Assembly: GCF_003049085.1 (NCBI RefSeq)
Contig: NZ_PIQX01000003.1
Location: forward strand, 186,001 to 250,000
From: Campylobacter concisus
GTDB lineage: Bacteria; Campylobacterota; Campylobacteria; Campylobacterales; Campylobacteraceae
Length of the DNA: 64,000 bases
Reading direction: 5' to 3'
The position numbers were made by a program, and so were the translations under genes. Shown here piece after piece: positions 1 through 64,000 of the stretch. The notes below the pieces were generated by a model. The model did no database searches, was not told where the DNA came from, and worked only from the letters and a program-made list of their open reading frames with translations. Numbering within the stretch: the stretch's first letter is position 1; each line of letters begins with the position of its first letter.

Positions 1-192
1 GAGAATTCCAATTACAAGTATTATCGTGTTGAGAACGCTCGCAACACTACTTCCTGCTTCGGTTACTTGAGTATTTACGTTTTGCTCAAGTGTCTTCAAC
101 ACATTTTGTCCGCCACCTGCTCCAAAAAGAAACAATGGTGAGCACATTGCCAGATAAAAAAGCTTTTTCGCTTTTGATAGGATTTTTTTCAT
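1..192 (-). CDS. VirB2/TrbC-type conjugative pilin, N-terminal part
   Basis: Reading leftward from an ATG at 192, preceded by AAAGGAG, 64 codons run off the window edge. The product starts with a basic stretch (MKKILSKAKK), a hydrophobic signal segment ending in LFLFGA, a short Gly-rich linker, about 25 polar residues, and then a second hydrophobic stretch (TIILVIGIL). This layout (signal peptide, short polar region, membrane helix) is that of VirB2/TrbC pilins of type IV secretion systems. The VirB5/TrbJ, TrbM and relaxase genes nearby support the reading. The rest of the transfer operon would lie left of the window. The call rests on architecture, not on a diagnostic residue motif. Confidence 0.6.
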   Translation of the reverse strand, partial: MKKILSKAKKLFYLAMCSPLFLFGAGGGQNVLKTLEQNVNTQVTEAGSSVASVLNTIILVIGIL

Positions 193-396
193 TCCATACT
201 CCTTTGTAATTTATTTTGTTTCCGTTACTATATTATTTTTAAAAAACGGACTTTTTGTATAAATATTTTTAAGATGTATGTTTTTATGGGAGTTCTAAAA
301 TATGATATAAGTTTTTTTTAATTTTTTATTTACTTTTTAATTTTTCTAAAGTAACGTTTTTTTGGCACTTCATTTATTTTTTTTATAAATTTTTTC

Positions 397-410
397 TTTT
401 ACAAAATGTC
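397..410 (-). promoter_or_regulatory. Element-wide motif GACATTTTGTAAAA (copy 1 of 6)
   Basis: On the minus strand these bases read GACATTTTGTAAAA. The same 14-mer occurs on the plus strand at 9892-9905 and 10014-10027, and with one mismatch (GACAATTTGTAAAA) in each of the three tandem repeat copies at 4981, 5268 and 5555. All copies lie in non-coding DNA of the mobile element, which suggests a protein-binding site (regulator or replication/recombination factor). Confidence 0.45.
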
Positions 411-662
411 ACTTTTTAAAAAATTTGTATTTTTTTATTTTTCATTATCTTTTATATCTTTGACTATATATTTTTCAATTTTATATATTCTATTTTAATT
501 TATTTTTTTATAAATATAATTTTTTCTTATCATCTCTATTTTACATATTTTATATTTTTTACAAATATTCTTTTTAATTACTATTCTTATTTAAAAAAAT
601 AAAATCTCATTTTATTTTTTATTTTTATTCTTTTGTAAAAAGAATAAAAATCACACTATAAA

Positions 663-718
663 GCCGATTATATCGGCGTTTAGTGTAAAAAGTGATATAT
701 AAAAGGGGTTATCCTGCC
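663..718 (+). other. oriT: Predicted origin of transfer (oriT) with IncP-type nic site
   Basis: A perfect inverted repeat (GCCGAT-TAT-ATCGGC, 663-677) is followed by an AT-rich spacer and then GGGGTTATCCTGCCTA. The bases TATCCTGCC (710-718) match the conserved nic core YATCCTG|Y of the IncP/Ti-border family cleaved by MOBP relaxases. The cut would fall between 716 and 717. The site lies 80 bp upstream of, and points toward, the relaxase gene at 798, which is the usual arrangement in this family. The inverted repeat would be the relaxosome accessory-protein site. Both the motif and the placement are visible in the sequence. Function is inferred. Confidence 0.72.
687..704 (+). repeat. 18-bp direct repeat AAAAAGTGATATATAAAA, copy 1
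   Basis: The 18-mer AAAAAGTGATATATAAAA lies between the oriT inverted repeat and the nic core. An identical copy in the same orientation is at 9532-9549, 8.8 kb away in the other large control region of the element. Its TATATAA core could act as a -10 box, or it may be a relaxosome-protein site. Confidence 0.45.
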
Positions 719-797
719 TATCTTCTCGCATTATATTTTTTTAACTTTACTTACACTAACATCATTACAAATCTTTTAAATAGTTGGAGTTTTTATT

Positions 798-2417
798 TTG
801 GCTAGGACAGAAGCGCAATGGGATGAATTTTTAAAAACTATCAGAGCTGGGCGAACAAAAAATTCAATAAATGAGCACAAAAATATATCTTTTAGCTCGA
901 GCCATATTTCATCGATTAAAAATTCTTTCTTAAAAAATACAAAACAATCTGTTGTGAAGATGATTTCAAATTTACCACGTGAAAGTATTAAAAGATGTAT
1001 TGACTACACTCTTAATAACTCAATTGATGGCTCTGCCATCAATGAAAAAGGGGAGAGAGTAAGCAGTGACGAAATTATGAAAAATTGGAGTAAGGATTTT
1101 GGCACAAATAAAAATTCAAAAGACGCTTGGCATCTGATTTTCTCAATCAATGAGCCATGCAATGACGAAAAAACACTAAACGCTCTAGTTGATAGTGTTA
1201 GTGAAATTTTAAGTAGAAATTTTATGGGGCATAAGTATGCTTTGGTGCTTCACACGCATCAAAACAACCCACACGTGCATGTGGTTCTTAACAAGCGTAA
1301 TGATATGACTAGGCGTAAAATTCATTTTGATACTCGTGACGAGATTAAAGATTTCTTCGACGAAGTTCGCACTGATTTTGCCTATTCGCTTGGCGCAAGA
1401 GGGTTAAAATACGAAAATAAAAACGCTATGCATAAGGATTTAAAAAAAGAATTTTCTAAAATAAAATCTAGTGTCAACCTTGAGCAGGATAGCTATACGG
1501 CAAAGGATAAAACACTAGAATTTTACGAGCAAATGCAAGAAAAAAATAAGAGAGAATACAATGCAACTTCCAGCCGTATTAAGGCTATGAATGATGAGAT
1601 TGATTTGCTAAAAAAAGCTAATGATGAGCTGACTAGGCAATTTTTACTATACGTTCAGAAAAAGGGCAAAAAACGTTTTAAGCTGGGTAAGGAGCTAAAA
1701 GAGAATAATAAAATATTACTTCAAAAACGCAAGGATTTAATAAAAGAGATTAAAAAGCTTGATAGTCTTTCACATAAGGCTACTCAGATTAATGATATGC
1801 ATTTGGCTCACTACAAGGATCAATCTGATACCCTTAAATTACTTGAAAATTTTAGTTATAACTTTAACAAAATTTATCCGCACGGTAAAGGCTCTAGTAA
1901 AGCCGACTGGTTATTTTCTAAAAAGGTAAAACGATCTATTGCTGTGCTTCGTGGGCGTGATGATAATGCTAAAAAATACTTTGATGATAGCTTAGTTGCT
2001 ACACGTCTTTTGGGTCGCAATGAAAGTCTTTTTAAACTTAATAAAAAACTTGAAATTTTAGATCAAAGCCTTTATATTTTACATCACTCTGAGCTTGGCG
2101 ATACTGAGAAAAATGAATTTAAAAAGCGACTAGATGATAATAAGGATTTTATAGCCGATATATGTAAAAAACGCTTTTTATATATTGAAAATAAGCTATT
2201 AAAATCTGAAAAGATTAGTAAGGACGATTTTCTTTTAAAAGAGTATTTTAAAGGCGTATCTATGCTTGATACTACGGCTAATGAACGACTTGTTAGGATT
2301 AAAAACGAGCGTAGGCTTTATAAGGATGTTTTGGCTGAGCGTGAGGCTATGGGCTTAAATTCTTACTCTTCGTATGATAAAACTCAAAATGAAAAAAATA
2401 ACGATCGTAGTAGATAA
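798..2417 (+). CDS. Relaxase / mobilization protein (MOBP-like, MobA/VirD2 nickase domain)
   Basis: DNA relaxase that would nick the adjacent oriT and stay covalently attached to the transferred strand. The first ~200 of 539 residues form the nickase domain. The metal-binding motif HTHQNNPHVHVVLN lies at residues 152-165 (H152, H154, H159 and H161, with N165), matching motif III of the RP4 TraI/VirD2 family. A candidate catalytic tyrosine is Y70 in IKRCIDYTLNN, by analogy only. From about residue 230 the protein is Lys/Glu-rich and probably coiled-coil, a region likely used for partner contacts. The start is a TTG at 798, preceded by TTGGAG. No helicase or primase domain is fused to it. The primase is separate at 5672-6910. 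Confidence 0.85.
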   Translation: MARTEAQWDEFLKTIRAGRTKNSINEHKNISFSSSHISSIKNSFLKNTKQSVVKMISNLPRESIKRCIDYTLNNSIDGSAINEKGERVSSDEIMKNWSKDFGTNKNSKDAWHLIFSINEPCNDEKTLNALVDSVSEILSRNFMGHKYALVLHTHQNNPHVHVVLNKRNDMTRRKIHFDTRDEIKDFFDEVRTDFAYSLGARGLKYENKNAMHKDLKKEFSKIKSSVNLEQDSYTAKDKTLEFYEQMQEKNKREYNATSSRIKAMNDEIDLLKKANDELTRQFLLYVQKKGKKRFKLGKELKENNKILLQKRKDLIKEIKKLDSLSHKATQINDMHLAHYKDQSDTLKLLENFSYNFNKIYPHGKGSSKADWLFSKKVKRSIAVLRGRDDNAKKYFDDSLVATRLLGRNESLFKLNKKLEILDQSLYILHHSELGDTEKNEFKKRLDDNKDFIADICKKRFLYIENKLLKSEKISKDDFLLKEYFKGVSMLDTTANERLVRIKNERRLYKDVLAEREAMGLNSYSSYDKTQNEKNNDRSR

Positions 2418-2588
2418 ATGCTATTACCTACTATTTTAAAATTTCTTTGATTGTTGTTTGATAGTTTGCTAAAAAAATAATAAAATATATAATAATAAAA
2501 CTACATATAATTAAAATTAATAAAAGTTAAGAATAATAAATAAAGTAATTTTTTATAAAAATTAAGATAGTAAATATTAAAAAATGTG

Positions 2589-2894
2589 TTATTTCGTTGG
2601 CACATTCTTTAAAATACTTTTGACATTCCTATCTGTATAAACTTCATCTCTTTTACTTATGTCGAGAAAAAGTACTATAAGCTCTTCGTCTTGTATAAAA
2701 CATATTAAACGATAGTTTTTTACTCTATATCTCCATAATCCACTCAAATTCTCAGTTAATCCTTTTCCACTACTGCGAGGATCATCACTTTCCTCGAGCC
2801 GATCAAGAAACTTTTGAATTGGTTTTTTTATTGAGCCGTCAAGTTCATTAAACTTCTCTTTGGCATAATCGCTAAATCGTATCTTATAAGCCAT
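2589..2894 (-). CDS. RelE/ParE-superfamily toxin
   Basis: A 101-residue protein of the usual RelE size. It contains a helical N-terminus (YAKEKFNELDGSIKKPIQKFL), then the family signature GLWRYRVKNYRLICF (about residues 67-81) and a C-terminal DISKRDEVY strand. RelE/StbE toxins are ribosome-dependent mRNA interferases; the basic residues around W-RYRV-NYR-I correspond to the RNA-contact strand. Its ATG lies inside the 3' end of the antitoxin gene, an 11-base overlap that is standard for type II toxin-antitoxin operons. It is the last gene of a leftward run starting near 4644. A DNA gyrase-directed ParE activity cannot be excluded. Confidence 0.85.
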   Translation of the reverse strand: MAYKIRFSDYAKEKFNELDGSIKKPIQKFLDRLEESDDPRSSGKGLTENLSGLWRYRVKNYRLICFIQDEELIVLFLDISKRDEVYTDRNVKSILKNVPTK

Positions 2895-3135
2895 TTTCTT
2901 TCTTTATATCAGCCCATGAGGTTGATTTGCTTCCGCTAGCCAAATATTCAGAATAAAGCTTTGCTCCAAGCTTTGCATCTTCAATATCTTGTAAGGCTTC
3001 GCTGTCGATCTTATCTTTCGATGTGTTGATATACTTTATCGTATATGTTGGATTGCTGGCTTTGGCGACAGCGTTTTTTATAGCTTGGATAATTTGTTGA
3101 TTTAAATTTTCGCCTGTAATAGTTATTGTTTTCAT
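2884..3135 (-). CDS. RelB-like antitoxin
   Basis: An 83-residue acidic protein directly upstream of, and overlapping, the RelE-type toxin. The N-terminal half (MKTITITGENLNQQIIQAIKN) looks like a short beta strand plus helix suited to DNA binding or dimerisation. The C-terminal half ends in GSKSTSWADIKKENGL, similar to the toxin-wrapping tail of RelB-family antitoxins that carry S-W-(A/E)-D-I-K. The ATG is preceded by CGGAG. It would neutralise the toxin and repress the operon, and on this element it probably serves maintenance. Confidence 0.8.
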   Translation of the reverse strand: MKTITITGENLNQQIIQAIKNAVAKASNPTYTIKYINTSKDKIDSEALQDIEDAKLGAKLYSEYLASGSKSTSWADIKKENGL

Positions 3136-3150
3136 GTGTCTTGCTCCGTT

Positions 3151-3432
3151 TTATCTATTCTTATCCATTATTTTTTCGATATCTATATCTGCGCCTTTAT
3201 CTTCTGTTTCGCAATAACTAGCTTCAACTGCATAATTTTTTCCAAGAGTCCTAACCAAATCTGGTTCGTTTCCTATATATCCTTGACTTCTTAATTGCTT
3301 ATATTTTTTTATGATTTCTGCACAACTTTCTTTTTGCTCTTTTTTTTGCACCTTTGGCAGTTGAAACTCTGCACATCCACTAAAAAACAACCCAGCTATT
3401 GCTGTAATTATCAAAACCTTATTTACTTTCAT
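3151..3432 (-). CDS. Small lipoprotein of the mobile element
   Basis: A 93-residue protein with a lipoprotein signal peptide: basic start MKVNK, hydrophobic core and lipobox LFFSGC, giving lipidation at C20. The mature part is charged and has two further cysteines (C37, C74). No family is recognised. It sits 15 bases upstream of the antitoxin gene, at the end of a run of small unknown genes. Small lipoproteins in conjugation loci often mediate entry exclusion (TrbK in RP4) or form part of the outer-membrane pore (VirB7). Either is possible, but nothing in the sequence decides it. Confidence 0.65.
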   Translation of the reverse strand: MKVNKVLIITAIAGLFFSGCAEFQLPKVQKKEQKESCAEIIKKYKQLRSQGYIGNEPDLVRTLGKNYAVEASYCETEDKGADIDIEKIMDKNR

Positions 3433-3515
3433 TGTAAATCCTTTTTTAAGAAAAATTATAACATATTGTATAAAATTTTACGTTATAAGGCTATTTGGTT
3501 TCTCGACCAGCTTTA

Positions 3516-3755
3516 TCATACTCTGGCTCTTCTTTGCTCTTCTTCGTCGATCTGACACACTACTTCGTCGTCGTGCCATATCATGCACCCAAGGGAGTCT
3601 AAGTACTCAACCATCAACCTAACACTGCTTTTTAAAAATGAGAGCTCTCTATCACTTATATTTGCAAGCTCTCTTGACTCTAGTGGGAGCGGAGCTTTAA
3701 TTAACTCATTCATTATTTCATTTGCTCTCTCAAATTTATTATAATCTCTATTCAT
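3516..3755 (-). CDS. Hypothetical small protein of the mobile element
   Basis: A 79-residue soluble, acidic protein with no signal peptide and no recognised family. The sequence is mostly helical (FERANEIMNELIKAPLPL, then SFLKSSVRLMVEYLDSLG) and ends in a charged tail EEEQRRARV. The ATG is preceded by AAAAGGAG, a strong ribosome binding site. It lies 11 bases downstream of the 125-residue gene, so it is probably translated from the same leftward mRNA. Its size and composition would suit a small regulator or an anti-host factor, but that is a guess. Confidence 0.6.
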   Translation of the reverse strand: MNRDYNKFERANEIMNELIKAPLPLESRELANISDRELSFLKSSVRLMVEYLDSLGCMIWHDDEVVCQIDEEEQRRARV

Positions 3756-3766
3756 GTTTGCTCCTT

Positions 3767-4144
3767 TTATGGCAATTTAAAACCTATTGCATAAATCGGA
3801 TACACATTCTCTATAAACCCACTTTTAGCCAAAGTTTCTCTTATTTCCTTAAAAGTATGGCGACGATCATCATATTTGATCCAGCCACCTTCAATATCTT
3901 TTTTCTCAAAATACCAATACACTTCATCTATATTAATATAGCTTTCTTCGACATGCCCCTGTTTAAGTGCCATGCTATTATCAAATTTATCTGCTGGCTC
4001 GGCTGGTTCTATAACATAGTAGTATTCATTGTCGCTAGCTGCTTTATAAAAATCTACTACTCTATAGATAGACTCGAATTTATCAAGTGGTCTATCCATG
4101 TGCTTTTTTAGGACTATTCTGTCATTTGATTTAAATTTTTGCAT
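3767..4144 (-). CDS. Hypothetical protein of the mobile element
   Basis: A 125-residue protein without signal peptide or membrane segment, rich in Tyr, Asp, Glu and Lys. The N-terminus (FKSNDRIVLKKHMDRPLDKFESIYRVVDFY) suggests a small beta-barrel fold. The middle has an aromatic cluster (EVYWYFEKKDIEGGWIKYDD). I do not recognise the family. AAGGAG lies just upstream of the ATG. Neighbours on both sides are 10-11 bases away on the same strand, which indicates one operon with 3516-4644. Confidence 0.6.
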   Translation of the reverse strand: MQKFKSNDRIVLKKHMDRPLDKFESIYRVVDFYKAASDNEYYYVIEPAEPADKFDNSMALKQGHVEESYINIDEVYWYFEKKDIEGGWIKYDDRRHTFKEIRETLAKSGFIENVYPIYAIGFKLP

Positions 4145-4154
4145 TTTAGACTCC

Positions 4155-4394
4155 TTAATTGTTTAGGTTTGCTAGTAAATTTGACTTTTCGTCTTCTATG
4201 CTCTTAATTACATCTTCTTTATTTGTAATTTCGCAACCAAACTCGTCTGCTAGCTCAATTATGTACTTTTGAAGCCTAGCACATTCGGCTATGACTTCTT
4301 CGCTGTCGTCATCCAAATCCCCTAACCATTTGCATTCTTTTAACGCCTTTAGCGTCATTTCATGCCTGCAGTAGCTCATAAATATCTCTCTCAT
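4155..4394 (-). CDS. Hypothetical small protein of the mobile element
   Basis: A 79-residue acidic protein, probably all-helical, with two cysteines near the N-terminus (C9, C21) and one in an AECARLQKYI helix. It has no signal peptide and no recognised family. The start is chosen because AAGGAGTAGAAG precedes the ATG; a second Met lies six residues in. It is separated by 10 bases from each flanking gene. Confidence 0.55.
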   Translation of the reverse strand: MREIFMSYCRHEMTLKALKECKWLGDLDDDSEEVIAECARLQKYIIELADEFGCEITNKEDVIKSIEDEKSNLLANLNN

Positions 4395-4404
4395 CTTCTA
4401 CTCC

Positions 4405-4644
4405 TTATCTATTTTCTCTTATATTTTGCTCTATAACATCTTTTGTGGCTCTTAGTGACTCACAAAATGATGTAAACTCGGTCTTTTCGCCTTTATTATA
4501 GGTAACATAAACTACGTTAGTTGTGTTCGTGTCGTTTAACATGGCTTCGTATACCACACCATTTCTTTGCATCGATATATGCTTTTCATCGCCATTTATC
4601 TTTCCGTATTGACTAAGTAGGTTAATTATGCTGTTTGCTTTCAT
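4405..4644 (-). CDS. Hypothetical small protein, first gene of a leftward operon
   Basis: A 79-residue protein predicted to be alpha/beta: an N-terminal helix (SIINLLSQYGKI), strands (HISMQRNGVVYEAML, NVVYVTYNKG) and a C-terminal helix (SLRATKDVIEQNIRE). It is not recognised. The ATG at 4644 is preceded by AAAGGA. As the most upstream gene of the run ending with the toxin at 2589, its promoter should lie in the AT-rich stretch at about 4650-4750. Confidence 0.55.
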   Translation of the reverse strand: MKANSIINLLSQYGKINGDEKHISMQRNGVVYEAMLNDTNTTNVVYVTYNKGEKTEFTSFCESLRATKDVIEQNIRENR

Positions 4645-4848
4645 CTCTTATCCTTTCTTTTTATAATAAGATTATATCCAAAATAAACTTAATAAATAAT
4701 AAAATAATAAATAATAGAATATTATATAATTAAAATATTCAGTAGTAAAAAAATAATCTATGAAATAAAATAATAAAAATACAAACATAATATTTAAGCA
4801 TTTTTTAAGTTACATTATGCTTTTTTCTTCCCCCTTTTTAAATTTACA
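4645..4848. other. AT-rich upstream region of the small-gene operon
   Basis: Roughly 200 bp of AT-rich DNA with no gene. It should contain the promoter for the leftward operon starting at 4644. Several TATAAT-like hexamers occur on the minus strand, but the composition is too biased to choose one. Confidence 0.4.
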
Positions 4849-4969
4849 CATCGCTTTTAGCGATGCTACTATATTGCGGGGCGTTGCGGGGTATCCCCGC
4901 TTAATACCATAAAGAGCCGAGACCTAGGCTCGGCTCTGGCGTTCCAGCACTCTAGTGCAGGTCGCCTGC
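4849..4969. other. GC-rich cluster of four consecutive stem-loops
   Basis: A GC-rich island inside AT-rich DNA, with four perfect or near-perfect inverted repeats in 120 bp. They are CATCGCT-TTT-AGCGATG (4849-4865), GCGGGG-TAT-CCCCGC (4886-4900), AGAGCCGAG-(7)-CTCGGCTCT (4913-4937), and GGCG...GCACT-CT-AGTGC...CGCC (4938-4966). The last can refold as GCAGG-TCG-CCTGC (4957-4969). Part of a second GCGGGG (4876-4881) gives hairpin 2 an alternative partner. No coding potential is seen. A single-strand or replication origin, a structured RNA, or a protein-bound regulatory array would all fit. It lies immediately left of the tandem repeats. Confidence 0.6.
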
Positions 4970-4973
4970 CATA

Positions 4974-5666
4974 AATTTCGGACAATTTGTAAAAATAAAT
5001 TTACTCAACAATGCGTCAAACTCCCACACAAAGGGGATAAACATCACTTTATCAATACTTATTTAAAGCTTAAAGTCTAAAAACCATAGCTTTATCCTGA
5101 CTAGCCAAATCCTGAACTATTGACGAGAAAATGTAAAATTTCTTACTATTTAAAAGCCTTACAAACGCCGATACAATGGGGCTAAACCTAACTTCATCAA
5201 TACTTACTTAAAGCTTAAAGTCTAAAAAGCAGATGGCTTGCATTCGATTACGGCTCATAAAATTTCGGACAATTTGTAAAAATAAATTTACTCAACAATG
5301 CGTCAAACTCCCACACAAAGGGGATAAACATCACTTTATCAATACTTATTTAAAGCTTAAAGTCTAAAAACCATAGCTTTATCCTGACTAGCCAAATCCT
5401 GAACTATTGACGAGAAAATGTAAAATTTCTTACTATTTAAAAGCCTTACAAACGCCGATACAATGGGGCTAAACCTAACTTCATCAATACTTACTTAAAG
5501 CTTAAAGTCTAAAAAGCAGATGGCTTGCATTCGATTACGGCTCATAAAATTTCGGACAATTTGTAAAAATAAATTTACTCAACAATGCGTCAAACTCCCA
5601 CACAAAGGGGATAAACATCACTTTATCAATACTTATTTAAAGCTTAAAGTCTAAAAGCAGATGGCT
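4974..5666. repeat. 287-bp tandem repeat, 2.4 copies
   Basis: Copy 1 (4974-5260) and copy 2 (5261-5547) read as identical. Copy 3 (5548-5666) is partial. Each full unit contains two related ~53-bp cores sharing CTTAAAGCTTAAAG-type sequence: type A at 5031, 5318 and 5605, and type B at 5176 and 5463, spaced alternately 145 and 142 bp. In copy 3 an A core is joined directly to B-type flanking sequence (GCAGATGGCT), which is what recombination between A and B cores would give. Each unit starts with GGACAATTTGTAAAA, the element-wide motif. The block ends six bases before the primase stop codon. It is not a CRISPR array, because the DNA between cores is also repeated. Confidence 0.85.
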
Positions 5667-5671
5667 GTTTT

Positions 5672-6910
5672 TTATCGTATCTTAGATGATCTTTCGTAGT
5701 CTTTTTCAATTTTTGCATTTATCAAGTTAAATCGCTTATAGCTTTCTCTCATTCCCTGCAATGTCTTGATCTTTGGTTCTATTTCTCTAAATTTTTCAAT
5801 ATTAAGGGCGTATAGGTCTTTTATTCTACTTTTCTTAGCATCTGGCTCGAGAAAGTCGTATTTCTTTGACAAATACTCAACTTGCCGAGAAAACTCCTTT
5901 AAAGGCTTTGTTATGCTGTCGAGATTAATTTTATTACTACTTATACCTAATGCTGTGCCTGCTACCAAATCATCATTAAAGTCCTTTAGGATTGGTTTGG
6001 CTGATCTCGCATTTGGTACTATTTCTAGTATCGCTTTTGTAAATTCTTTGCCACGTTCGTCATTATCAAATCCTAGTACAACTCCTGCATTTGGTGCCAG
6101 CTTTGTCAATGCTTTTATGACTTCCTTTTGCGTTGCCGATATTTGACCATTTGTTGAGCATAGGAGTGTTTCTTTTAAATTTACGTCTTTTATTTCACAA
6201 TATGATAATGTATCTATCATGCTCTCACAGATTACAATATTTTTAAAATCCTTTGGATTCTTGTGTGCTTCGTCTGCCTTGAGTATTTCAAGCCCCTTTA
6301 TTCCATTGCAGAGCTGTTTTATTGGCTTAGCGTATGCCTTTCCTTGCTGATCCTGCGTTAAAGGCTTTGATAAATAGCTTATATACCCTGTCTGTTTTAG
6401 AAATTCTCTTTTGCCACTGCTTAGTTCCAATACACTTAATGTATATGTTGGCACTATTGCATTCTTAAATTTTTCATCCTGCTTGAGGCTACTAAATTTT
6501 ATCAGGATATCACTTTTAATTTTTCTTTTGCTAGTCAAAAATGAGTTTTCATCTATCTTATTTAATTTTTTAAATTTTTCTACTATAATACTATCATTTT
6601 CTTTTTGTTTTATTATTTCTTTAGTATTGATTTTTAACGTCTTTACATCGTTTATTATATTTTCATCTATTAAATCTTTTATTGAAACGCCACGATTTTT
6701 GGCGAAATTATAAATATTTCCTCTATCATTATCATCGCTTGGGTTAAAGTATAAATAGTGTCCGTTGCTTTTTCTCGTTATGATAATTGTATCGGAGTTG
6801 TTGTTTGTGAGTGTCTTGTAATTTTGGCTACTTTTCTCTCGTTTTTCAAAGTAGCCATTATTCTTTAAAATTTCATCTAGTGGGAGTTCGACTAAATTTT
6901 CTTTGTTCAT
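5672..6910 (-). CDS. TOPRIM-domain primase-like protein (DUF3991/TOPRIM family)
   Basis: A 412-residue protein related to plasmid and ICE primases. Residues ~1-85 form the DUF3991-like N-terminal domain (LDEILKNNGYFEKRE..., HYLYFNPSDDNDRGNIYNFAKNRG), which resembles a CHC2 primase domain without zinc ligands. The TOPRIM core lies at about 220-310: the catalytic Glu in IVICESMIDT (E229), and the metal-binding Asp pair in GVVLGFDNDERG (D282, D284). The C-terminal ~100 residues are helical. Such proteins prime synthesis on transferred single-stranded DNA. Its ATG overlaps the trbM stop codon by four bases (ATGA), so it belongs to the leftward operon that starts at 9467. Confidence 0.8.
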   Translation of the reverse strand: MNKENLVELPLDEILKNNGYFEKREKSSQNYKTLTNNNSDTIIITRKSNGHYLYFNPSDDNDRGNIYNFAKNRGVSIKDLIDENIINDVKTLKINTKEIIKQKENDSIIVEKFKKLNKIDENSFLTSKRKIKSDILIKFSSLKQDEKFKNAIVPTYTLSVLELSSGKREFLKQTGYISYLSKPLTQDQQGKAYAKPIKQLCNGIKGLEILKADEAHKNPKDFKNIVICESMIDTLSYCEIKDVNLKETLLCSTNGQISATQKEVIKALTKLAPNAGVVLGFDNDERGKEFTKAILEIVPNARSAKPILKDFNDDLVAGTALGISSNKINLDSITKPLKEFSRQVEYLSKKYDFLEPDAKKSRIKDLYALNIEKFREIEPKIKTLQGMRESYKRFNLINAKIEKDYERSSKIR

Positions 6911-7143
6911 TGTTTAGGACATAATTTTAAAAAGTTCTCACGCTTCTTTGCTTGTTTGTGTGGTTTTTTGTCTGTTATCGAAAAATATTTTTTAAGTGCT
7001 GGAGCACATTCGCTTGGTCTTGTTGGGCTCGATAGGCATAATAATGCTTCGCATGCCAGCTTTGCATCTCCTGTTATTTCCTGTGCTACTGCACTACCTG
7101 CAAACATTGTTATGGCAACAATACTTAAAACTATTTTTTTCAT
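6907..7143 (-). CDS. trbM: TrbM-like conjugal transfer protein, short form
   Basis: A 78-residue secreted protein. The signal peptide ends at AVA-QE, and the mature part contains the TrbM signature GDAKLACEALLCLSS followed by RPSECAPALKKYFSI and a C-terminal FLKLCPKQ. Four conserved cysteines are present. TrbM of RP4 is about twice as long, so this keeps only the Cys-rich core. TrbM-family proteins are periplasmic factors needed for efficient mating-pair formation. The gene is 9 bases downstream of the VirB5/TrbJ gene and overlaps the primase start by four bases. Confidence 0.8.
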   Translation of the reverse strand: MKKIVLSIVAITMFAGSAVAQEITGDAKLACEALLCLSSPTRPSECAPALKKYFSITDKKPHKQAKKRENFLKLCPKQ

Positions 7144-7152
7144 TTTTACTCC

Positions 7153-8139
7153 TTATTTAAAAAATACAAATTTTGGAAGCCCTAGCTCATCTTTTGGCAT
7201 TTGTTTTGTTTCTGGGTCAAATATTGCATCATTTCGCTTATATTCAACAACTTTTTGGTTAAAGCTATCTGGCGTTAAGTCTCTAGCACTATTGTCTTTC
7301 ATGGCTTGTCTGCTCGATGCCATTGCGCTGGTGTAATTGATATTTAGCTCATATTGCTGTTGCATATTTTCTAAAATTTTAAGCAGTATAGAATTTGTTA
7401 ATGCTTGAGCCTGCTTTTGATTATTAGCTTTATTTAGTTGTTTTGCTAGACTTTTTAAATCATCTTGCATCTTTGCTCTAGAAAATCTGTTATCTTTGTC
7501 AGCATTATAAAAAACGTCTTGAAATTTTAGAAGATTGTTTGTTTTCTCTATATTATCTCTCTCTTGTAAAAACCTTTCCGCATTTTTAATATTGCTGATC
7601 TGTGCCTGATAGTTTGCTCGTTCTATTGGGTCAACTGCCTTATTCATTTTTTGGGTTAATTCTTCTATACTCTTGCTTATATTTGCTCCATTTTGCAAAG
7701 CAAAAATGCACCTATTTGCTTTGTCCTTTATTTTATTGCTTGACGTTTTTACAGTATGACTAAAAAATTGGCTATTTTGCTCTAAGAATGAGCAGGCTGT
7801 TTTAACTCTTGCTATATCCCCCATTATGTCTTGTGGTAAATTTTTTACATCTTCGTATATACTTTGCATTTGCGATATTAAACTTTGTGCATCGCCTAAT
7901 ATCTCATAAACGCTGTTCATATCTACACCAAGCTCTTGCATTTGTTTCTCGAAATTTAGTGTATCTTTTACCATCTGCTCGTATTGTTTGATCTGTTCTG
8001 CGTAGTCTTTCAGTGTTTGCGTGTATTCCATAACTTGTTGGGCTATCGCGGCTACGTCAATGGTTGGTATACCACTAGCATTAACACTACTTAAAAATAG
8101 TGAAGATGCTACGGCAACTGATATAATCATTCTTTTCAT
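7153..8139 (-). CDS. VirB5/TrbJ-family type IV secretion protein
   Basis: A 328-residue periplasmic protein. The signal peptide (MKRMIISVAVASSLFLSSVNA) is followed by GIPTIDVAAIAQQVMEYTQTLKDYAEQIKQYEQMVKD, the typical VirB5/TrbJ N-terminus that leads into long helices. Most of the protein is predicted helical. A pair of cysteines (AC-SFLEQ near 117 and RCIFAL near 143) may form a disulphide. VirB5/TrbJ acts as a minor pilus-tip component in conjugation. It is flanked by trbM and by a coiled-coil protein on the same strand. Confidence 0.8.
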   Translation of the reverse strand: MKRMIISVAVASSLFLSSVNASGIPTIDVAAIAQQVMEYTQTLKDYAEQIKQYEQMVKDTLNFEKQMQELGVDMNSVYEILGDAQSLISQMQSIYEDVKNLPQDIMGDIARVKTACSFLEQNSQFFSHTVKTSSNKIKDKANRCIFALQNGANISKSIEELTQKMNKAVDPIERANYQAQISNIKNAERFLQERDNIEKTNNLLKFQDVFYNADKDNRFSRAKMQDDLKSLAKQLNKANNQKQAQALTNSILLKILENMQQQYELNINYTSAMASSRQAMKDNSARDLTPDSFNQKVVEYKRNDAIFDPETKQMPKDELGLPKFVFFK

Positions 8140-8165
8140 TATTTTTTCCCTTTTTTACTCATTTT

Positions 8166-9467
8166 TTATAAGCTCCTGCTTTGTTCTTGGTCTTTCTCTT
8201 TTGTCTTATTTAGTATTTTTTCTTTGCTCTGCGCTAAACTATCATTAACTTTTTTATAAAATTTAGGATAACTATTTTTAAAATTTGGCGTTTCTTTCTC
8301 TATTTCATTTAACATTTTATTTAATTTTTCGTATCCTTTTACATCAAGCCCTTTTTTAATTTCTTTTTCATACGTTGTTTTTAGTTTTGCGTAGTTTGCA
8401 TGTTCGTTCTCTAATTCTTTTAAACCGCCCTTGACTTCTTTGCGTTGCTTATAAACTTCTTTAACCAGATCTCCCACTGCATCTTTAAATTTGGGACTAT
8501 CAAAGGCTAGCTCTAGCTTTTCTTGTCGCTGGCGTTCTTTTGTTTCGCTTTCTTCTTTGCCCTGTCGCATCATCATTTCTAAACTTCTATCCATCTCCTG
8601 CAGAGCAGTCATTATGTCTTTTATATCGCCACTATTCATCAGATTGTCAATTGATTTTTGAAAGTTGGCTTCAAGTCTAGATTGTTCATCTCTTAATTTT
8701 TCAAGCTCTTTTTCGTGCTGGTTTTCTAGTTCATCAGCTTTTCTGCTCCAGTCTTCTTGTTCTGCTTCTCTTTCTTGTGAGTGTGTTGTAATTGCGACAT
8801 CCAGCTTGGCTTCATTTTTATTCTCTAGCTCAGCTTCTTTTGCCTTGATCTGCTCATCTATCTTTTCTTTTTCTTTTAAAATTTCAAGGCTACTTTTTAG
8901 GGTGTCATTGCCGTCTATTTCATTCAGCTTATCGCTTACAAAGTCTCTCTTTTCTTTTGGGCTTTTAAATTCATTAAACTCAGCTTCTTTTGCCTTGATC
9001 TGCTCATCTATCTTTTCTTTTTCTTCTAGGGTATTAACGGCTTCATTCAAATTCTTATTTAATTTTAATTCCGCTGTTTCAAAAATAAATTTACGATTTA
9101 TGTCTTGGATCGTGTATTCTTTTTCATTGTCGAAGTTCTCTTTTAAATCCATATCCATTTCTCTCATCGTGAGTATTTTAATTTTGTTGAGCTCTTCTGC
9201 GCTTATGTCTGTTTTATAGATATTGTTAATAGCTTCTCTTACTTCATTATCGTCGTTGCTACCATAAGCTGTATAAAATTCTCTCGCACATGCTACTGCA
9301 CCTGTTTCGTTGCTTTTAAAAATTCCTGTGTTATCGATAGCTTCTTTGCATGCTAACACCTGCTCTTTTACACTGCTTTGTTTTATTTCTTCGGATGGCA
9401 TCACCATTTCTTGCTCTTTAAGATAACTCCATTCAGCCAATTGATCTTGAGTTAGCTCTTCTGCCAT
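8166..9467 (-). CDS. Coiled-coil protein of the transfer operon
   Basis: A 433-residue cytoplasmic protein with no signal peptide or membrane segment. Residues ~1-95 form a small domain with two cysteines (VLACKEAIDN, VACAREFYTAYG). From ~120 on it is long heptad-rich coiled coil, extremely rich in Glu and Lys. The segment EKEKIDEQIKAKEAE occurs twice, near residues 148 and 198, and is also repeated at the DNA level (about 8830-8876 and 8981-9028). It is the first gene of the operon leading to VirB5/TrbJ, trbM and primase. The family is not recognised. A relaxosome or secretion-substrate role would suit the position but is unproven. Confidence 0.6.
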   Translation of the reverse strand: MAEELTQDQLAEWSYLKEQEMVMPSEEIKQSSVKEQVLACKEAIDNTGIFKSNETGAVACAREFYTAYGSNDDNEVREAINNIYKTDISAEELNKIKILTMREMDMDLKENFDNEKEYTIQDINRKFIFETAELKLNKNLNEAVNTLEEKEKIDEQIKAKEAEFNEFKSPKEKRDFVSDKLNEIDGNDTLKSSLEILKEKEKIDEQIKAKEAELENKNEAKLDVAITTHSQEREAEQEDWSRKADELENQHEKELEKLRDEQSRLEANFQKSIDNLMNSGDIKDIMTALQEMDRSLEMMMRQGKEESETKERQRQEKLELAFDSPKFKDAVGDLVKEVYKQRKEVKGGLKELENEHANYAKLKTTYEKEIKKGLDVKGYEKLNKMLNEIEKETPNFKNSYPKFYKKVNDSLAQSKEKILNKTKEKDQEQSRSL

Positions 9468-9531
9468 TTTCTTTCCTTAAACGATAGATTATTTAATTAA
9501 TTTTACCCTTTATTAAATTCAACTAACTTTT

Positions 9532-9549
9532 AAAAAGTGATATATAAAA
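9532..9549 (+). repeat. 18-bp direct repeat AAAAAGTGATATATAAAA, copy 2
   Basis: Identical, in the same orientation, to 687-704 beside the predicted nic site. Here it is 65 bp upstream of the coiled-coil gene start, on the opposite strand to that gene. Confidence 0.45.
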
Positions 9550-9890
9550 CAACTATTTTTAAGCTAAATTTAATAAAAGCCACAATCAATCTTTAAATGC
9601 TCTACAATCAAAAATAAGTGTTTAATGCTATCCTTTCTTTAAATTATTTTTTAAAAGCCAACACACCCCTTTAAAATCAATTTAAACGCTAATTCCTTTC
9701 TTAAATTTTTTCAACCTACAAAACAATAAAAAATTTAAAAACTCAAAACAACATAAAATAACTTTAAAAAATTTTTAAGCTTCTACTTATTCTATTAAAA
9801 TTTAAATTTTCTTATTAACAACATCTCTAATAAAAAAATTTCTTTCCCTTTTTAAATTTTATGTATTTATATATTAGTGTTTAGCGTGGC

Positions 9891-10027
9891 GGACATTTTG
9901 TAAAATATTAAACTTTTTATTTAATTTTTCCTTAGTTAAAAATATCCCTATTTTTTGGTGTTTTTAATTAATTCTTTTTATTTATAACTTAAAATAAAAA
10001 TAACAAATAAAAGGACATTTTGTAAAA
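9891..10027 (+). promoter_or_regulatory. Pair of GGACATTTTGTAAAA motifs upstream of the integrase
   Basis: Two identical 15-mers, GGACATTTTGTAAAA, at 9891-9905 and 10013-10027. They match the minus-strand copy at 397-410 over 14 bases and the tandem-repeat copies with one mismatch. Their placement ahead of the integrase suggests control of excision/integration, or a replication function. Confidence 0.45.
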
Positions 10028-10195
10028 TAAAGCCATTAAAGCAAGGTATATTAAGCATTTATTAATATTTATTTCCCTTTATATGGTTATTTAAGCTTTA
10101 AAAGATATAAATACTCTTTTTTAAAAATCTTAAATAATAAAATTAATTTAAAGTAAATTTTTGTGTTATGTTTAAATTTTTGCTAAAATCACCGC

Positions 10196-11350
10196 ATGAA
10201 AAATTTAGAAAAAAATAGAAATATATATATTAAGCATAATCGTTTTTATATTGACTATCAAAAGGATGGCGTAAGAATTCGCCGTGCCACTGGACTGAAA
10301 AAATCCCCTTTAGCATTTGATTTTATTCGAAAAAACTATAATTTATTTCTTGGCTCTGAAGAGGATATTGAACTTGCTAAGAGCAAATATTATGAGCTCG
10401 AGGATATGCAAACTGATCGCATAATCAGAAAAGGGGAGCAAAAGCTGGAGCCTATTAAAAATACTAGTGAGTTTAGCTTTGAGGGGATTATTTATAGATT
10501 GCTTAATGAAAAATCCTTTTTAAAGGATAAAACAATCAGGTTTTATAATGTTGCTAGTCAGGCTGTTATCGATTTTCTGCATTCAAAAAACATCTTTTAC
10601 CTGTCCGATTTTGAAAGGCAGGATAGTATTGATTTTGTAAAATTTTGTAAAAACAAGGGCTTAAAAGATAGCTCAATTAATGGGTATTGCTCTTTTTTTA
10701 AAATGGTTTTTCGTTATGCTATTGCCAATGATATAATCTCAAAAAATCCATTCTATATACCTAGGTTCAAACAAGAATTACATAATGCCGACAATGGTGA
10801 TTTTACCCCTTTTAATTTAAGTGAGATTTTGCAACTTATAAAACATGCCGAGGGCGAGCTACGCTTATTTTTAATAGTTGCATTCTTTACTGGGGCTAGG
10901 ACTGGCGAGATTTTGGCTTTGACTTTTAATGACTTGGATTTTCAAAATAAGGAGATACGTATTAATAAAACTCTATCGGAGCTAGGTGTTTTGGATTCTC
11001 CTAAAACTAAATCCAGCAATCGTACAATCGATATGCTTGATATTGTTTATAATGAACTGATAAAACTCGATTATACCGATATTAATCAAAATATTTTTTC
11101 TCTTTCACGAGCAGTTATCAGATTAAAATTTAATGATTTGCAGAGATCCCTTGGCTTTAAAATACATAAGCTTTATGATACTAGACACTCATTCGCTTCT
11201 GTAATGTTAAGTCGTGGCGAGGAGCCGATGTGGGTTGGTTGTAAAATGATGGGTCATAAAAATTTAAATGAGACCTATCGCTCTTATGCTAAATATCTAC
11301 CAAAAGATACTAGGCAAAGAGCAACTTTTTTAAAGAATATAGCAATTTAA
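10196..11350 (+). CDS. int: Tyrosine recombinase / integrase of the mobile element
   Basis: A 384-residue phage-type integrase that would insert and excise the element. The N-terminal ~75 residues form an arm-type DNA-binding region (FYIDYQKDGVRIRRATGLKKS). A core-binding SAM-like domain covers ~90-190, and the catalytic domain ~205-375. Visible catalytic residues are R235 in FTGARTGEIL, the Lys region PKTKSSNR (270-276), R330 in LYDTRHSFAS, H354 in MMGHKNL, and the nucleophile, probably Y364, in YRSYAKY. All boxes appear intact, so the enzyme should be active. It is the last element gene before chromosomal DNA, so the attachment site should lie just to its right. Confidence 0.9.
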   Translation: MKNLEKNRNIYIKHNRFYIDYQKDGVRIRRATGLKKSPLAFDFIRKNYNLFLGSEEDIELAKSKYYELEDMQTDRIIRKGEQKLEPIKNTSEFSFEGIIYRLLNEKSFLKDKTIRFYNVASQAVIDFLHSKNIFYLSDFERQDSIDFVKFCKNKGLKDSSINGYCSFFKMVFRYAIANDIISKNPFYIPRFKQELHNADNGDFTPFNLSEILQLIKHAEGELRLFLIVAFFTGARTGEILALTFNDLDFQNKEIRINKTLSELGVLDSPKTKSSNRTIDMLDIVYNELIKLDYTDINQNIFSLSRAVIRLKFNDLQRSLGFKIHKLYDTRHSFASVMLSRGEEPMWVGCKMMGHKNLNETYRSYAKYLPKDTRQRATFLKNIAI

Positions 11351-11385
11351 AATTTTAAAAAAATAGACACTTTTTGATAAAAATA

Positions 11386-11394
11386 TGCTATAAT
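11386..11394 (+). promoter_or_regulatory. Consensus extended -10 promoter without a downstream gene
   Basis: TGCTATAAT is a perfect extended -10 element of the Campylobacter sigma-70 type, which relies little on a -35 box. It points right into 11400-11490, where there is no gene on the plus strand, only a hairpin at 11449-11470. A short transcript is possible. Confidence 0.35.
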
Positions 11395-11448
11395 ATACTA
11401 ATTTAATTTAAAAAAGTAGATGACTTTTCACCCCTTTTTTATTTATTT

Positions 11449-11470
11449 AAATGCCTATTTTACGGCATTT
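11449..11470. terminator. Hairpin between integrase and chromosomal gene
   Basis: AAATGCC-(8)-GGCATTT forms a 7-bp stem with flanking A/T. It lies between the convergent integrase and Mur-like genes and could terminate transcription from either side, though no long T-run follows. Confidence 0.45.
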
Positions 11471-11491
11471 CAGCTTATAAATAATAAAAAT

Positions 11492-12475
11492 TTAAAAGAG
11501 TAGATTTTCTTCGGATGTTTTGTGAAGCTCTTCTAAAAGCTCCTCTTTTTGGCATAAAATCAATATATAGATAAAATTTTTAAGCTTTTTTATCTCGCTT
11601 AAATTTTTAAAGTAGATTGCGTTTTGTACTTTTAACAAAGAGCCTTCTGGCAAGCAAATTTTTATCTCATCAGGGCTAAATTTTTTATTTAAAAATATAC
11701 TTTGGCTTATGAATAAATCTTCATCGCTTTCAGTAATTATGGCTCTAAAGCTATTTCCAAAACTAGTAGGAATAAAATTTTTATCTATAAAAATCGGGTC
11801 AAAATGCCCGTGAATCCTACCTTCGTAAGGCTTAAATGAAATTTTATTGCTATCAAGAAATTTTAAAAGCCCATAAAACATCCCAGCAAAAACTCGTGGT
11901 ATGTTTAAGTTTTGATAGTATGTTTGCTTAAAGACCGTATTTGTAAAAAAGATCGAGCTTGGATTTATCTCGTGCATAGTTGTATCTGTGTAAATGGTCT
12001 CAAAAAGAGGCGATATTCGCTGAAGTGTTCTTGTATCATCGCCAAAAAAGATATCAAAGACCTTTACGTGAAAAATTTGATTAAAAAGCTCAGTGATATT
12101 TTTTGACATGACGTGTGCGTTAGAGCCGAGCTTTGATTTTTCTAAAAAGTCATTTATAAAAGGATTTACGGCGCAAAATTTTAAATCTTTGTGAGTAGCC
12201 TCAAATCTCATGAGTTTTATCATGGCAGTTTGTAAGCTACTAACTTTTAAAAAAGCGATCTCTTTGTCGATAATTGGCACATTGTCTTCGCTAATTATGG
12301 CGTATGCGCCTTGTTTAATCGCTGTTTCTATGTCGCTATCGTTTGCGTTTAAGCAAATATACGCAAAGCCACGTCTTACATGCTTTAGCTCGAAAACAAA
12401 CTCGCTTACGCTAGTTATCGTCGGTGCGTTTAGAGCCTCGGCATTTATTAGACGAGTTAAATTTTCTATTGTCAT
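11492..12475 (-). CDS. Mur-ligase N-terminal-domain-like hypothetical protein
   Basis: A 327-residue cytoplasmic protein conserved in this genomic position in Campylobacter (Cj0837c-like, from memory). Residues ~20-75 (FVFELKHVRRGFAYICLNANDSDIETAIK..., then GAYAIISED) resemble the MurE/MurF N-terminal UDP-substrate domain (S-R-V-x-G-x-L-F-V-A ... A-I-x-x-G-A-x-A-I-V). The ATP-binding GTNGKT loop of true Mur ligases is absent, so ligase activity is unlikely. The ATG is next to the metG stop codon, which indicates co-transcription. This is the first chromosomal gene right of the integrated element. Confidence 0.6.
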   Translation of the reverse strand: MTIENLTRLINAEALNAPTITSVSEFVFELKHVRRGFAYICLNANDSDIETAIKQGAYAIISEDNVPIIDKEIAFLKVSSLQTAMIKLMRFEATHKDLKFCAVNPFINDFLEKSKLGSNAHVMSKNITELFNQIFHVKVFDIFFGDDTRTLQRISPLFETIYTDTTMHEINPSSIFFTNTVFKQTYYQNLNIPRVFAGMFYGLLKFLDSNKISFKPYEGRIHGHFDPIFIDKNFIPTSFGNSFRAIITESDEDLFISQSIFLNKKFSPDEIKICLPEGSLLKVQNAIYFKNLSEIKKLKNFIYILILCQKEELLEELHKTSEENLLF

Positions 12476-14398
12476 TTAGCCAACGATCGCGCCATTTTTA
12501 ACTTTACCTTGTGTACCAAGAAGTGTTAGCGAGCCATCAGATGCGCTTAGGATCATGCCTTGAGAGACATATTTTTTCATCATCGTTCGCTCTTTTAAAT
12601 TTGCTAAAACGCAAACTTGTTTGCCCACAAGCGAGCTAGGCTCGTAGTATTTTGCGATGCCAGATAAAATTTGACGCGGCTGCTCCTCGCCAAGATCTAT
12701 CTTAAATTTAAGCAGTTTCTCACTACCCTCGACTCTCTCGCACTCGAGCACTTCACCTACTTTTATCACCACCTTTGCAAAGTCATCAATGCTAATGATT
12801 TCGTCCTCTTTTTTCTCCTCTTTTGGCTCAGCTTTTACCTCAACCTTTGACTCATTTGCCTCGCTCATTAGCTCTTTTTCTATTCTTGGGAAAAGTGGCT
12901 CGGTAGCTTTTGCCACAAAATTTGAAATTTCATTTTTCAAAACAAGGCTTTCATAAGATACTGTGTCTATGCTAAAGCCAAGCGTGTCAGCTATCTTAGC
13001 ACAAGTTTTTGGCATGGCTGGACTAAGCAGTATCGCCACTTTTGCAAGTAAATTTGCACAAAGTGCCACAAGTGCGTTTGCCTCGTCAGTTTTGCCAGCT
13101 TTTACAAGTGACCATGGCTCATACTTCGCAACGGCTGCATTTGCAAGCGTTACGACCTTCCAAAGATCCTCTAAATAGCGGTTTGTTGCTAAAATTTCTA
13201 AATTTTTTATAGCCTCATCAAGGTAGCCCTTCGCCTCATCAAGTTCGGCTTTGTGAAATTTGATCACGTCTTTTGAACCGATTTTATAGTCGCTATACTT
13301 TGCACTCATGCCAACAATACGGCTTAGCAAGTTACCAAGTCCATTGCCAAGTTCTGAATTTATACGCTCAATCAAAGCCTTTTGGCTGTAATCGCCATCT
13401 TGACCAAATGGTACTTCTCTAAGCAAAAAGTATCTGAAATTTTCAAGCCCGTAAGCGTTTGCGACCTCTCTTGGGTTTATGACATTGCCCTTGCTTTTGC
13501 TCATCTTTTCGCCATTTATAGTCCACCAGCCGTGGGCTGCTACGTGTTTTGGTAGTGGCAAGCCAAGACTCATCAAAAATGCCGGCCAGTAAACTGCGTG
13601 AAAGCGCAAGATGTCCTTGCCAACGATATGTGTCGTATATGGCCAAAGATCCATTTTAGCGTTATCTCTTGAGTATCCTAATGTTGTTAGATAGTTTATA
13701 AGTGCGTCAAGCCAAACGTACATAACGTGCTTGTCGTCATTTGCGCTCTTTGGTAGCTTTATGCCCCAGTCAAAGCTCGTTCTTGTTACCGAAAGGTCTT
13801 TTAACCCGCCTTTTACAAAGCTTACGACCTCGTTCTTCTTCCCCTTTGGGATAACGCAAAGCTCGTCGTTTTCGTACCATTTTAAAAGTGCATCTTCATA
13901 TTTTGAAAGCTTAAAAAAGTAGCTCTCTTCTTTAACTAAAGATGTCACTCGGCCGCAGTCTGGACAGTGATTGTCTTCTAGCAGGTCTCTTTGGTTAAAA
14001 AAAGTTTCGCAGCTAACGCAGTAAAATCCCTCATATTCGCCTTTGTAAATGTCGCCATTTGCTTGCATCTTTTCAAAGACATTTTGCACGGTTTGTTTGT
14101 GCTCTTCGTCGGTTGTTCTTATAAAATGATCGTAGCTTATCTCAAATTCATCCCAAAGTGATCTAAATTTCGCACTGATCTCGTCGGCGTACTCTTTTGG
14201 AGTCTTGCCTCTAGCACGAGCCGCCTGCTCGATCTTTTGTCCATGCTCGTCTGTACCTGTCATAAAGTATGTTTCTTTGCCTTGCAAGCGGTTAAATCTA
14301 GCAAGTGTATCAGCGATGATAGTCGTGTAGGCGTGGCCAATGTGTGGCACGTCGTTTACATAGTATATTGGGGTCGTTATATAAGCTTTTTCTTTCAT
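12476..14398 (-). CDS. metG: Methionyl-tRNA synthetase
   Basis: Charges tRNA-Met with methionine. The 640-residue protein has the class I signature HIGH at 19-22 (VPHIGHAYT), a single CxxC...CxxC zinc knuckle (C127, C130, C145, C148), KMSKS at 298-302, an anticodon-binding helical domain, and a C-terminal EMAP/Trbp111-type tRNA-binding domain (IKVGEVLECERVEGSEKLLKFKI and following). The start is the ATG at 14398, preceded by AAGGAAAA. An upstream in-frame ATG (14434) would add a poorly conserved extension and has no ribosome binding site. The gene is followed directly by the Mur-like gene. Confidence 0.95.
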   Translation of the reverse strand: MKEKAYITTPIYYVNDVPHIGHAYTTIIADTLARFNRLQGKETYFMTGTDEHGQKIEQAARARGKTPKEYADEISAKFRSLWDEFEISYDHFIRTTDEEHKQTVQNVFEKMQANGDIYKGEYEGFYCVSCETFFNQRDLLEDNHCPDCGRVTSLVKEESYFFKLSKYEDALLKWYENDELCVIPKGKKNEVVSFVKGGLKDLSVTRTSFDWGIKLPKSANDDKHVMYVWLDALINYLTTLGYSRDNAKMDLWPYTTHIVGKDILRFHAVYWPAFLMSLGLPLPKHVAAHGWWTINGEKMSKSKGNVINPREVANAYGLENFRYFLLREVPFGQDGDYSQKALIERINSELGNGLGNLLSRIVGMSAKYSDYKIGSKDVIKFHKAELDEAKGYLDEAIKNLEILATNRYLEDLWKVVTLANAAVAKYEPWSLVKAGKTDEANALVALCANLLAKVAILLSPAMPKTCAKIADTLGFSIDTVSYESLVLKNEISNFVAKATEPLFPRIEKELMSEANESKVEVKAEPKEEKKEDEIISIDDFAKVVIKVGEVLECERVEGSEKLLKFKIDLGEEQPRQILSGIAKYYEPSSLVGKQVCVLANLKERTMMKKYVSQGMILSASDGSLTLLGTQGKVKNGAIVG

Positions 14399-14414
14399 AT
14401 TTTTCCTTATAATT

Positions 14415-14633
14415 TTAAAAATCAAATCCACCATCACTGCCAGTATTGCCCTTTGACATCGAGTTATAGCAGCTATTTACGTACTCTTTTCTTGTCTCGC
14501 AGTCAAAAAATACTTCGCAGTTAAAGCAGCTTTTTTGCCCTTTTTGGCTTTGACACTCTTGCAAAATTTTTGCTTTTTGCTTTAAGGCTAGTTCAAATGC
14601 GTCAAGTGACTCGCTTGCTTGTGTTTCTTGCAT
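14415..14633 (-). CDS. Small conserved cysteine-rich protein
   Basis: A 72-residue soluble protein. The centre contains SCFNCEVFFDCETRKEYVNSCYNSMSKG, with four cysteines (C-x2-C, then C and C), suggesting metal binding or a redox role. The sequence ends in a flexible Gly/Asp tail (SDGGFDF). The gene sits between fbp and metG, as Cj0839c does in C. jejuni (recalled). Its ATG overlaps the fbp stop codon (TAATG). The function is unknown in the family. Confidence 0.75.
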   Translation of the reverse strand: MQETQASESLDAFELALKQKAKILQECQSQKGQKSCFNCEVFFDCETRKEYVNSCYNSMSKGNTGSDGGFDF

Positions 14634-15496
14634 TATTTTTTCTCGTAAAATTTATGCAAAAGTGAAATTTCATCACGTGAGCCAAAAAAGCATGGCGTTG
14701 TTTGGTGAATTTTTTCTATTTTTATATCAAAAAGTGTTTGGTTTTTGCCGTTTGTCGTTGCGCCCTTTGCGTTTTCATATATGAAGGCAAATGGCAACAC
14801 TTCAAAGACTACTCTTAGCTTACCATTTGGATGATCGCTCGTTGCTGGATAGCTAAAAAGGCCGCCACCTTTTAGCAAAATTTGATGCAAATCGCTCACC
14901 ATCGCACCTGAGTATCTTAGTCTGTAGCCTTGGTTGAATAGCTCGTTTATAAAATTTCTATGCGTTTGGCTCCAGCCTTTTTGCGTGGCTCCCGTGGCGT
15001 TTAGCTTGCCTTTTTCTTTTAGCTCAAGCTCTTTTACAAATTTAAACTCGCCATCTTTGCCAAGTCTATAAAATTTAGGCAAAGTGCCCTTTTTCTCAGC
15101 AATTACAAGCTCAAGCCTTGGGCCATATATGCTGTAAGCTGCGGCTATTAATTTTTCTGGTTTTACCTCGTCTTCGTAGATGCCAAAGATCGAGCCAACG
15201 GCAAAATTTACATCAACTAAGCTTGAGCCATCAAGTGGATCGTAAGCGATGATAAATTTAGCGTTTTTATTGATCTCAAGCTCGTCCTCTTTCTCTTCGC
15301 TAATTAGCGCTTTTACGCAGGCAAGCTCCTTAAATTTAGCTGTGATGATCTCATCGCTTTTGACATCAAGCTTTAGCTGTGTGTCGCCGGTTGCGTTTTC
15401 GTGAGTTGTGTAGCCAAGATCGGCATATTTTATCACTTCGCTTATCTCTTTTGCGATCTCTTTTATGGTGTTAAAGATTTGGTTTAATTCTTGCAT
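14633..15496 (-). CDS. fbp: Fructose-1,6-bisphosphatase, class I
   Basis: Gluconeogenic phosphatase converting fructose-1,6-bisphosphate to fructose-6-phosphate. The metal-site motif [14 protein letters not shown] is clear, with LISEEKED upstream of it and the substrate-binding [16 protein letters not shown] and [15 protein letters not shown] segments downstream. From the ATG at 15496 it is 287 residues, close to other bacterial class I enzymes of Campylobacterota. That start overlaps the mobB stop as TAATG; the longer reading with a Cys-rich N-terminus lies inside mobB and is unlikely. Confidence 0.93.
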
Positions 15497-15975
15497 TATA
15501 CAGCCTTTGCATTTTTGATTATCCACGCACAAATAGCGTCTATATCGTCTAAATTTATATTTTTTATCTTGTAAGGAATTTGTTTTTTGTATGTTGCGAT
15601 CGCATCTGAAAAGCTAAGATATTTTTCATCTATTTCATCTTTAAAAACACTTAATCTTGGTAGTGGAAGCGTCTTTAACCCCTCGACTAATAGCATATCA
15701 AACTCGCCTAGCATTTTAATGACGTCGCTAATTTCTTGTGGATTTTGTGAAAAATAAGTTGTTCTAGTCGGACTCATCACCACCACATCTGCCCCAGTTT
15801 GAGAAAATTTAAAGCTATCCTTGCCTTCAACATCAAATTTAGCCTTGTCGCCTGGATCATGTTTTACTATCGCAACCTTTAAGCCATCGTCTATAAATTT
15901 CTTTGCAACTTTTAAAATAAGAGTTGTTTTTCCGCTATTTGAAGGACCAGAAAAAGCGATAGCAAGTCTTTTCAT
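15496..15975 (-). CDS. mobB: Molybdopterin-guanine dinucleotide biosynthesis protein MobB
   Basis: A 159-residue P-loop GTPase that assists attachment of the nucleotide to the molybdenum cofactor, which is needed for formate dehydrogenase and periplasmic reductases. The Walker A motif is GPSNSGKT (10-17). The conserved [17 protein letters not shown] segment follows the nucleotide-binding loop, and [14 protein letters not shown] is the family's second signature. The length is typical. It is the first gene of the leftward run mobB-fbp-14415-metG-11492, divergent from the lipoprotein at 16096. Confidence 0.9.
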
Positions 15976-16095
15976 AAGAACCTTTTTTGTTAAAATTTCT
16001 CGCGATTATAACTTATGTTGGCTTTAAAATTTATGAGTGAAATTTAAAAATTAAAATGCTAAAATGGTAGAAATTTTAGAAATTCAAGAGTTTTT

Positions 16096-16575
16096 ATGAG
16101 TAAATTTATATCGTTTTTTGTATTTATTTTGATGATATTTGGCTGTGCTGGTGAAAAAGTAATCGTGCATGAGCCGTTAAAAAATGAGCTTTTGGCTTAC
16201 ACAAGCAAGAGCGAGATCATTGATGGCACTGATAGAACGCTAATTGTAGCAACTTATTTAAATCCTATTTATAACTCAGATTTAGATGCAAGCAAAGAGC
16301 ACTTTTTGGTAGCTATAAATCCAAAAGAGCACGCTAGTGAGCTAAAAAATATCAAGGTAAACAACGACTCAAATGCCACAAATGCAAGACTACTTGATGA
16401 AAATGACGAGATGCTAAAATTTGCTGGATTTTCTATGCCTTGGGCGCTCTATTATGAAGTGACCGCACCAAGCAAGCAAAGCGATGATCTCACTCTTAGT
16501 TTCGAAATTTATCAGTCAAAGCCGGTTTTGTTAAATTTTCGAAAAGTTGCGAAATCTTTATATTGGAACCAGTAA
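16096..16575 (+). CDS. Conserved lipoprotein (Cj0842-like position)
   Basis: A 159-residue lipoprotein. The signal peptide ends in lipobox LMIFGC (C17). The mature domain is predicted mainly beta (RTLIVATYLNPIY, EHFLVAINPKEH, LYYEVTAPSKQSDDLTLSFEIY) and so may be an immunoglobulin-like fold. Function unknown. The gene is the only rightward one in this block. Its last 80 bases overlap the 3' end of slt on the other strand, so the two genes are convergent and truly overlapping. Confidence 0.75.
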   Translation: MSKFISFFVFILMIFGCAGEKVIVHEPLKNELLAYTSKSEIIDGTDRTLIVATYLNPIYNSDLDASKEHFLVAINPKEHASELKNIKVNNDSNATNARLLDENDEMLKFAGFSMPWALYYEVTAPSKQSDDLTLSFEIYQSKPVLLNFRKVAKSLYWNQ

Positions 16576-18133
16576 GCGCCATATAGATCACGTAGTTTGC
16601 AAGCACCTTTTTGCCGTAGTTTCTAGTCTCTGCGACTGGGACAAGCTCGATCGATAAAAACGGCTCAAATTTCCCCTCTTTAAACATATCATCTCTTGTG
16701 ATAAGCTTTTTAGTAAAGCCAATACCGCCGTTGTACGCATATGCGGTAAAGAGAGGATGATAGAGAAATTTATCAAGATAGTTTAGGTGGTGATTTGCAA
16801 ATTTAAATGCGACATCTGTTTTAAAAAGATCATCCTGGTCAAAATTTGGGATTTTTAGCTCTTTTTTACCGATCGCATTTGCAAGAAATGGCATAAACTG
16901 CATCATGCCAAGGGCGTATGAAGTAGAAACTACGCTTGGGATAAAGAGACTCTCTTGTCTAGCCAGAGCGTAGATCATTGACTTTCTCTCGTTACTGATG
17001 CCATCAAGCTCAGGAGAACTTGGCATCAAGAAGTATTGCTTCTCCCAGCCATGCGCCTTTTGCATGAAAAATGCATAGGCGCCGATGCTTTCGTTTGTAT
17101 AAAATTTCTTAGCAAATTCGCTTGCTTGCGTGGCATTCATATCCTTTGCAAGGGCTGCAGTTTTGTTCCATAAAAACGGATCGCTTACGTCAAAATTTTC
17201 GATATTTTGCTTACTAGGCCTTGGTACGATGACCTCAAGTGGTTCACCACCGATCAAATCTCTTGCGTAAAGTGAGTATATATTCGCGTCCTTGCTGGCA
17301 CTTAGCTCTTTTAAAAAGCTTTCGTTTTTGCTTATCTGGTACTGCCAAAAGGTCGCATTATCTCTTTGCCAAGCTCTTTCAAATGTGCTCTTGGCTCTTG
17401 CAAAAAGACTAAAAGCGATATCGTCTTGTCCTAGTAAAATCGCATTTAATCCAAGCGTAAAAGCGTCATTTTTTTCAGTGACAGCTGGATCGATGCTTAG
17501 CAAATTTCTCCTAAAGCCTTCATATTTTTTATTAAAAACAATATCGTTTAATAAATTTGTAAAGCCCTTTTGTGAGTAGAGCTTGGTCATGAAATTTGCA
17601 TCAAAACTTTCGCTAAAAAGTATACTTTTATTTTGCGGGCTAGAGGCGTTAAATAGCTCTAAAAAGCTCTTTGTATCGTTTAAATTTGCAAAAGCTTTAG
17701 CCGGATTTGCTTCATTTAATACGAGTAAAATTTTTGATTTTTCTGGATTTGTCTTTGCAAGATTGGCTGCTAAAATTTCACGAGTGTGATTATCAAGCTT
17801 TAAGCTAAAAGTAATAGATGTTAGCAAATTTTGGCAGGTTAGATTTGCCTGGGTGATATTTTTTGTATTTACACCAGGGCATTTGCTAGGAGCCGCTTTC
17901 GGAGGTAAAATTTTATCGATTGATTTTTGAACAAGGCCCGCTTTTCTAAATACATCACGCGAAAGATCTGCGATCTGCTCTTTTGTATAGCTGCCCTCGT
18001 TAATAAGACGGTTGATGTAGTAGTCTTTTGCTAGGCTTTTTGGCTCGTTTTTTAGCTCTTCGTAGGTATAGATTTTAGCTAAAAGAGCAACACAGGCAAG
18101 AGAGAGAATACTAAAGTGACGCAGCAAAATCAA
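16496..18133 (-). CDS. slt: Soluble lytic murein transglycosylase
   Basis: A 545-residue periplasmic enzyme cutting peptidoglycan glycan strands to 1,6-anhydromuropeptides. An N-terminal signal segment (HFSILSLACVALLAKIYT) is followed by a large helical superhelix domain and a C-terminal SLT lysozyme-like domain. The catalytic Glu is E394 in ALARQESLFIPSVVS; SYALGMMQFMP and TAYAYNGG are the other family motifs. Its 5' end overlaps the yggT-like gene by 23 bases, and its 3' end overlaps the convergent lipoprotein gene. Confidence 0.9.
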   Translation of the reverse strand: MILLRHFSILSLACVALLAKIYTYEELKNEPKSLAKDYYINRLINEGSYTKEQIADLSRDVFRKAGLVQKSIDKILPPKAAPSKCPGVNTKNITQANLTCQNLLTSITFSLKLDNHTREILAANLAKTNPEKSKILLVLNEANPAKAFANLNDTKSFLELFNASSPQNKSILFSESFDANFMTKLYSQKGFTNLLNDIVFNKKYEGFRRNLLSIDPAVTEKNDAFTLGLNAILLGQDDIAFSLFARAKSTFERAWQRDNATFWQYQISKNESFLKELSASKDANIYSLYARDLIGGEPLEVIVPRPSKQNIENFDVSDPFLWNKTAALAKDMNATQASEFAKKFYTNESIGAYAFFMQKAHGWEKQYFLMPSSPELDGISNERKSMIYALARQESLFIPSVVSTSYALGMMQFMPFLANAIGKKELKIPNFDQDDLFKTDVAFKFANHHLNYLDKFLYHPLFTAYAYNGGIGFTKKLITRDDMFKEGKFEPFLSIELVPVAETRNYGKKVLANYVIYMALTGSNIKISQLFENLTKPALTDKFRN

Positions 18134-18404
18134 ACAAAAGCCTTATTAAAAATTGATCTAAAAATTGAAGTGCTAAAAGTACGATAAGCGGAGTAAAGTC
18201 GATGCCACTAAAATTTGTTTTTATATAGCGTCTAATAAAGCTATAAACCGGCTCAGTTAGCCTATAAAGTAGCTGCACGACTGGCGAGCTAGGATCAGGT
18301 CTGACCCAGCTAATGAGCGCTGCTGCGATAATGACCCAAGTATAGACCGTGATAATAAGGTGCAAAATGTTTGCGATCGCTGAAAATAGGGTGGAAAGTA
18401 TCAT
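18111..18404 (-). CDS. YggT-family membrane protein
   Basis: A 97-residue inner-membrane protein with two hydrophobic hairpins (residues ~5-30 and ~70-92) separated by the family segment ISWVRPDPSSPVVQLLYRLTEPVYSFIRR. YggT proteins are linked to membrane stress and, in some bacteria, cell division positioning; the exact role here is not known. It lies between gltX (8 bases upstream) and slt (overlapping), so the three genes are probably one transcript. Confidence 0.88.
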   Translation of the reverse strand: MILSTLFSAIANILHLIITVYTWVIIAAALISWVRPDPSSPVVQLLYRLTEPVYSFIRRYIKTNFSGIDFTPLIVLLALQFLDQFLIRLLFDFAASL

Positions 18405-18412
18405 TTTTGCTC

Positions 18413-19708
18413 CTAGATTAAAATTTTGGCCAGATCATCTTTGATGAGCGGATAGAGCTCGCTTAGCTCAGGACCGTGAAGGTCGTTTGTAAGTAGCGCA
18501 CGTAGTGGCATGAAAAAGTTTTTACCTTTTAAATTTGTAACGCTCATAAGCTCTTTTTTAAACTCATCAAATGTTTCGCAAGCTTTTAAATTATGAGCTG
18601 CTTTTTTGATTATCTCAAATTCGTTTTTATACTCTTCTGGAACTATTTTTGGTGAGTATATAGCCTCAACTTTTGCCTTTATCTCAGGCACTAGAGAGCT
18701 CTCTTGAGTGTAAAATTTAACTAGCTCAACTTTTCTATCATCCACGCCAAAGATCTCTTTTATGCGCTCTTTTGAAGCAAGCTTGATGTGTTCTCTATTT
18801 ATCTGCTCAAGTTTTTTCACGTCAAATCTAGCAGGTGAGCGTGAAATTTTAGTTATATCAAACCACTTTACCGCATCTTCGATCGTAAAAATTTCGGTTG
18901 GAGTTTTGTTGCCAAGAAGTATCAGATAGTTTGCGATCGCCTCAGGTAAAAATCCCTGCTCAAAAAGCCATTTTACGCTTGATTCGTTCTCGCGTTTGCT
19001 CATTTTTTTACCCTCTATATTTAAAAGGATAGGCAAATGCGCGTAGTTCATCTTGCCAGTGTAGCCAAGCCCCTCGCGTATGAGGTCTTGCTTTGGTGTA
19101 TTGCTCACGTGATCCTCGCCACGTATGACAAAGGTCACGCCTTCAAGCATATCATCAACTGCACAAGCAAAGTTGTAAGTTGGAGTCTTGTCTGCTCTCA
19201 TGATGACAAAGCTATCAACAGCGTCTGGCTCGAAGCTTAGCTCGCCTTTGATCGCATCTGTAAAGCTCATAGTGCGTGTTGGCTTTTTCATGCGGATGAC
19301 AAATGGCTTCTCGCAGTTTAAAACTTCAGCATCGCTTAATCTCTCGCAGGTACCGTCATATCTATATGCCACGCCTTGTTCTTTTGCTTTTTGTTTTTTT
19401 GCCTCAAGTTCTTCTTCGGTGCAAAAGCAAGCAAAAGCTTTTTTGTCGATGAGGAGCTTTGAAGCTAGCTGTCTGTGGAATTTTAAATTTTCACTTTGGA
19501 TGTAAATTTGCTCTGGTTTTATGCCAAATTTGCTTAAAATTTCTAAAATATCTTTCTCTTTTCCCTCGATATTTCGCTCTTTGTCGGTATCTTCTATGCG
19601 TAAAATAAAGCCACTTTTATCTTGCAAAGAACAAATATAATTAAAAATAGCGGCACGTAAATTTCCTATGTGCATATCTCCTGTTGGAGAGGGTGCAAAA
19701 CGATACAT
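18413..19708 (-). CDS. gltX: Glutamyl-tRNA synthetase
   Basis: Attaches glutamate to tRNA-Glu, and possibly also tRNA-Gln, since Campylobacter uses the amidotransferase route. From the ATG at 19708 (AAGGAATGAG upstream) the protein is 431 residues. It begins [19 protein letters not shown], with HIGN at 13-16 as the class I HIGH motif, and has KKMSKREN as the KMSKS loop. The in-frame extension upstream to 20017 is antisense to mscL and not part of the gene. Campylobacter carries two gltX paralogues; this position matches gltX1 (recalled). Confidence 0.93.
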
Positions 19709-19853
19709 AAGCTCATTCCTTACGTTAAATTTTGAGTTTGGATTATAACACCAGCTTGATAAATTTAAAGTTATGTAATTTGATTTTTTTAGCCGAAGCA
19801 AAGCATTTCTTGAATAAAATCCGAACAAAAATTTAACATTTTTAGGAGAAACA

Positions 19854-20258
19854 ATGAGTTTTATAAGCGAATTTAAAGAATTTGCGATGCGCGGAAATGT
19901 CATAGATATGGCTGTTGGTGTTGTTATAGGTGGCGCGTTTGGAAAGATCGTTTCATCACTAGTTGGTGATGTTATCATGCCTGTTGTTGGCGTTTTAACT
20001 GGTGGTGTAAATTTCACTGATCTTAAGCTTACACTAAAAGAAGCGGTAGAGGGAGCGCCTGCTGTTACGATAAACTATGGCTCATTTATACAAACAATGG
20101 TTGATTTTTTAATAATCGCATTTTGTATTTTTTGCGTCATCAAAGCTTTAAATACACTTAAAAATAAATTACCAAAAGAGGAGCCAGCTCCAGTAGAGCC
20201 TGAAACTCCAGCTGACATTATACTTTTAACTGAGATTAGAGATCTTCTTAAAAAATAA
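19854..20258 (+). CDS. mscL: Large-conductance mechanosensitive channel
   Basis: A 134-residue channel that opens at high membrane tension to release solutes on hypo-osmotic shock. The N-terminal amphipathic helix [36 protein letters not shown] leads into TM1, with the gate glycines. A periplasmic loop and TM2 ([15 protein letters not shown]) follow, and the C-terminal cytoplasmic helix ends in [14 protein letters not shown] precedes the ATG. It is a single gene followed by a hairpin terminator at 20268. Confidence 0.95.
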
Positions 20259-20267
20259 ATTCTTAAA

Positions 20268-20291
20268 TCAAAGGGAGAAAGCTCCCTTTGA
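20268..20291 (+). terminator. Terminator hairpin after mscL
   Basis: TCAAAGGGAG-AAAG-CTCCCTTTGA, a perfect 10-bp stem with a 4-base loop, begins 9 bases after the mscL stop. A T-rich tract follows some 25 bases later. Confidence 0.75.
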
Positions 20292-20356
20292 AATCCGTTA
20301 AATTTTGTCCTATTTTTTATGCTAAAATGCTTTTTTATCTTAAAAGCGAGTGAAAT

Positions 20357-20995
20357 ATGATAGAACAAATCCCATTTTTTCAAGGCCTTAGCGCCGAGGA
20401 CCTAGCCAAACTTGAAGCAATAAGCGTTGTTAAAAAATACAAAAAAGGCGAGTTTTTATTTATAGAGGGCGAGGAGCCAAAGTGGCTTACATTTTTGATA
20501 ACTGGCTCGGTTAAACTTTATAAAACTACGGCAAATGGCAAGGAAATTTTTATCCATCAGCTTGCACCTATGAATTTTGTAGCTGAAGTTGTAAATTTTG
20601 AAAATATCCCTTATCCAGCAAGCGCCATTTTTACTATCTCCGGCGAGGTTTTAAAGATAAATTATGAAAAATTTGAAGCACAATTTTTAACAAAGCCAGA
20701 AATTTGCATGAAATTTCTAAAATCAATGGCTCAAAAGATAAGAATAACTACAAATTTACTCCACCAAGAACTAATACTAAGCTCCGAAGAAAAGGTGGCT
20801 AGGTTCATTTTAAATCATGAAGATCTATTTAATGAACTAAAGCATACAAAAATTTCATCAATACTCAATATGACTCCAGAAACTTTTTCGAGAATTTTAA
20901 ATAAATTTAAAACAAATGGTTTGGTTAAACTTGATGAGAAGAACCAAATTCTGGAAAAAGATGTAGGTGGACTACAAGAAATTTATTCTTATTGA
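20357..20995 (+). CDS. Crp/Fnr-family transcriptional regulator
   Basis: A 212-residue regulator. Residues ~10-120 form the cyclic-nucleotide-binding-type beta-roll (GEFLFIEGEEPKWLTFLITGSVKLYK), then the dimerisation helix, then a winged helix-turn-helix with recognition helix NMTPETFSRILNKFK (E175, S178, R179). The ExxSR pattern is that of FNR/Dnr proteins, which read TTGAY half-sites, rather than CRP. Only one cysteine (C117) is present, so it cannot carry an FNR iron-sulphur cluster. A NO/nitrite sensor such as Dnr or NssR is more likely. It sits upstream of haoC-haoA on the same strand. Confidence 0.85.
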   Translation: MIEQIPFFQGLSAEDLAKLEAISVVKKYKKGEFLFIEGEEPKWLTFLITGSVKLYKTTANGKEIFIHQLAPMNFVAEVVNFENIPYPASAIFTISGEVLKINYEKFEAQFLTKPEICMKFLKSMAQKIRITTNLLHQELILSSEEKVARFILNHEDLFNELKHTKISSILNMTPETFSRILNKFKTNGLVKLDEKNQILEKDVGGLQEIYSY

Positions 20996-21074
20996 AAGTT
21001 AATATCAAATAAATATTTTCATTTACTTAAAGAAAAAATTTATATTTTTTTGGATAACATTCACCTAAAATTTT

Positions 21075-21088
21075 CGTAAAAATTTACG
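21075..21088 (+). promoter_or_regulatory. Palindrome in the haoC promoter
   Basis: CGTAAA-AA-TTTACG is a perfect 14-bp inverted repeat 28 bases before the haoC start codon. It could be an operator overlapping the promoter or leader. It does not match the TTGAC-N4-GTCAA pattern. Confidence 0.35.
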
Positions 21089-21115
21089 ATATATTGATAA
21101 ATTCAGGAGGAAATT

Positions 21116-21688
21116 TTGGCTGAAGTTAAGAAGAAATTTTTTGTTTGGTCATCTGTGATAATAGGCATCGTAATCGGCCTTATCGCTTCTATGGGCATAG
21201 CTGATGCACTTCACGCGACTGGTAGTGGCTACATCTGTACTATTTGTCACACGATGGATCCTATGAATGCTGCATATCATGAAGATGCACATGGCGGCAA
21301 TAACAAGCTTGGCATAAAAGCTGAATGTTCAGCCTGTCACCTAAATCATACAAGTGCCTATACCTATGTACTTACAAAACTTAAAGTATCGATAAATGAT
21401 GGCTATAAGACATTTTTTACAGATACGGACAAGATCGACTGGCGTAAAAAGCGCGAGCACGCATCTCACTTTGTCTATGATAGTGGATGTTTGACTTGCC
21501 ACTCAAATTTAAAAAATGTTATTCAAGCTGGTAAATCATTCTTGCCACATAGAGATTATTTCGTTCTTGGAAATCCTAATAAGAAATCATGTGTTGACTG
21601 CCACGAGCATGTTGGTCACAAGAATTTAGGACTACAAATCGATAAATTTGAAGCAATTAAAAAACAAGAAAACAATAAAACCAAGTAA
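21116..21688 (+). CDS. NapC/NrfH-type tetraheme cytochrome, quinol donor to Hao (HaoC-like)
   Basis: A membrane-anchored tetraheme c-type cytochrome that takes electrons from menaquinol and passes them to the octaheme partner. It has one N-terminal membrane helix (VIIGIVIGLIASMGIADAL) and four CxxCH heme sites at C41, C71, C125 and C159. The start is a TTG at 21116, preceded by AGGAGG. NrfH was considered, but the next gene encodes an octaheme Hao-type protein rather than the pentaheme NrfA. The pair therefore corresponds to the haoC-haoA arrangement known in Campylobacterota that lack NrfA. Confidence 0.85.
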   Translation: MAEVKKKFFVWSSVIIGIVIGLIASMGIADALHATGSGYICTICHTMDPMNAAYHEDAHGGNNKLGIKAECSACHLNHTSAYTYVLTKLKVSINDGYKTFFTDTDKIDWRKKREHASHFVYDSGCLTCHSNLKNVIQAGKSFLPHRDYFVLGNPNKKSCVDCHEHVGHKNLGLQIDKFEAIKKQENNKTK

Positions 21689-21697
21689 GGAGGAGAG

Positions 21698-23065
21698 ATG
21701 TTTAAAAAGTCGCTAATGTTATTAGCCTGTCTAATGTCTTTTGGCTTTGCCGCAAACATGGATGCAAATAAATCTGACGCTTTAAACCTTAATGTTGTAA
21801 AAAACATTAAAGTTGCTCACAAAATGTCAGACTTATCAAAAAGCTGTGTTGAGTGCCACGCTAAAGAGACACCCGGCATAGTTGCCGATTGGAAAAATAG
21901 TCGCCACGCTCACGTTGGCGTAAGTTGTATGGATTGCCACTCTGTAAATGCAGATAATCCTATGGCTTCAGTTAAGGTGCATCCAAAAGATTCTAACAAC
22001 CATGTTTCAATGCTAGTTAGCCCAAAAACTTGTGCTAAGTGTCACGAAAATGAGGTTGAAGAATCTGTTAAGAGTGGTCACGCAAGAGGTGCTATGCAAA
22101 TGTATGCTAACCCTGCGATGGTAAAACTAATGTATCACTATGAAGGTATGGATCATCCAGAATACAAAATGGCTCCAGACGCTACTGGTTGTACACAGTG
22201 CCACGGAACCGTCATCAAACTAGACGCTGATCACAAACCTACAAAAGAGACTTGGCCAAACTACGGTATAGGTAATGTTTATCCTGATGGTGGCGTAGGC
22301 AACTGTAAATCATGCCACAGCGCACACACATTTAGCATAGCTGAAGCTAGAAAACCAGCTGCTTGTGCATCTTGCCACCTTGGACCTGATCACCCAGATA
22401 TTGAGATTTATAACAACTCAATGCACGGACATATCTATAATAGCGAAGCTCACAAATGGAACTTTGATGCTGCTCCTGACACATGGGATGTACCAGACTT
22501 TAGAACTCCAACTTGTGCAGCTTGCCACATGAGTGGTGTTGGTGAAACAACAACAACTCACAATGTTTCAAGAAGACTAAAATGGAACCTATGGGGCGTC
22601 AGCAGTAAGCTAAGAACAGCTGGTGATGAACAAGCTGCTGTTGTTTACGAAAAAACTGGCAAACTAACCATAGGAACGCCACTTGCAGGTCATCCAAATG
22701 GACCAGAAGCAGCAAGAGCTGAGATGAAGCTAGTTTGTAAAGTTTGCCATACATCAACTCATACAGATAACTTCTTCATTATGGGTGATAAGCAAGTAGA
22801 GCTTTATAACGTTTACAGTGCTGAAGCAACTAAGATGCTTGAAGAGTTGAAGGCTAAAAACCTATTACTAGAAGATGCTTGGTCAGATGAATTCCAAGAT
22901 ATCTACTATCATATGTGGCACCATGAAGGTCGTCGTATGAGACAAGGCGCTCTAATGGGTGGTCCTGACTATTCACACTGGCATGGTGTATTCGAAGTTA
23001 AAAATGATATAAGAAAACTTCGTGAGATCTACAAAAAAAGAATGGAATCTGGTAAAGTAGAGTAA
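21698..23065 (+). CDS. haoA: Octaheme c-type cytochrome, Hao family (nitrite/hydroxylamine reductase)
   Basis: A 455-residue periplasmic enzyme with a signal peptide ending at GFAA-N. It has exactly eight CxxCH heme motifs (first Cys at C50, C77, C112, C165, C203, C223, C273, C347). Eight hemes and the C-terminal YHMWHHEGRRMRQGALMGGPDYSHWHG segment place it in the hydroxylamine oxidoreductase family. Members in Campylobacterota paired with an NrfH-like donor are thought to reduce nitrite or hydroxylamine to ammonium. NrfA is excluded by heme number and length. It follows haoC by 9 bases with AGGAGG before the ATG and ends in a terminator. Confidence 0.88.
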   Translation: MFKKSLMLLACLMSFGFAANMDANKSDALNLNVVKNIKVAHKMSDLSKSCVECHAKETPGIVADWKNSRHAHVGVSCMDCHSVNADNPMASVKVHPKDSNNHVSMLVSPKTCAKCHENEVEESVKSGHARGAMQMYANPAMVKLMYHYEGMDHPEYKMAPDATGCTQCHGTVIKLDADHKPTKETWPNYGIGNVYPDGGVGNCKSCHSAHTFSIAEARKPAACASCHLGPDHPDIEIYNNSMHGHIYNSEAHKWNFDAAPDTWDVPDFRTPTCAACHMSGVGETTTTHNVSRRLKWNLWGVSSKLRTAGDEQAAVVYEKTGKLTIGTPLAGHPNGPEAARAEMKLVCKVCHTSTHTDNFFIMGDKQVELYNVYSAEATKMLEELKAKNLLLEDAWSDEFQDIYYHMWHHEGRRMRQGALMGGPDYSHWHGVFEVKNDIRKLREIYKKRMESGKVE

Positions 23066-23073
23066 TACTTTTT

Positions 23074-23096
23074 AAGGTGGGAGTTTTTCCCACCTT
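23074..23096 (+). terminator. Terminator after haoA
   Basis: AAGGTGGG-AGTTTTT-CCCACCTT, an 8-bp stem starting 8 bases after the haoA stop, followed by CTTTCTT. Confidence 0.8.
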
Positions 23097-23257
23097 CTTT
23101 CTTAAATAACTATTAGATTTACTCAACTTAAATCATTTTTTATACGTTCAAAACTATACAATTTTTAAGACTAATAACATTAAAAGTAAGATATTAATTT
23201 TTATAGTACAAATTTAAAAATATAAAATATAATTTTTTATTTTTACAAGGAGAATTT

Positions 23258-24370
23258 TTGGGACTTTTGAGAATTATTATTGGAGCATTTATATTTAGTT
23301 TTCTTATAAATTTTTATTCATATAACCGTTTCATAAAAAAGGTTTCATTTTTTATACCACATCTTGCAAAAATCAGGATACTTTTATATGTTATTTGTAT
23401 TCTTGAGTTTATATTTGTTCTTCAGATCAGGTTTTCATTCTTAAGCATTGAGCTTTATTTGATCGCTGGTACGCTCATAGGTTTTTCACTATTTTTGTTT
23501 GCTGTTAGTCTATTTTACGATATTTTACGTAGCATTTTTTCTAAAAGTAGCTTTAGTCCAACAAGACGAAAATTTATAAAATTTTGCTTTGATATTACAT
23601 TTGTCATTTTTGTAATTGCTTGTTTTTTAAAAGGTATTTTCAATGCTTTAATGCCACCAAAGATAAGGCAAGTAGATATAAAAATAAAAAATTTACAAAG
23701 CAGCCTAAAAATAGCCATGATAACGGACGTGCATATAGGAGAATTTTTACAGAAAGATTTTATGGAAAAACTCGTCAATGACATAAATTTGGCAAATCCT
23801 GACATCGTAGTGATAGTGGGTGACTTAGTTGATGTAAATGCCGCTTTTATAGAAGATTTTCTAGAGCCATTAAAAAGTCTTAAAAGTACTTATGGGACTT
23901 TTTATGTACCTGGCAATCATGAATATTATCACGGAATAGATGGCATTTTAGAAAAGATCAGTTCTCTTGGCATAGAAATTTTAGGTAATAAAAACAAAAA
24001 AATTGCGAGTATAAATCTAGCTGGCGTTTACGATCTGGCTGGCTTTAGATTTAAACATTTAGAGCCAAATTTAGATGAAGCATTGACAGGACGTGACCAA
24101 TCGCTACCTACCATCTTGCTCTCTCATCAACCAAAATTTATAAAATCAATGCAGCAAGACGTTGATCTGGTGCTTTGCGGTCATACACACGCTGGTCAAA
24201 TTTTTCCTTTTGGTCTTTTGGTTTTACTTGATCAGGGATTTTTACATGGCCTTTATAAGATTAATGATAAAATGCAAGCTTATGTTAGCAGTGGTGCTGG
24301 ATTTTGGGGGCCTCCTGTTAGAATTTTTGCTCCAAGTGAGATTGCAATATTAAATTTAAGTAAGGAATAA
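23258..24370 (+). CDS. Membrane-anchored metallophosphoesterase
   Basis: A 370-residue protein with four hydrophobic segments in the first ~130 residues, then a calcineurin-like phosphoesterase domain. The domain shows all five family motifs: TDVHIGE (D157, H159), GDLVD (188-192), GNHEYYHG (219-226), LLSHQPKF, and CGHTHAGQ. This is the YkuE/Cj0846 type, with an unknown physiological substrate; some relatives act on UDP-diacylglucosamine or phospholipid intermediates. The start is a TTG at 23258, preceded by AAGGAGAA. It is one base upstream of psd, which points to a link with phospholipid metabolism. Confidence 0.85.
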   Translation: MGLLRIIIGAFIFSFLINFYSYNRFIKKVSFFIPHLAKIRILLYVICILEFIFVLQIRFSFLSIELYLIAGTLIGFSLFLFAVSLFYDILRSIFSKSSFSPTRRKFIKFCFDITFVIFVIACFLKGIFNALMPPKIRQVDIKIKNLQSSLKIAMITDVHIGEFLQKDFMEKLVNDINLANPDIVVIVGDLVDVNAAFIEDFLEPLKSLKSTYGTFYVPGNHEYYHGIDGILEKISSLGIEILGNKNKKIASINLAGVYDLAGFRFKHLEPNLDEALTGRDQSLPTILLSHQPKFIKSMQQDVDLVLCGHTHAGQIFPFGLLVLLDQGFLHGLYKINDKMQAYVSSGAGFWGPPVRIFAPSEIAILNLSKE

Positions 24371-24371
24371 A

Positions 24372-25166
24372 ATGAATAAAGACAATCTATTTTCTCAAAT
24401 TTTTGGAAAGGTTGCAAAGATTAGCTTTTTCAAACCACTTCAAGAAGCCATAAATTCTTTTTACATAAAGCTGTTTAAGATAGATATGAGCGAGTTTAAG
24501 CCAGCAAATGAATATAAAAATTTAAATGAGCTTTTTACTAGAAGGCTCATAAAACCAAGAGATTTTGATGCAGCAGATGAGATGTTTATAAGCCCAGTTG
24601 ATGGTACTTGTCTTAGTTTTGGCAGTACAAAGGAACTAAAGGCCTTTAGCATAAAAGGCATGGAGTATAGTGTAAGTGAGCTATTGGGGCAGAGTGAGCT
24701 TGAAGGCGAATATGACTTTGCAAATATCTATCTTAGCCCAAAAGATTATCATCATTATCATGCGCCTTGTGATATTGCCATTAAAAAAGCCATATACATT
24801 CCGGGTAAACTTTACAGCGTGGCTGCAAAATGGCTTGCAAAAGTAGACAGCCTTTATACAAAGAACGAACGCGTAGCGCTATCTTGTGAGACGAAAAATG
24901 GTAAAAAACTTTGGCTTGTTTTTGTAGGTGCGCTAAATGTCGGAAAGATGAAATTTTGTTTTGATGAGCGTATACAGACAAATGCGATGGCAAATTTTAC
25001 ACAAATTTACGAGTATGAAAATTTACATATCAAAAAGGGCGAGCGCCTTGGGAATTTCGAGCTTGGCTCAACTATCGTGATACTAAGCGAAGAAGATGCG
25101 ATCGAATACAATCTCTTTGAAAATAAAGAGCTTAAATTTGCTGAGACCATTGGAATAATAAAATAA
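24372..25166 (+). CDS. psd: Phosphatidylserine decarboxylase
   Basis: Converts phosphatidylserine to phosphatidylethanolamine at the inner membrane. The proenzyme is 264 residues. The autocleavage site LGST is at 231-234 (NFELGSTIVIL), with S233 becoming the pyruvoyl group. Upstream signatures FISPVDGT and YLSPKDYHHYHAPCD hold the conserved Asp/His that drive self-cleavage. The length is typical of short bacterial PSD. It is co-transcribed with the metallophosphoesterase. Confidence 0.93.
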   Translation: MNKDNLFSQIFGKVAKISFFKPLQEAINSFYIKLFKIDMSEFKPANEYKNLNELFTRRLIKPRDFDAADEMFISPVDGTCLSFGSTKELKAFSIKGMEYSVSELLGQSELEGEYDFANIYLSPKDYHHYHAPCDIAIKKAIYIPGKLYSVAAKWLAKVDSLYTKNERVALSCETKNGKKLWLVFVGALNVGKMKFCFDERIQTNAMANFTQIYEYENLHIKKGERLGNFELGSTIVILSEEDAIEYNLFENKELKFAETIGIIK

Positions 25167-25619
25167 ATATGCTAGGCATATAAGTAAAATTTTTATACCC
25201 TACTTGGCCGGTGTCCTATTTGCTCAGATTTTGGTGGTTTTTTCATATATCCATATATAATATGAGCTTAAAATAGTATTAGGTATGAAAGCTTGTAAAA
25301 TATAATGAGTGCATTATTTTATCTATCGAAATCTTTCTTGCTTTAATTGTGTTCTTCATTGAGCCATCAACCTCTGCAACTAAGAGCTATTATCTTCACT
25401 TATAAAACCTATATTGATTGATATCACAGAGCTGATAGCATTTACATCATTGCTTGTATAGAGAAGCTTATGTATCAATAAAGATATTAATAAGACGATA
25501 TAGCTTAGTATATTTTTCAAAAGAATTTTTATCAACTATAATAAGGAAGTTTTAATTCACCTTATACAGCCCAAGGATTAAATATTTTTTTGACTATTTA
25601 GCCCAAAAGAGGGCTAAAA
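25167..25619. other. 450-bp gap with possible decayed gene on the minus strand
   Basis: No intact gene. On the minus strand short open stretches with coding-like composition occur in different frames and are interrupted by stops, for example VDKNSFEKYTKLYRLINIFI and VDGSMKNTIKARKISIDKI. This would fit a gene broken by several mutations. I do not recognise the product. Confidence 0.35.
25597..25618. terminator. Hairpin after ychF
   Basis: TTTAGCCC-AAAAGA-GGGCTAAA, an 8-bp stem just beyond the ychF stop codon. It probably terminates the leftward rpiB-to-ychF operon, though the T-run is weak on that strand. Confidence 0.55.
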
Positions 25620-26723
25620 TTAAACATTAAATCTAAAGTGCATAATATCGCCATCTTGTACGATGTAGTCTTTGCCCTCAAGTCTCATCTTACCAGCCTC
25701 TTTGGCTCCGTTTTCGCCGCCATGTGCGATATAGTCGTCATAACTTATCACTTCAGCTCTGATAAAGCCCCTCTCAAAGTCGTTGTGAATGACGCTTGCT
25801 GCTTTTGGCGCTTTCCAGCCTTTTGTGATCGTCCAAGCCCTTACTTCAACGACGCCAGCAGTAAAATAACTTATTAAATTTAGCTTTGCGAAAGATGTTC
25901 TTATGATCTTTTCAAGACCGCTTTCGCTCGTGCCAAGAGAGGCCAAAAACTCGTGTGCCTCCTCATCGCTTAGTCCAATTAGCTCCTCTTCTACTTTGGC
26001 GCAAAGCTTGATCACCTCGTGGTCTGAGGCTTTTGCGTACTCTTTTAGCGTTTTTACAAATTTATTATCTTCGCTAAGTCCTTCTTCGTCGACGTTTGCG
26101 CCATAAACTACCTCTTTTGCGCTTAGAAGCCTTAACTCTTTGTTTAGTGCCAAAAACGCCTCACTATCTCTTTGCTCAAAGCTACTTGCGCTTTTGCCAT
26201 CATTTAGGTGAGCTAAAAGTAAATTTGCTATCTCAAGCGCTTCTTTTGCGCCTTTTGCGTTTGCTTTTGCCTCTCTTGTGAGCTTTTCTATCTTTTTATT
26301 TAGCTGCTCGATGTCAGCTAGTATCAGCTCGGTTTGGATGATCTCGATGTCTCTTACTGGATCGACGCTGCCCTCGACGTGAGTGATGTTTTCGTCCTCA
26401 AAGCAGCGAACGATATGCAAAATAAGCTCGGTCTCTCTGATGTTTGATAAAAATTTATTGCCAAGACCCTCGCCAGAGCTAGCCCCTTTTACAAGGCCTG
26501 CGATATCTACGAATTCGATGGTTGAATATTGAATTTTATTTGGACTAACTATCTTTGCAAGCTCATTTAGGCGCTTATCAGGCACTGGCACGATAGCTTT
26601 GTTTGGCTCGATAGTGCAAAACGGATAGTTCGCGCTCTCGGCATTTTGTGCCTTTGTAAGTGCGTTAAATGTTGTTGATTTGCCCACATTTGGTAGGCCT
26701 ACTATTCCAACTGAAAGTCCCAT
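25620..26723 (-). CDS. ychF: Ribosome-binding ATPase/GTPase YchF
   Basis: A 367-residue Obg-family P-loop protein with the G1 motif GLPNVGKST (9-17), then switch and G3 segments ([21 protein letters not shown]), an inserted coiled-coil domain and a C-terminal TGS domain ([28 protein letters not shown]). YchF binds ribosomes and prefers ATP. Its ATG at 26723 overlaps the pepA stop (TGATG), so I reject the TTG one codon earlier. It is the last gene of the leftward run. Confidence 0.94.
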
Positions 26724-28174
26724 CAATTCTCCTTGCTAAGTGCTTGTAAAAAGTATAAATTCATCCTAACGCCAGCCCCACTCGCACCTGCTTGATTGTA
26801 TCCCCAAGCCTTTTCGCGGTATGCTGGACCTGCGATGTCGAGGTGTAGCCACTTATCTTTATATTCATCTTTGATAAATTTAGCTAGAAACATGCCAGCT
26901 GTGATCGCACCGCCATATCTGCTTGTGGCGCAGTTGCTAACGTCTGCGATCTGGCTTTTTATAAGCTCGCTAAGATAAGGGTTAAAATCAAGCGTAGTCG
27001 CTAGCTCGCCGCTATCTTTTATCTTGTTTTTAAACTCGCTTTTTAGACTCTCGCTGTTACCCATGATGCCTGTTGTGTATTCGCCAAGTCCCACGACGCA
27101 AGCGCCAGTTAGGGTTGCCATGTCGATTAGGATGTCTGGTTTAAAGTCCTGCGCGTAGCTTAGGCAGTCAGCCAGCACCAAACGCCCCTCTGCGTCGGTG
27201 TTTCTAACCTCGATGCTAACGCCACTTCTAGACATTAGCACATCGTCAGGTTTGTAGGCATTTCCGCCGATCATATTTTCAGTGGCACCCAAAATAGCGT
27301 GAATTTCAAATGGTAAACTTAGCTCCGCTGCGCCTTTTATGATACCAAGAGCTGCTGCTGCACCGCTTTTGTCTGATTTCATCGTTAGCATATAATCAGC
27401 CGGCTTCAAGCTAAGTCCGCCACTATCGTATGTTAGGCCTTTGCCAACAAAGATGATGCGTTTTTTAGACTTTTTAGGCTTATAGGTTAGGTGGATGAGC
27501 CTTGGTTTATGCACACTTGCGCGGTTCACTGCTAAAAATGCGTTCATATTCTCTTTTGCTAGAAATTTCTCGTCATAGACTTCGCACTTTATGCTTGCGA
27601 TATTTTTGGCTAAATTTTGCGCGTCCTCGGCCATCTTTTGTGGTGTGTAAATTTCTGGGATTTCATTTACGATATCTTTTGCAAAATTTGTAGCATTTGC
27701 TATTATCTCTGCCTCTTTAAAGCCTTCATTTGCAGCTTTTAGATCGACCTTTTTGCCAGCAAATTCTTCAGTAGAAAAGATGATCTCTTTTAGAGTGTAT
27801 TTCTCTTTTTTTTCTTTATACTTGTTAAATTCATAGCATCCAAGCAAAAAGCCCTCAGCTAGTGCTTCAAAACTTAGTTTTTGGCACTCCGCTACATAAG
27901 AAGCCAGCTTTATGCTCTTAATATTTAGCGATTTTAGTGCGTTATAAGCTTTAGCGGCTGCAACTCTAAGCTCATCAAGATCAAGCTTAGAAAGTGGCAC
28001 GTAAGCCCTTTTTGCCTCACTTAGGATAAGAACGCTCTCACCTTTGTAATTATTAAATTTAATAGCCTCTTTATCGCTTATAAATTTATGTTTTAATTCC
28101 TTATCTACTACGAAAATTAGTTCAATATCAGCTTTTATATCTTTTAATTTCTTATCAACTATTTGAAACTGCAT
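26723..28174 (-). CDS. pepA: Leucyl aminopeptidase (M17)
   Basis: A 483-residue two-metal aminopeptidase. The C-terminal catalytic domain starts at ~160. GKGLTYDSGGLSLKP contains the Lys (K245) and Asp (D250) ligands, MKSDKSGAAA gives D268, and the signature NTDAEGRLVLADCLSY lies at 325-340 (D327, E329, R331). The N-terminal ~150 residues form the macro-like domain of hexameric M17 enzymes. Its start overlaps the DedA gene by 20 bases and its stop overlaps ychF. Confidence 0.93.
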   Translation of the reverse strand: MQFQIVDKKLKDIKADIELIFVVDKELKHKFISDKEAIKFNNYKGESVLILSEAKRAYVPLSKLDLDELRVAAAKAYNALKSLNIKSIKLASYVAECQKLSFEALAEGFLLGCYEFNKYKEKKEKYTLKEIIFSTEEFAGKKVDLKAANEGFKEAEIIANATNFAKDIVNEIPEIYTPQKMAEDAQNLAKNIASIKCEVYDEKFLAKENMNAFLAVNRASVHKPRLIHLTYKPKKSKKRIIFVGKGLTYDSGGLSLKPADYMLTMKSDKSGAAAALGIIKGAAELSLPFEIHAILGATENMIGGNAYKPDDVLMSRSGVSIEVRNTDAEGRLVLADCLSYAQDFKPDILIDMATLTGACVVGLGEYTTGIMGNSESLKSEFKNKIKDSGELATTLDFNPYLSELIKSQIADVSNCATSRYGGAITAGMFLAKFIKDEYKDKWLHLDIAGPAYREKAWGYNQAGASGAGVRMNLYFLQALSKEN

Positions 28175-28760
28175 GTCCTCTGTCTCTCCTTTCGTTTAAA
28201 ATTTTATTTTCGATGCGCTTAAATGTATAGATCAAAAGCCCCATAAATATAGCAACAACTGGGATAGCGACGTACCAGTGCTCTTTTGCTTCTTGTAAAA
28301 GCACAAGTATATGCTCGCCAAGTATCCAAGCAGGTATGGTCGTGATCGCCGCCCAGCACCAAGCGCTGATCAAATTTATAAAGGCGTATTTTTTAGCGTC
28401 ATAGCCGGTAAGTCCTATGCAAAGCGGGATGATAACACGAAAGCCGTACATATAGCGTTGCAAGAAGATGATCGGCCAGCCGTATTTTTTCAGCATTATG
28501 TGCGCCACTGCAAATTTTCTCCGCTGCGTGTGAAGCCTTTTTGCGATGTATTTTTTATTGTAACGGCCAAGATAGAAGTAAATTTGATCTCCCACAAAGC
28601 CTCCAAGTCCAGCCACAAAGATAGCAAGCGCGATGTGCATATGCGTGGTGTGAGCAAGAATTCCAGCCATTATTAAGGCCATCTCGCCCTCCATGATACA
28701 CCAGACAAAAAGTATGATGTAGCCGTACTCTTTAAGCAGTTCTATAAAAAATTCTTCCAT
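28155..28760 (-). CDS. DedA-family membrane protein
   Basis: A 201-residue integral membrane protein with the DedA/VTT features GYIILFVWCIMEGEMALIMAGILAH at the N-terminus, the re-entrant GGFVGDQIYFYLGR segment, and a basic C-terminus. DedA proteins are proposed undecaprenyl-phosphate or phospholipid flippases that depend on the proton motive force. The gene lies between apt and pepA, one base from apt. Confidence 0.88.
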   Translation of the reverse strand: MEEFFIELLKEYGYIILFVWCIMEGEMALIMAGILAHTTHMHIALAIFVAGLGGFVGDQIYFYLGRYNKKYIAKRLHTQRRKFAVAHIMLKKYGWPIIFLQRYMYGFRVIIPLCIGLTGYDAKKYAFINLISAWCWAAITTIPAWILGEHILVLLQEAKEHWYVAIPVVAIFMGLLIYTFKRIENKILNERRDRGHAVSNS

Positions 28761-28761
28761 T

Positions 28762-29310
28762 CTAAACCTCTAAAACGCTGTAAATTTTAGTAAGCGACTT
28801 TAGTTTTTCGCTCCCTTTTAGATCGACTAGATCTATGAGAAAGCACGCTTCTACGCAGGTTGCGTTAGTTTGATTGATAAGCTCAACTGAAGCCTTTGCA
28901 GTGCCTCCAGTAGCTATTAAATCATCCATCAAAAGCACTCTAGCGCCCACTTTTTCTCCAAAAGCATCGATGTGAATTTGCACTTCATCGACGCCGTATT
29001 CTAGGCTATATTTTTGGGAAAGCGTGATAAATGGCAGCTTTTTTGGCTTGCGAATAGGCACAAAAGGCAGCCTTAGCCTTGCTGCAAGTGCCGCGCCAAA
29101 GATAAAACCACGAGACTCGATACCAGCGATGTAGTCGATATTTGCGTCTTCATATCTCGTCACTAAATGATCTATCAAAAAGTTAAATGCTTCTTTGTTG
29201 TTTAGTAGTGTCGTGATGTCGCGAAAGACTATGGCAGGCTTTGGAAAGTCGTTTATGCAGCGAATAGAGTTTAGTAAAAATTCTTTGCCTTTTTGATCTA
29301 AAATTTTCAT
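28762..29310 (-). CDS. apt: Adenine phosphoribosyltransferase
   Basis: Purine salvage enzyme making AMP from adenine and PRPP. At 182 residues it is a standard APRT. The PRPP-binding motif [14 protein letters not shown] lies at 126-139, preceded by the [16 protein letters not shown] and [12 protein letters not shown] loops. It is part of the run rpiB - 29331 - apt - dedA - pepA - ychF, the same order recalled for C. jejuni Cj0925-Cj0930. Confidence 0.94.
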
Positions 29311-29330
29311 AAATTTCCTTAAATTTGATG

Positions 29331-29663
29331 TTATAGTAGCGCTTCGATCTTGCCTTCAAGCTCACGAATTCGTTGTCTTAGCTTGTCGTTTTCTAAGCGG
29401 TACTGGGAATTTCTTGTGCGAAGTGAGGTTACGTCGTTTTTAGTTTTGTTTAGCTCGTCTGTCAAGATGTCGATATTGCCTAGACTTCGTTGGAGTTGGA
29501 TCTGAAATTTTCTTATGACGACCTCGGTATCTTGGAGGTTATTTTTCATAAAATCTTTTGTCGCACGCTCTTTTTTTAGAAGCGTTTTGAAGTAAAAAAC
29601 CATGACAGTTAGGTAGATCGCAGCACAAACAAGAGCGGTAAAAACGATCCACTCGCCTATCAT
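29331..29663 (-). CDS. Small membrane-anchored coiled-coil protein
   Basis: A 110-residue protein with one N-terminal membrane helix ([21 protein letters not shown]) and then ~80 residues of heptad-rich coiled coil ending in [15 protein letters not shown]. It faces the cytoplasm if the basic residues after the helix follow the positive-inside rule. No known family function. It overlaps the rpiB stop by four bases and is conserved in this position (Cj0926-like, recalled). The layout is reminiscent of divisome or ribosome-tethering accessory proteins, but that is only shape. Confidence 0.7.
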
Positions 29664-30103
29664 TTGCCTGCCTCAAGCTCTATTTTTTTGACTCTTCTTT
29701 CGTGTCTGCCGCCTGCAAACTCAGTCTTTAAAAAGGCTTCAACCGCCGAGATAGCCACGCCTGCGCCAATAACCCTTGCGCCAAAAGCGATTACGTTTGC
29801 GTCATTATGCTCTCTGGCAAGTCTAGCGGTAAATTCATCGTGACAAAGGGCACACCTTACGTTTTCGTGCCTGTTTGCAGCTATTGATATACCTATGCCT
29901 GTGCCACAAACTAGCACGCCGTAGCAGTTAGGCTCAAGCTTGCTCGCTAGCAAATGCGCATAATCAGGGTAATCAACGCTATTTTTATCGTTTGTGCCAA
30001 GATCAACTACTTCGTATCCAAGCCCTTTAATAGCCTCTTTAAGCTCGTTTTTTAGCTCAAAACCAGCGTGATCGCTAGCTAAGAAAACTTTGTCTATATT
30101 CAT
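29660..30103 (-). CDS. rpiB: Ribose-5-phosphate isomerase B
   Basis: Pentose-phosphate isomerase of the RpiB/LacAB family, about 147 residues from the ATG at 30103. It starts MNIDKVFLASDHAGFELKNEL, with the conserved SDHAG. GVLVCGTGIGISIAANR carries the catalytic Cys, and GARVIGAG and the terminal Arg-rich tail complete the family pattern. An upstream start at 30139 adds 12 unconserved residues and is less likely. Divergent from the DUF4139 gene. Confidence 0.92.
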   Translation of the reverse strand: MNIDKVFLASDHAGFELKNELKEAIKGLGYEVVDLGTNDKNSVDYPDYAHLLASKLEPNCYGVLVCGTGIGISIAANRHENVRCALCHDEFTARLAREHNDANVIAFGARVIGAGVAISAVEAFLKTEFAGGRHERRVKKIELEAGK

Positions 30104-30212
30104 GAAAAGTCCGTTAAATTTTTTGTTGATTATAGTCAAAGTTGCATTAAAATAAAATTTTACTCTCAGCCAAAATGAAGCTATAATTTACCAAAAATTT
30201 AAAGGAGAAAAT

Positions 30213-31598
30213 GTGAAAAAAGTGCTCTTTTTAGCGGCTTCTACGCTAGCCTTTGCAAATGAAAATCTAATAGAGATCTACACAGATCAAACCATCATCA
30301 CTCAAAAATTTAGCGACGCAAATAGCTCTTTTAGCGCCTTTGTGCCAGAGAGTGTGCAGAGTGAGAACATCACGATAAATGGGGATTGTGACGCGAATGC
30401 TTATCTAAAAAAGATCAGCGAAGAAAATAGCCCAAGTTACATAAAATGGAAGCAAGAAGTTGCAAATTTAAACAATAAGCTTGAGGCGCTAAATGCGAGA
30501 GGTAGGTTTATAGAGCAAGCTTTGGTAGGAGAAAACAAAAGTAACGATGTGACAAAAAGAGCTGATGAGTTTTATAAAATTAGCCTAGAAAATATCGAGA
30601 AAATTTCAGCTGCTAAAAGTGAGCTTGAAGCGCTTAAAGAAAATGAGCCAAAGAGCGAGATGGCTGGATTTTTGCAGCTTGATATGAAATTTGCTTGCGA
30701 CCCAAAAGAGGTAACGCTTTCATACATGGATGATGAGGCGCCAAAGACGCTAAATGAAATTTATGCAGATACAAAAAACAAAAATATCTTGATAAAACAA
30801 GAAATTTTACTCACTAACCCATTTGCAAGCGAAGTTAAAAATTTAAAGCTCGCCATCTATCCGACCAGATACCAAAAGGCGCTTGCTCCAAGCAAGTTTT
30901 ACCCTTGGTATGAGGAGAGTGAGGTGGAGGCTGATGGTTACGGCGCTTCAAAAAATATGCTAAGAGCCGCGAAAGTCGCCGCTGAGGTCGCTGATATGCG
31001 TGTGCAAAGAGATGAGAATGAGTTTGCCAAAATTTGGAAGATAGATGGGATAAATTTAGCAAAAGGCGAGAGCAAATATATAACTTACGACACGCAAAAA
31101 ATGGACGCAAATTTTAGCGTTTTTGCTGATTTTTACGGCTCGCTAAAGGCATATAACGTAGCTAGCTTTAAGCTAAATGACGATCTAACTCCAGCTAAAA
31201 CGCAGTTTTACGTTAATGGTGTGAGTGTTGGCAGTCCAAGCGAGTTTGAGATGAAAGCAAAAGATGAGCCCACTCAGCTATTTTTGGGACAAAACGAGCT
31301 AATCGAGCTTAAAAAAGAGCGCTTAAATAAATTTAAAAAGAGCTCGTTTCTTGGCAAAGAGCGAATAAGTGAAGAGGGCTATGAGATAAGTGTCAAAAAT
31401 AACTCAAGTAAAAGTGTCGATGTCACTTTGGTCGATCGCGTGCCAGTATCTGCCGACGAGGCGGTAAAGGTCGAGATAAAGGGCTTTGATAAAAAAGATA
31501 TCAGCAAAGATGGCAAGGTGGAGCTTAAATTTAGCCTTGCACCAAAAGAGGAATTTAAAAAAGAGTACTCTTATAAGATCACAAAGCCAAAAATTTAG
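30213..31598 (+). CDS. DUF4139 domain-containing secreted protein
   Basis: A 461-residue protein with a signal peptide (VLFLAASTLAFA-NE), an N-terminal beta domain, a coiled-coil insert (~80-155) and a C-terminal DUF4139 beta-rich region (ISVKNNSSKSVDVTLVDRVPVSAD..., VELKFSLAPKEEFKKEYSYKI). The family (including MuiA relatives) has no settled biochemical role. A GTG at 30213 with AAAGGAG is the start; the ATG two bases earlier runs into an immediate stop. It is a single gene ending at a palindromic terminator. Confidence 0.8.
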   Translation: MKKVLFLAASTLAFANENLIEIYTDQTIITQKFSDANSSFSAFVPESVQSENITINGDCDANAYLKKISEENSPSYIKWKQEVANLNNKLEALNARGRFIEQALVGENKSNDVTKRADEFYKISLENIEKISAAKSELEALKENEPKSEMAGFLQLDMKFACDPKEVTLSYMDDEAPKTLNEIYADTKNKNILIKQEILLTNPFASEVKNLKLAIYPTRYQKALAPSKFYPWYEESEVEADGYGASKNMLRAAKVAAEVADMRVQRDENEFAKIWKIDGINLAKGESKYITYDTQKMDANFSVFADFYGSLKAYNVASFKLNDDLTPAKTQFYVNGVSVGSPSEFEMKAKDEPTQLFLGQNELIELKKERLNKFKKSSFLGKERISEEGYEISVKNNSSKSVDVTLVDRVPVSADEAVKVEIKGFDKKDISKDGKVELKFSLAPKEEFKKEYSYKITKPKI

Positions 31599-31618
31599 AG
31601 CAAATTTGCTCTAAATTT
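31591..31618. terminator. 28-bp perfect palindrome, shared bidirectional terminator
   Basis: AAATTTAGAGCAAA followed by its exact reverse complement. It spans the stop codon of the rightward DUF4139 gene and reaches the stop of the leftward M50 protease, so it would terminate both convergent transcripts. Confidence 0.75.
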
Positions 31619-32276
31619 AGCCATTTATAAATGCACTTGCGATATCTAAAACGTATCTTGTCGGATAAAAGATAGTATCTTTTAAAGGCGAGACGAGGAT
31701 GATGATAAGGATGACAAAGCCATATCGCGAGATGCCCTCAAGCTTTTCAGCCAGTGCGTGAAAGCCAAAATTTCTAAGCGCATACTCGAGCGCGTGAAAG
31801 CCGTCAAGTGGTGGGATCGGATAGAGGTTGAAGATGGCTAACATCAAATTTAAAAGCGCAAGCGTAAATAAAAACTGAAGTAAAATTGCAAAGGTTTCTA
31901 TATTTAATAAAGCCTTTAACACAAAGAGCGATAAAATGCCTAAGATAATGTTGTAGCAAATGCCAGCTAGACTTACGTAGATAGCTGCCTTGTATCCGCC
32001 ATTTCGCACGACTGTGTAGGTATTTACAGGCACTGGTTTTGCCCAGCCAAACATCATGCCAGTGCTTAGATAAAGCACCAGTGGCACGATGATAGTGCCA
32101 ACTGGGTCGATGTGTTTTATTGGATTTATGCTAAGTCTGCCAAGGCTTTTTGCAGTGTTGTCGCCAAATTTATAAGCGACATAGCCATGAGCGATCTCGT
32201 GGCCGACGATAGCGATTATTAAAGAGATGACGATAGTGGTGACTTTAACTATGTCTATGTTATCAATGAAGCCCAT
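31617..32276 (-). CDS. Site-2-protease-like metalloprotease (M50)
   Basis: A 219-residue polytopic membrane zinc protease. The zinc motif HEIAH is at 26-30 inside the first helix, and NLYPIPPLDGFH gives the third ligand region (D158). It has about five membrane helices and no PDZ domain, so it is the minimal S2P type (YwhC/YdiL-like), probably of broad intramembrane specificity. Its start overlaps lepB by 14 bases, giving an operon folD-lepB-M50. Confidence 0.9.
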   Translation of the reverse strand: MGFIDNIDIVKVTTIVISLIIAIVGHEIAHGYVAYKFGDNTAKSLGRLSINPIKHIDPVGTIIVPLVLYLSTGMMFGWAKPVPVNTYTVVRNGGYKAAIYVSLAGICYNIILGILSLFVLKALLNIETFAILLQFLFTLALLNLMLAIFNLYPIPPLDGFHALEYALRNFGFHALAEKLEGISRYGFVILIIILVSPLKDTIFYPTRYVLDIASAFING

Positions 32277-33168
32277 CTACTTCGCCTTCTTTTAGAGCTT
32301 TGTTAGTGAAAAATTCGTCATTTTCTATCGTATCTACAAAACGCCCGATACGCTCCCAGCGTACATTGTAGTTATTGTCCCAGCTAAAATATATAAACCA
32401 AGGCTGTCCGACTATGTCCTTGTAAGCTACGCTTCCCCAAAAACGGCTATCGTTTGAGTGATCGCGGTTGTCGCCTATCATGAAGTATTCATCTTTTGGT
32501 ACTTTGACGTAAAATGCATTAAGGTTAAAATTTGGATTTTGTGGTAGTGAGCCAATTAGCACTGGCTTCATAAAAACACTATCTTTGTTTGTATTTAGCA
32601 TGAAAATCATCTGCTCAAATAAATTTACATTTTCGTCATAGTGGATGCCGCTAAATCTATATGGCTCTTTTATGAAAAGCTTACCATCAAGCTCGGCTAT
32701 ATCGCCGCATGAGTAGCCAAATTTGCTCTCTTTACCATTTAAATTTTCACGGCAGTTTGCTTTTATAAAATCATCTCCCTCTTTTGGACGCAAATACAAG
32801 GCTTTTTCGGTAAATACTATCTCATCTTCGCTTGTGGCAAAGCAGCGTTTTACAAAGTGGGTCTTTTCATCTTTTGGATAACGAAAGACGACTATATCGC
32901 CTCTTGCTGGACCATCGCCTGTAATAAGATGCCCATTGTCATTTAGCTCGGGTAAAATTTTTACCTCAAGCCATGGAATTCTTGGTGTTGGTATACCATA
33001 AACAAATTTTTTTGCAAATAAAAAATCACCAACTAAAAGCGTATTTTTCATCGAACCAGACGGGATAACAAAGGCTTGAGCTATGAAAAATATAACAAAA
33101 AGCACGATGATGACAGTGCCTGTCCAGCTCGAGCAAAAGTCATAAAATTTAGTAAAAAATTTTTTCAT
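32263..33168 (-). CDS. lepB: Signal peptidase I
   Basis: Removes signal peptides of exported proteins at the inner membrane. The 301-residue protein has one N-terminal membrane anchor (TVIIVLFVIFFIAQAFVI). Catalytic Ser39 is in PSGSM, the general base Lys107 in HFVKRCF, and the substrate-pocket box is GDNRDHSNDSRFWG. The periplasmic insert contains two cysteines (C-RENL.., SC-GD), a common feature in Campylobacter enzymes. Starts two bases after the folD stop. Confidence 0.93.
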   Translation of the reverse strand: MKKFFTKFYDFCSSWTGTVIIVLFVIFFIAQAFVIPSGSMKNTLLVGDFLFAKKFVYGIPTPRIPWLEVKILPELNDNGHLITGDGPARGDIVVFRYPKDEKTHFVKRCFATSEDEIVFTEKALYLRPKEGDDFIKANCRENLNGKESKFGYSCGDIAELDGKLFIKEPYRFSGIHYDENVNLFEQMIFMLNTNKDSVFMKPVLIGSLPQNPNFNLNAFYVKVPKDEYFMIGDNRDHSNDSRFWGSVAYKDIVGQPWFIYFSWDNNYNVRWERIGRFVDTIENDEFFTNKALKEGEVDGLH

Positions 33169-33170
33169 TA

Positions 33171-34031
33171 TTACGCTCTTTTGTGGCTATCTATCTTGGC
33201 TTGGGCTGCAAGGATTGTATTATTTAAAAGCATCGCAATCGTCATCGGACCAACGCCCCCAGGAACTGGTGTGATGTATGAGCATTTTGGTGCGACTTCA
33301 TTAAAATCCACATCGCCCACAAGTCTGCCATCATCAAGTCTGTTTATGCCCACATCAACGACTACTGCGCCATCTTTTACCATGTCCGCCTTTAAGAAAA
33401 ATGGCTTGCCAATGGCTGCGACGATGAGGTCAGTATTTTTACAAATTTCTTTTAAATTTTTAGTCTTGCTGTGAGTCACGGTAACGGTTGCTGAGGCGTT
33501 TAAAAGCAAATTTGCCATAGGCTTGCCAACGATATTACTTCTACCGATCACCACCGCGTTTAGTCCAGCCACATCAATGCTATACTCTTTTAAAATTTCC
33601 ATCACGCCAAGCGGTGTGCAAGGCACAAAGCCATCTAGCCCACTAACAAGTTTGCCAACATTTACAGCGTGAAAGCCATCTACGTCTTTTGCTGGATCGA
33701 TCGTTGCTAAAACGGTGTTTGTATCTATATGTTTTGGAAGTGGCAACTGTACTAAAATTCCATGGATACTATCGTCTAAATTTAGCACATTTATAAGTGC
33801 TAGAAGCTCTGCTTGAGTTGTATTTTCGCTTAGACGGTGAGCTACGCTTTTTATGCCGTATTCGTTGCAGGCTTTTTCTTTGGCTCTAACGTATGTCTGA
33901 GATGCTTTATCTTCGCCTACTAAGATGACAGCTAGGGTTGGCTCTACGCCAAATTTTTTTAGTTCTTCAGCTCTTACTTTTACGCTTTCTTTGACCTTTA
34001 AAGATACGGCTTTGCCGTCTAAAATTTTCAT
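33171..34031 (-). CDS. folD: Methylenetetrahydrofolate dehydrogenase/cyclohydrolase FolD
   Basis: Bifunctional enzyme of one-carbon metabolism (5,10-methylene-THF to 10-formyl-THF). The 286-residue protein has the typical [14 protein letters not shown] segment with catalytic Tyr/Lys, [13 protein letters not shown], the NADP-binding [16 protein letters not shown], and the C-terminal [15 protein letters not shown] signature. It is the first gene of the leftward folD-lepB-M50 run and divergent from the cytochrome gene at 34115. Confidence 0.95.
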
Positions 34032-34114
34032 GTTGGATCCTTATTTAAAAGCTTTTTTAATCACAAGGGTGGTATCATACCTAAAATTAAATTAAAATTT
34101 TTAAAGAGAGGTTT

Positions 34115-34720
34115 ATGCGGTCTGTTTTTTTGATTTTGCTTTTTTGTGTAGCGATTTTTGGTGCTGATTTTATCACAAAGACCGAATATGCCAAGATGCT
34201 CTACCTAAATCCACGTGGCATAGGATGTGATAAATGTCACGGCACAAAGGGTGAGGGCAGTCTAATCTCTAAATACAAACACTTTGACAAAAAGGCAAAC
34301 AAAACGGTTGATGATGAGCTTAGAGCACCAAAGATAAATGATATAGATTTTGAAAGCTTTAAAGCCGCTTTAACTAAGCCAAAAGGCGTCATGCCAAGCT
34401 ATTTTTTGACAGACGAGGAGACTACGATTCTTTATGAATACATTACAAATAAGATAAATACTCCTTCAAAAGCAGCAAAAGCGCAAAATTTAAGTAGGCC
34501 AGTTTCCACTGATACGACACAAAAACAGCCAGAGCAATCTGCTAAAGTCGCCCCTGCTACAAAACCAGCAGAGCTAGCTAAAACTACCACAGCTAAGCCA
34601 GCTGAGTCAGCAAAAACCGCTACTACGCAAGCACCAAAGTCGCCAGTAAAACCAGTAACAAATCAAAAAGATAATCAAAAAATAAATTTAAAAACACAAA
34701 ATCAAAAGGATAAAAAATGA
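34115..34720 (+). CDS. Periplasmic monoheme c-type cytochrome with low-complexity tail
   Basis: A 201-residue exported protein. The signal peptide ([14 protein letters not shown]) precedes a small class I cytochrome c domain with heme site CDKCH ([14 protein letters not shown]) and a Met in [14 protein letters not shown] as candidate axial ligand. From ~120 the sequence is a repetitive Pro/Ala/Lys/Thr region with [20 protein letters not shown]-type repeats, likely disordered and basic. The electron partner is unknown. Its stop overlaps the hemL start by four bases, coupling it to heme biosynthesis. Confidence 0.82.
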
Positions 34721-36000
34721 CAAATAAAGAGGCATTTAGCGAAGCCAAAAAATATATCCCAGGCGGCGTAAATTCGCCAGTACGTGCATTTGGAAGTGTT
34801 GGTGGTGAGCCTGTAATGATCGATCACGCTAGGGGTGCTTATATCTATGATGTCGAGGGCAAAAAGTATCTTGACTTTATCCAAAGCTGGGGACCGCTCA
34901 TATTTGGCCACTGCGACAAAGATATCGAAGAGGCGATCATCTCTGCTGTAAAACAAGGCGTATCTTACGGCGCGGCATCTCCAAAAGAGACCGCTCTAGC
35001 AAAGCTAATATGCGATGAGTTTAAACAAATAGATAAAATTCGCTTCGTAAGCTCTGGCACAGAGGCCACTATGAGCGCGATAAGAGTGGCTAGAGGATAT
35101 GCCAAAAAAGATGGTCTAATAAAATTTGAAGGCTGCTACCACGGACACAGCGACGCACTTCTTATCAAAGCAGGAAGCGGTGCAACGACATACGGCAACG
35201 CTTCAAGCAGCGGCGTACCACAAGACGTTGTGAAAAACACTTTTTTAGCTATCTACAACGACATCGAGAGCGTAAAAGCTATCTTTGAAAATAATAAAGA
35301 CAAAATAGGCGTCGTCATAATCGAGCCAATTGCAGGAAATATGGGGCTTGTGCCAGCTGATAAGAAATTTTTAGAGGAGCTTAGAGCGCTTTGCGATAAA
35401 TTTGGCGCTGTGCTTATCCTTGATGAGGTTATGAGCGGTTTTAGAGCTTCTCGCTTTGGCTCATATCCATTTCACGAGGTGGACGCTGATCTCATCACAT
35501 TTGGCAAGGTTATAGGCGGAGGCATGAACGTCGCTGCATTTGGTGGCAAGGCCGAGATAATGGACTGCTTAAGTCCTGATGGCGCTGTCTATCAAGCAGG
35601 CACTTTAAGTGGCAACCCAGTAGCGATGAGTGCTGGCATAGCGGCGATTTCAAAGATAAATAGTGATCCAAATTTATACGCTAGGCTTGAAAAGCTTGCC
35701 CTAAAACTAATGGCTGGCTTTAAAGAGGCTGCAAAGAGTGCTGGTATTACTATCCAAACTGATGTTCGTGGCTCGATGTTTGGCTACTTTTTTACAGATC
35801 ACGTGGTAAAAAACTACGACGATGCGCTAAAGAGTGACACAAAACTCTTTGCTAAATTTCACCAAGCGATGCTTAAGCGTGGAATTTATCTTGCACCTAG
35901 CCAGTTTGAAACTGGATTTGTCTGCGATGCGATGAGTGAAGCTGATATTGATCTAGCGGTAAGTGCAGCTAAAGAGGCATTTTTGGAGATAAAAGCCTAA
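34717..36000 (+). CDS. hemL: Glutamate-1-semialdehyde 2,1-aminomutase
   Basis: PLP enzyme making 5-aminolevulinate for heme in the C5 pathway. The 427-residue protein has [12 protein letters not shown] near the N-terminus, [15 protein letters not shown], the cofactor-binding [10 protein letters not shown], and the Schiff-base lysine K264 in [11 protein letters not shown]. The length and all motifs are normal. It follows the cytochrome gene with a 4-base overlap and shares one base with the AtpZ-like gene. Confidence 0.96.
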
Positions 36001-36278
36001 TGGCAAAATTTAAGATAAAAGATATCGTAGTAGGTGCTGAGCAGCTAAGTCTTGGCGTTTCAATCGTAGTTGCGATCTTGCTTGGCACTGGGCTTGGGTA
36101 TTTTGTAAAAAAGGCTACAAATTTCACGCCAGCCCTTTGGATAGGCTTTGCTATTGGCATCGCAGCTGCTATTTTAAATGTCTATAAAGCTTACAAAGCG
36201 CAGATAAAAAGCCTAGATGAGCTAAAAGATGAAAGCAGATACAAAGGCTATACAAAAGACGATGATGAGGACGATTAG
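36000..36278 (+). CDS. AtpZ/AtpI-family membrane protein
   Basis: A 92-residue protein with two membrane helices (SLGVSIVVAILLGTGLGYFV and ALWIGFAIGIAAAILNVYKAY), the AtpZ/AtpI pattern with the conserved Gly and Asn-x-x-K. AtpI/AtpZ proteins help assemble the c-ring of F1Fo ATP synthase or transport Mg/Ca; which applies here is not known. The ATG overlaps the hemL stop (TAATG). The C-terminus is strongly acidic (DDDEDD). Confidence 0.8.
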   Translation: MAKFKIKDIVVGAEQLSLGVSIVVAILLGTGLGYFVKKATNFTPALWIGFAIGIAAAILNVYKAYKAQIKSLDELKDESRYKGYTKDDDEDD

Positions 36279-36786
36279 TAGACTTTTGATTTGCTATTTT
36301 GCGCTTTGGCTAGCTCTTAGCGCGGTTGGCAAATTTATATCAAATCAATTTTTTATAAGCTCGCAAATTTCATTTTTTGCCTCGCTTATCATCCTAACGG
36401 CTAGTTTTTTTGCCTACAAAAACCGTATAAATTCAAGGCTAGAAAATGCTAGAGATGAAATTTTAGCCACAATAGAAGAGGACGAGGATGAGGAGGATGA
36501 AATTTCTCCTCAAGAAGAGGTGAAAGAATTTAACCTAAAGGATGAGAAAGCAAGGCTAAAAAAGCAGAGATTTTCATTTAAAGATAAGAGTTTTGTGGCA
36601 GCCTTTATGCCTTACCGCTTGGTGGCTTATGCGATACTTTTTTTTGGATTTATCTTTTTAAAAAATGAAAATTTGCTAAATGTATCTGGTTTTTTAGTGG
36701 GGCTTGCTCCGATGCCTATTGGTGCATTTGTTTTTGGACTTATGGAGAATAAATTTAATACCACAAAGGACACTGATGGCAAGTAG
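36229..36786 (+). CDS. Conserved membrane protein, function unknown
   Basis: A protein of up to 185 residues with two N-terminal membrane helices (LLICYFALWLALSAVG and ISFFASLIILTASFFAY), a very acidic linker (EEDEDEEDEIS), and two C-terminal helices (LVAYAILFFGFIFLKNE and SGFLVGLAPMPIGAFVFGLM). It is positioned like Cj0852c of C. jejuni (recalled). The start is uncertain: 36229 gives a 50-base overlap with the preceding gene, while ATGs at 36262 or 36265 put the first helix at the N-terminus. It overlaps the MFS gene by 11 bases. Confidence 0.7.
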   Translation: MKADTKAIQKTMMRTISRLLICYFALWLALSAVGKFISNQFFISSQISFFASLIILTASFFAYKNRINSRLENARDEILATIEEDEDEEDEISPQEEVKEFNLKDEKARLKKQRFSFKDKSFVAAFMPYRLVAYAILFFGFIFLKNENLLNVSGFLVGLAPMPIGAFVFGLMENKFNTTKDTDGK

Positions 36787-38020
36787 CTTTAGGATCATCC
36801 GCTCGATGGGACCGCTATTTTTGGGCATGAGTTTGCTTTTTATCGGAAATGGCCTAGTCATCGCATCTTGCAGCGCACTTCTTAAGCAAAATGGAGTGGG
36901 CGAGCTAGAGATTGGATTAATCAATACAGGCTTTTTTGTGGGTGCGTTAATTAGCACCATTACAGCTCACAGAGTCATCTCAACTACTGGTCACATTAGA
37001 GCCTTTGCCATCTTTTCAGCCATTTTTGCAGTCTCAGCTATGCTTCATGCGGTAAATCAAAATTTAGTATTCTGGGCGATCTTGCGTGCATTTTTGGGAT
37101 ATTGCTACTACGCGCTTTTGATGGTTATAGAAAGCTGGCTAAATGCAAAAATTCCAAACAAAATAAGATCTCGCGTGATAGCCTTTTATGAAGGCGTTTT
37201 TTACACAAGTTTTGGACTTGGCATTTTGATCTTAGCGCTTGATCTTAAAACCTTTGAAATTTTCATCATAAGCGCAGCTTTTATCATGCTCTCAAGCATT
37301 CCATTAAATTTGATCCGTATAAATCAGCCTCAAATCCCAGAGCGTCAGCCCATAAATATCCCAAAAATTTTTGGTATCGTCCCGCTCGCTCTTGTTGGTG
37401 CGCTCATTGCAGGCTTAGCAATAAACGGCTTTTTTTCGATGGCAAGCCTTTTTGTCTTGCTTCAAGGATACGGCACAAAAGAGGCGTCATTTTTTATGAC
37501 GGTTGCGATGATCGGAGGCTTTTTAGCTCAAGTTTTTATCGGTAGTTTCTCTGATAGATATGGCAGAAGGCCAGCTATTTTGCTTTGTAGCAGTGTGGCT
37601 TTAATAAGTGCGGTTTTGTTTTTACTAAATGGCAAAAATTTAACGATTGAATATCTGCTTTCATTCTTTTTTGGGGCTGGAATTTTTTGCACCTATGGAC
37701 TTTCTCTGGCTAGGGCAAATGACGAGATCACAGATAAAACAAAGAGTGTGCAAGTCGCACGTGCTTTGCTATTTAGCTACTCTTTGGCTTCGCTTTTCTC
37801 ACCGCTTCTTATGAGCTATGCGATGAAAATTTTTGGAGCATTTGGCTTTATCTATGTTTATTTGGTGCTTTTTGCTGGACTTATTTTATTTGCACTAACG
37901 CAAAAGACAATACCACAGCACATGAGAAAAGAGTACAACGACAGACTCGTTGCGAGAACGGCTGGCATAGCTACTATTGAGCAAAATGGAAATTTTGCCG
38001 ATAGAAAAAATAAAAAGTAA
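36776..38020 (+). CDS. MFS transporter
   Basis: A 414-residue major-facilitator protein with about 12 membrane helices. The characteristic intracellular loop between helices 8 and 9 reads GSFSDRYGRRPAILL (the MFS G-x-x-x-D-R-x-G-R-R motif). The C-terminal ~30 residues are cytoplasmic and charged. The substrate cannot be told; the YcaD/quinolone-efflux type seems closest. The ATG at 36776 (overlapping the previous gene) is chosen because the upstream in-frame extension is antisense-like and lacks membrane character. Confidence 0.82.
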   Translation: MASSFRIIRSMGPLFLGMSLLFIGNGLVIASCSALLKQNGVGELEIGLINTGFFVGALISTITAHRVISTTGHIRAFAIFSAIFAVSAMLHAVNQNLVFWAILRAFLGYCYYALLMVIESWLNAKIPNKIRSRVIAFYEGVFYTSFGLGILILALDLKTFEIFIISAAFIMLSSIPLNLIRINQPQIPERQPINIPKIFGIVPLALVGALIAGLAINGFFSMASLFVLLQGYGTKEASFFMTVAMIGGFLAQVFIGSFSDRYGRRPAILLCSSVALISAVLFLLNGKNLTIEYLLSFFFGAGIFCTYGLSLARANDEITDKTKSVQVARALLFSYSLASLFSPLLMSYAMKIFGAFGFIYVYLVLFAGLILFALTQKTIPQHMRKEYNDRLVARTAGIATIEQNGNFADRKNKK

Positions 38021-38023
38021 AAA

Positions 38024-39673
38024 ATGGACGTAGGAAATTCTTTGAATATATCAAACACTTCGGTTCAGACCGGACAAAATACTACTCAAAATGTGCCAGT
38101 TCGTAAAAATGAAGGCTCGCTTTTTAAAAATCAGCCAAGCGTACAAACGCCTAATGAGCAGAGTATTTCAGAGACACTTGATAATGTTGGAAAACTCGTT
38201 GCAAGAGTGCTTGATGATCTAAAAAGTGCTTCAAGTCTTAGTAAGGCTGAACAAATTTTATCTCAGGCAAAAGACACGAAAATAGCTCCAAATTTAGCCA
38301 GCGAGCTATCAGACCTTGCAAAAAGCTTAGAAGCAGAAGCAACGCAAAATGAAAATAGTGAGATAAAAAATCTTGCTTTAAAACTAAAAGAATTTCTAAA
38401 ACCAATAGCCGATCTAAAAGCTGGCTCACTAAATGATCAGATCAAAAACTCAGGCGTAATGCTTGAAGCAAATTTAAAAGACGCACTTAGCCCAGAGAAG
38501 CTTCCAAACTCGGTTCAGAAGCTACTAAGCGATATAAAAAATCTCTCAAGCGGGAATTTGCTAAATCAAATTTTAACCCTAAATGATGAAAAATTAGACA
38601 ATCAAAACTCTTTTTCAAAGCTTGCTTCTATACTTGAAAAAGCGAGCAATGATGCAAAAAACATCCTTGATAACTCAAACATAAAAACCCTTTTAAAAGA
38701 TGTTGATAAGCTTGATAATGTGGTTAAATTTTTAGATAAAAATTTTTCAAAAGATCAAAATGGCGAGCTAGTAAAAAATCAAATAGGCAAAATGCAAAAT
38801 TTTATCTCAAATTTAAGTGAGAAAGTTGCAATCCTAGCAAATGAAAAGCTAAATCAAAATTTTGGTTTTAGCCAAAATCACAAAGAGCTAAAAACTATCC
38901 TTGATAGCATAAAAAACGATCTAAAAACGCTAAATAACATAGGCGATGAAGCAGGGCTTGTAAAAGCGTTTAATGAGATGAGCGATGTCTCAAAGGATGG
39001 CAGCTTGCAAGATAAGCTCCAAAGTGCGGCGAGGCGTCTTGCTCATAGCCTAAGTCTTGCTGATGCTAAGGCAAGTTTGGCTAAAAATGAGCTAAGTGAG
39101 AGCAAGGCGCTTTTAAAGCAGTTAAATCTCGCTACAAACGATATAAATAACATTGCGACTAAAAATAGCAGCGAAATTTCAAAGGTGCTAAGCCAAGATA
39201 TAAAAAGTACGCTTTTAAATATCAGTGAAAAGAGTCAAAACCCGCAAAGCGTAAATGCTGCAAATAAGATGATTTCGCAGATCGAGATGCATCAAATGAT
39301 ATCAAGCCTTCAAGGCGGGATCCAAACTTATATGCCTTATATTTGGGACGGCGTTGAGGGTGGAAATATAGCATTTAAGCAAGGCAAAAAGGATAAATTT
39401 TACGCTCAGATCGATCTAAATTTTAAGAAATTTGGACAGATAAATGTGATGGTTGGACTTATTGATAAAAGATATATTGATCTTTCGGTAGCTACGCAAA
39501 CAAATGAGTTTAAGGAGCTAATCCTTTCAAACTCTAGCGAATTAAAACAGGCAATATCAAAGCTTGGACTCATAGTTTCAAACTTTAATATCAAAACTTT
39601 GTCAAAAGTGAAGCTAAATGATAGATTTAAAAAATTTGGTGGCCTTGATGTGGGCTTTGATAAGAAAATTTAA
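38024..39673 (+). CDS. FliK-like flagellar hook-length control protein (C-terminal domain) with long helical region
   Basis: A 549-residue protein without signal peptide. Residues 1-~400 are Ser/Asn/Lys/Leu-rich, predicted helical and disordered, with repeated leucine heptads. The last ~130 residues (KFYAQIDLNFKKFGQINVMVGLIDKRYIDLSVAT..., LKQAISKLGLIVSNFNIKTLSK) resemble the FliK C-terminal domain, which contacts FlhB to switch export specificity. This domain is followed with a one-base overlap by an FlhB-tail-like gene, which strengthens the reading. It corresponds in position to Cj0849c (recalled). It may also be a second, non-hook FliK paralogue. Confidence 0.6.
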   Translation: MDVGNSLNISNTSVQTGQNTTQNVPVRKNEGSLFKNQPSVQTPNEQSISETLDNVGKLVARVLDDLKSASSLSKAEQILSQAKDTKIAPNLASELSDLAKSLEAEATQNENSEIKNLALKLKEFLKPIADLKAGSLNDQIKNSGVMLEANLKDALSPEKLPNSVQKLLSDIKNLSSGNLLNQILTLNDEKLDNQNSFSKLASILEKASNDAKNILDNSNIKTLLKDVDKLDNVVKFLDKNFSKDQNGELVKNQIGKMQNFISNLSEKVAILANEKLNQNFGFSQNHKELKTILDSIKNDLKTLNNIGDEAGLVKAFNEMSDVSKDGSLQDKLQSAARRLAHSLSLADAKASLAKNELSESKALLKQLNLATNDINNIATKNSSEISKVLSQDIKSTLLNISEKSQNPQSVNAANKMISQIEMHQMISSLQGGIQTYMPYIWDGVEGGNIAFKQGKKDKFYAQIDLNFKKFGQINVMVGLIDKRYIDLSVATQTNEFKELILSNSSELKQAISKLGLIVSNFNIKTLSKVKLNDRFKKFGGLDVGFDKKI

Positions 39674-39933
39674 TGCAAGTAAATAAGAAAAAAGCAGTAG
39701 CTCTTGGCTACAACAGATCTAAAGATAATGCTCCAAGAGTGCTGGCTAGTGGCGCTGGAGAGATAGCAAATAGAATAATTGATCTTGCAAAAGAGCATGA
39801 TATACCGATCAAAGAGGATCCTGATCTTATTGAAATTTTAAGCAAGGTTGAAGTTGATCAAGAAATTCCGCCAAATTTATATAAAGCTGTTGCTGAAATT
39901 TTTAGTTTTTTATATAAGATCACAAAGAAATAA
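39673..39933 (+). CDS. FlhB C-terminal-domain-like protein (FhlB)
   Basis: An 86-residue protein resembling the cytoplasmic tail of the flagellar export gate protein FlhB: KKAVALGYNRSKDNAPRVLASGAGEIANRIIDLAKEHDIPIKEDPDLIEIL. FlhB and its type III relatives autocleave at NPTH; here the corresponding place is YNRSKDNAP with no NPTH, so it would mimic the already cleaved C-terminal fragment. Orphan FlhB-tail proteins can partly replace that fragment in other bacteria. It directly follows the FliK-like gene. Confidence 0.82.
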   Translation: MQVNKKKAVALGYNRSKDNAPRVLASGAGEIANRIIDLAKEHDIPIKEDPDLIEILSKVEVDQEIPPNLYKAVAEIFSFLYKITKK

Positions 39934-40045
39934 TCTATAAATTTGCTTAAAAATTAGCAAGGCATATAAAGAGTGGCAGGGATATTGACGATATACAAAA
40001 AAGTAGCGTAAGCTAAATATTAAATTAAAATTTTAAAGGCTATTT

Positions 40046-40615
40046 GTGGCACAAAAATTAATATTAATAGGGGCATCTACTGGCGGGCCTGGGCATTTAA
40101 AAAAGTTATTAAAAAACGTAAAACTAAATGGAGCTATCATCGTGATAGCCCAGCACATGAATAAAATGTTTATAAACTCTTTTGCCATGCAAATCGGAAA
40201 AGAGTGTGGCTTGGATGTTGAAATTTTAAATGAGAGGAAAATTTTAAAAGAAAATACCGTATATGTCTGTGAACAAAATGTAGTGGTGTCGCCAAATTTA
40301 CCAATCAGTGCAAAGCCAAATACAGAAGAAAAGACTATATATACGCCAAATGTTGATGTGCTGTTTAAATCTGGAGTAGGAATTTGCAAAAGCGCAAATG
40401 TCCTAGCTATCTTGCTAACTGGCATCGGAGATGATGGTGCATCTGGGCTTGATAAGCTTTATAAGGCTGGAGCAAAATGTATAGCTGAAAATGAAGAGAG
40501 CGCGATAGTTTATGGTATGCCAAAACGTGCAAAAGAGCTAAATCAAAGCTTAAAATCATTAAATCTAACTATGATAAAAAAAGAGCTGGAGGATTTTTTA
40601 AATGCTATTAACTAA
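40046..40615 (+). CDS. cheB: CheB methylesterase domain protein (no receiver domain)
   Basis: Removes methyl groups from chemoreceptors. The 189-residue protein contains only the catalytic domain. Ser11 is in GASTGGPGHL, His37 in VIAQHMN and Asp in LTGIGDDGASG. The N-terminal response-regulator domain of E. coli CheB is missing, as in C. jejuni Cj0924c, so phosphorylation control is absent. The start is a GTG at 40046, preceded by AAAGG. It overlaps cheR by 14 bases. Confidence 0.92.
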   Translation: MAQKLILIGASTGGPGHLKKLLKNVKLNGAIIVIAQHMNKMFINSFAMQIGKECGLDVEILNERKILKENTVYVCEQNVVVSPNLPISAKPNTEEKTIYTPNVDVLFKSGVGICKSANVLAILLTGIGDDGASGLDKLYKAGAKCIAENEESAIVYGMPKRAKELNQSLKSLNLTMIKKELEDFLNAIN

Positions 40616-41426
40616 TGACGCAAAAGATACAAAAACAATGCAAACAAACACTTCACAAGATATGGATAGTTTTAATGAATTTATGAACGTTATCAAAACC
40701 CTTTGCGGAGTTGATCTAGAGCCAAAAAGAGATATTACGTTGCAACGAATTACCATTTTTATTAGAGATCGTCAGATAAAAAGCTTTAAAGATCTTGTTT
40801 CGATGATAAGATATAACTCAAGCTTGCGACAAGACATTTTAAATCTAGTAACTGTAAATGAGACTTATTTTTATAGAGAGTTGCCTCAACTTAAAGATGT
40901 GATCTATTACGCAAAGGAGCTTGGAGGAGCTAGAATTTTGTGTGCTCCTTGCTCTACTGGAGACGAGTCGTATTCGCTTGCGATGCTTGCTTATGAGATG
41001 GGATTTAAACAGCATGAAATTTCAATCGTAGGTATAGACATAAACTCAGAAGCCATAGCAAGCTGTCAAAATGGCATTTTTAGTGAGAGGAGCTTGCATA
41101 GGTTAAGCGATTTTCAAAAAGAGAGATTTTTTACAAAAGTCGATGATAAATTTAAGATAAAAAAAGAAATTTTACCAAGGTGTGAGTTTAAAATTTTAAA
41201 TGTTTTTGATGATGCTATTTTTAACCTAGGAAAATTTGATATCGTGCTTTCAAGAAATATGATGATCTATTTTGATGATGATTTTAGATTAAAATGCGTT
41301 GAGAGACTTCATAAATTACTTAAGCCAGATGGTAGGCTTTACGCTGGGCACGCTGATCTTGTGCCTTACACTCCAGCTTATGAAAAGCGCTTTTCAAATG
41401 GAACTACTTACTATTTAAAAAAATAA
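40602..41426 (+). CDS. cheR: CheR chemotaxis receptor methyltransferase
   Basis: SAM-dependent enzyme methylating glutamates of chemoreceptors. The 274-residue protein has the N-terminal helical CheR domain (residues ~25-85), ending VTVNETYFYRELPQL, and then the SAM-binding core (ARILCAPCSTGDESYSLAMLA, SIVGIDINSEAI, FDIVLSRNMMIYFDDD). A second Met at position 13 is a possible start. It is paired with the receiver-less CheB and ends at a hairpin terminator. Confidence 0.92.
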   Translation: MLLTNDAKDTKTMQTNTSQDMDSFNEFMNVIKTLCGVDLEPKRDITLQRITIFIRDRQIKSFKDLVSMIRYNSSLRQDILNLVTVNETYFYRELPQLKDVIYYAKELGGARILCAPCSTGDESYSLAMLAYEMGFKQHEISIVGIDINSEAIASCQNGIFSERSLHRLSDFQKERFFTKVDDKFKIKKEILPRCEFKILNVFDDAIFNLGKFDIVLSRNMMIYFDDDFRLKCVERLHKLLKPDGRLYAGHADLVPYTPAYEKRFSNGTTYYLKK

Positions 41427-41435
41427 AAATTTGCC

Positions 41436-41461
41436 AAGTCGCCTTTTAACTTAGGCGACTT
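41436..41461. terminator. Bidirectional terminator between cheR and MFS gene
   Basis: AAGTCGCCT-(8)-AGGCGACTT, a perfect 9-bp stem between two convergent genes, with flanking A and T tracts on both sides. Confidence 0.8.
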
Positions 41462-41474
41462 AATTTAAAATCAA

Positions 41475-42671
41475 TTACCTTATTTTGTAGCTTTTTAATA
41501 CTATGTGATAGTAAAAAGCCCCTATAAAAAAGAGGCTTCCCATAAAACTTGCAATCATCTCAACGCTAAGTCCAATATCATAAAGCAGTCCAATGACAAA
41601 TGAAATGAGAGCGCTAAAGCCAAGAAAAACCATATCGTTATATGCAATCACTCGGCCATAAAATTCTTTTTTGCAGTTTTGCTGAAGCATTGTATAGGTG
41701 TAGCTCCAAAGACTTGATGTGCAAAATCCAGCGAAGATAATGCCAATAAGCGATAGATAAAAATTCCAAAGCGATAAAGCCCAAATAATGATACCAAGGC
41801 CTTGACCGATATATACGAAAATAAGCGTATTTTTATTTATAAATTTACTAAGTATAGCTGGAGCAAACATAAGTGAAATGGATCTTGAGGTATTTAATAG
41901 TCCTATAATTAATGATGTCGAGAGTAAATTTGCATATTTGTAATCAGCCAAAAGTGCGATCAATGCGTCATAAGCAGTAATGCCAACAAAGGCGTGCAAA
42001 AATATAAGATGCACGATAAGTCTATTTTCTTTTAGATATTTAAGCCCATTTTTTAGCATTTTTAGTGGTTTTTCTATAAATTCTGGCTTTAGACCTTGCA
42101 AATTTAAAAAATATAAAAATCCAAAGCTAAAAATGTATAGTATGCCATCAAGCAAAAATGCGCTTTTTATCCCAAAAAAATGTATATAAACTCCAGCTAG
42201 CCCCATACCAGCAGTGTATGAGACCGCCCAGATAATGGAGTGGATCTCGTTTGCGAGTTTGAGATTTTCTTTGCTTAAAATTTTTGGCAGCACGCTCATC
42301 TCTACTTGAAAATACATTCCACCAGTGCCATTTCTAACAAAAATGATAAGTAAAAGTAGCCATAAAAAATCAAGTGAGTCTATAAAAAGAAGCATGAAAA
42401 CGCTTATCGTCTCAACTGCCATCATGATGACAAGCATTGGCTTTGGGCTAAATTTATCAACTAAAATTCCACTAAATGGAGCTATGACAACACCTGGGAT
42501 AAATGCCATCGCTGCACTTAGCGTGATCGCCCAAACAGGAGCGTCAAGCTTGATAAGAAGTGTAAAAATACCTGTGTGCGAAAACCATACGCCAAAATAG
42601 CATATAAGCTGAATGATGCTTAAGAGGCGAAAATTTCTCTCTTCTTTTAAAAGTTTAAGATATTCTTTCAA
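41475..42671 (-). CDS. MFS transporter (enterobactin-exporter-like)
   Basis: A 398-residue major-facilitator protein with about 12 membrane helices. The loop VIAPFSGILVDKFSPKPMLVIMM is the MFS motif A position, weakly conserved. FVRNGTGGMYFQVEMSVLPKILSKENLKLANE is typical of the MFS_3/EntS-like subfamily (drug or siderophore exporters). It is last in a leftward run with two NlpE-type lipoproteins. The substrate is unknown; a two-base gap to the NlpE gene suggests joint expression. Confidence 0.82.
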   Translation of the reverse strand: MKEYLKLLKEERNFRLLSIIQLICYFGVWFSHTGIFTLLIKLDAPVWAITLSAAMAFIPGVVIAPFSGILVDKFSPKPMLVIMMAVETISVFMLLFIDSLDFLWLLLLIIFVRNGTGGMYFQVEMSVLPKILSKENLKLANEIHSIIWAVSYTAGMGLAGVYIHFFGIKSAFLLDGILYIFSFGFLYFLNLQGLKPEFIEKPLKMLKNGLKYLKENRLIVHLIFLHAFVGITAYDALIALLADYKYANLLSTSLIIGLLNTSRSISLMFAPAILSKFINKNTLIFVYIGQGLGIIIWALSLWNFYLSLIGIIFAGFCTSSLWSYTYTMLQQNCKKEFYGRVIAYNDMVFLGFSALISFVIGLLYDIGLSVEMIASFMGSLFFIGAFYYHIVLKSYKIR

Positions 42672-42672
42672 C

Positions 42673-43881
42673 TTATTGATTCCACATTAGCGTTATTTGC
42701 TCTATCTTTGTTTCATCTGGTATATCGTTTAGGCTTGTTATCTCTTTGGCAAGTGTATTTTTTAGTGTGATTAGTATATCGTGGCTATCTATTTTTAGAT
42801 AGATGTTGCTTTTATCACTACGAAATTTAGAAATGACAAGAGAATTTTTTATATCTTTGAAATTTGATTTAAGGCTGATATTTTCTGGAGTTTTAAACTC
42901 GTTTGAATAAATTTCAATGCTTGTGATAATGCCATTTAGCAAGGTGTATTCAAAAATTCTTTCATTTTTGTTTGTTACGATGTAGCTGTTTTCTTTTTTT
43001 GTGTTATCTCGTTTTATATTTTTTGAGCCATAAATTTTTATCACATCTCTATTTGCTGATTCGTTTGTCAGCTCTGCAAAAAAGCCTTTGCCAAAGAGAT
43101 TTTTTTGATCTTTATCTTTTTTATATCGTCCGCTTATGTGAGCATTTTTACAAATTTTGTCATTTGCCACTAGAAAAATTGCATTATTTATTCTGTGTAT
43201 GCTTAGAGCAATGCCTTTTTTATCTAAAAGGTAAAAAATTCCCTTGTCGTAAAGTAGCTCAGAGCTAAACTCGCAAAGTGGCGAGCCATTTTTTAACGAT
43301 GAATAAAAACTTATTTTCGCACCATTTTTACTTGGCACGATTACGATATCTAAAAAGTTATCTTTGTTTTTAAATTTATAAAATTTAGCAAAAAAACTAT
43401 CTTTGTAAGCTTTATTTACCGGTTCAAAATTATAAATTTGAGCTAGCACGCCAACTCGCTTATTTTTCTTGTCATCAAGCTGAAGAAGTGAGTTTTTATT
43501 TGGCGCAAAGTAGCTAAGATTGCCATTTTCATCTTTTAAAATGATAGCACTATCATCAACATCAAACGTACCATTTTTTTCAACCAAGCTTACTTCTTTA
43601 TCCATAGTAAGCATTGTTTTTGTGTAGGTTTTGTCTTTATTTAGCGTAATGATAGTTTTTATGCCTTCGCAATTTGGGCAAGGCAAAATAGTGTGAAAAC
43701 TACTATAAATTGAGTTTGGAAGTATTAGCTTTTCTGGCTTCTTTGGTGTATCTGCCTGAACTAGCGGTTTGTCTTCTTTTACTGTATTTTGTGTGTTTTG
43801 TTTTGGCTCTAAATTTTCATTTTTTGCGCAGCCAAGGATGAAAAATGAGATAAGTATGGCAAAAAGATATTTCATTTGCAA
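42673..43881 (-). CDS. NlpE-type lipoprotein with long C-terminal extension
   Basis: A 402-residue lipoprotein (lipobox FFILGC, C18). Residues ~55-130 match the NlpE N-terminal domain: SFHTILPCPNCEGIKTIITLNKDKTYTKTM, with the family CxxC, and then a beta-barrel pattern. The C-terminal ~250 residues are beta-rich and not recognised; they end in a domain containing EKLNDIPDETKI-like charged sequence. E. coli NlpE senses surface contact and misrouted lipoproteins via Cpx, a pathway Campylobacter lacks, so the role here is open. A shorter paralogue lies directly upstream. Confidence 0.75.
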   Translation of the reverse strand: MQMKYLFAILISFFILGCAKNENLEPKQNTQNTVKEDKPLVQADTPKKPEKLILPNSIYSSFHTILPCPNCEGIKTIITLNKDKTYTKTMLTMDKEVSLVEKNGTFDVDDSAIILKDENGNLSYFAPNKNSLLQLDDKKNKRVGVLAQIYNFEPVNKAYKDSFFAKFYKFKNKDNFLDIVIVPSKNGAKISFYSSLKNGSPLCEFSSELLYDKGIFYLLDKKGIALSIHRINNAIFLVANDKICKNAHISGRYKKDKDQKNLFGKGFFAELTNESANRDVIKIYGSKNIKRDNTKKENSYIVTNKNERIFEYTLLNGIITSIEIYSNEFKTPENISLKSNFKDIKNSLVISKFRSDKSNIYLKIDSHDILITLKNTLAKEITSLNDIPDETKIEQITLMWNQ

Positions 43882-43923
43882 CTCCTTAAAAATTGCAAAA
43901 TTATATCATTTTGCCTTTAAAAT

Positions 43924-44352
43924 TTATTTTACGCGTTTAAAGATGTATTTATCTTTTAGCTCGCCAGTGACCTCTTTTTGATCCATATCTAGCATTTTTA
44001 GGTTCTCGCCTTCTATTTTATAAAAGCTTTTTTCTTTATACTCATCAATCGTTGTTATCACACCATTTTCTATTGAGTATTTGCCTTTGCTAACGGCTTT
44101 GTAGTTGTCTTTTGACTTGTAGTTCATCACACTTTCAAATGTGCCGTCTTTTTTTAGTGTAAGGGTTGAGTCTATGCCCATGCAGCTAGCGCAAGGTAAA
44201 AATGCCTTGTAAGTGCCCTCGATGCTGCTTACTGGAGCCATGCAGCTACCTTTTACTTCACATTTGCCTTGTGGGATGTTTGCGTTTTGGCTAGATGAGG
44301 CACAACCTGCCAAAAGTAGAGCCGCACTTAGTGCAAATATAAAATTTTTCAT
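43924..44352 (-). CDS. Short NlpE-like lipoprotein
   Basis: A 142-residue lipoprotein with lipobox ALLLAGC (C17). The mature part contains a CEVKGSC segment and the NlpE signature STYKAFLPCASCMGI-type sequence with CxxC, then LTLKKDGTFESVMNYKSKD. It consists of essentially one NlpE domain. It lies upstream of the longer NlpE-type gene and the MFS gene on the same strand, and is divergent from the SPFH gene. Cysteine content suggests metal or redox sensing at the outer membrane; this is inference. Confidence 0.78.
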   Translation of the reverse strand: MKNFIFALSAALLLAGCASSSQNANIPQGKCEVKGSCMAPVSSIEGTYKAFLPCASCMGIDSTLTLKKDGTFESVMNYKSKDNYKAVSKGKYSIENGVITTIDEYKEKSFYKIEGENLKMLDMDQKEVTGELKDKYIFKRVK

Positions 44353-44432
44353 GCTAATCCTTTTTGAAAATAAAATTTAAAATGTATTATAATACTTAAG
44401 AAAATAACAAATTATAAATTAAAGGAGTAAAA

Positions 44433-45347
44433 ATGCAAATCGAAGCATTTGGCGTTTTAGTCGTAGTTCTGGTTATCTTTGCGTTCTTGTTTTTAAAGGC
44501 TGGTATCAAGATCGTCTCACAAGCTGATAATCTACTCATCGAGCGACTTGGTAAATTTCATAAAGTGCTTGACGGCGGATTTCACATAATCATCCCATTT
44601 GTCGATCAAATAAGAGCGATAATTACCGTAAAAGAGCAGCTCGTAGATATCACAAAACAGCAAGTCATCACAAAAGATAACGTAAACATAAGCGTCGATG
44701 GTATCGTCTTTTTAAAGGTTTTTGATGCAAAAATGGCAGTTTATAATGTCGATAACTACAAACGTGCCATTGCAAATTTAGCCATGACAACGCTTCGTGG
44801 TGAGATAGGCGCGATGAATCTTGACGATACACTAAGCTCACGTGACCGCCTAAATGCCGCACTTCAAGTGGCTCTTGGCGACGCTGCTGGTAACTGGGGC
44901 GTAAAGATTATGCGTGTAGAAATTTCTGAAATTTCTGTCCCACTTGGCATCGAAGAGGCGATGAATATGCAGATGAAAGCTGAGCGTGAAAAACGTGCGA
45001 TCGAGCTAAAAGCCTTGGCTGAAAAAGAGGCGTTAATTCGCAACGCAGAGGCGCTAAAACAAGAAAAAGTGCTTCAAGCAGAGGCTATAGAGCGTATGGC
45101 TGATGCGAAAAAATACGAACAAATCGCTATCGCAACGGCTCAAAAAGAGGCCATGGATATGATAAATGACAGCATGAGTAAAAACGCAAATGCAGCAGAA
45201 TTTTTGCTCGCTCGCGATAGAGTCGGGGCATTTAGCGAGCTAGCTAAAAATAGCTCAAAAGATAAAATTTTAGTCCCTTACGAGGCGACTGAGCTTATTG
45301 GCTCCCTTAGTGTTTTGAAAAATTTCCTAGCTAAGGATAAGGCGTGA
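44433..45347 (+). CDS. SPFH/band 7 protein (stomatin/QmcA-like)
   Basis: A 304-residue membrane-anchored scaffold protein. One N-terminal helix (FGVLVVVLVIFAFLFLKAGI) is followed by the SPFH domain (RLGKFHKVLDGGFHIIIPFVDQIRAI ... TTLRGEIGAMNLDDTLSSRDRLN) and an Ala/Glu/Lys coiled coil (MQMKAEREKRAIELKALAEKEAL). Such proteins form large membrane cages and modulate proteolysis or lipid domains. It overlaps the NfeD gene by four bases, the usual SPFH-NfeD pairing. Confidence 0.9.
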   Translation: MQIEAFGVLVVVLVIFAFLFLKAGIKIVSQADNLLIERLGKFHKVLDGGFHIIIPFVDQIRAIITVKEQLVDITKQQVITKDNVNISVDGIVFLKVFDAKMAVYNVDNYKRAIANLAMTTLRGEIGAMNLDDTLSSRDRLNAALQVALGDAAGNWGVKIMRVEISEISVPLGIEEAMNMQMKAEREKRAIELKALAEKEALIRNAEALKQEKVLQAEAIERMADAKKYEQIAIATAQKEAMDMINDSMSKNANAAEFLLARDRVGAFSELAKNSSKDKILVPYEATELIGSLSVLKNFLAKDKA

Positions 45348-45736
45348 TCAGCCCTTTTATAATGATAGCAATCGGTGTGGTTTTATGCATCACCGAGTTT
45401 ATCTTTTTCTCATTTTATTTGCTGTTTTTTGGTATAGCTTTTATCGTAGTTGGAGCTATAAATTTTGGTTTTAGTTTTGCTTGGAGCTATCAAATTTTAA
45501 TTACAGCAGCGATTGCGATCGTGCTCCTTGTGCTTTTAAAAGCGCCGTTAAAGAGTAAATTTATGTCCAGAAAAGAGAGCTTTAACGAGGAATTTTTAGA
45601 CGAAGCCGGCGTTGGCGAGATCAGAGAAAATATGGTCTATTTCAAAGGCACTCTTTGGAAATATGATGGAAATTTAGCTAACGGAGAAAAAGTGACGGTT
45701 CTTGGCACCAAAGGTGACAAGGTGATATTAAAATAA
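45344..45736 (+). CDS. NfeD-family membrane protein
   Basis: A 130-residue protein with three membrane helices in the first ~70 residues and a C-terminal OB-fold-like NfeD domain (GEIRENMVYFKGTLWKYDGNLANGEKVTVLGTKGDKVIL). It is the short NfeD form without the ClpP-like protease domain. NfeD works with SPFH proteins in membrane quality control. Its GTG start overlaps the SPFH stop. Confidence 0.88.
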   Translation: MISPFIMIAIGVVLCITEFIFFSFYLLFFGIAFIVVGAINFGFSFAWSYQILITAAIAIVLLVLLKAPLKSKFMSRKESFNEEFLDEAGVGEIRENMVYFKGTLWKYDGNLANGEKVTVLGTKGDKVILK

Positions 45737-45756
45737 AAGTGCCATTTGGCACTTTT
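45735..45756. terminator. Bidirectional terminator between nfeD-like gene and small lipoprotein
   Basis: AAAAGTGCC-ATTT-GGCACTTTT, a perfect 9-bp stem with A and T tracts, located between convergent stop codons. Confidence 0.85.
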
Positions 45757-45757
45757 A

Positions 45758-45970
45758 CTATTTTGCGTGAGCTGGGCAGCCTGCTGGCATTTGCTCATGC
45801 ATCGCACCTTGCATGCCATGATGTGGGCAGCTTGGCATATTTTCTTGCATCATTTTTTGATGATGAGCACATCCACAGCTTGCACCTTGAGGCCCAGCTG
45901 GCTTTGGCTCATTTTTGGCACAACCAACTAAAAATAGCCCGCAGATAACGGCAAATATCACCTTTTTCAT
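45758..45970 (-). CDS. Small His/Met/Cys-rich lipoprotein, candidate metal binder
   Basis: A 70-residue lipoprotein (lipobox LFLVGC, C17). The mature 54 residues hold five cysteines, including the lipidated one, about six histidines and six methionines, in short clusters: SCGCAHHQKMM, SCPHHGMQGAMHEQM, GCPAHAK. This pattern suits copper or other soft-metal binding in the periplasm. It has no recognised family. The ATG at 45970 has AAAGGAG upstream; an ATG nine codons earlier lacks this and lengthens the signal. Convergent with the nfeD-like gene. Confidence 0.78.
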   Translation of the reverse strand: MKKVIFAVICGLFLVGCAKNEPKPAGPQGASCGCAHHQKMMQENMPSCPHHGMQGAMHEQMPAGCPAHAK

Positions 45971-46102
45971 AACTTGCTCCTTTAAAGAATTTCTCACATT
46001 TTAGCCTTTAAAAATTAATTTTTCATAACGCCTGATTTATCATATTTAAAAGCATTTTTGGCTAAACTTTCGCCCAAAAATAAGCAAAATAAAAGGTTAA
46101 AT

Positions 46103-47149
46103 TTGAAAAGACTTAGTGTAAATGAAGCCATCGATCTCATAGAAAATGCACCGCTTCACGAGCTTGGCAAGATGGCGCTAGCTAGGAAAAAAGAGCTTCA
46201 TCCAGAGGGCATAACGACCTTTATCGTAGATCGCAACATCAACTATACAAACGTCTGCTGGGTGGATTGTAAATTTTGCGCATTTTACCGCCACGCAAAA
46301 GAGGAAGACGCATACGTTCTAAGTTTTGAGGAGATCGGCAAGAAGATCGAGGAGCTAATCGCCATTGGCGGCACGCAAATTTTATTTCAAGGTGGCGTTC
46401 ATCCAAAGCTAAAGATCGAGTGGTACGAGGAGCTTGTCGGCTACATCAGCAAGCACTATCCAAGCATCACGATACATGGCTTCTCAGCCGTTGAGATCGA
46501 CTACATCGCAAGAGTTTCAAAAATTTCTACAAAAGAGGTCTTAAGACGCCTAAATGAAAAGGGCTTATACTCGATGCCAGGGGCTGGAGCGGAGATTTTA
46601 AGTGACAGGGTGCGTGACATCATCGCCCCAAAAAAGTGCGACACCGCAGACTGGCTTCGCATACACAAAGAGGCGCACGAGCTTGGCATGAAAACGACTG
46701 CTACGATGATGTTTGGCACGGTTGAGAGCACTCGCGAGATCGTCGAGCACTGGGAGCATATCAGAAATTTACAAGATGAAACGGCTGGATTTAGGGCATT
46801 TATACTTTGGAGCTTTCAAGGGCTAAATACAAAGCTCATGCAAGAATTTCCAGAGATCAAAAAGCAAAGCTCAAACGTCTATCTAAGGCTTCTTGCAGTC
46901 TCAAGGCTCTTTTTGGATAACTTTAAAAATATCCAAAGCAGCTGGGTCACGCAGGGTAGCTACGTAGGCCAGCTAGCGCTTCTTTTTGGTGCAAACGACC
47001 TTGGTAGCACAATGATGGAAGAAAACGTCGTAAAGGCGGCAGGAGCAAGCTTTAGGATGAATCAAGATCAGATGATTGAGCTTATAAAAGATGTCGGAGA
47101 AATTCCAGCTAAGCGCAACACAAACTATGATATTTTGGAGAAATTTTAG
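46103..47149 (+). CDS. mqnC: Cyclic dehypoxanthinyl futalosine synthase (MqnC)
   Basis: Radical SAM enzyme of the futalosine route to menaquinone, the pathway used by Campylobacterota. The cluster-binding motif NVCWVDCKFCAFY gives C52, C56 and C59 (CX3CX2C). GGTQILFQGGVHPKLKIEWYEEL and PGAGAEIL are family segments, and the C-terminus contains SSWVTQGSYVGQLAL. I choose the TTG at 46103 (AAAAGG upstream, product MKRLSVNEAI), not the ATG at 46058 that adds 15 unconserved residues. The length is then 348, normal for MqnC. Confidence 0.9.
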   Translation: MKRLSVNEAIDLIENAPLHELGKMALARKKELHPEGITTFIVDRNINYTNVCWVDCKFCAFYRHAKEEDAYVLSFEEIGKKIEELIAIGGTQILFQGGVHPKLKIEWYEELVGYISKHYPSITIHGFSAVEIDYIARVSKISTKEVLRRLNEKGLYSMPGAGAEILSDRVRDIIAPKKCDTADWLRIHKEAHELGMKTTATMMFGTVESTREIVEHWEHIRNLQDETAGFRAFILWSFQGLNTKLMQEFPEIKKQSSNVYLRLLAVSRLFLDNFKNIQSSWVTQGSYVGQLALLFGANDLGSTMMEENVVKAAGASFRMNQDQMIELIKDVGEIPAKRNTNYDILEKF

Positions 47150-48379
47150 ATGAAAATTTTAGATATCAATGTAAAAAATGTAAAAATCCCAGTCGTTTTT
47201 GAAAGCTCAAAAGCGATGCCAGTAGTGAGCCTAAAACTAGTTTTCAAAGCAGCTGGTAGCTCACAAAATGGCAAACTAGCAGGCCTTGCAAGACTAAGTG
47301 CAAATTTGCTAAACGAGGGTGATATGAAGCTGGGCTCGGCTAAATTCGCTAAAGAGCTTGAAGTAAGGGCGATTAGCCTAAATGCAAGCTGCGGCTTTGA
47401 GATATTTTGCATCGATCTAAACTGCCTAAAAGAGCACTTTGTCTTTGCGTGCGGCAAGCTAAAAGAGCTTATAAGCGCTCCAAATTTAACTGATGAAATT
47501 CTAAATAGGTGCAAAACAGTCACACTTGGCGAGATCGCAGCAAATGAAAACGACTTTGACTACGTGGCAAGGCAAGGTCTTTTTGAGCTTTTGTACCCAA
47601 AAAGCGTTCTTGCTCAGCCAAGTATCGGCACTAAAAAGAGCATAAAAGCGATCACACTTGAAGATGTGAGAAAGTTTTTAAACGAGCATTTAGACCTTTC
47701 AAATCTGCTTTGCGTGCTAGGTGGCGACATCGATGAGAAGCAGACAAAAGAGCTTGCAAGCGTTTTAGAAATCCTAAAACCTGGTAAGGTGCGAAATCTA
47801 GAGCGCTTTAGTCCAAGTGACAAGTGTGAAAGCAGCGAGATCATTAGGCAAAGTGAGCAAGCATACATCTACTTTGGTGCGCCATTTGATGTAAAGCCTG
47901 AAGAGAAATACAAGGCCGCAGTGGCGACATTTATCCTAGGCGAGGGTGGCTTTGGCTCGAGGCTCATGGAGGAGATACGCGTGAAAAGAGGGCTTGCTTA
48001 TAGCGCCTACGCTAGAAATTTGCTAAATCTCTCTTACAGCCAGATTTATGGCTACATGCAGACAAAAAATGAGAAAAAAGATGAGGCTATCGCCGTTATA
48101 AAAGAGGAAATTTTAAAATTTAGTAAAAAAGGAGTTAGCGAGGCCGAGCTTGAGCAGGCAAAGAAATTCTTACTTGGCTCGTTACCGCTTAGGCTAGAGA
48201 CGCTATTTAAACGCCTTGATATCGCGCAAAGTGAGTTTTATGAGCATGGCGAGCTTGGGGCATTTTTAAAGGACCTTGATAAAATTTCAGCCCTTTCGCT
48301 AAGCGAGCTAAATAGCTTTATAAAAGCCCACGCAGAGATCAATCAGCTAAGTTTTTGCGTCCTAAAAAATGAAATTTGA
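47150..48379 (+). CDS. M16 (pitrilysin-like) family protein lacking the HxxEH zinc motif
   Basis: A 409-residue protein with two M16 half-barrel domains (VVFESSKAMPVVSLKLVFKAAGS..., ATFILGEGGFGSRLMEEIRVKRGLAYSAYA). Where active M16 proteases have HxxEH, this has AGLARLSANLL: R48, A51 and N52 replace the two His and the Glu. It should therefore be a non-catalytic subunit or a scaffold, by analogy with alpha-MPP-type partners. It has no signal peptide. It begins next to the mqnC stop and overlaps recG by 11 bases. Confidence 0.85.
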   Translation: MKILDINVKNVKIPVVFESSKAMPVVSLKLVFKAAGSSQNGKLAGLARLSANLLNEGDMKLGSAKFAKELEVRAISLNASCGFEIFCIDLNCLKEHFVFACGKLKELISAPNLTDEILNRCKTVTLGEIAANENDFDYVARQGLFELLYPKSVLAQPSIGTKKSIKAITLEDVRKFLNEHLDLSNLLCVLGGDIDEKQTKELASVLEILKPGKVRNLERFSPSDKCESSEIIRQSEQAYIYFGAPFDVKPEEKYKAAVATFILGEGGFGSRLMEEIRVKRGLAYSAYARNLLNLSYSQIYGYMQTKNEKKDEAIAVIKEEILKFSKKGVSEAELEQAKKFLLGSLPLRLETLFKRLDIAQSEFYEHGELGAFLKDLDKISALSLSELNSFIKAHAEINQLSFCVLKNEI

Positions 48380-50186
48380 AGCAAGCGACAGAGCAAAACT
48401 TCTAAAAATAGGCGTGCTTAGCCTGCTTGACCTTGCTCTAGTGCTGCCAAAGGACTTTGAGGATACGACTATCGCTAAGAGCCCAAGAGAGGGGCAGGTC
48501 TGCATAAACGTAAAGATCACTTCGCTAGCCTCGCGCCCTGGCATGCTAACAGCACTTGCCTTTTGCGAGCAGTGGCAAAGTAGCGTAAAGATCGTCATTT
48601 TTAACGCAAAGTCTTGGCACTACGGCGCCTTTAAGACGGGCAAAGAGATGGCGATATATGGGATTTGCTCCTATGCCTTTGGCTCATGGCAGATCGTAAA
48701 TCCAAAAATCACCACAAAAATAGGCCAGATCGTGCCTAAATTTAAGACCGAGCTAAAAGATGATGAAGTCAAAAAACTTGTTTTAAAATATATAAATTTA
48801 CAAAATTTACTGGCTGAGGGTTTAAACGAAAAAGAGGCTAAATTTCTAGCTGATCTGCAAAGACTAGATGAGCAAAGCGTGCAAATTTTATATCGCCTAA
48901 AAAATGGTGGCGAGGGCGTGGATATCTTAAAATTTATAGAAATTTTTAACTACATAAAAAAGCTAAGTGCCAAAAAAACCTACTTTAAAAGCCCCAAGAT
49001 CAAGCTTTTTGATATAAGCTCTTGGCTTAAGGGCTTGCCATTTACGCCGACAAATGATCAGATAAATGCCATAAATGATATCAGAGACGACCTTAGCGCT
49101 GTGCAGGCAAAAAGGCGCGTCATAATGGGCGATGTGGGAAGCGGCAAGACGCTAGTGATCTTAGCAGCTGCTCTTAGCGTCTATCCGCAAAGTGCCATTT
49201 TGATGGCGCCAACGAGCATCTTAAGTGAGCAAATTTATAATGAAGCAAAGAGGCTTTTGCCTGCTTTTATGAATGTGATGCTGGTGCGAAGCGGGGAGAA
49301 AAAGATAGACTTTAGCGGGGTAAATTTGATCGTTGGCACGCATGCGCTACTCTTTCACGAGCTGCCAAACTCGCCGCTTGTCATGGTCGATGAGCAGCAC
49401 CGCTTTGGCTCAAACCAGCGCAAAAAGATAGAGGAGCTGGCTTCAAGCGAGGACGAGCGAGCAAATTTCGTGCAGTTTTCAGCTACGCCAATACCAAGGA
49501 CGCTAAGTTTAATCCAGTCTGAGATCGTAAATTTTAGCTTTTTAAAGCAGATGCCATTTAAGAAAAATATAACTAGCCAAATTTTAGGCGCTAGCGAGTT
49601 TGGCTTTTTGCTAACTCACATCAAAAAGCAGCTTGCGGGCGGCTTTCAAGTGGCTATCATCTATCCGCTAGTCGAGAGCAGCGAGAGCTCAAACTACCAA
49701 AGTCTAAGCGAGGCGCAGGGCTTTTGGCTAAAGAATTTCAAAAATGTCTTCGTCACGCACGGCAAGGACAAAGAGAAAGAGGAAATTTTAAGGCGCTTTA
49801 GAGAAGAGGGCGAAATTTTGCTCTCAACCACTGTTGTTGAGGTGGGGATCTCGCTGCCAAGGCTAAATACGATAGTGATCGTGGGCGCTGAGCGGCTGGG
49901 GCTTGCCACGCTTCATCAGCTGCGTGGTAGAGTGGGGCGAAACGGCGGCGATGGATACTGCTTTTTATTTACCAAGCTAAAAGAGGCACCAGCTAGACTA
50001 AAAGAATTTTGCGCGACAAATGACGGCTTTAAGGTGGCTGAGCTTGATCTGAAAAACCGTCAAAGTGGCGACATACTAAACGGCTTTTTTCAGCATGGAG
50101 CGACATTTAACTTCTACGACTACGAGGATGATATCACACAGGCTGCAAAGGCTAGAGTGGCGGCGCTTGCTAAAAATAACGCCTAG
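48369..50186 (+). CDS. recG: ATP-dependent DNA helicase RecG
   Basis: Branch-migration helicase that reverses stalled forks and processes Holliday junctions. The N-terminal ~200 residues hold the wedge/OB region. The helicase core shows Walker A GDVGSGKT (254-261), DEQH box VMVDEQHRFG (341-344), motif III FSATPIPRT, and the C-terminal motif VI HQLRGRVGRNG. The protein is 605 residues, shorter than E. coli RecG (about 690), mainly at the N-terminus, as in other Campylobacterota. It follows mqnC and the M16 gene. Confidence 0.92.
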   Translation: MKFEASDRAKLLKIGVLSLLDLALVLPKDFEDTTIAKSPREGQVCINVKITSLASRPGMLTALAFCEQWQSSVKIVIFNAKSWHYGAFKTGKEMAIYGICSYAFGSWQIVNPKITTKIGQIVPKFKTELKDDEVKKLVLKYINLQNLLAEGLNEKEAKFLADLQRLDEQSVQILYRLKNGGEGVDILKFIEIFNYIKKLSAKKTYFKSPKIKLFDISSWLKGLPFTPTNDQINAINDIRDDLSAVQAKRRVIMGDVGSGKTLVILAAALSVYPQSAILMAPTSILSEQIYNEAKRLLPAFMNVMLVRSGEKKIDFSGVNLIVGTHALLFHELPNSPLVMVDEQHRFGSNQRKKIEELASSEDERANFVQFSATPIPRTLSLIQSEIVNFSFLKQMPFKKNITSQILGASEFGFLLTHIKKQLAGGFQVAIIYPLVESSESSNYQSLSEAQGFWLKNFKNVFVTHGKDKEKEEILRRFREEGEILLSTTVVEVGISLPRLNTIVIVGAERLGLATLHQLRGRVGRNGGDGYCFLFTKLKEAPARLKEFCATNDGFKVAELDLKNRQSGDILNGFFQHGATFNFYDYEDDITQAAKARVAALAKNNA

Positions 50187-50261
50187 TTGCTTTCAATTTA
50201 ACCTAAATTTTTGATTTGATTTTGTTAGCTTTAAATTTTAGCGGAGTAAATTTTAATAAAA

Positions 50262-50468
50262 TTATTTTTCTACTCTACGTTCTTTGCATATATTCTCACA
50301 TGGTATGCCGTCACGATCACGGTCAAGGCCACTGCGTCCACAGTTTCTTAGATAGTGATATGCTTCTTCACAACTCTTCATCTCTTTGCAGTAGCGTTTA
50401 GAGCAATCAAATTTATCAGCCGCATTTGCTATCAATGCAAAAAATAAAATCAAAATTAACTTTTTCAT
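50262..50468 (-). CDS. Excalibur-domain exported small protein
   Basis: A 68-residue protein with a signal peptide (KKLILILFFALIANA) and a mature domain FDCSKRYCKEMKSCEEAYHYLRNCGRSGLDRDRDGIPCENIC, the Excalibur pattern. It has six cysteines and the calcium-binding-like loop DRDRDGIPCE. Excalibur domains occur on cell-surface proteins and nucleases; here it stands alone. The ATG at 50468 has GGAG upstream; an earlier in-frame Met adds a second hydrophobic segment and is unlikely. It lies between recG and the ABC operon. Confidence 0.82.
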   Translation of the reverse strand: MKKLILILFFALIANAADKFDCSKRYCKEMKSCEEAYHYLRNCGRSGLDRDRDGIPCENICKERRVEK

Positions 50469-50517
50469 TTTTACTCCAAAGGCAATATGTGTGAAATAAC
50501 AAAAAAGTACAAAAAGT

Positions 50518-50547
50518 GCTTTCAAAAGAATTTATCCTTTTGAAAGC
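50518..50547 (-). terminator. Terminator of the ABC importer operon
   Basis: An 11-bp perfect stem, GCTTTCAAAAG with CTTTTGAAAGC, lies 9 bases beyond the ATPase stop codon. On the minus strand it is followed by ACTTTTTG. Confidence 0.75.
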
Positions 50548-50555
50548 AGATAAAT

Positions 50556-51329
50556 TTAAAGAGGATATGTTAAGCAACACTCTCTTTGCACTTTGTCGAT
50601 GTAGCTCACGTTTAGATCGAGTCCATAAAGTTTACTTAAATTTTCACTTTTAATAATCTCGCTGACTGAGCCAAACTCAACATTTCCATCACCTTTTACA
50701 AGTGCGACATATCCGCCAAGAAGCACGGCAAAGTCAGGGTTGTGAGTAGTTAGCACCACCGAGTAGCCAAGCTCTTTTAGCCATTTAACAGTGCGTAGGA
50801 ATTTATACTGGTTGCCAAAATCAAGCGCGCTCGTTGGCTCGTCAAATATAATCATCTTTGGCTGTGCAGCCATCGCACGTGCGATCATGCACATTTGCTT
50901 TTGGCCGCCACTCATTTGAGTGATAAATTTCTCTTCAAGATACTTGATCTCAAGCTTTTTAGTATAAATCCTAGCTATCTCTTCATCTTCTTTGCTAGGC
51001 CTTGCAAAGATACCAAGGTGTGCTGCACGACCCATCGTGATAAACTCAAGCCCAGTGTAGTCGTATTCTGTGATCTCGCTTTGAGCCACATATGCCATGA
51101 TCTTGGCTCGATCTTTATTGCTTAGACTCTCTACGTTTTTACCATCGAGAAAAATTTCTCCAGATACTGGCTTTAGTGAGCCGCTTATTAGTCCAAGGGT
51201 GGTTGATTTACCAGCTCCGTTTCGCCCAAGTATGGTTAAAATTTCACCTGCACCTATCTTTAAATTTACATTTTCTAGTTTACCAGCTCCATTTGGGTAG
51301 CTAAAGTTTAAATTTCTAACTTCAAGCAT
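50556..51329 (-). CDS. FecCD-type ABC importer, ATPase subunit
   Basis: A 257-residue ATPase of the iron-siderophore/heme/cobalamin importer family (FecE/FhuC type). Walker A is GRNGAGKST, the signature MSGGQKQM, Walker B MIIFDEPTSALD, and the H-loop TTHNPDF. The ATG at 51329 overlaps the permease stop (TGATG); the GTG one codon upstream is less likely. It is last in the operon SBP-permease-ATPase. Confidence 0.9.
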   Translation of the reverse strand: MLEVRNLNFSYPNGAGKLENVNLKIGAGEILTILGRNGAGKSTTLGLISGSLKPVSGEIFLDGKNVESLSNKDRAKIMAYVAQSEITEYDYTGLEFITMGRAAHLGIFARPSKEDEEIARIYTKKLEIKYLEEKFITQMSGGQKQMCMIARAMAAQPKMIIFDEPTSALDFGNQYKFLRTVKWLKELGYSVVLTTHNPDFAVLLGGYVALVKGDGNVEFGSVSEIIKSENLSKLYGLDLNVSYIDKVQRECCLTYPL

Positions 51330-52336
51330 CACGCAACCTTTTTATTTCGCCATAATACCCAGACGAAAAATACCGTGCCGATAAAGCCAGTAAGCACACC
51401 AAGAGGCACTTCGCTCACACTTATACTGCGTGCCAAGGTATCAACAAAAAGCAAAAACATAGCTCCCATAAATATACTTGCAGGCATGCTTTTTATGTTA
51501 TTTGCGCCAACTAGCATGCGCGCTAAGTGAGGCATGAGAAGTCCCACCCAAGCGACTATGCCGCTTATGCAGACGCTGCATGCTGTAAGAAGCGTAGCGC
51601 AGATGATGATGACAGCGCGCTCAAATGAGACATTTACGCCCAGCCTTGCCGCACTCTCGTCGCCAAGAGAGAGTAAATTTATACGCCAGCTCATGGCGAT
51701 AAGTAAAATGGCGCAGATGATCATCACTGGAGCTATGTATTTTAAGTTGTCACTATCAAGCTTTGCAAGGCTACCAAGTTGCCAATAAACAATGTCAGGT
51801 AACTTCGTCTCAGGGTCGGCGACATACTTTAAAAAGCCGATCACTGAGCCCATGAGGCCGCTTACGATGATACCAGAAAGAACTAGCATAAGCGTGCTCG
51901 TGCGACCCATCATCTTTGGTATGGCTAGCGTGATAGCAACGGCTGCTAGGCCAAAGCCAAAGGCAAAAGCCTGCACCCAAAATAGCGATAGATCAAAGAT
52001 GATAGCAGTGGCTGCTCCCACGCAAGCGCCCGCTGAGACGCCAAGAAGATCAGGGCTAACTAGCTGGTTTTTAAAGACGCCTTGATAGGCCGCACCACTC
52101 ACGCTAAGAGCGGCTCCAACAAGGATGGCTGCGATGATACGCGGGATGCGTAAATTTTCTATCACATTTGTGATGTTGCTAGCTGCACCATCTCCAAAAC
52201 CAAAGCCGTGAGCTAGCACGCTAAAGACGTCGTTAAATGGTATGTAAAATCTACCAACGCCAAGTGCGACAAAGGCGCAAAGAAGCGTTAGTAGAGCTAA
52301 AAAGATAACAACTATTGAAAAATTTGCGTTTTTCAT
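51329..52336 (-). CDS. FecCD-type ABC importer, permease subunit
   Basis: A 335-residue inner-membrane permease with about ten helices. The family segments FRIPRI-like ENLRIPRIIAAILVGAALSVSGAAYQGVFKNQL and GDESAARLGVNVSFERAVIIICATLLTACSVCISGIVAWVGLLMPHLARMLVG identify the BtuC/FecD/FhuB class. A single permease gene implies a homodimer. It lies three bases after the binding-protein gene. Confidence 0.9.
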   Translation of the reverse strand: MKNANFSIVVIFLALLTLLCAFVALGVGRFYIPFNDVFSVLAHGFGFGDGAASNITNVIENLRIPRIIAAILVGAALSVSGAAYQGVFKNQLVSPDLLGVSAGACVGAATAIIFDLSLFWVQAFAFGFGLAAVAITLAIPKMMGRTSTLMLVLSGIIVSGLMGSVIGFLKYVADPETKLPDIVYWQLGSLAKLDSDNLKYIAPVMIICAILLIAMSWRINLLSLGDESAARLGVNVSFERAVIIICATLLTACSVCISGIVAWVGLLMPHLARMLVGANNIKSMPASIFMGAMFLLFVDTLARSISVSEVPLGVLTGFIGTVFFVWVLWRNKKVA

Positions 52337-52339
52337 ATC

Positions 52340-53395
52340 TTACTTGCTGCTACCGTCTGGATTTAGACCTTTTAAGATATAGCCGTACTCTGTATCGCTA
52401 AGATCGTGATTTAAGAACTCTTTATAAAACTCTTTTGTTTTTGCTTTTATATCGACATCTTTAAATAGATCTGGTTGGATAGTCTTTGCTGCCCATAAAA
52501 TTTGAAGCACGTTTTCAGCGCCATATCTATCCCAGCTAAATACACCTTTTGGGTTGCCGTAAATTTTGCCGTTTTTAACAGCATTTGAGCCAGAGAATGC
52601 AGGGTGCTCTTTTATCTTTTTGATCTGTGCGTCTGTGTCATTACCGCCAACGATGATGATATCAGGGTTTGCATTGATGATCTCTTCTGCGCTAACTTCG
52701 ATCATTGAGCCCTCAGTTTGGATAGCATTTACACCGCCACCTAGCTTGATCCAAGTGTTTTGGATGGTATTTGTACCATCAACTTTTAGCAAATTTGCGC
52801 CACCAAGCAAGTGAAGTACTTTTGGACGTTTAGCGTCAGGGATGTTTTTTGTTCTTGCTGTTACAAACTCAGAGTTATCGTGGATTTTATTAGCAAGTTT
52901 TTCAGCTTTTTTTCTAGCGTCATCAGTGCCTATGACTTCAGCTGTTGCGTAGATGCTTTTCTCCATATCTGGATAGTCTCTAAAGATCAAATTTACCGCG
53001 CTAAAGCCATTTTTGATAAGTTCATCTTGAAAATTTTTGTTATATACTATGATAACGTCAGGTGCAAGTTTAACAAGCTCTTCGATCTGAAGGTCTTTGC
53101 CATTTAGTGCAGCTGGTAAATTTTTAAGTTTTGGATAGACATGCTCAAACCACTTGTTGTTTTTGATCAGATCAGTTGTGGCTACAACTTTATCCATGCC
53201 ACCAAGTGCTAGGATGATCTCGTTGTTTGCATTCCACAGTGCTGCGATCTTCTCAACCTTCTCAGGCACGCTTACTTTGACACCTTTCATATCTGTGATG
53301 CTTCTAGCAGACTCAGCTGCGCTTAGACTAAGAGCCATAAATAGTGAAGCAACAAGGCTAAATTTAGCTACTTTATGCATAAAATTTGTTTGCAT
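52340..53395 (-). CDS. ABC importer periplasmic binding protein (iron-complex type)
   Basis: A 351-residue exported protein. The signal peptide (SLVASLFMALSLSA-AES) precedes two alpha/beta lobes linked by a long helix, the class III (BtuF/FhuD) fold. Recognisable segments are EEIILALGGMDKVVATTDL-like sequence, VKLAPDVIIVYNKN and EEIINANPDIIIVGGNDTD. The ligand cannot be read from sequence: ferric siderophore, heme, cobalamin and molybdate are all possible in this family. It is first in the operon and divergent from the nitric oxide reductase. Confidence 0.85.
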   Translation of the reverse strand: MQTNFMHKVAKFSLVASLFMALSLSAAESARSITDMKGVKVSVPEKVEKIAALWNANNEIILALGGMDKVVATTDLIKNNKWFEHVYPKLKNLPAALNGKDLQIEELVKLAPDVIIVYNKNFQDELIKNGFSAVNLIFRDYPDMEKSIYATAEVIGTDDARKKAEKLANKIHDNSEFVTARTKNIPDAKRPKVLHLLGGANLLKVDGTNTIQNTWIKLGGGVNAIQTEGSMIEVSAEEIINANPDIIIVGGNDTDAQIKKIKEHPAFSGSNAVKNGKIYGNPKGVFSWDRYGAENVLQILWAAKTIQPDLFKDVDIKAKTKEFYKEFLNHDLSDTEYGYILKGLNPDGSSK

Positions 53396-53462
53396 ATTTT
53401 TTCCTTTATTTTTGAAGTATAAACATGTATGTTAATAATATTTATATTAATTCTATGTAAAT

Positions 53463-53494
53463 TTTGCATATACATTATGAAGAATTTGCATATA
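53463..53494. promoter_or_regulatory. Direct repeat TTTGCATATA, two copies 22 bp apart
   Basis: TTTGCATATA occurs at 53463-53472 and 53485-53494 in the divergent intergenic region between the ABC binding-protein gene and the NO reductase. The spacing of two helical turns would suit a cooperative regulator. Confidence 0.35.
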
Positions 53495-53539
53495 TTGTAA
53501 ATTCTTATAAAACTAATGGGATAAATTCTCTCCTCTTAT

Positions 53540-53551
53540 TGACATATGTCA
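53540..53551. promoter_or_regulatory. Dnr/Fnr-type operator upstream of the NO reductase
   Basis: TGACATATGTCA is a perfect 12-bp palindrome; in context it reads TTGAC-ATAT-GTCAT, one base from the Dnr/NnrR consensus TTGAC-N4-GTCAA. It is centred 67 bp before the start codon. If GATAAA at 53573-53578 is the -10, the operator centre falls near -40, the class II activator position. Confidence 0.6.
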
Positions 53552-53612
53552 TTATTTGCTTTTTTAAAATGAGATAAACTTCGCCTTAAAATTTTTAAAA
53601 AAAGGAGAATCA

Positions 53613-55844
53613 ATGCGTGAATACAAAAAGTATTGGCTAGCACTTGTTGCAGTACTAGTAATTTGCTTTAGTATTTTAGGCTACTACGGCGTTGAAGTTT
53701 ATAGAAGCTCGCCACCAGTTGTAAATTTTACAGATGAGAATGGCAATGTCGTGATCGACAAAGAGAGCATCTATAAAGGTCAAGAGGCCTGGCAAAGCAT
53801 AGGAGGTATGCAAGTTGGCTCTGTTTGGGGACACGGCGCATATCAAGCACCTGATTGGAGTGCGGACTGGCTTCACAAAGAGTTAGTTATATTTTTAGAG
53901 TTAAAAGCAGATGAAATTTACCACTCAAAATATGCTGACTTAAATGATGAGCAAAAAGCAAATCTAAAAGTTCTACTTAAAAAAGAATACCGGGAAAATG
54001 GCGTAAAAGACGATAAAATCGTACTTAGCAGCGATAGATTAAAGGCTATGAAACAAGTAAGCCAAGAGTATTCATCACTTTTTGGAAATGACCCTAAGTT
54101 TAAATCTTTAAGAGAAGCTTATGCGATGAAAGAAAATACTCTTCCAAATGCTTCTGATAGAGATGATCTTAATAACTTTTTCTTCTGGTCAGCCTGGGCA
54201 ACCGCAGCAAATAGACCTAATAGCGATGCTACATATACAAATAACTGGCCACATGAGCCACTAATCGATAATGTACCAACAAGCGAAAATATTTTTTGGT
54301 CAATCGCAAGCGTTGTAATACTTATTGCTGGTATTGGATTTCTTGTTTGGTTTAGCTCTTTTTATGGCAAAAAAGATGATGAAAAATTGGAAGCTATTAG
54401 CGAAGATCCGCTTAGTAAATTAAGCCTAACTCCATCTCAAAAAGCTCTTAAAAAATATCTTTTTGTGACTTTGGCTCTTTTTGCATTCCAAATTTTAATA
54501 GGCGGCTTTACAGCTCATTATACAGTAGAAGGACAGGAATTTTACGGTATAAATTTATCAGCCTATATTCCTTATTCACTTGCTAGAACATGGCACATTC
54601 AGGCTAGTATCTTCTGGATTGCGACAGGATTTTTAGCAGGCGGTCTTTTCCTAGCGCCTATTATAAATGGCGGTAAAGATCCAAAATTCCAAAAGCTTGG
54701 CGTAGATTTATTATTTTACGCATTACTAATCCTTGTGGTTGGCAGTTTTGCTGGTGAGTATTTAGCGATCGCAAATATTATGCCTATAAATTTAAGCTTC
54801 TGGTTTGGACACCAAGGATACGAATATATCGAGCTTGGACGTGTTTGGCAAATTATTTTATTTGTTGGCCTTGTCATTTGGATGCTACTTTTACTTCGCG
54901 GATTTATCGGCGGATTTAAGAACAAAGGTGATAAAAATTTACTTGCTATCTTCGCAGCTTCAGCTGTTGCAGTTGGATTATTTTACGGAGCAGGATTATT
55001 TTACGGTCAAAGAAGCCCACTTCCAGTGATGGAATACTGGCGCTGGTGGGTTGTACACCTTTGGGTTGAAGGCTTTTTTGAGGTATTTGCTACCGCTTCA
55101 CTTGCTTTTGTGTTTGTTAGTCTTGGTCTTGTTTCAAAGAGATTTGCTACGTTTTCAACACTTGCGAGTGCATCACTTTTCTTAGTAGGCGGAATTCCAG
55201 GAACTTTCCACCACTTATATTTTGCGGGCACTACAACACCTATAATGGCAGTTGGCGCTAGCTTCTCAGCACTTGAGGTAGTTCCTCTTGTATTGCTTGG
55301 CGCTGAAGCTTATGAACACTACAGACTTCAGTTTGCTCAAACTTGGGCTAAGACATTAAAATGGCCACTTTACTGCTTTATCGCAGTTGCTTTCTGGAAT
55401 ATGCTAGGCGCTGGTGTATTTGGATTTTTAATCAATCCTCCGATTTCACTATTTTATATCCAAGGCCTAAATACGACTCCAGTTCACGGACATGCTGCGC
55501 TATTTGGTGTTTATGGATTTTTGGCACTTGGATTTGTTTGGCTAGTAGCTACTTATCTATTCAAAGGTCAAGAATTTGATGAAAAACTTATGAAAGTAGG
55601 TTTTTGGGGCTTAAATATAGGTCTTATGCTAATGATCGTGCTTTCACTACTTCCAATAGGAATTTATCAAGCATTTGCAAGCCTAGAGCATGGTATGTGG
55701 TATGCAAGAAGCGCTGAGCTTTTACAACAATCACACTTACAAAATTTAAGATGGGTAAGAATGATTGGCGATACGATTTTAATAATCGGTGGAATCAGCT
55801 TCCTTGCACAACTTCTAAAATTTATGCTTAATAAAAAAGCTTAA
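53613..55844 (+). CDS. norZ: Quinol-dependent nitric oxide reductase (qNor, NorZ-type)
   Basis: Reduces NO to N2O with quinol; probably NO detoxification or respiration. The 743-residue single-chain enzyme starts with one helix, a periplasmic domain (residues ~40-225, standing in for NorC but without heme c), and then about 13 helices of heme-copper-oxidase type. Heme/FeB ligand positions are visible: H328 (ARTWHIQAS), H482 and E486 (VVHLWVEGFFE), H533-H534 (TFHHLYFAG), and H625/H627 (PVHGHAALFG). AAAGGAG precedes the ATG. It is followed by a terminator and a DUF1523 gene. Confidence 0.94.
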   Translation: MREYKKYWLALVAVLVICFSILGYYGVEVYRSSPPVVNFTDENGNVVIDKESIYKGQEAWQSIGGMQVGSVWGHGAYQAPDWSADWLHKELVIFLELKADEIYHSKYADLNDEQKANLKVLLKKEYRENGVKDDKIVLSSDRLKAMKQVSQEYSSLFGNDPKFKSLREAYAMKENTLPNASDRDDLNNFFFWSAWATAANRPNSDATYTNNWPHEPLIDNVPTSENIFWSIASVVILIAGIGFLVWFSSFYGKKDDEKLEAISEDPLSKLSLTPSQKALKKYLFVTLALFAFQILIGGFTAHYTVEGQEFYGINLSAYIPYSLARTWHIQASIFWIATGFLAGGLFLAPIINGGKDPKFQKLGVDLLFYALLILVVGSFAGEYLAIANIMPINLSFWFGHQGYEYIELGRVWQIILFVGLVIWMLLLLRGFIGGFKNKGDKNLLAIFAASAVAVGLFYGAGLFYGQRSPLPVMEYWRWWVVHLWVEGFFEVFATASLAFVFVSLGLVSKRFATFSTLASASLFLVGGIPGTFHHLYFAGTTTPIMAVGASFSALEVVPLVLLGAEAYEHYRLQFAQTWAKTLKWPLYCFIAVAFWNMLGAGVFGFLINPPISLFYIQGLNTTPVHGHAALFGVYGFLALGFVWLVATYLFKGQEFDEKLMKVGFWGLNIGLMLMIVLSLLPIGIYQAFASLEHGMWYARSAELLQQSHLQNLRWVRMIGDTILIIGGISFLAQLLKFMLNKKA

Positions 55845-55847
55845 AAT

Positions 55848-55870
55848 TAAAGGGGTATTTTGCCCCTTTA
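55848..55870 (+). terminator. Terminator after the NO reductase gene
   Basis: TAAAGGGG-TATTTTG-CCCCTTTA, an 8-bp stem beginning 3 bases after the stop codon. The DUF1523 gene follows within 50 bases, so read-through is possible. Confidence 0.65.
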
Positions 55871-55915
55871 TTAAGCTATCTTTTCATAAAATAACGCAAA
55901 TTTAAAAGGAAAGAA

Positions 55916-56458
55916 ATGATTACATTTTTTAAAAGAATTTGCGTTATTTTTATTGTACTCTTACACGCTTTTTTGGCTCTTGTAGTTGATTATTCGTTTC
56001 CACACTATGCAAATGTGCAAATCACGGGTGGCGATGTCAAACGTATGGACAAAGATGGTATCATCGACGCTAAAAATCCGGCAGATGGTCCTACCAGAGA
56101 TGTTTATTTTATCTATACTAAAGATTCTAATAATTCAAATAAAGTCATGGCTTATAGAAATGAAGATACTGCATGGGGATTTCCGTTTTATTTTAAATTT
56201 AACTCAGCTGATGTACAAGCCAAGGCCCAGGGCTTTGCAAATAGCGATAAAAACGTAACTGTAAAATATTATGGATATAGAATTTCTATGCTTCAAGAGT
56301 TTAGAAATGTCATCTCACTAAAAGAGAGCGGTACTGATACTAGTTGGCCGGTAGCTAGCTATGTATTTTACTTTATCTTGTTTATCTCGCTAATCATTTG
56401 GATAAGAAAGATAAATAAGGCCTTTAGACCAAAAACTAGTGAAAATTTAGAGAAATAG
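55916..56458 (+). CDS. DUF1523-family membrane protein
   Basis: A 180-residue protein with membrane helices at both ends (ICVIFIVLLHAFLALVV and VFYFILFISLIIWI) and a periplasmic domain containing the DUF1523 hallmarks: QITGGDVKRMDKDG, TRDVYFIYTKD, and YRNEDTAWGFPFYFKFNSADVQAKAQ. The family has no known function. AAAGGAAAG is upstream of the ATG. Its position directly after the NO reductase suggests a related role, which I infer only from neighbourhood. Confidence 0.8.
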   Translation: MITFFKRICVIFIVLLHAFLALVVDYSFPHYANVQITGGDVKRMDKDGIIDAKNPADGPTRDVYFIYTKDSNNSNKVMAYRNEDTAWGFPFYFKFNSADVQAKAQGFANSDKNVTVKYYGYRISMLQEFRNVISLKESGTDTSWPVASYVFYFILFISLIIWIRKINKAFRPKTSENLEK

Positions 56459-56496
56459 ATTACATTTGTTTTAGCTATTTGATATTTTAAAAATCA

Positions 56497-56520
56497 AAAA
56501 GAGAGCCTTGTCTCTCTTTT
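56497..56520 (+). terminator. Terminator after the DUF1523 gene
   Basis: AAAAGAGAG-(6)-CTCTCTTTT, a 9-bp stem ending in a T tract, 38 bases beyond the stop codon. Confidence 0.75.
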
Positions 56521-56575
56521 ATCTTTAAAAATTTCTAGTGTTATCAAGTATTTTTAGCTCATTTGCTCTGTTGTA

Positions 56576-56860
56576 TTATTTGTCACATTCATCTACGTTT
56601 TTCCAGCTTGTAAAGTAAAATTCCACGTCCAGATGCTTAAAATTATTTTTAAGAAAACCGCCCACTTTTTTATGGCATGTAATTCTTTGCCTTGCCATTC
56701 ATCAGTTGTAACCTAGTTTATGTCGTTAAATTTAGCTCGCCAAGATCTTCTAAAATGACTCGCACGAAAGCCACCTTGTATCTACGTCTATCTCACGCAA
56801 GGATATCTATTCTATTTTTGAAAATTTTAAGCCATTTGCTGGCGTATCAGTTTTTGTAAC
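56576..56860 (-). pseudogene. Probable decayed gene remnant
   Basis: On the minus strand one frame reads VTTDEWQGKELHAIKKWAVF and breaks off. A second frame continues in register with FLKNNFKHLDVEFYFTSW, ending at a stop near 56576. The two overlap in the DNA for KKWAVFLK, so a single frameshift would join them into one coding-like stretch. Further upstream other stops interrupt the frame. Neither fragment has a ribosome binding site. I do not recognise the protein. It fills the 390-bp gap between the DUF1523 gene and hpf. Confidence 0.4.
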
Positions 56861-56911
56861 AGGATTTTTTAGATTTCAGAAAGAAATTTTATAGTGAATT
56901 AGCATAAATTT

Positions 56912-56931
56912 TAGGGGCAAAGATGCCCCTA
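56912..56931 (-). terminator. Terminator after hpf
   Basis: TAGGGGC-AAAGAT-GCCCCTA, a 7-bp GC-rich stem just beyond the hpf stop codon on the leftward strand. Confidence 0.75.
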
Positions 56932-56934
56932 TTT

Positions 56935-57462
56935 TTAGTAAAGACCGAAAGTTCCGTCTGTTCTTTTGTAGATCACACGCATTTTTGCGTCAACGTCGTT
57001 AAATACATAAAATTGTTTATCACTTGATTTTAGTTTCTCAAGTGCCTCTTCGACTTCAAGTGGTTTATAAATTTCAAGCTCCATAGGCACTATCTCCTCG
57101 ACACCCTCTATCTTTTCTTCACCTATTCTTGAGCGAAATTCTTTGTCGTCAGCCTTACCTTTTACGGTAAATTTCTTATCATGCTCTCTTCTTAAAACTT
57201 TTGATGCTTTTTCGATAGCAAGATCGATCGCAGCGTAAAGGTCTTTATCTTTTTGGCGAACGACTATCGTATCTTTATGGGCCATATTTAGAGAAAATTC
57301 TGCATTAAAGCCTTTTTTTCCTTGTTTTTCATCGGCTGCTACAACACATCTTGCTGAGATGATGTCGAGATTGTATTTGCCAAGCGTATCAAAAGCGTCT
57401 TGGATATAGTTTTTGATTGGCTCTGTTAGCTCAAATTGTTTTCCTACAATGCTTATGTTCAT
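56935..57462 (-). CDS. hpf: Ribosome hibernation promoting factor, long form
   Basis: A 175-residue protein that inactivates ribosomes in stationary phase. The N-terminal domain (1-~105) has the HPF/YfiA fold (MNISIVGKQFELTEPIKNYIQDAF, KQGKKGFNAEFSLNMAHKD, DLYAAIDLAIEKASKVLRREHDK). The C-terminal domain (~115-175; VEEALEKLKSSDKQFYVFNDVDAKMRVIYKRTDGTFGLY) dimerises two ribosomes into 100S particles in long-form proteins. GGAG precedes the ATG. Confidence 0.93.
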   Translation of the reverse strand: MNISIVGKQFELTEPIKNYIQDAFDTLGKYNLDIISARCVVAADEKQGKKGFNAEFSLNMAHKDTIVVRQKDKDLYAAIDLAIEKASKVLRREHDKKFTVKGKADDKEFRSRIGEEKIEGVEEIVPMELEIYKPLEVEEALEKLKSSDKQFYVFNDVDAKMRVIYKRTDGTFGLY

Positions 57463-57542
57463 CGTAATCTCCTTTATAGAAAGTAAGATGATTATAACAC
57501 GCTAAAACTAAAAACAAATTAAACTAAAATCTTTATAAAATT

Positions 57543-57965
57543 TTAAAGTTTCTGAAGAGTTCGTTTGTGAAAATTTATAGGATTTGGCGTTTTTTTATCT
57601 TTTGATGTTACAAAAACATCAAAGATCATGTTGCCAGTACTTGCGACTCCCTCAGTGCCAGGCATGATGGTCGGTGGAGTGCATATGCCGATATCGCCAA
57701 AGTAAGTTATTTTTACTTTAAAGTCGAACATATCGTTAAATTCTCCATTTACTTTATCTAAGCATTTGTTTGAGAAATCGGTTCTAAAAATTTCAAACAT
57801 CGCATACTCTGCTGCTGCTTGAGCAACGAGCTGCGCTTGCTCTCTTAGATAAATTTCACTGCTTTGTCTAGCTGATGTGCTAGCTATCGAAAGGGCAAGA
57901 GTGCTAATAGAAGCTGCTACAACTAGAAAAAATATCGCTGCTATTAACGTAAATCCTCTTCTCAT
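57543..57965 (-). CDS. Minor pseudopilin-like protein (MshP-like)
   Basis: A 140-residue protein with a class III/type IV prepilin start: MRRGFTLIAAIFFLVVAASISTLAL, with cleavage after G4 and then a hydrophobic helix. It lacks the Glu5 usual for major pilins (FTLIA). The segment LREQAQLVAQAAAEYAMFEIFR resembles the MshP pattern (R-A-x-x-A-A-Q-S-G-x-E-W-A). Two cysteines (C69, near C98) may form a disulphide. It is last of a four-gene run and overlaps the preceding gene by one base. Confidence 0.72.
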   Translation of the reverse strand: MRRGFTLIAAIFFLVVAASISTLALSIASTSARQSSEIYLREQAQLVAQAAAEYAMFEIFRTDFSNKCLDKVNGEFNDMFDFKVKITYFGDIGICTPPTIMPGTEGVASTGNMIFDVFVTSKDKKTPNPINFHKRTLQKL

Positions 57966-58987
57966 TAATACACTGCCTTTGATTTACAAATGGTTATTTC
58001 TGATTTTTCTGCTTTAAGGCAAAGCTTTAGCGCGATGACACCATTTTTTTCTGTAAAGACAAATCTTGTTACGTGTTTAGCTAGTGTTGCACTTTCAGCT
58101 TTGATATCCTTTGTAGATGTCGAGCTAAATTTTTTAAAGCCTTCATTTAGCCATGGCCTATAGTTGTAGTAAATTTTAAGGTCAAAAGAGCCATTTTGTA
58201 TATCCTCGGCACTTTGCTCAGCTGGCGCTATGGCAATGGCTGTGTAAGCTAGCTTATACTGTTCTGAAATTTTTTTATTTTTAAAATCACTTGAAATCTT
58301 AAGCGTGTCGATTGATTGTATGCCAACTTTTGCGATATCTAAGTGCCTTTGGTCTAAATTTTCTTGATAGCCAAAACTACTACCAACTCTATAAAGTATG
58401 CTAGAAAATATCGCTACTAAACCACCATTTTCATTATCGGCGTTTATACACCTAGAACCGCTATTTACATCTTCTTCATTGCTATCATTTTCGCAGGTCA
58501 AGTCCATTACGCCGTTTCTAAAAGCATCATTAAATTTGCTTCCAGGGCTTTTTAGTCCATTTGCAACAGAGCTATTTGCAAGATCTACATATCCGCTATA
58601 TATGCCTTCTTCGATGATAGGATCTCCGTTAGTATCATCTCCTTTATATTCGTTTATGCCATCAAATAACTCATAAGCAGCTGGGATAAATTCTAAAATT
58701 TCAAAGTCACTACTTAAATTTACGCCACTATCATTTAGAGCTAGATAATCTCCATTTTTTTTTCTAGCGATAACGCTTTGTTTGATTCTGTGGCTAAGTA
58801 GCATTGAAATTTGCTCTAGAGCGATTTCGCTTTGTGTTTCTAGTTCGTTTATTACTTTGCTTTGAAAATAGTTTTGATATAAATTCATAAGCGTGTTAAA
58901 GCTCATAAGTGAGATAACGCCAAGTACGGTGATGACTATTATTAACTCAATTAATGTAAAAGCTTTTTTTGTTTTTTTCATTTCCAT
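57965..58987 (-). CDS. Minor pseudopilin-like protein (MshO-like)
   Basis: A 340-residue protein with a clear prepilin peptidase site, KKAFTLIELIIVITVLGVISLMSF, and Glu5 present. The large C-terminal globular part has four cysteines (LTCENDS, SRCINAD, KLCLKAE, ITICKS). Length and order suggest the MshO position of MSHA pilus operons, or a GspJ/GspK-type minor pseudopilin. It overlaps the upstream gene by ten bases. The start could be either of two close Met codons; cleavage makes this unimportant. Confidence 0.75.
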   Translation of the reverse strand: MEMKKTKKAFTLIELIIVITVLGVISLMSFNTLMNLYQNYFQSKVINELETQSEIALEQISMLLSHRIKQSVIARKKNGDYLALNDSGVNLSSDFEILEFIPAAYELFDGINEYKGDDTNGDPIIEEGIYSGYVDLANSSVANGLKSPGSKFNDAFRNGVMDLTCENDSNEEDVNSGSRCINADNENGGLVAIFSSILYRVGSSFGYQENLDQRHLDIAKVGIQSIDTLKISSDFKNKKISEQYKLAYTAIAIAPAEQSAEDIQNGSFDLKIYYNYRPWLNEGFKKFSSTSTKDIKAESATLAKHVTRFVFTEKNGVIALKLCLKAEKSEITICKSKAVY

Positions 58988-59673
58988 TCTTTTACACTTA
59001 GAGTGCTACTTTCACCTATGTTAAAGGCATATCCATAAAGTACGCTTTTGCTCTCTTTTGTAGTTTTCATAGTCGTATCTAGCTTTATCTGTAAAACGTC
59101 GTTATCGTTTAAAGGAGTGCTAACTACAAATTTATCAGCTCTATTTGTTATAGTTGGAGTCGTTTCTGTATCTATGATAAAGTCGCGTTTAGTGGTACTG
59201 GCAGTTGGTGAGATGGATTTTTGAGTATTGAAATTTTTGATAGATTTTACTTTAAAATTTACGCTTTTGATTGATTCTGGAAGCTTTGAATCACTAGGCC
59301 TTGTAGCACATGCAGATGAATTTTGTACCGGATACGCAAGTATCCTATGTCCTTCTCCTTTTACACCGCTTTTTTCATAAAAATCCGGATTTGCCCCTTG
59401 ATCGCAGATAATAAGAGGAAAAATTATAGCCTCTTGAGTGGTTATAGATGATGGCATGGTGTTTTTACCGGCTATTAAGACTTGATCACTAAATGGTGCT
59501 TTTAATATTAATGACATATAAGTTTTAGCGTTCATTAGTCCTTCTTGCATTAAGGACTGCTCGCTTAAATTTGAAGTAGTTCTTACTGCTAGTGGCAGGC
59601 TTGCACTTACTATGGCTACTACAAGCACTGACAAGATAAGCTCTATCAATGAAAAGCCACCTCTTTTTACCAC
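58978..59673 (-). CDS. Minor pseudopilin-like protein (MshD-like)
   Basis: A 231-residue protein with prepilin motif KRGGFSLIELILSVLVVAIVSASLPLAV and Glu5. The globular domain carries two cysteines (LIICDQGAN, SACATRPSD) and is otherwise mostly beta. It resembles the MshD class by length and by position between the large secreted protein and the MshO-like gene. It overlaps the upstream large gene by seven bases. Confidence 0.75.
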   Translation of the reverse strand: MVKRGGFSLIELILSVLVVAIVSASLPLAVRTTSNLSEQSLMQEGLMNAKTYMSLILKAPFSDQVLIAGKNTMPSSITTQEAIIFPLIICDQGANPDFYEKSGVKGEGHRILAYPVQNSSACATRPSDSKLPESIKSVNFKVKSIKNFNTQKSISPTASTTKRDFIIDTETTPTITNRADKFVVSTPLNDNDVLQIKLDTTMKTTKESKSVLYGYAFNIGESSTLSVKEWK

Positions 59674-62600
59674 TCTATTCTCCTGTTTGTCTTGTCGCTT
59701 ATATCTAGGTTACTATCACTATTAGATTTTACTCCTATAAAACCTCCAACTGCACCGCTTGTCTTATCCTCTATATTATTGCTCTTTAGGACTTTACCAG
59801 CCCATTCGCCATTTGGTACTAGAAAATTTAGATTGAAATTATTTGTTTCAGTTTTTTCATCAAATTCACTATAAAGAAGCCAGCTAGGTGCTCTCATTTT
59901 AGCCACATCAGTAACTGCTGAAGGGTTTCTTATAAAAATTATTTGCTCGCCATTGCTTATACTACTTACATCATTTCTTAAAACAGTGCCGCTGTAAGTG
60001 TTTGTAAAGCTAAAGTCGTGATAGTTAAGTACTCCTGCGCTATGTTTTGGATTGGTAGCCCAAAATGGTGCAGCTGGAAAGTCTTGCCACAGTTTGCCAT
60101 TATCTTTCATATAGATATTTTTATTGCATCCATCGCAGTAGGCACCATAATAAATTTTGGCATAAAAACCGCTATAAAGCCCTTCATAAAATGGTGCATA
60201 AACCCTACCAAAGTAAAATTTTGCTGTCGTTTCTGTTGCTGGTTTTTCATATTTTTTTACTGTATCGGTGCTATCTGACATGCCGCTAAAGCTAAAATCA
60301 TTACTTGAAATAGTAAAAGGATTTTTGGCATGATTTACTTTTCTTTCAAAATTAAAATATACTTCACCTTTGCCTACGCCATTTACAAAAGTGTTTTTCT
60401 CTACATAAAATGTTGATTTTGTGGCACTTGGATCTATTGCTTTTCTAGTATTTGAGCCAGGAATTTCAAAAAATAAAATTTCTTCATTTGCTTTTGCTAA
60501 TGTACCGGCATTGCCATCGTTATCTGTAAAATTTAAAGGAACTCTGTCTAACTTTATGTCAAAGTTCATATTTTTTGCATAGCAATCTTCATTATAAAGT
60601 TTTGCAGGATCATCGTTAAATAACCTGGCAGTTACTTCAAAGTCAAGCTTTGCTTTTTGTATGCCTTCATTATCAAGGTATGTTATATCGCTATCTTTTG
60701 TTATCTTTAACTTACTTATTTGTATATCTTTTGGCCTAAATAGATAATCTCTATTACCTTCTAGCTTTATACTACATCCGATCCTTCCTTCTTGAGCAGT
60801 ATCTTGTGATGGATCGTTGCTAATTGAGTTTTTTACACAATCATCAGCTCTTGATGGCGTATGTTGATCAGTTATTGTATAGTCTTTGTCTAATACATAA
60901 AAATATGTATCACCTATATCTGAGTAAGAAAAGCCAACAGGTCCACTTGACGTGTGACGGAAAATTTTACCCAATGCTTTATTTGGATCGTTAAAATCTA
61001 CGCTTAGTTTGTTCTCGCTCTCTATAATGCTAGGATCGCAGGTCGCACTATATGCTGGTACAAGTTTTATCTCTCCATTTGAGCCACTTATGTTGTTTGT
61101 ATAGCCATTTGCTAAGCCACTATCAAGAGGTTTCATAGCCGCAAGAGCAATATTATTATAAACTTTGCCGCCTATTAAAACATTGTTATTATTGATCGTG
61201 TTCTTGTCGGTATCCCATAGTCTAAAGTGACTTGGTCTTATGGCAAAATCATCTAATTTTTCGCATTCAACCTTTGTAGTATTTGTCACTGGATCAAGAT
61301 GAGAAATTCTAAATTTTACGCTTTTATAGGCTCTATCAATACTAATGCCTGACAACAAAATATCAGTTACGCCATTAAATGTTATATCTTGTTCATATAA
61401 ATTTGTTGGAGCACTGCAAGACTCAACCAACTCTACTTTTACATCTACTGGGGCATCTGGTACTTTTTTGTTGCCATCTGTATCATAGTTTGTGATATAG
61501 ACATTAAATGGCGTAGAAACGATTTTTGTTAGAAGTCTATTTTTAAATTTAGTTTTAAAAGCCGCTGAGCCATCGTCTTGTCTATTACTTGCGACGAAAT
61601 TATTTGGACTGGCACTAACGCCTAAAGTAATGTTGTAATTTTGATTGCTACATCTTCTTATGTATGTGTCATAGGGCTGTAAATTTATATCAGCATTTGC
61701 GACCGTCGCTTTGTAACTATTTGGCTCAAATTTAGACTTAAGGGTAGTTTCATATATAGCATAAGCGTAGTTGCCTTGATGAATTAGCATTTCTCCACCC
61801 TTATTTGCAGCCGCACCTTGTCCCAAATAAAAAGTTAAGTCATTTCCACTTAGTTGCTGCAAGCCTGTGTTGTCGTTATAGTGCACCTGTCCTGACATAG
61901 TAAGCAAGTCACTAGGCCCTTGTGATGCTTTATCTGCGTATATGTAAGTTGAGTTTGGATTATAAATTTGACTTGGATCTATTGTAGCTTTTAGAGCAAA
62001 GTCTTGGGCAGCTTCATTAGTATTATTTGTAACTTCAACGAAAGTTTTTAAAATAGTATTTGCTGGCACTACCGTCGGAGTATTTTCTTGCACCTTTGTA
62101 AAAGTACTATCGCTAGGTTTTTTCGCATAAATATATTCCATATAACAAACATCTGGCTTATATATACTAGTAGAAAAGCCAACTAGAGCTAAATTTATAC
62201 GGTCAGCACTTACAACATTGGCACCGCCTGAGCTCTTAATCGTTGTAACTGTAAATTTTATATCCGCTTCTTTTTGAGCATATGACATTTTGTCCGATAT
62301 ATCAAATATATCCAAGTCTGCTTGGGAGTGAAATTTTTTACCTGGATTTATAAGTTGTCCAAATTTTGTCATAGTTGAGTTAAACTGATCGCCTTGAGCA
62401 TTATATCCGCTGGTAATACTCTGATAGCTGCCACCATTTTTTATCTTGATATCTTCACCCTTTGTTTCTGGCTTGCCGCCAAATGAAAACATTGTGAGCG
62501 AAGCATCTATATTTCCTGCTTTTGGTGTGTAGATATTTTCAAATTTTACATCTATGGTTGAGCTCTTTACAGTACCAAATGGATCGCTTGACTTCATCCA

Positions 62601-63884
62601 GTCCGCCGCAAGTCTTTCTAGTCCATCAAATATACTAACAAGCTTTGGCTCTATATTGTTTGCTGCAGCGGTTTTATCATCAAAGTCATAAATGATGACT
62701 AAACTCCAAGCTGCAAATTGTGGTGCGATGGATTGTATCCAGTAACCATTTTGCCCTTGAACTGGTGAGAATAGTAGCGTGCCGTATGTTTTTTTTAGTT
62801 TTCTATTAGTAGAGTTGTTTACCTTATATATGCCATCATTTGGGTCTATAAATTCATCACTAAAGGGAATCGTAGTTGATCTAATATTGCCAGCATAAAA
62901 TGTCCTATCTGACTCGCTAGTGCCAAGAGAGTCTCTAACTATATCTGTTACATCAGCACTTGCTACATATTGATAGTTTATTCCAGCCTTTACATAGTAG
63001 CTATTAGACTCGTTTTGATTGTATGATTCAAGAGTCATTGATTTTGGTTTATACTCACTAAATGAACCAAACCAAAAGATATCTTTTGGATCAGCATCTA
63101 TTGTGATTGCATTTTTTCCAGGAGCTTTAAAATCAATCCTGCTATATCCTTTTATGTAATTTAAAGCACTTACATATAAATTTGACCCAAGATTTTTTAT
63201 TGCCCAGTTTTGATAAAGAGAGCCGCCCCAATAAAGCCTGGCATAGACTACGTTTTTGCCTTTTAAATTATTTTGTATAAAGGTATTTTTCTCACTAAAA
63301 TCAAATGTGGAAGAGGATGAATTTTTACAATAAGGATGCTTGCTAGGATTATAAATATATGTTGTTTGACAAAGTGTGTAATTGCTAGGCGAAAAATTAC
63401 CAGTATCTAAAAATATTCTATCGGCTGTAGATGATGTTCTTGTTACGTTAGATGGATCTGGAACAAAATTATATCCAGCGTATTGTGGAATCATAATAGT
63501 AGCACCAATGGTAGCTATATCTCCATTTACTCTGGTATTTAGATTTCCATTTATTGATCTTTGTCTTAAGCCTTTAGAGTGATCATCCCACATACCTATT
63601 AATGATCGTTGATTCCATGGAGAAAATTGCTCAACGTAAATATGATAGTGATCTTGTGCTAAGCCTGAAGAAAAGCTATTGGTATCTATCGTCCAGGTTC
63701 TATCAGATTTTCTTATGCAATGTGGGATATTTTTAGAAGAGTTATCTTGGTACTCTTCAGCGTCTATAAAGCAAGAATAATTTGCTCCACTACAACCAAT
63801 AGATGCTGCTTCTGCTGTCGTACAAGCTCTGGGTGCACAAAAACCAAACGTGACAATAAAACAGAGTAAGTATGCTATCTTCAC
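59667..63884 (-). CDS. Large secreted MshQ/DUF6701-like surface protein
   Basis: A protein of about 1405 residues with a signal peptide (KIAYLLCFIVTFGFC-AP). It is predicted beta-rich throughout with paired cysteines. Near residue 870-900 it reads EKLDDFAIRPSHFRLWD, and in the last 300 residues TAKFYFGRVYAPFYEGLYSGFYAKIYYGAYCDGC, close to the DUF6701 (MshQ) pattern F-x-F-G-R-x-x-L-x-N-A-Y-G-x-x-x-x-x-L-x-x-x-x-x-x-E-Y-W-x-G. The start is a GTG at 63884 with AGAGGA upstream. It heads the operon containing three prepilin-like genes, so a pilus-tip or adhesive role is likely. Recognition is from family pattern, not certain. Confidence 0.68.
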   Translation of the reverse strand: MKIAYLLCFIVTFGFCAPRACTTAEAASIGCSGANYSCFIDAEEYQDNSSKNIPHCIRKSDRTWTIDTNSFSSGLAQDHYHIYVEQFSPWNQRSLIGMWDDHSKGLRQRSINGNLNTRVNGDIATIGATIMIPQYAGYNFVPDPSNVTRTSSTADRIFLDTGNFSPSNYTLCQTTYIYNPSKHPYCKNSSSSTFDFSEKNTFIQNNLKGKNVVYARLYWGGSLYQNWAIKNLGSNLYVSALNYIKGYSRIDFKAPGKNAITIDADPKDIFWFGSFSEYKPKSMTLESYNQNESNSYYVKAGINYQYVASADVTDIVRDSLGTSESDRTFYAGNIRSTTIPFSDEFIDPNDGIYKVNNSTNRKLKKTYGTLLFSPVQGQNGYWIQSIAPQFAAWSLVIIYDFDDKTAAANNIEPKLVSIFDGLERLAADWMKSSDPFGTVKSSTIDVKFENIYTPKAGNIDASLTMFSFGGKPETKGEDIKIKNGGSYQSITSGYNAQGDQFNSTMTKFGQLINPGKKFHSQADLDIFDISDKMSYAQKEADIKFTVTTIKSSGGANVVSADRINLALVGFSTSIYKPDVCYMEYIYAKKPSDSTFTKVQENTPTVVPANTILKTFVEVTNNTNEAAQDFALKATIDPSQIYNPNSTYIYADKASQGPSDLLTMSGQVHYNDNTGLQQLSGNDLTFYLGQGAAANKGGEMLIHQGNYAYAIYETTLKSKFEPNSYKATVANADINLQPYDTYIRRCSNQNYNITLGVSASPNNFVASNRQDDGSAAFKTKFKNRLLTKIVSTPFNVYITNYDTDGNKKVPDAPVDVKVELVESCSAPTNLYEQDITFNGVTDILLSGISIDRAYKSVKFRISHLDPVTNTTKVECEKLDDFAIRPSHFRLWDTDKNTINNNNVLIGGKVYNNIALAAMKPLDSGLANGYTNNISGSNGEIKLVPAYSATCDPSIIESENKLSVDFNDPNKALGKIFRHTSSGPVGFSYSDIGDTYFYVLDKDYTITDQHTPSRADDCVKNSISNDPSQDTAQEGRIGCSIKLEGNRDYLFRPKDIQISKLKITKDSDITYLDNEGIQKAKLDFEVTARLFNDDPAKLYNEDCYAKNMNFDIKLDRVPLNFTDNDGNAGTLAKANEEILFFEIPGSNTRKAIDPSATKSTFYVEKNTFVNGVGKGEVYFNFERKVNHAKNPFTISSNDFSFSGMSDSTDTVKKYEKPATETTAKFYFGRVYAPFYEGLYSGFYAKIYYGAYCDGCNKNIYMKDNGKLWQDFPAAPFWATNPKHSAGVLNYHDFSFTNTYSGTVLRNDVSSISNGEQIIFIRNPSAVTDVAKMRAPSWLLYSEFDEKTETNNFNLNFLVPNGEWAGKVLKSNNIEDKTSGAVGGFIGVKSNSDSNLDISDKTNRRIEW

Positions 63885-63907
63885 AACAAATCCTCTAAAT
63901 AACAATA

Positions 63908-63929
63908 AAAAATCTATCCTTAGATTTTT
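63908..63929 (-). terminator. Terminator or attenuator before the large secreted protein gene
   Basis: AAAAATCTA-AGGA-TAGATTTTT on the minus strand, a 9-bp stem with a trailing T tract. It lies between a gene ending at 63945 and the MshQ-like start, so it may terminate or attenuate transcription across the junction. Confidence 0.6.
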
Positions 63930-63944
63930 AAAAGCTTTTAGCTA

Positions 63945-64000
63945 CTATTTTTGTATAAAATTTTCTATCATTTCAGCTTGCCCGTACTGAGGATATTTGG
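63945..64000 (-). CDS. C-terminal end of an upstream gene, partial
   Basis: The minus strand is open from the window edge to a TAG at 63945-63947 and encodes KYPQYGQAEMIENFIQK. Only 17 residues are visible and no family can be named. In MSHA-type loci the genes upstream of the minor pilins encode other pilus components, so this may be one. Confidence 0.4.
   Translation of the reverse strand, partial: KYPQYGQAEMIENFIQK

Follow-up and report, generated by a model that had tools for sequence, protein, structure and literature searches.

At G4-type primase origins, arrays of short hairpins form on a single strand and the primer is made there. Frpo, the single-stranded promoter/primer site of the F plasmid, is a hairpin on the transferred strand, placed upstream of genes of the leading region for which the T-strand is read (PMC11541004, PMC7690428), while the ssi sites of R6K, R100, ColE1, ColE2, and RSF1010 are short single-strand hairpin arrays at which primase or RNA polymerase makes the primer (PMC7690428). 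A leading region is recognised by its T-strand genes for anti-restriction proteins, SSB, and toxin-antitoxin pairs (PMC11541004).

The hairpin array described here sits inside a conjugative element integrated in a Campylobacter-type genome, in a stretch of 64,000 nucleotides of Campylobacter concisus (the window, to which all positions refer unless another record is named). Like the ssi sites and the G4-type origins, it consists of short hairpins on a single strand, and like Frpo it folds stably on the transferred strand and lies upstream of genes in the leading region that have the T-strand as template. Unlike Frpo, which holds its -35/-10 elements in a long stem, the array combines a fixed core with several short, GC-rich stem-loops, and unlike the ssi and G4-type sites it has no sequence match in the R6K, R100, ColE1, ColE2, and RSF1010 plasmids or in phages and is adjoined by a toprim gene in several Campylobacter elements. 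No -35/-10 hexamers were seen in the stems of the array, as consensus matches fell solely outside it. Sequence similarity to Frpo or ssi was not found with blastn against 72,556 plasmids (PLSDB), where the matches listed bore only Campylobacter and alphaproteobacterial names and included no enterobacterial plasmids. Since neither a sequence relation in this plasmid search nor the -35/-10 arrangement was found, the array is proposed to work like Frpo and ssi, not to belong to them. Judged from sequence comparisons, it is an apparently undescribed signal of conserved structure, common to conjugative plasmids of two phyla, and most likely a site at which the newly arrived single strand would be copied or read; the core string was not found in the papers searched.

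The array occupies positions 4849–4969, where a sequence check located all four hairpins. An earlier note, made from the letters alone, had described four inverted repeats here with an alternative fold for the last, and both were confirmed at the positions given in it. Hairpin 1 (CATCGCT-TTT-AGCGATG, 4849–4865, + strand, 7 bp) gives way to other stems in the same place in relatives. The core, GCGGGGCGTTGCGGGGTATCCCCGC (4876–4900, + strand), is nearly invariant across phyla, and its 3′ part forms hairpin A (GCGGGG/CCCCGC, 4886–4900, + strand, 6 bp). Hairpin B (AGAGCCGAGACCTAGGCTCGGCTCT, 4913–4937, + strand) has 9 bp plus an inner pair, with a conserved AGAC...GGCT and an A·G mismatch, while the GC-rich hairpin C (GGCG...CGCC, 4938–4966, + strand) encloses GCACT/AGTGC (4947–4958) and has the alternative fold GCAGG/CCTGC (4957–4969, + strand). 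As single-stranded DNA, the segment 4840–4980 folds at -33.4 kcal/mol, compared with -18.1 ± 2.8 in shuffled sequences (z = -5.5, none of 200 as stable); folded as RNA, the array reaches z = -4.7 on the + strand and -4.6 on the - strand. The mismatch of hairpin B is A·G on the + strand and would be C·T on the opposite one, and folding was slightly better on + than on - in all four groups compared, so the + strand is probably the folded one. The frequency of G·U pairs, used as a test of RNA against DNA, gave no decisive difference.

The array is kept in relatives within the genus, and among the relatives compared the core GGGGCGTTGCGGGGTNNCCCC stays constant while the stems differ. In 31 distinct copies of the alphaproteobacterial type, double-sided changes occur in 7 of the 9 pairs of hairpin B, the covariation score of this hairpin is reached by none of 500 shuffles, and it peaks in the true register (0.141, vs. 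0.019–0.067 when slid). All nine Campylobacterota members carry an AGAC...GGCT hairpin whose stem has 4 bp or more, mostly with different stem sequences: AGAGCCG in the window, AAAATTA in pVir, GCAT in G001, AAGCTAA in G118, AAAACAA in G087, and AAAACA in G175. A covariance model trained solely on the 31 alphaproteobacterial copies found the window site (match 4878–4945) with E = 2.6e−4, a rough value given the short calibration, and a search of 360 kb of Campylobacterota DNA with this model gave 14 matches up to E = 1, every one of them a core site. The homologous elements retain the hairpins and their substitutions preserve pairing, so the claim of the earlier note withstood the refuting check that it had set. 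We conclude firmly that the array is a conserved element under structural constraint; double-stranded palindromes under protein binding would show compensatory changes too.

The element around the hairpins encodes, according to ORF lists read partly by eye, a Rep_3-like initiator, ParA, a topoisomerase, SSB, VirB/VirD4 genes, a relaxase, and an integrase at 10196. It has an oriT inverted repeat, ACACTA...TAGTGT with CCGATTATATCGG inside (653–686, + strand), which also precedes the nick in G017 and G013. Past it follows an RP4-type nick site, TTATCCTG^CC (709–718, + strand), assigned by consensus and position, with the cut expected after 716, and then the gene for a MobA/VirD2-type, MobP1-like relaxase (798–2417, + strand; Pfam PF03432, E = 2.9e−8; NCBIfam MobP1, E = 2.7e−7, below the cut-off of that model). 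As the nick consensus stands past the inverted repeat and upstream of the relaxase gene, the + strand is the T-strand, on which, moving right, the relaxase gene comes first and the hairpins follow 4.2 kb behind the nick. The array itself was rejected as an oriT: the nick consensus is 4.2 kb away, and there is none within 4849–4969.

The arrangement recurs in Campylobacter elements, in pVir, and in alphaproteobacterial plasmids and islands. Order and sense are the same as in the window in G017, G013, G037, G015, G026, G039, G087, and G001. In pVir, the nick (33548) and the cores (25431 and 7707) all lie on the - strand, both sites again having this order and sense, and in the alphaproteobacterial plasmids pMC4 and pAtK224b a nick candidate, TATCTTGC, stands beside a DUF3363 relaxase gene with the core in the same sense. 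With near-identical relatives entered once, the sense of the core on the T-strand was identical in eight out of eight independent sites with an identifiable nick (chance 2^-8 = 0.004); Magnetospira, Caulobacter S6, Tardibacter, and G175 were left out of this count because no nick was found in them. Distances from nick to site reach 14.5 and 23.6 kb in pMC4 and pAtK224b, the alphaproteobacterial pair, and in pVir the second site is 25.8 kb away, which is late for an early signal and counts against a leading-region reading.

Between the relaxase gene and the array lies a leading-region operon that reads towards oriT (2589–4644, - strand), with the T-strand as its template. It encodes four small unknown proteins and, at its far end (2589–3432), a RelE-type toxin together with two proteins that score below curated cut-offs, a RelB-like antitoxin and a lipoprotein of TrbK-like (entry exclusion) type. 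Its start at 4644 bears out the statement of the earlier note that the nearest gene on the left begins about 200 bp away on the - strand. Directly after the hairpins come 2.4 copies of a 287-bp tandem repeat (4973–5666, + strand); in relatives this position holds repeats of other lengths (G037 has units of about 184 bp), and it is a frequent end point of draft contigs. The next gene, facing the hairpins, codes for a primase-like Toprim/DUF3991 protein (5672–6910, - strand; Pfam Toprim_2, E = 6.1e−14) with a weak match to the DNA primase structure 5vaz (E = 0.065), and it ends about 700 bp to the right of the hairpins. A toprim gene adjoins the core in several Campylobacter relatives and lies inside some alphaproteobacterial leading operons. 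Elsewhere in the same element, 22 kb away and upstream of a different leftward gene, the AT-rich stretch and hairpin 1 recur at 73% identity, but the core does not (L033:13400–13560; G000:C3:168388–168557).

In both the window and pVir, the sites are flanked by genes reading back towards oriT, and every Campylobacter site whose surroundings were read is upstream of such genes. The site is upstream of leading-region genes with the T-strand as template in the window, pVir, pMC4, and pAtK224b. Several well-placed alphaproteobacterial copies head operons for ArdC, DUF932, ParB, toprim, and DUF2493, and several other alphaproteobacterial sites are without the operon arrangement, in a survey of loci that was based on ORFs and is noisy. 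The genes of these operons belong in part to the known leading-region classes (PMC11541004). Placed about 200 bp upstream of the operon 4644–2589, the array could also be a double-stranded protein-binding site or a 5′-leader control site for this operon; a sigma-70-like promoter on the - strand (5019–4992, a consensus match only) would place it in the leader, and the AT-rich stretch with hairpin 1 recurs before another leftward gene of the element. However, the geometry of the mismatch favours the + strand over a - strand mRNA, and sequence recognition is unlikely outside the core because the stems change freely, and we regard control of this kind as very improbable.

The fixed sense on the entering single strand, the kept fold, and the position upstream of T-strand-templated genes together point to a single-strand initiation signal. 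To the reading of the array as a leading-region single-strand initiation site, for priming and/or early transcription, as has been proposed for Frpo (PMC7690428), and similar to Frpo and ssi in its working, we give an even chance. In such a scheme, the + strand would be cut at about 716 and enter the recipient with its 5′ end first, delivering the relaxase gene and then the hairpin site, and the entering strand would fold into the array. The core (GGGGCGTT plus hairpin A) and the A·G-mismatch hairpin B would then be recognised by a polymerase, either RNA polymerase or DnaG primase, as a widespread enzyme of the host, or the primase-like toprim protein of the element, and the RNA presumably made there would start complementary-strand synthesis and/or early transcription of the operon 4644–2589. 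The primase-like protein is a candidate because a toprim gene is near the site in several Campylobacter elements and some alphaproteobacterial operons, and a host enzyme is favoured by the spread of the motif across phyla. Among the options that the earlier note had offered, a site of initiation or promotion on the T-strand is the one favoured by position and polarity behind the nick; a strict rolling-circle single-strand origin is not indicated, since a protein farther left in the element looks, by eye, like a theta-type Rep_3 initiator, and a structured RNA is retained because the structure recurs in other phyla as a dispersed repeat.

An exact scan found the core in 12 of 397 Campylobacterota genomes, the reversed control pattern giving 0. 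Elsewhere it was present in at least 120 stretches of other genomes, among the matches listed mainly from Treponema, Fibrobacter and relatives, and Alphaproteobacteria, and similarity searches added plasmids, pVir of C. jejuni among them, and 30 plasmid records whose names were all alphaproteobacterial among the matches listed. The core also occurs in 16 viral-contig stretches (IMG/VR); a phage origin was rejected because phage records gave no match, although these stretches carry it. Several individual copies are worth recording. In one element of G087, two near-identical copies of about 1 kb with the core lie 25.5 kb apart (L058 and L061; G087:C1:1584723 and 1559187), which suggests a recent duplication or gene conversion. 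Locus L265 (NZ_CP018222.1:55673 and 72232) has a variant core in which hairpin A is extended to GCGGGGGGACGCGTCCCCCCGC and the 5′ GGGGCGTT is retained, and the 6.5-kb plasmid NZ_CP155764.1 (L251), with no recognised transfer genes, carries a copy that is 93% identical to an alphaproteobacterial query and adjoins one gene for a hypothetical protein and another for an AAA ATPase.

The dispersed chromosomal copies in Treponema and Fibrobacter do not fit the reading as a single-strand initiation site, and because of them we rate no one mechanism above roughly even odds. Between 10 and 77 core copies (with at most two mismatches) are present in each of six genomes of Treponema, Fibrobacter, Chitinispirillales, and a termite-gut spirochaete (G430–G432, G435, G437, G438; L212–L250), many of them with the complete hairpin architecture, and 33 of 59 Treponema genomes have at least one copy. 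These dispersed copies may represent a structured RNA or a mobile repeat, or the signal may have been put to a second use; nothing relevant on palindromic repeats of spirochaetes or fibrobacters, nor on the leading region of pVir, was found in the literature.

A structured RNA, with the + strand transcribed as a small RNA or a 3′-UTR element in the chromosomes with dispersed copies as well as in the conjugative elements, appears somewhat unlikely. The dispersed copies fold on the same strand as the gene upstream and mostly lie just 3′ of it (53 of 69, by rough ORF calls), and variants of hairpin B resemble RNA internal loops with tandem G·A. One Treponema copy (L104:6234–6333) shares the first-hairpin layout of the Rfam RT-12 RNA (RF03016), GGCGnnGC-stem-GCUrGAnGG, in a weak full-length match of 20.3 bits against a cut-off of 44.2, whereas neither the window nor the alphaproteobacterial copy examined matched RT-12, and a known Rfam family was rejected as nothing exceeded the gathering cut-off. 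In the window and pVir, moreover, the genes to either side run opposite to the sense of the core, and an RNA leaves the fixed sense relative to the nick without a reason other than a fixed gene order. A T-run after the last hairpin is present in 0 of 38 alphaproteobacterial copies, which also led us to reject a transcription terminator for these copies; for the window array a terminator is unlikely, as it follows no gene in the + sense.

The high numbers of intergenic copies in single spirochaete and fibrobacter genomes, and the proportion of Treponema carriers, are also what a small mobile or selfish palindromic repeat (REP- or MITE-like) inserted beside leading regions would produce, and the array resembles REP/BIME repeats in this respect. 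Unlike these, however, it is longer, has several hairpins, and is found in one or few copies in plasmids. A REP-type Y1 transposase was found in just three of the eight multi-copy genomes tested, an inconsistent presence on which a REP/RAYT element was rejected, and no target duplications were seen by eye in 39 copies. The sense relative to the nick, fixed across phyla, suggests a function in plasmids, and an origin as a mobile repeat is improbable in our assessment.

For single-strand initiation, the furthest-reaching version, which we put forward tentatively as a possibility, is that a new signal composed of a 23-nt core and an A·G-mismatch hairpin may be recognised on single strands by a universal host enzyme and may start the copying or reading of arriving elements in Campylobacterota and Alphaproteobacteria, and that it may also have multiplied as a dispersed repeat on the chromosomes of spirochaetes and fibrobacters. 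Outside the enterobacteria, the first copying and reading of incoming conjugative DNA is a largely open question. The published search for leading-region single-strand promoters relied on five known Frpo/ssi sequences and an E. coli-type -35/-10 consensus (PMC11541004), and a signal of the present kind would be missed by a search limited to these. The dispersed chromosomal copies raise a separate question. With a short motif suited to pattern and covariance-model searches, the first copying or reading of arriving DNA becomes a testable matter in Campylobacter and Alphaproteobacteria.
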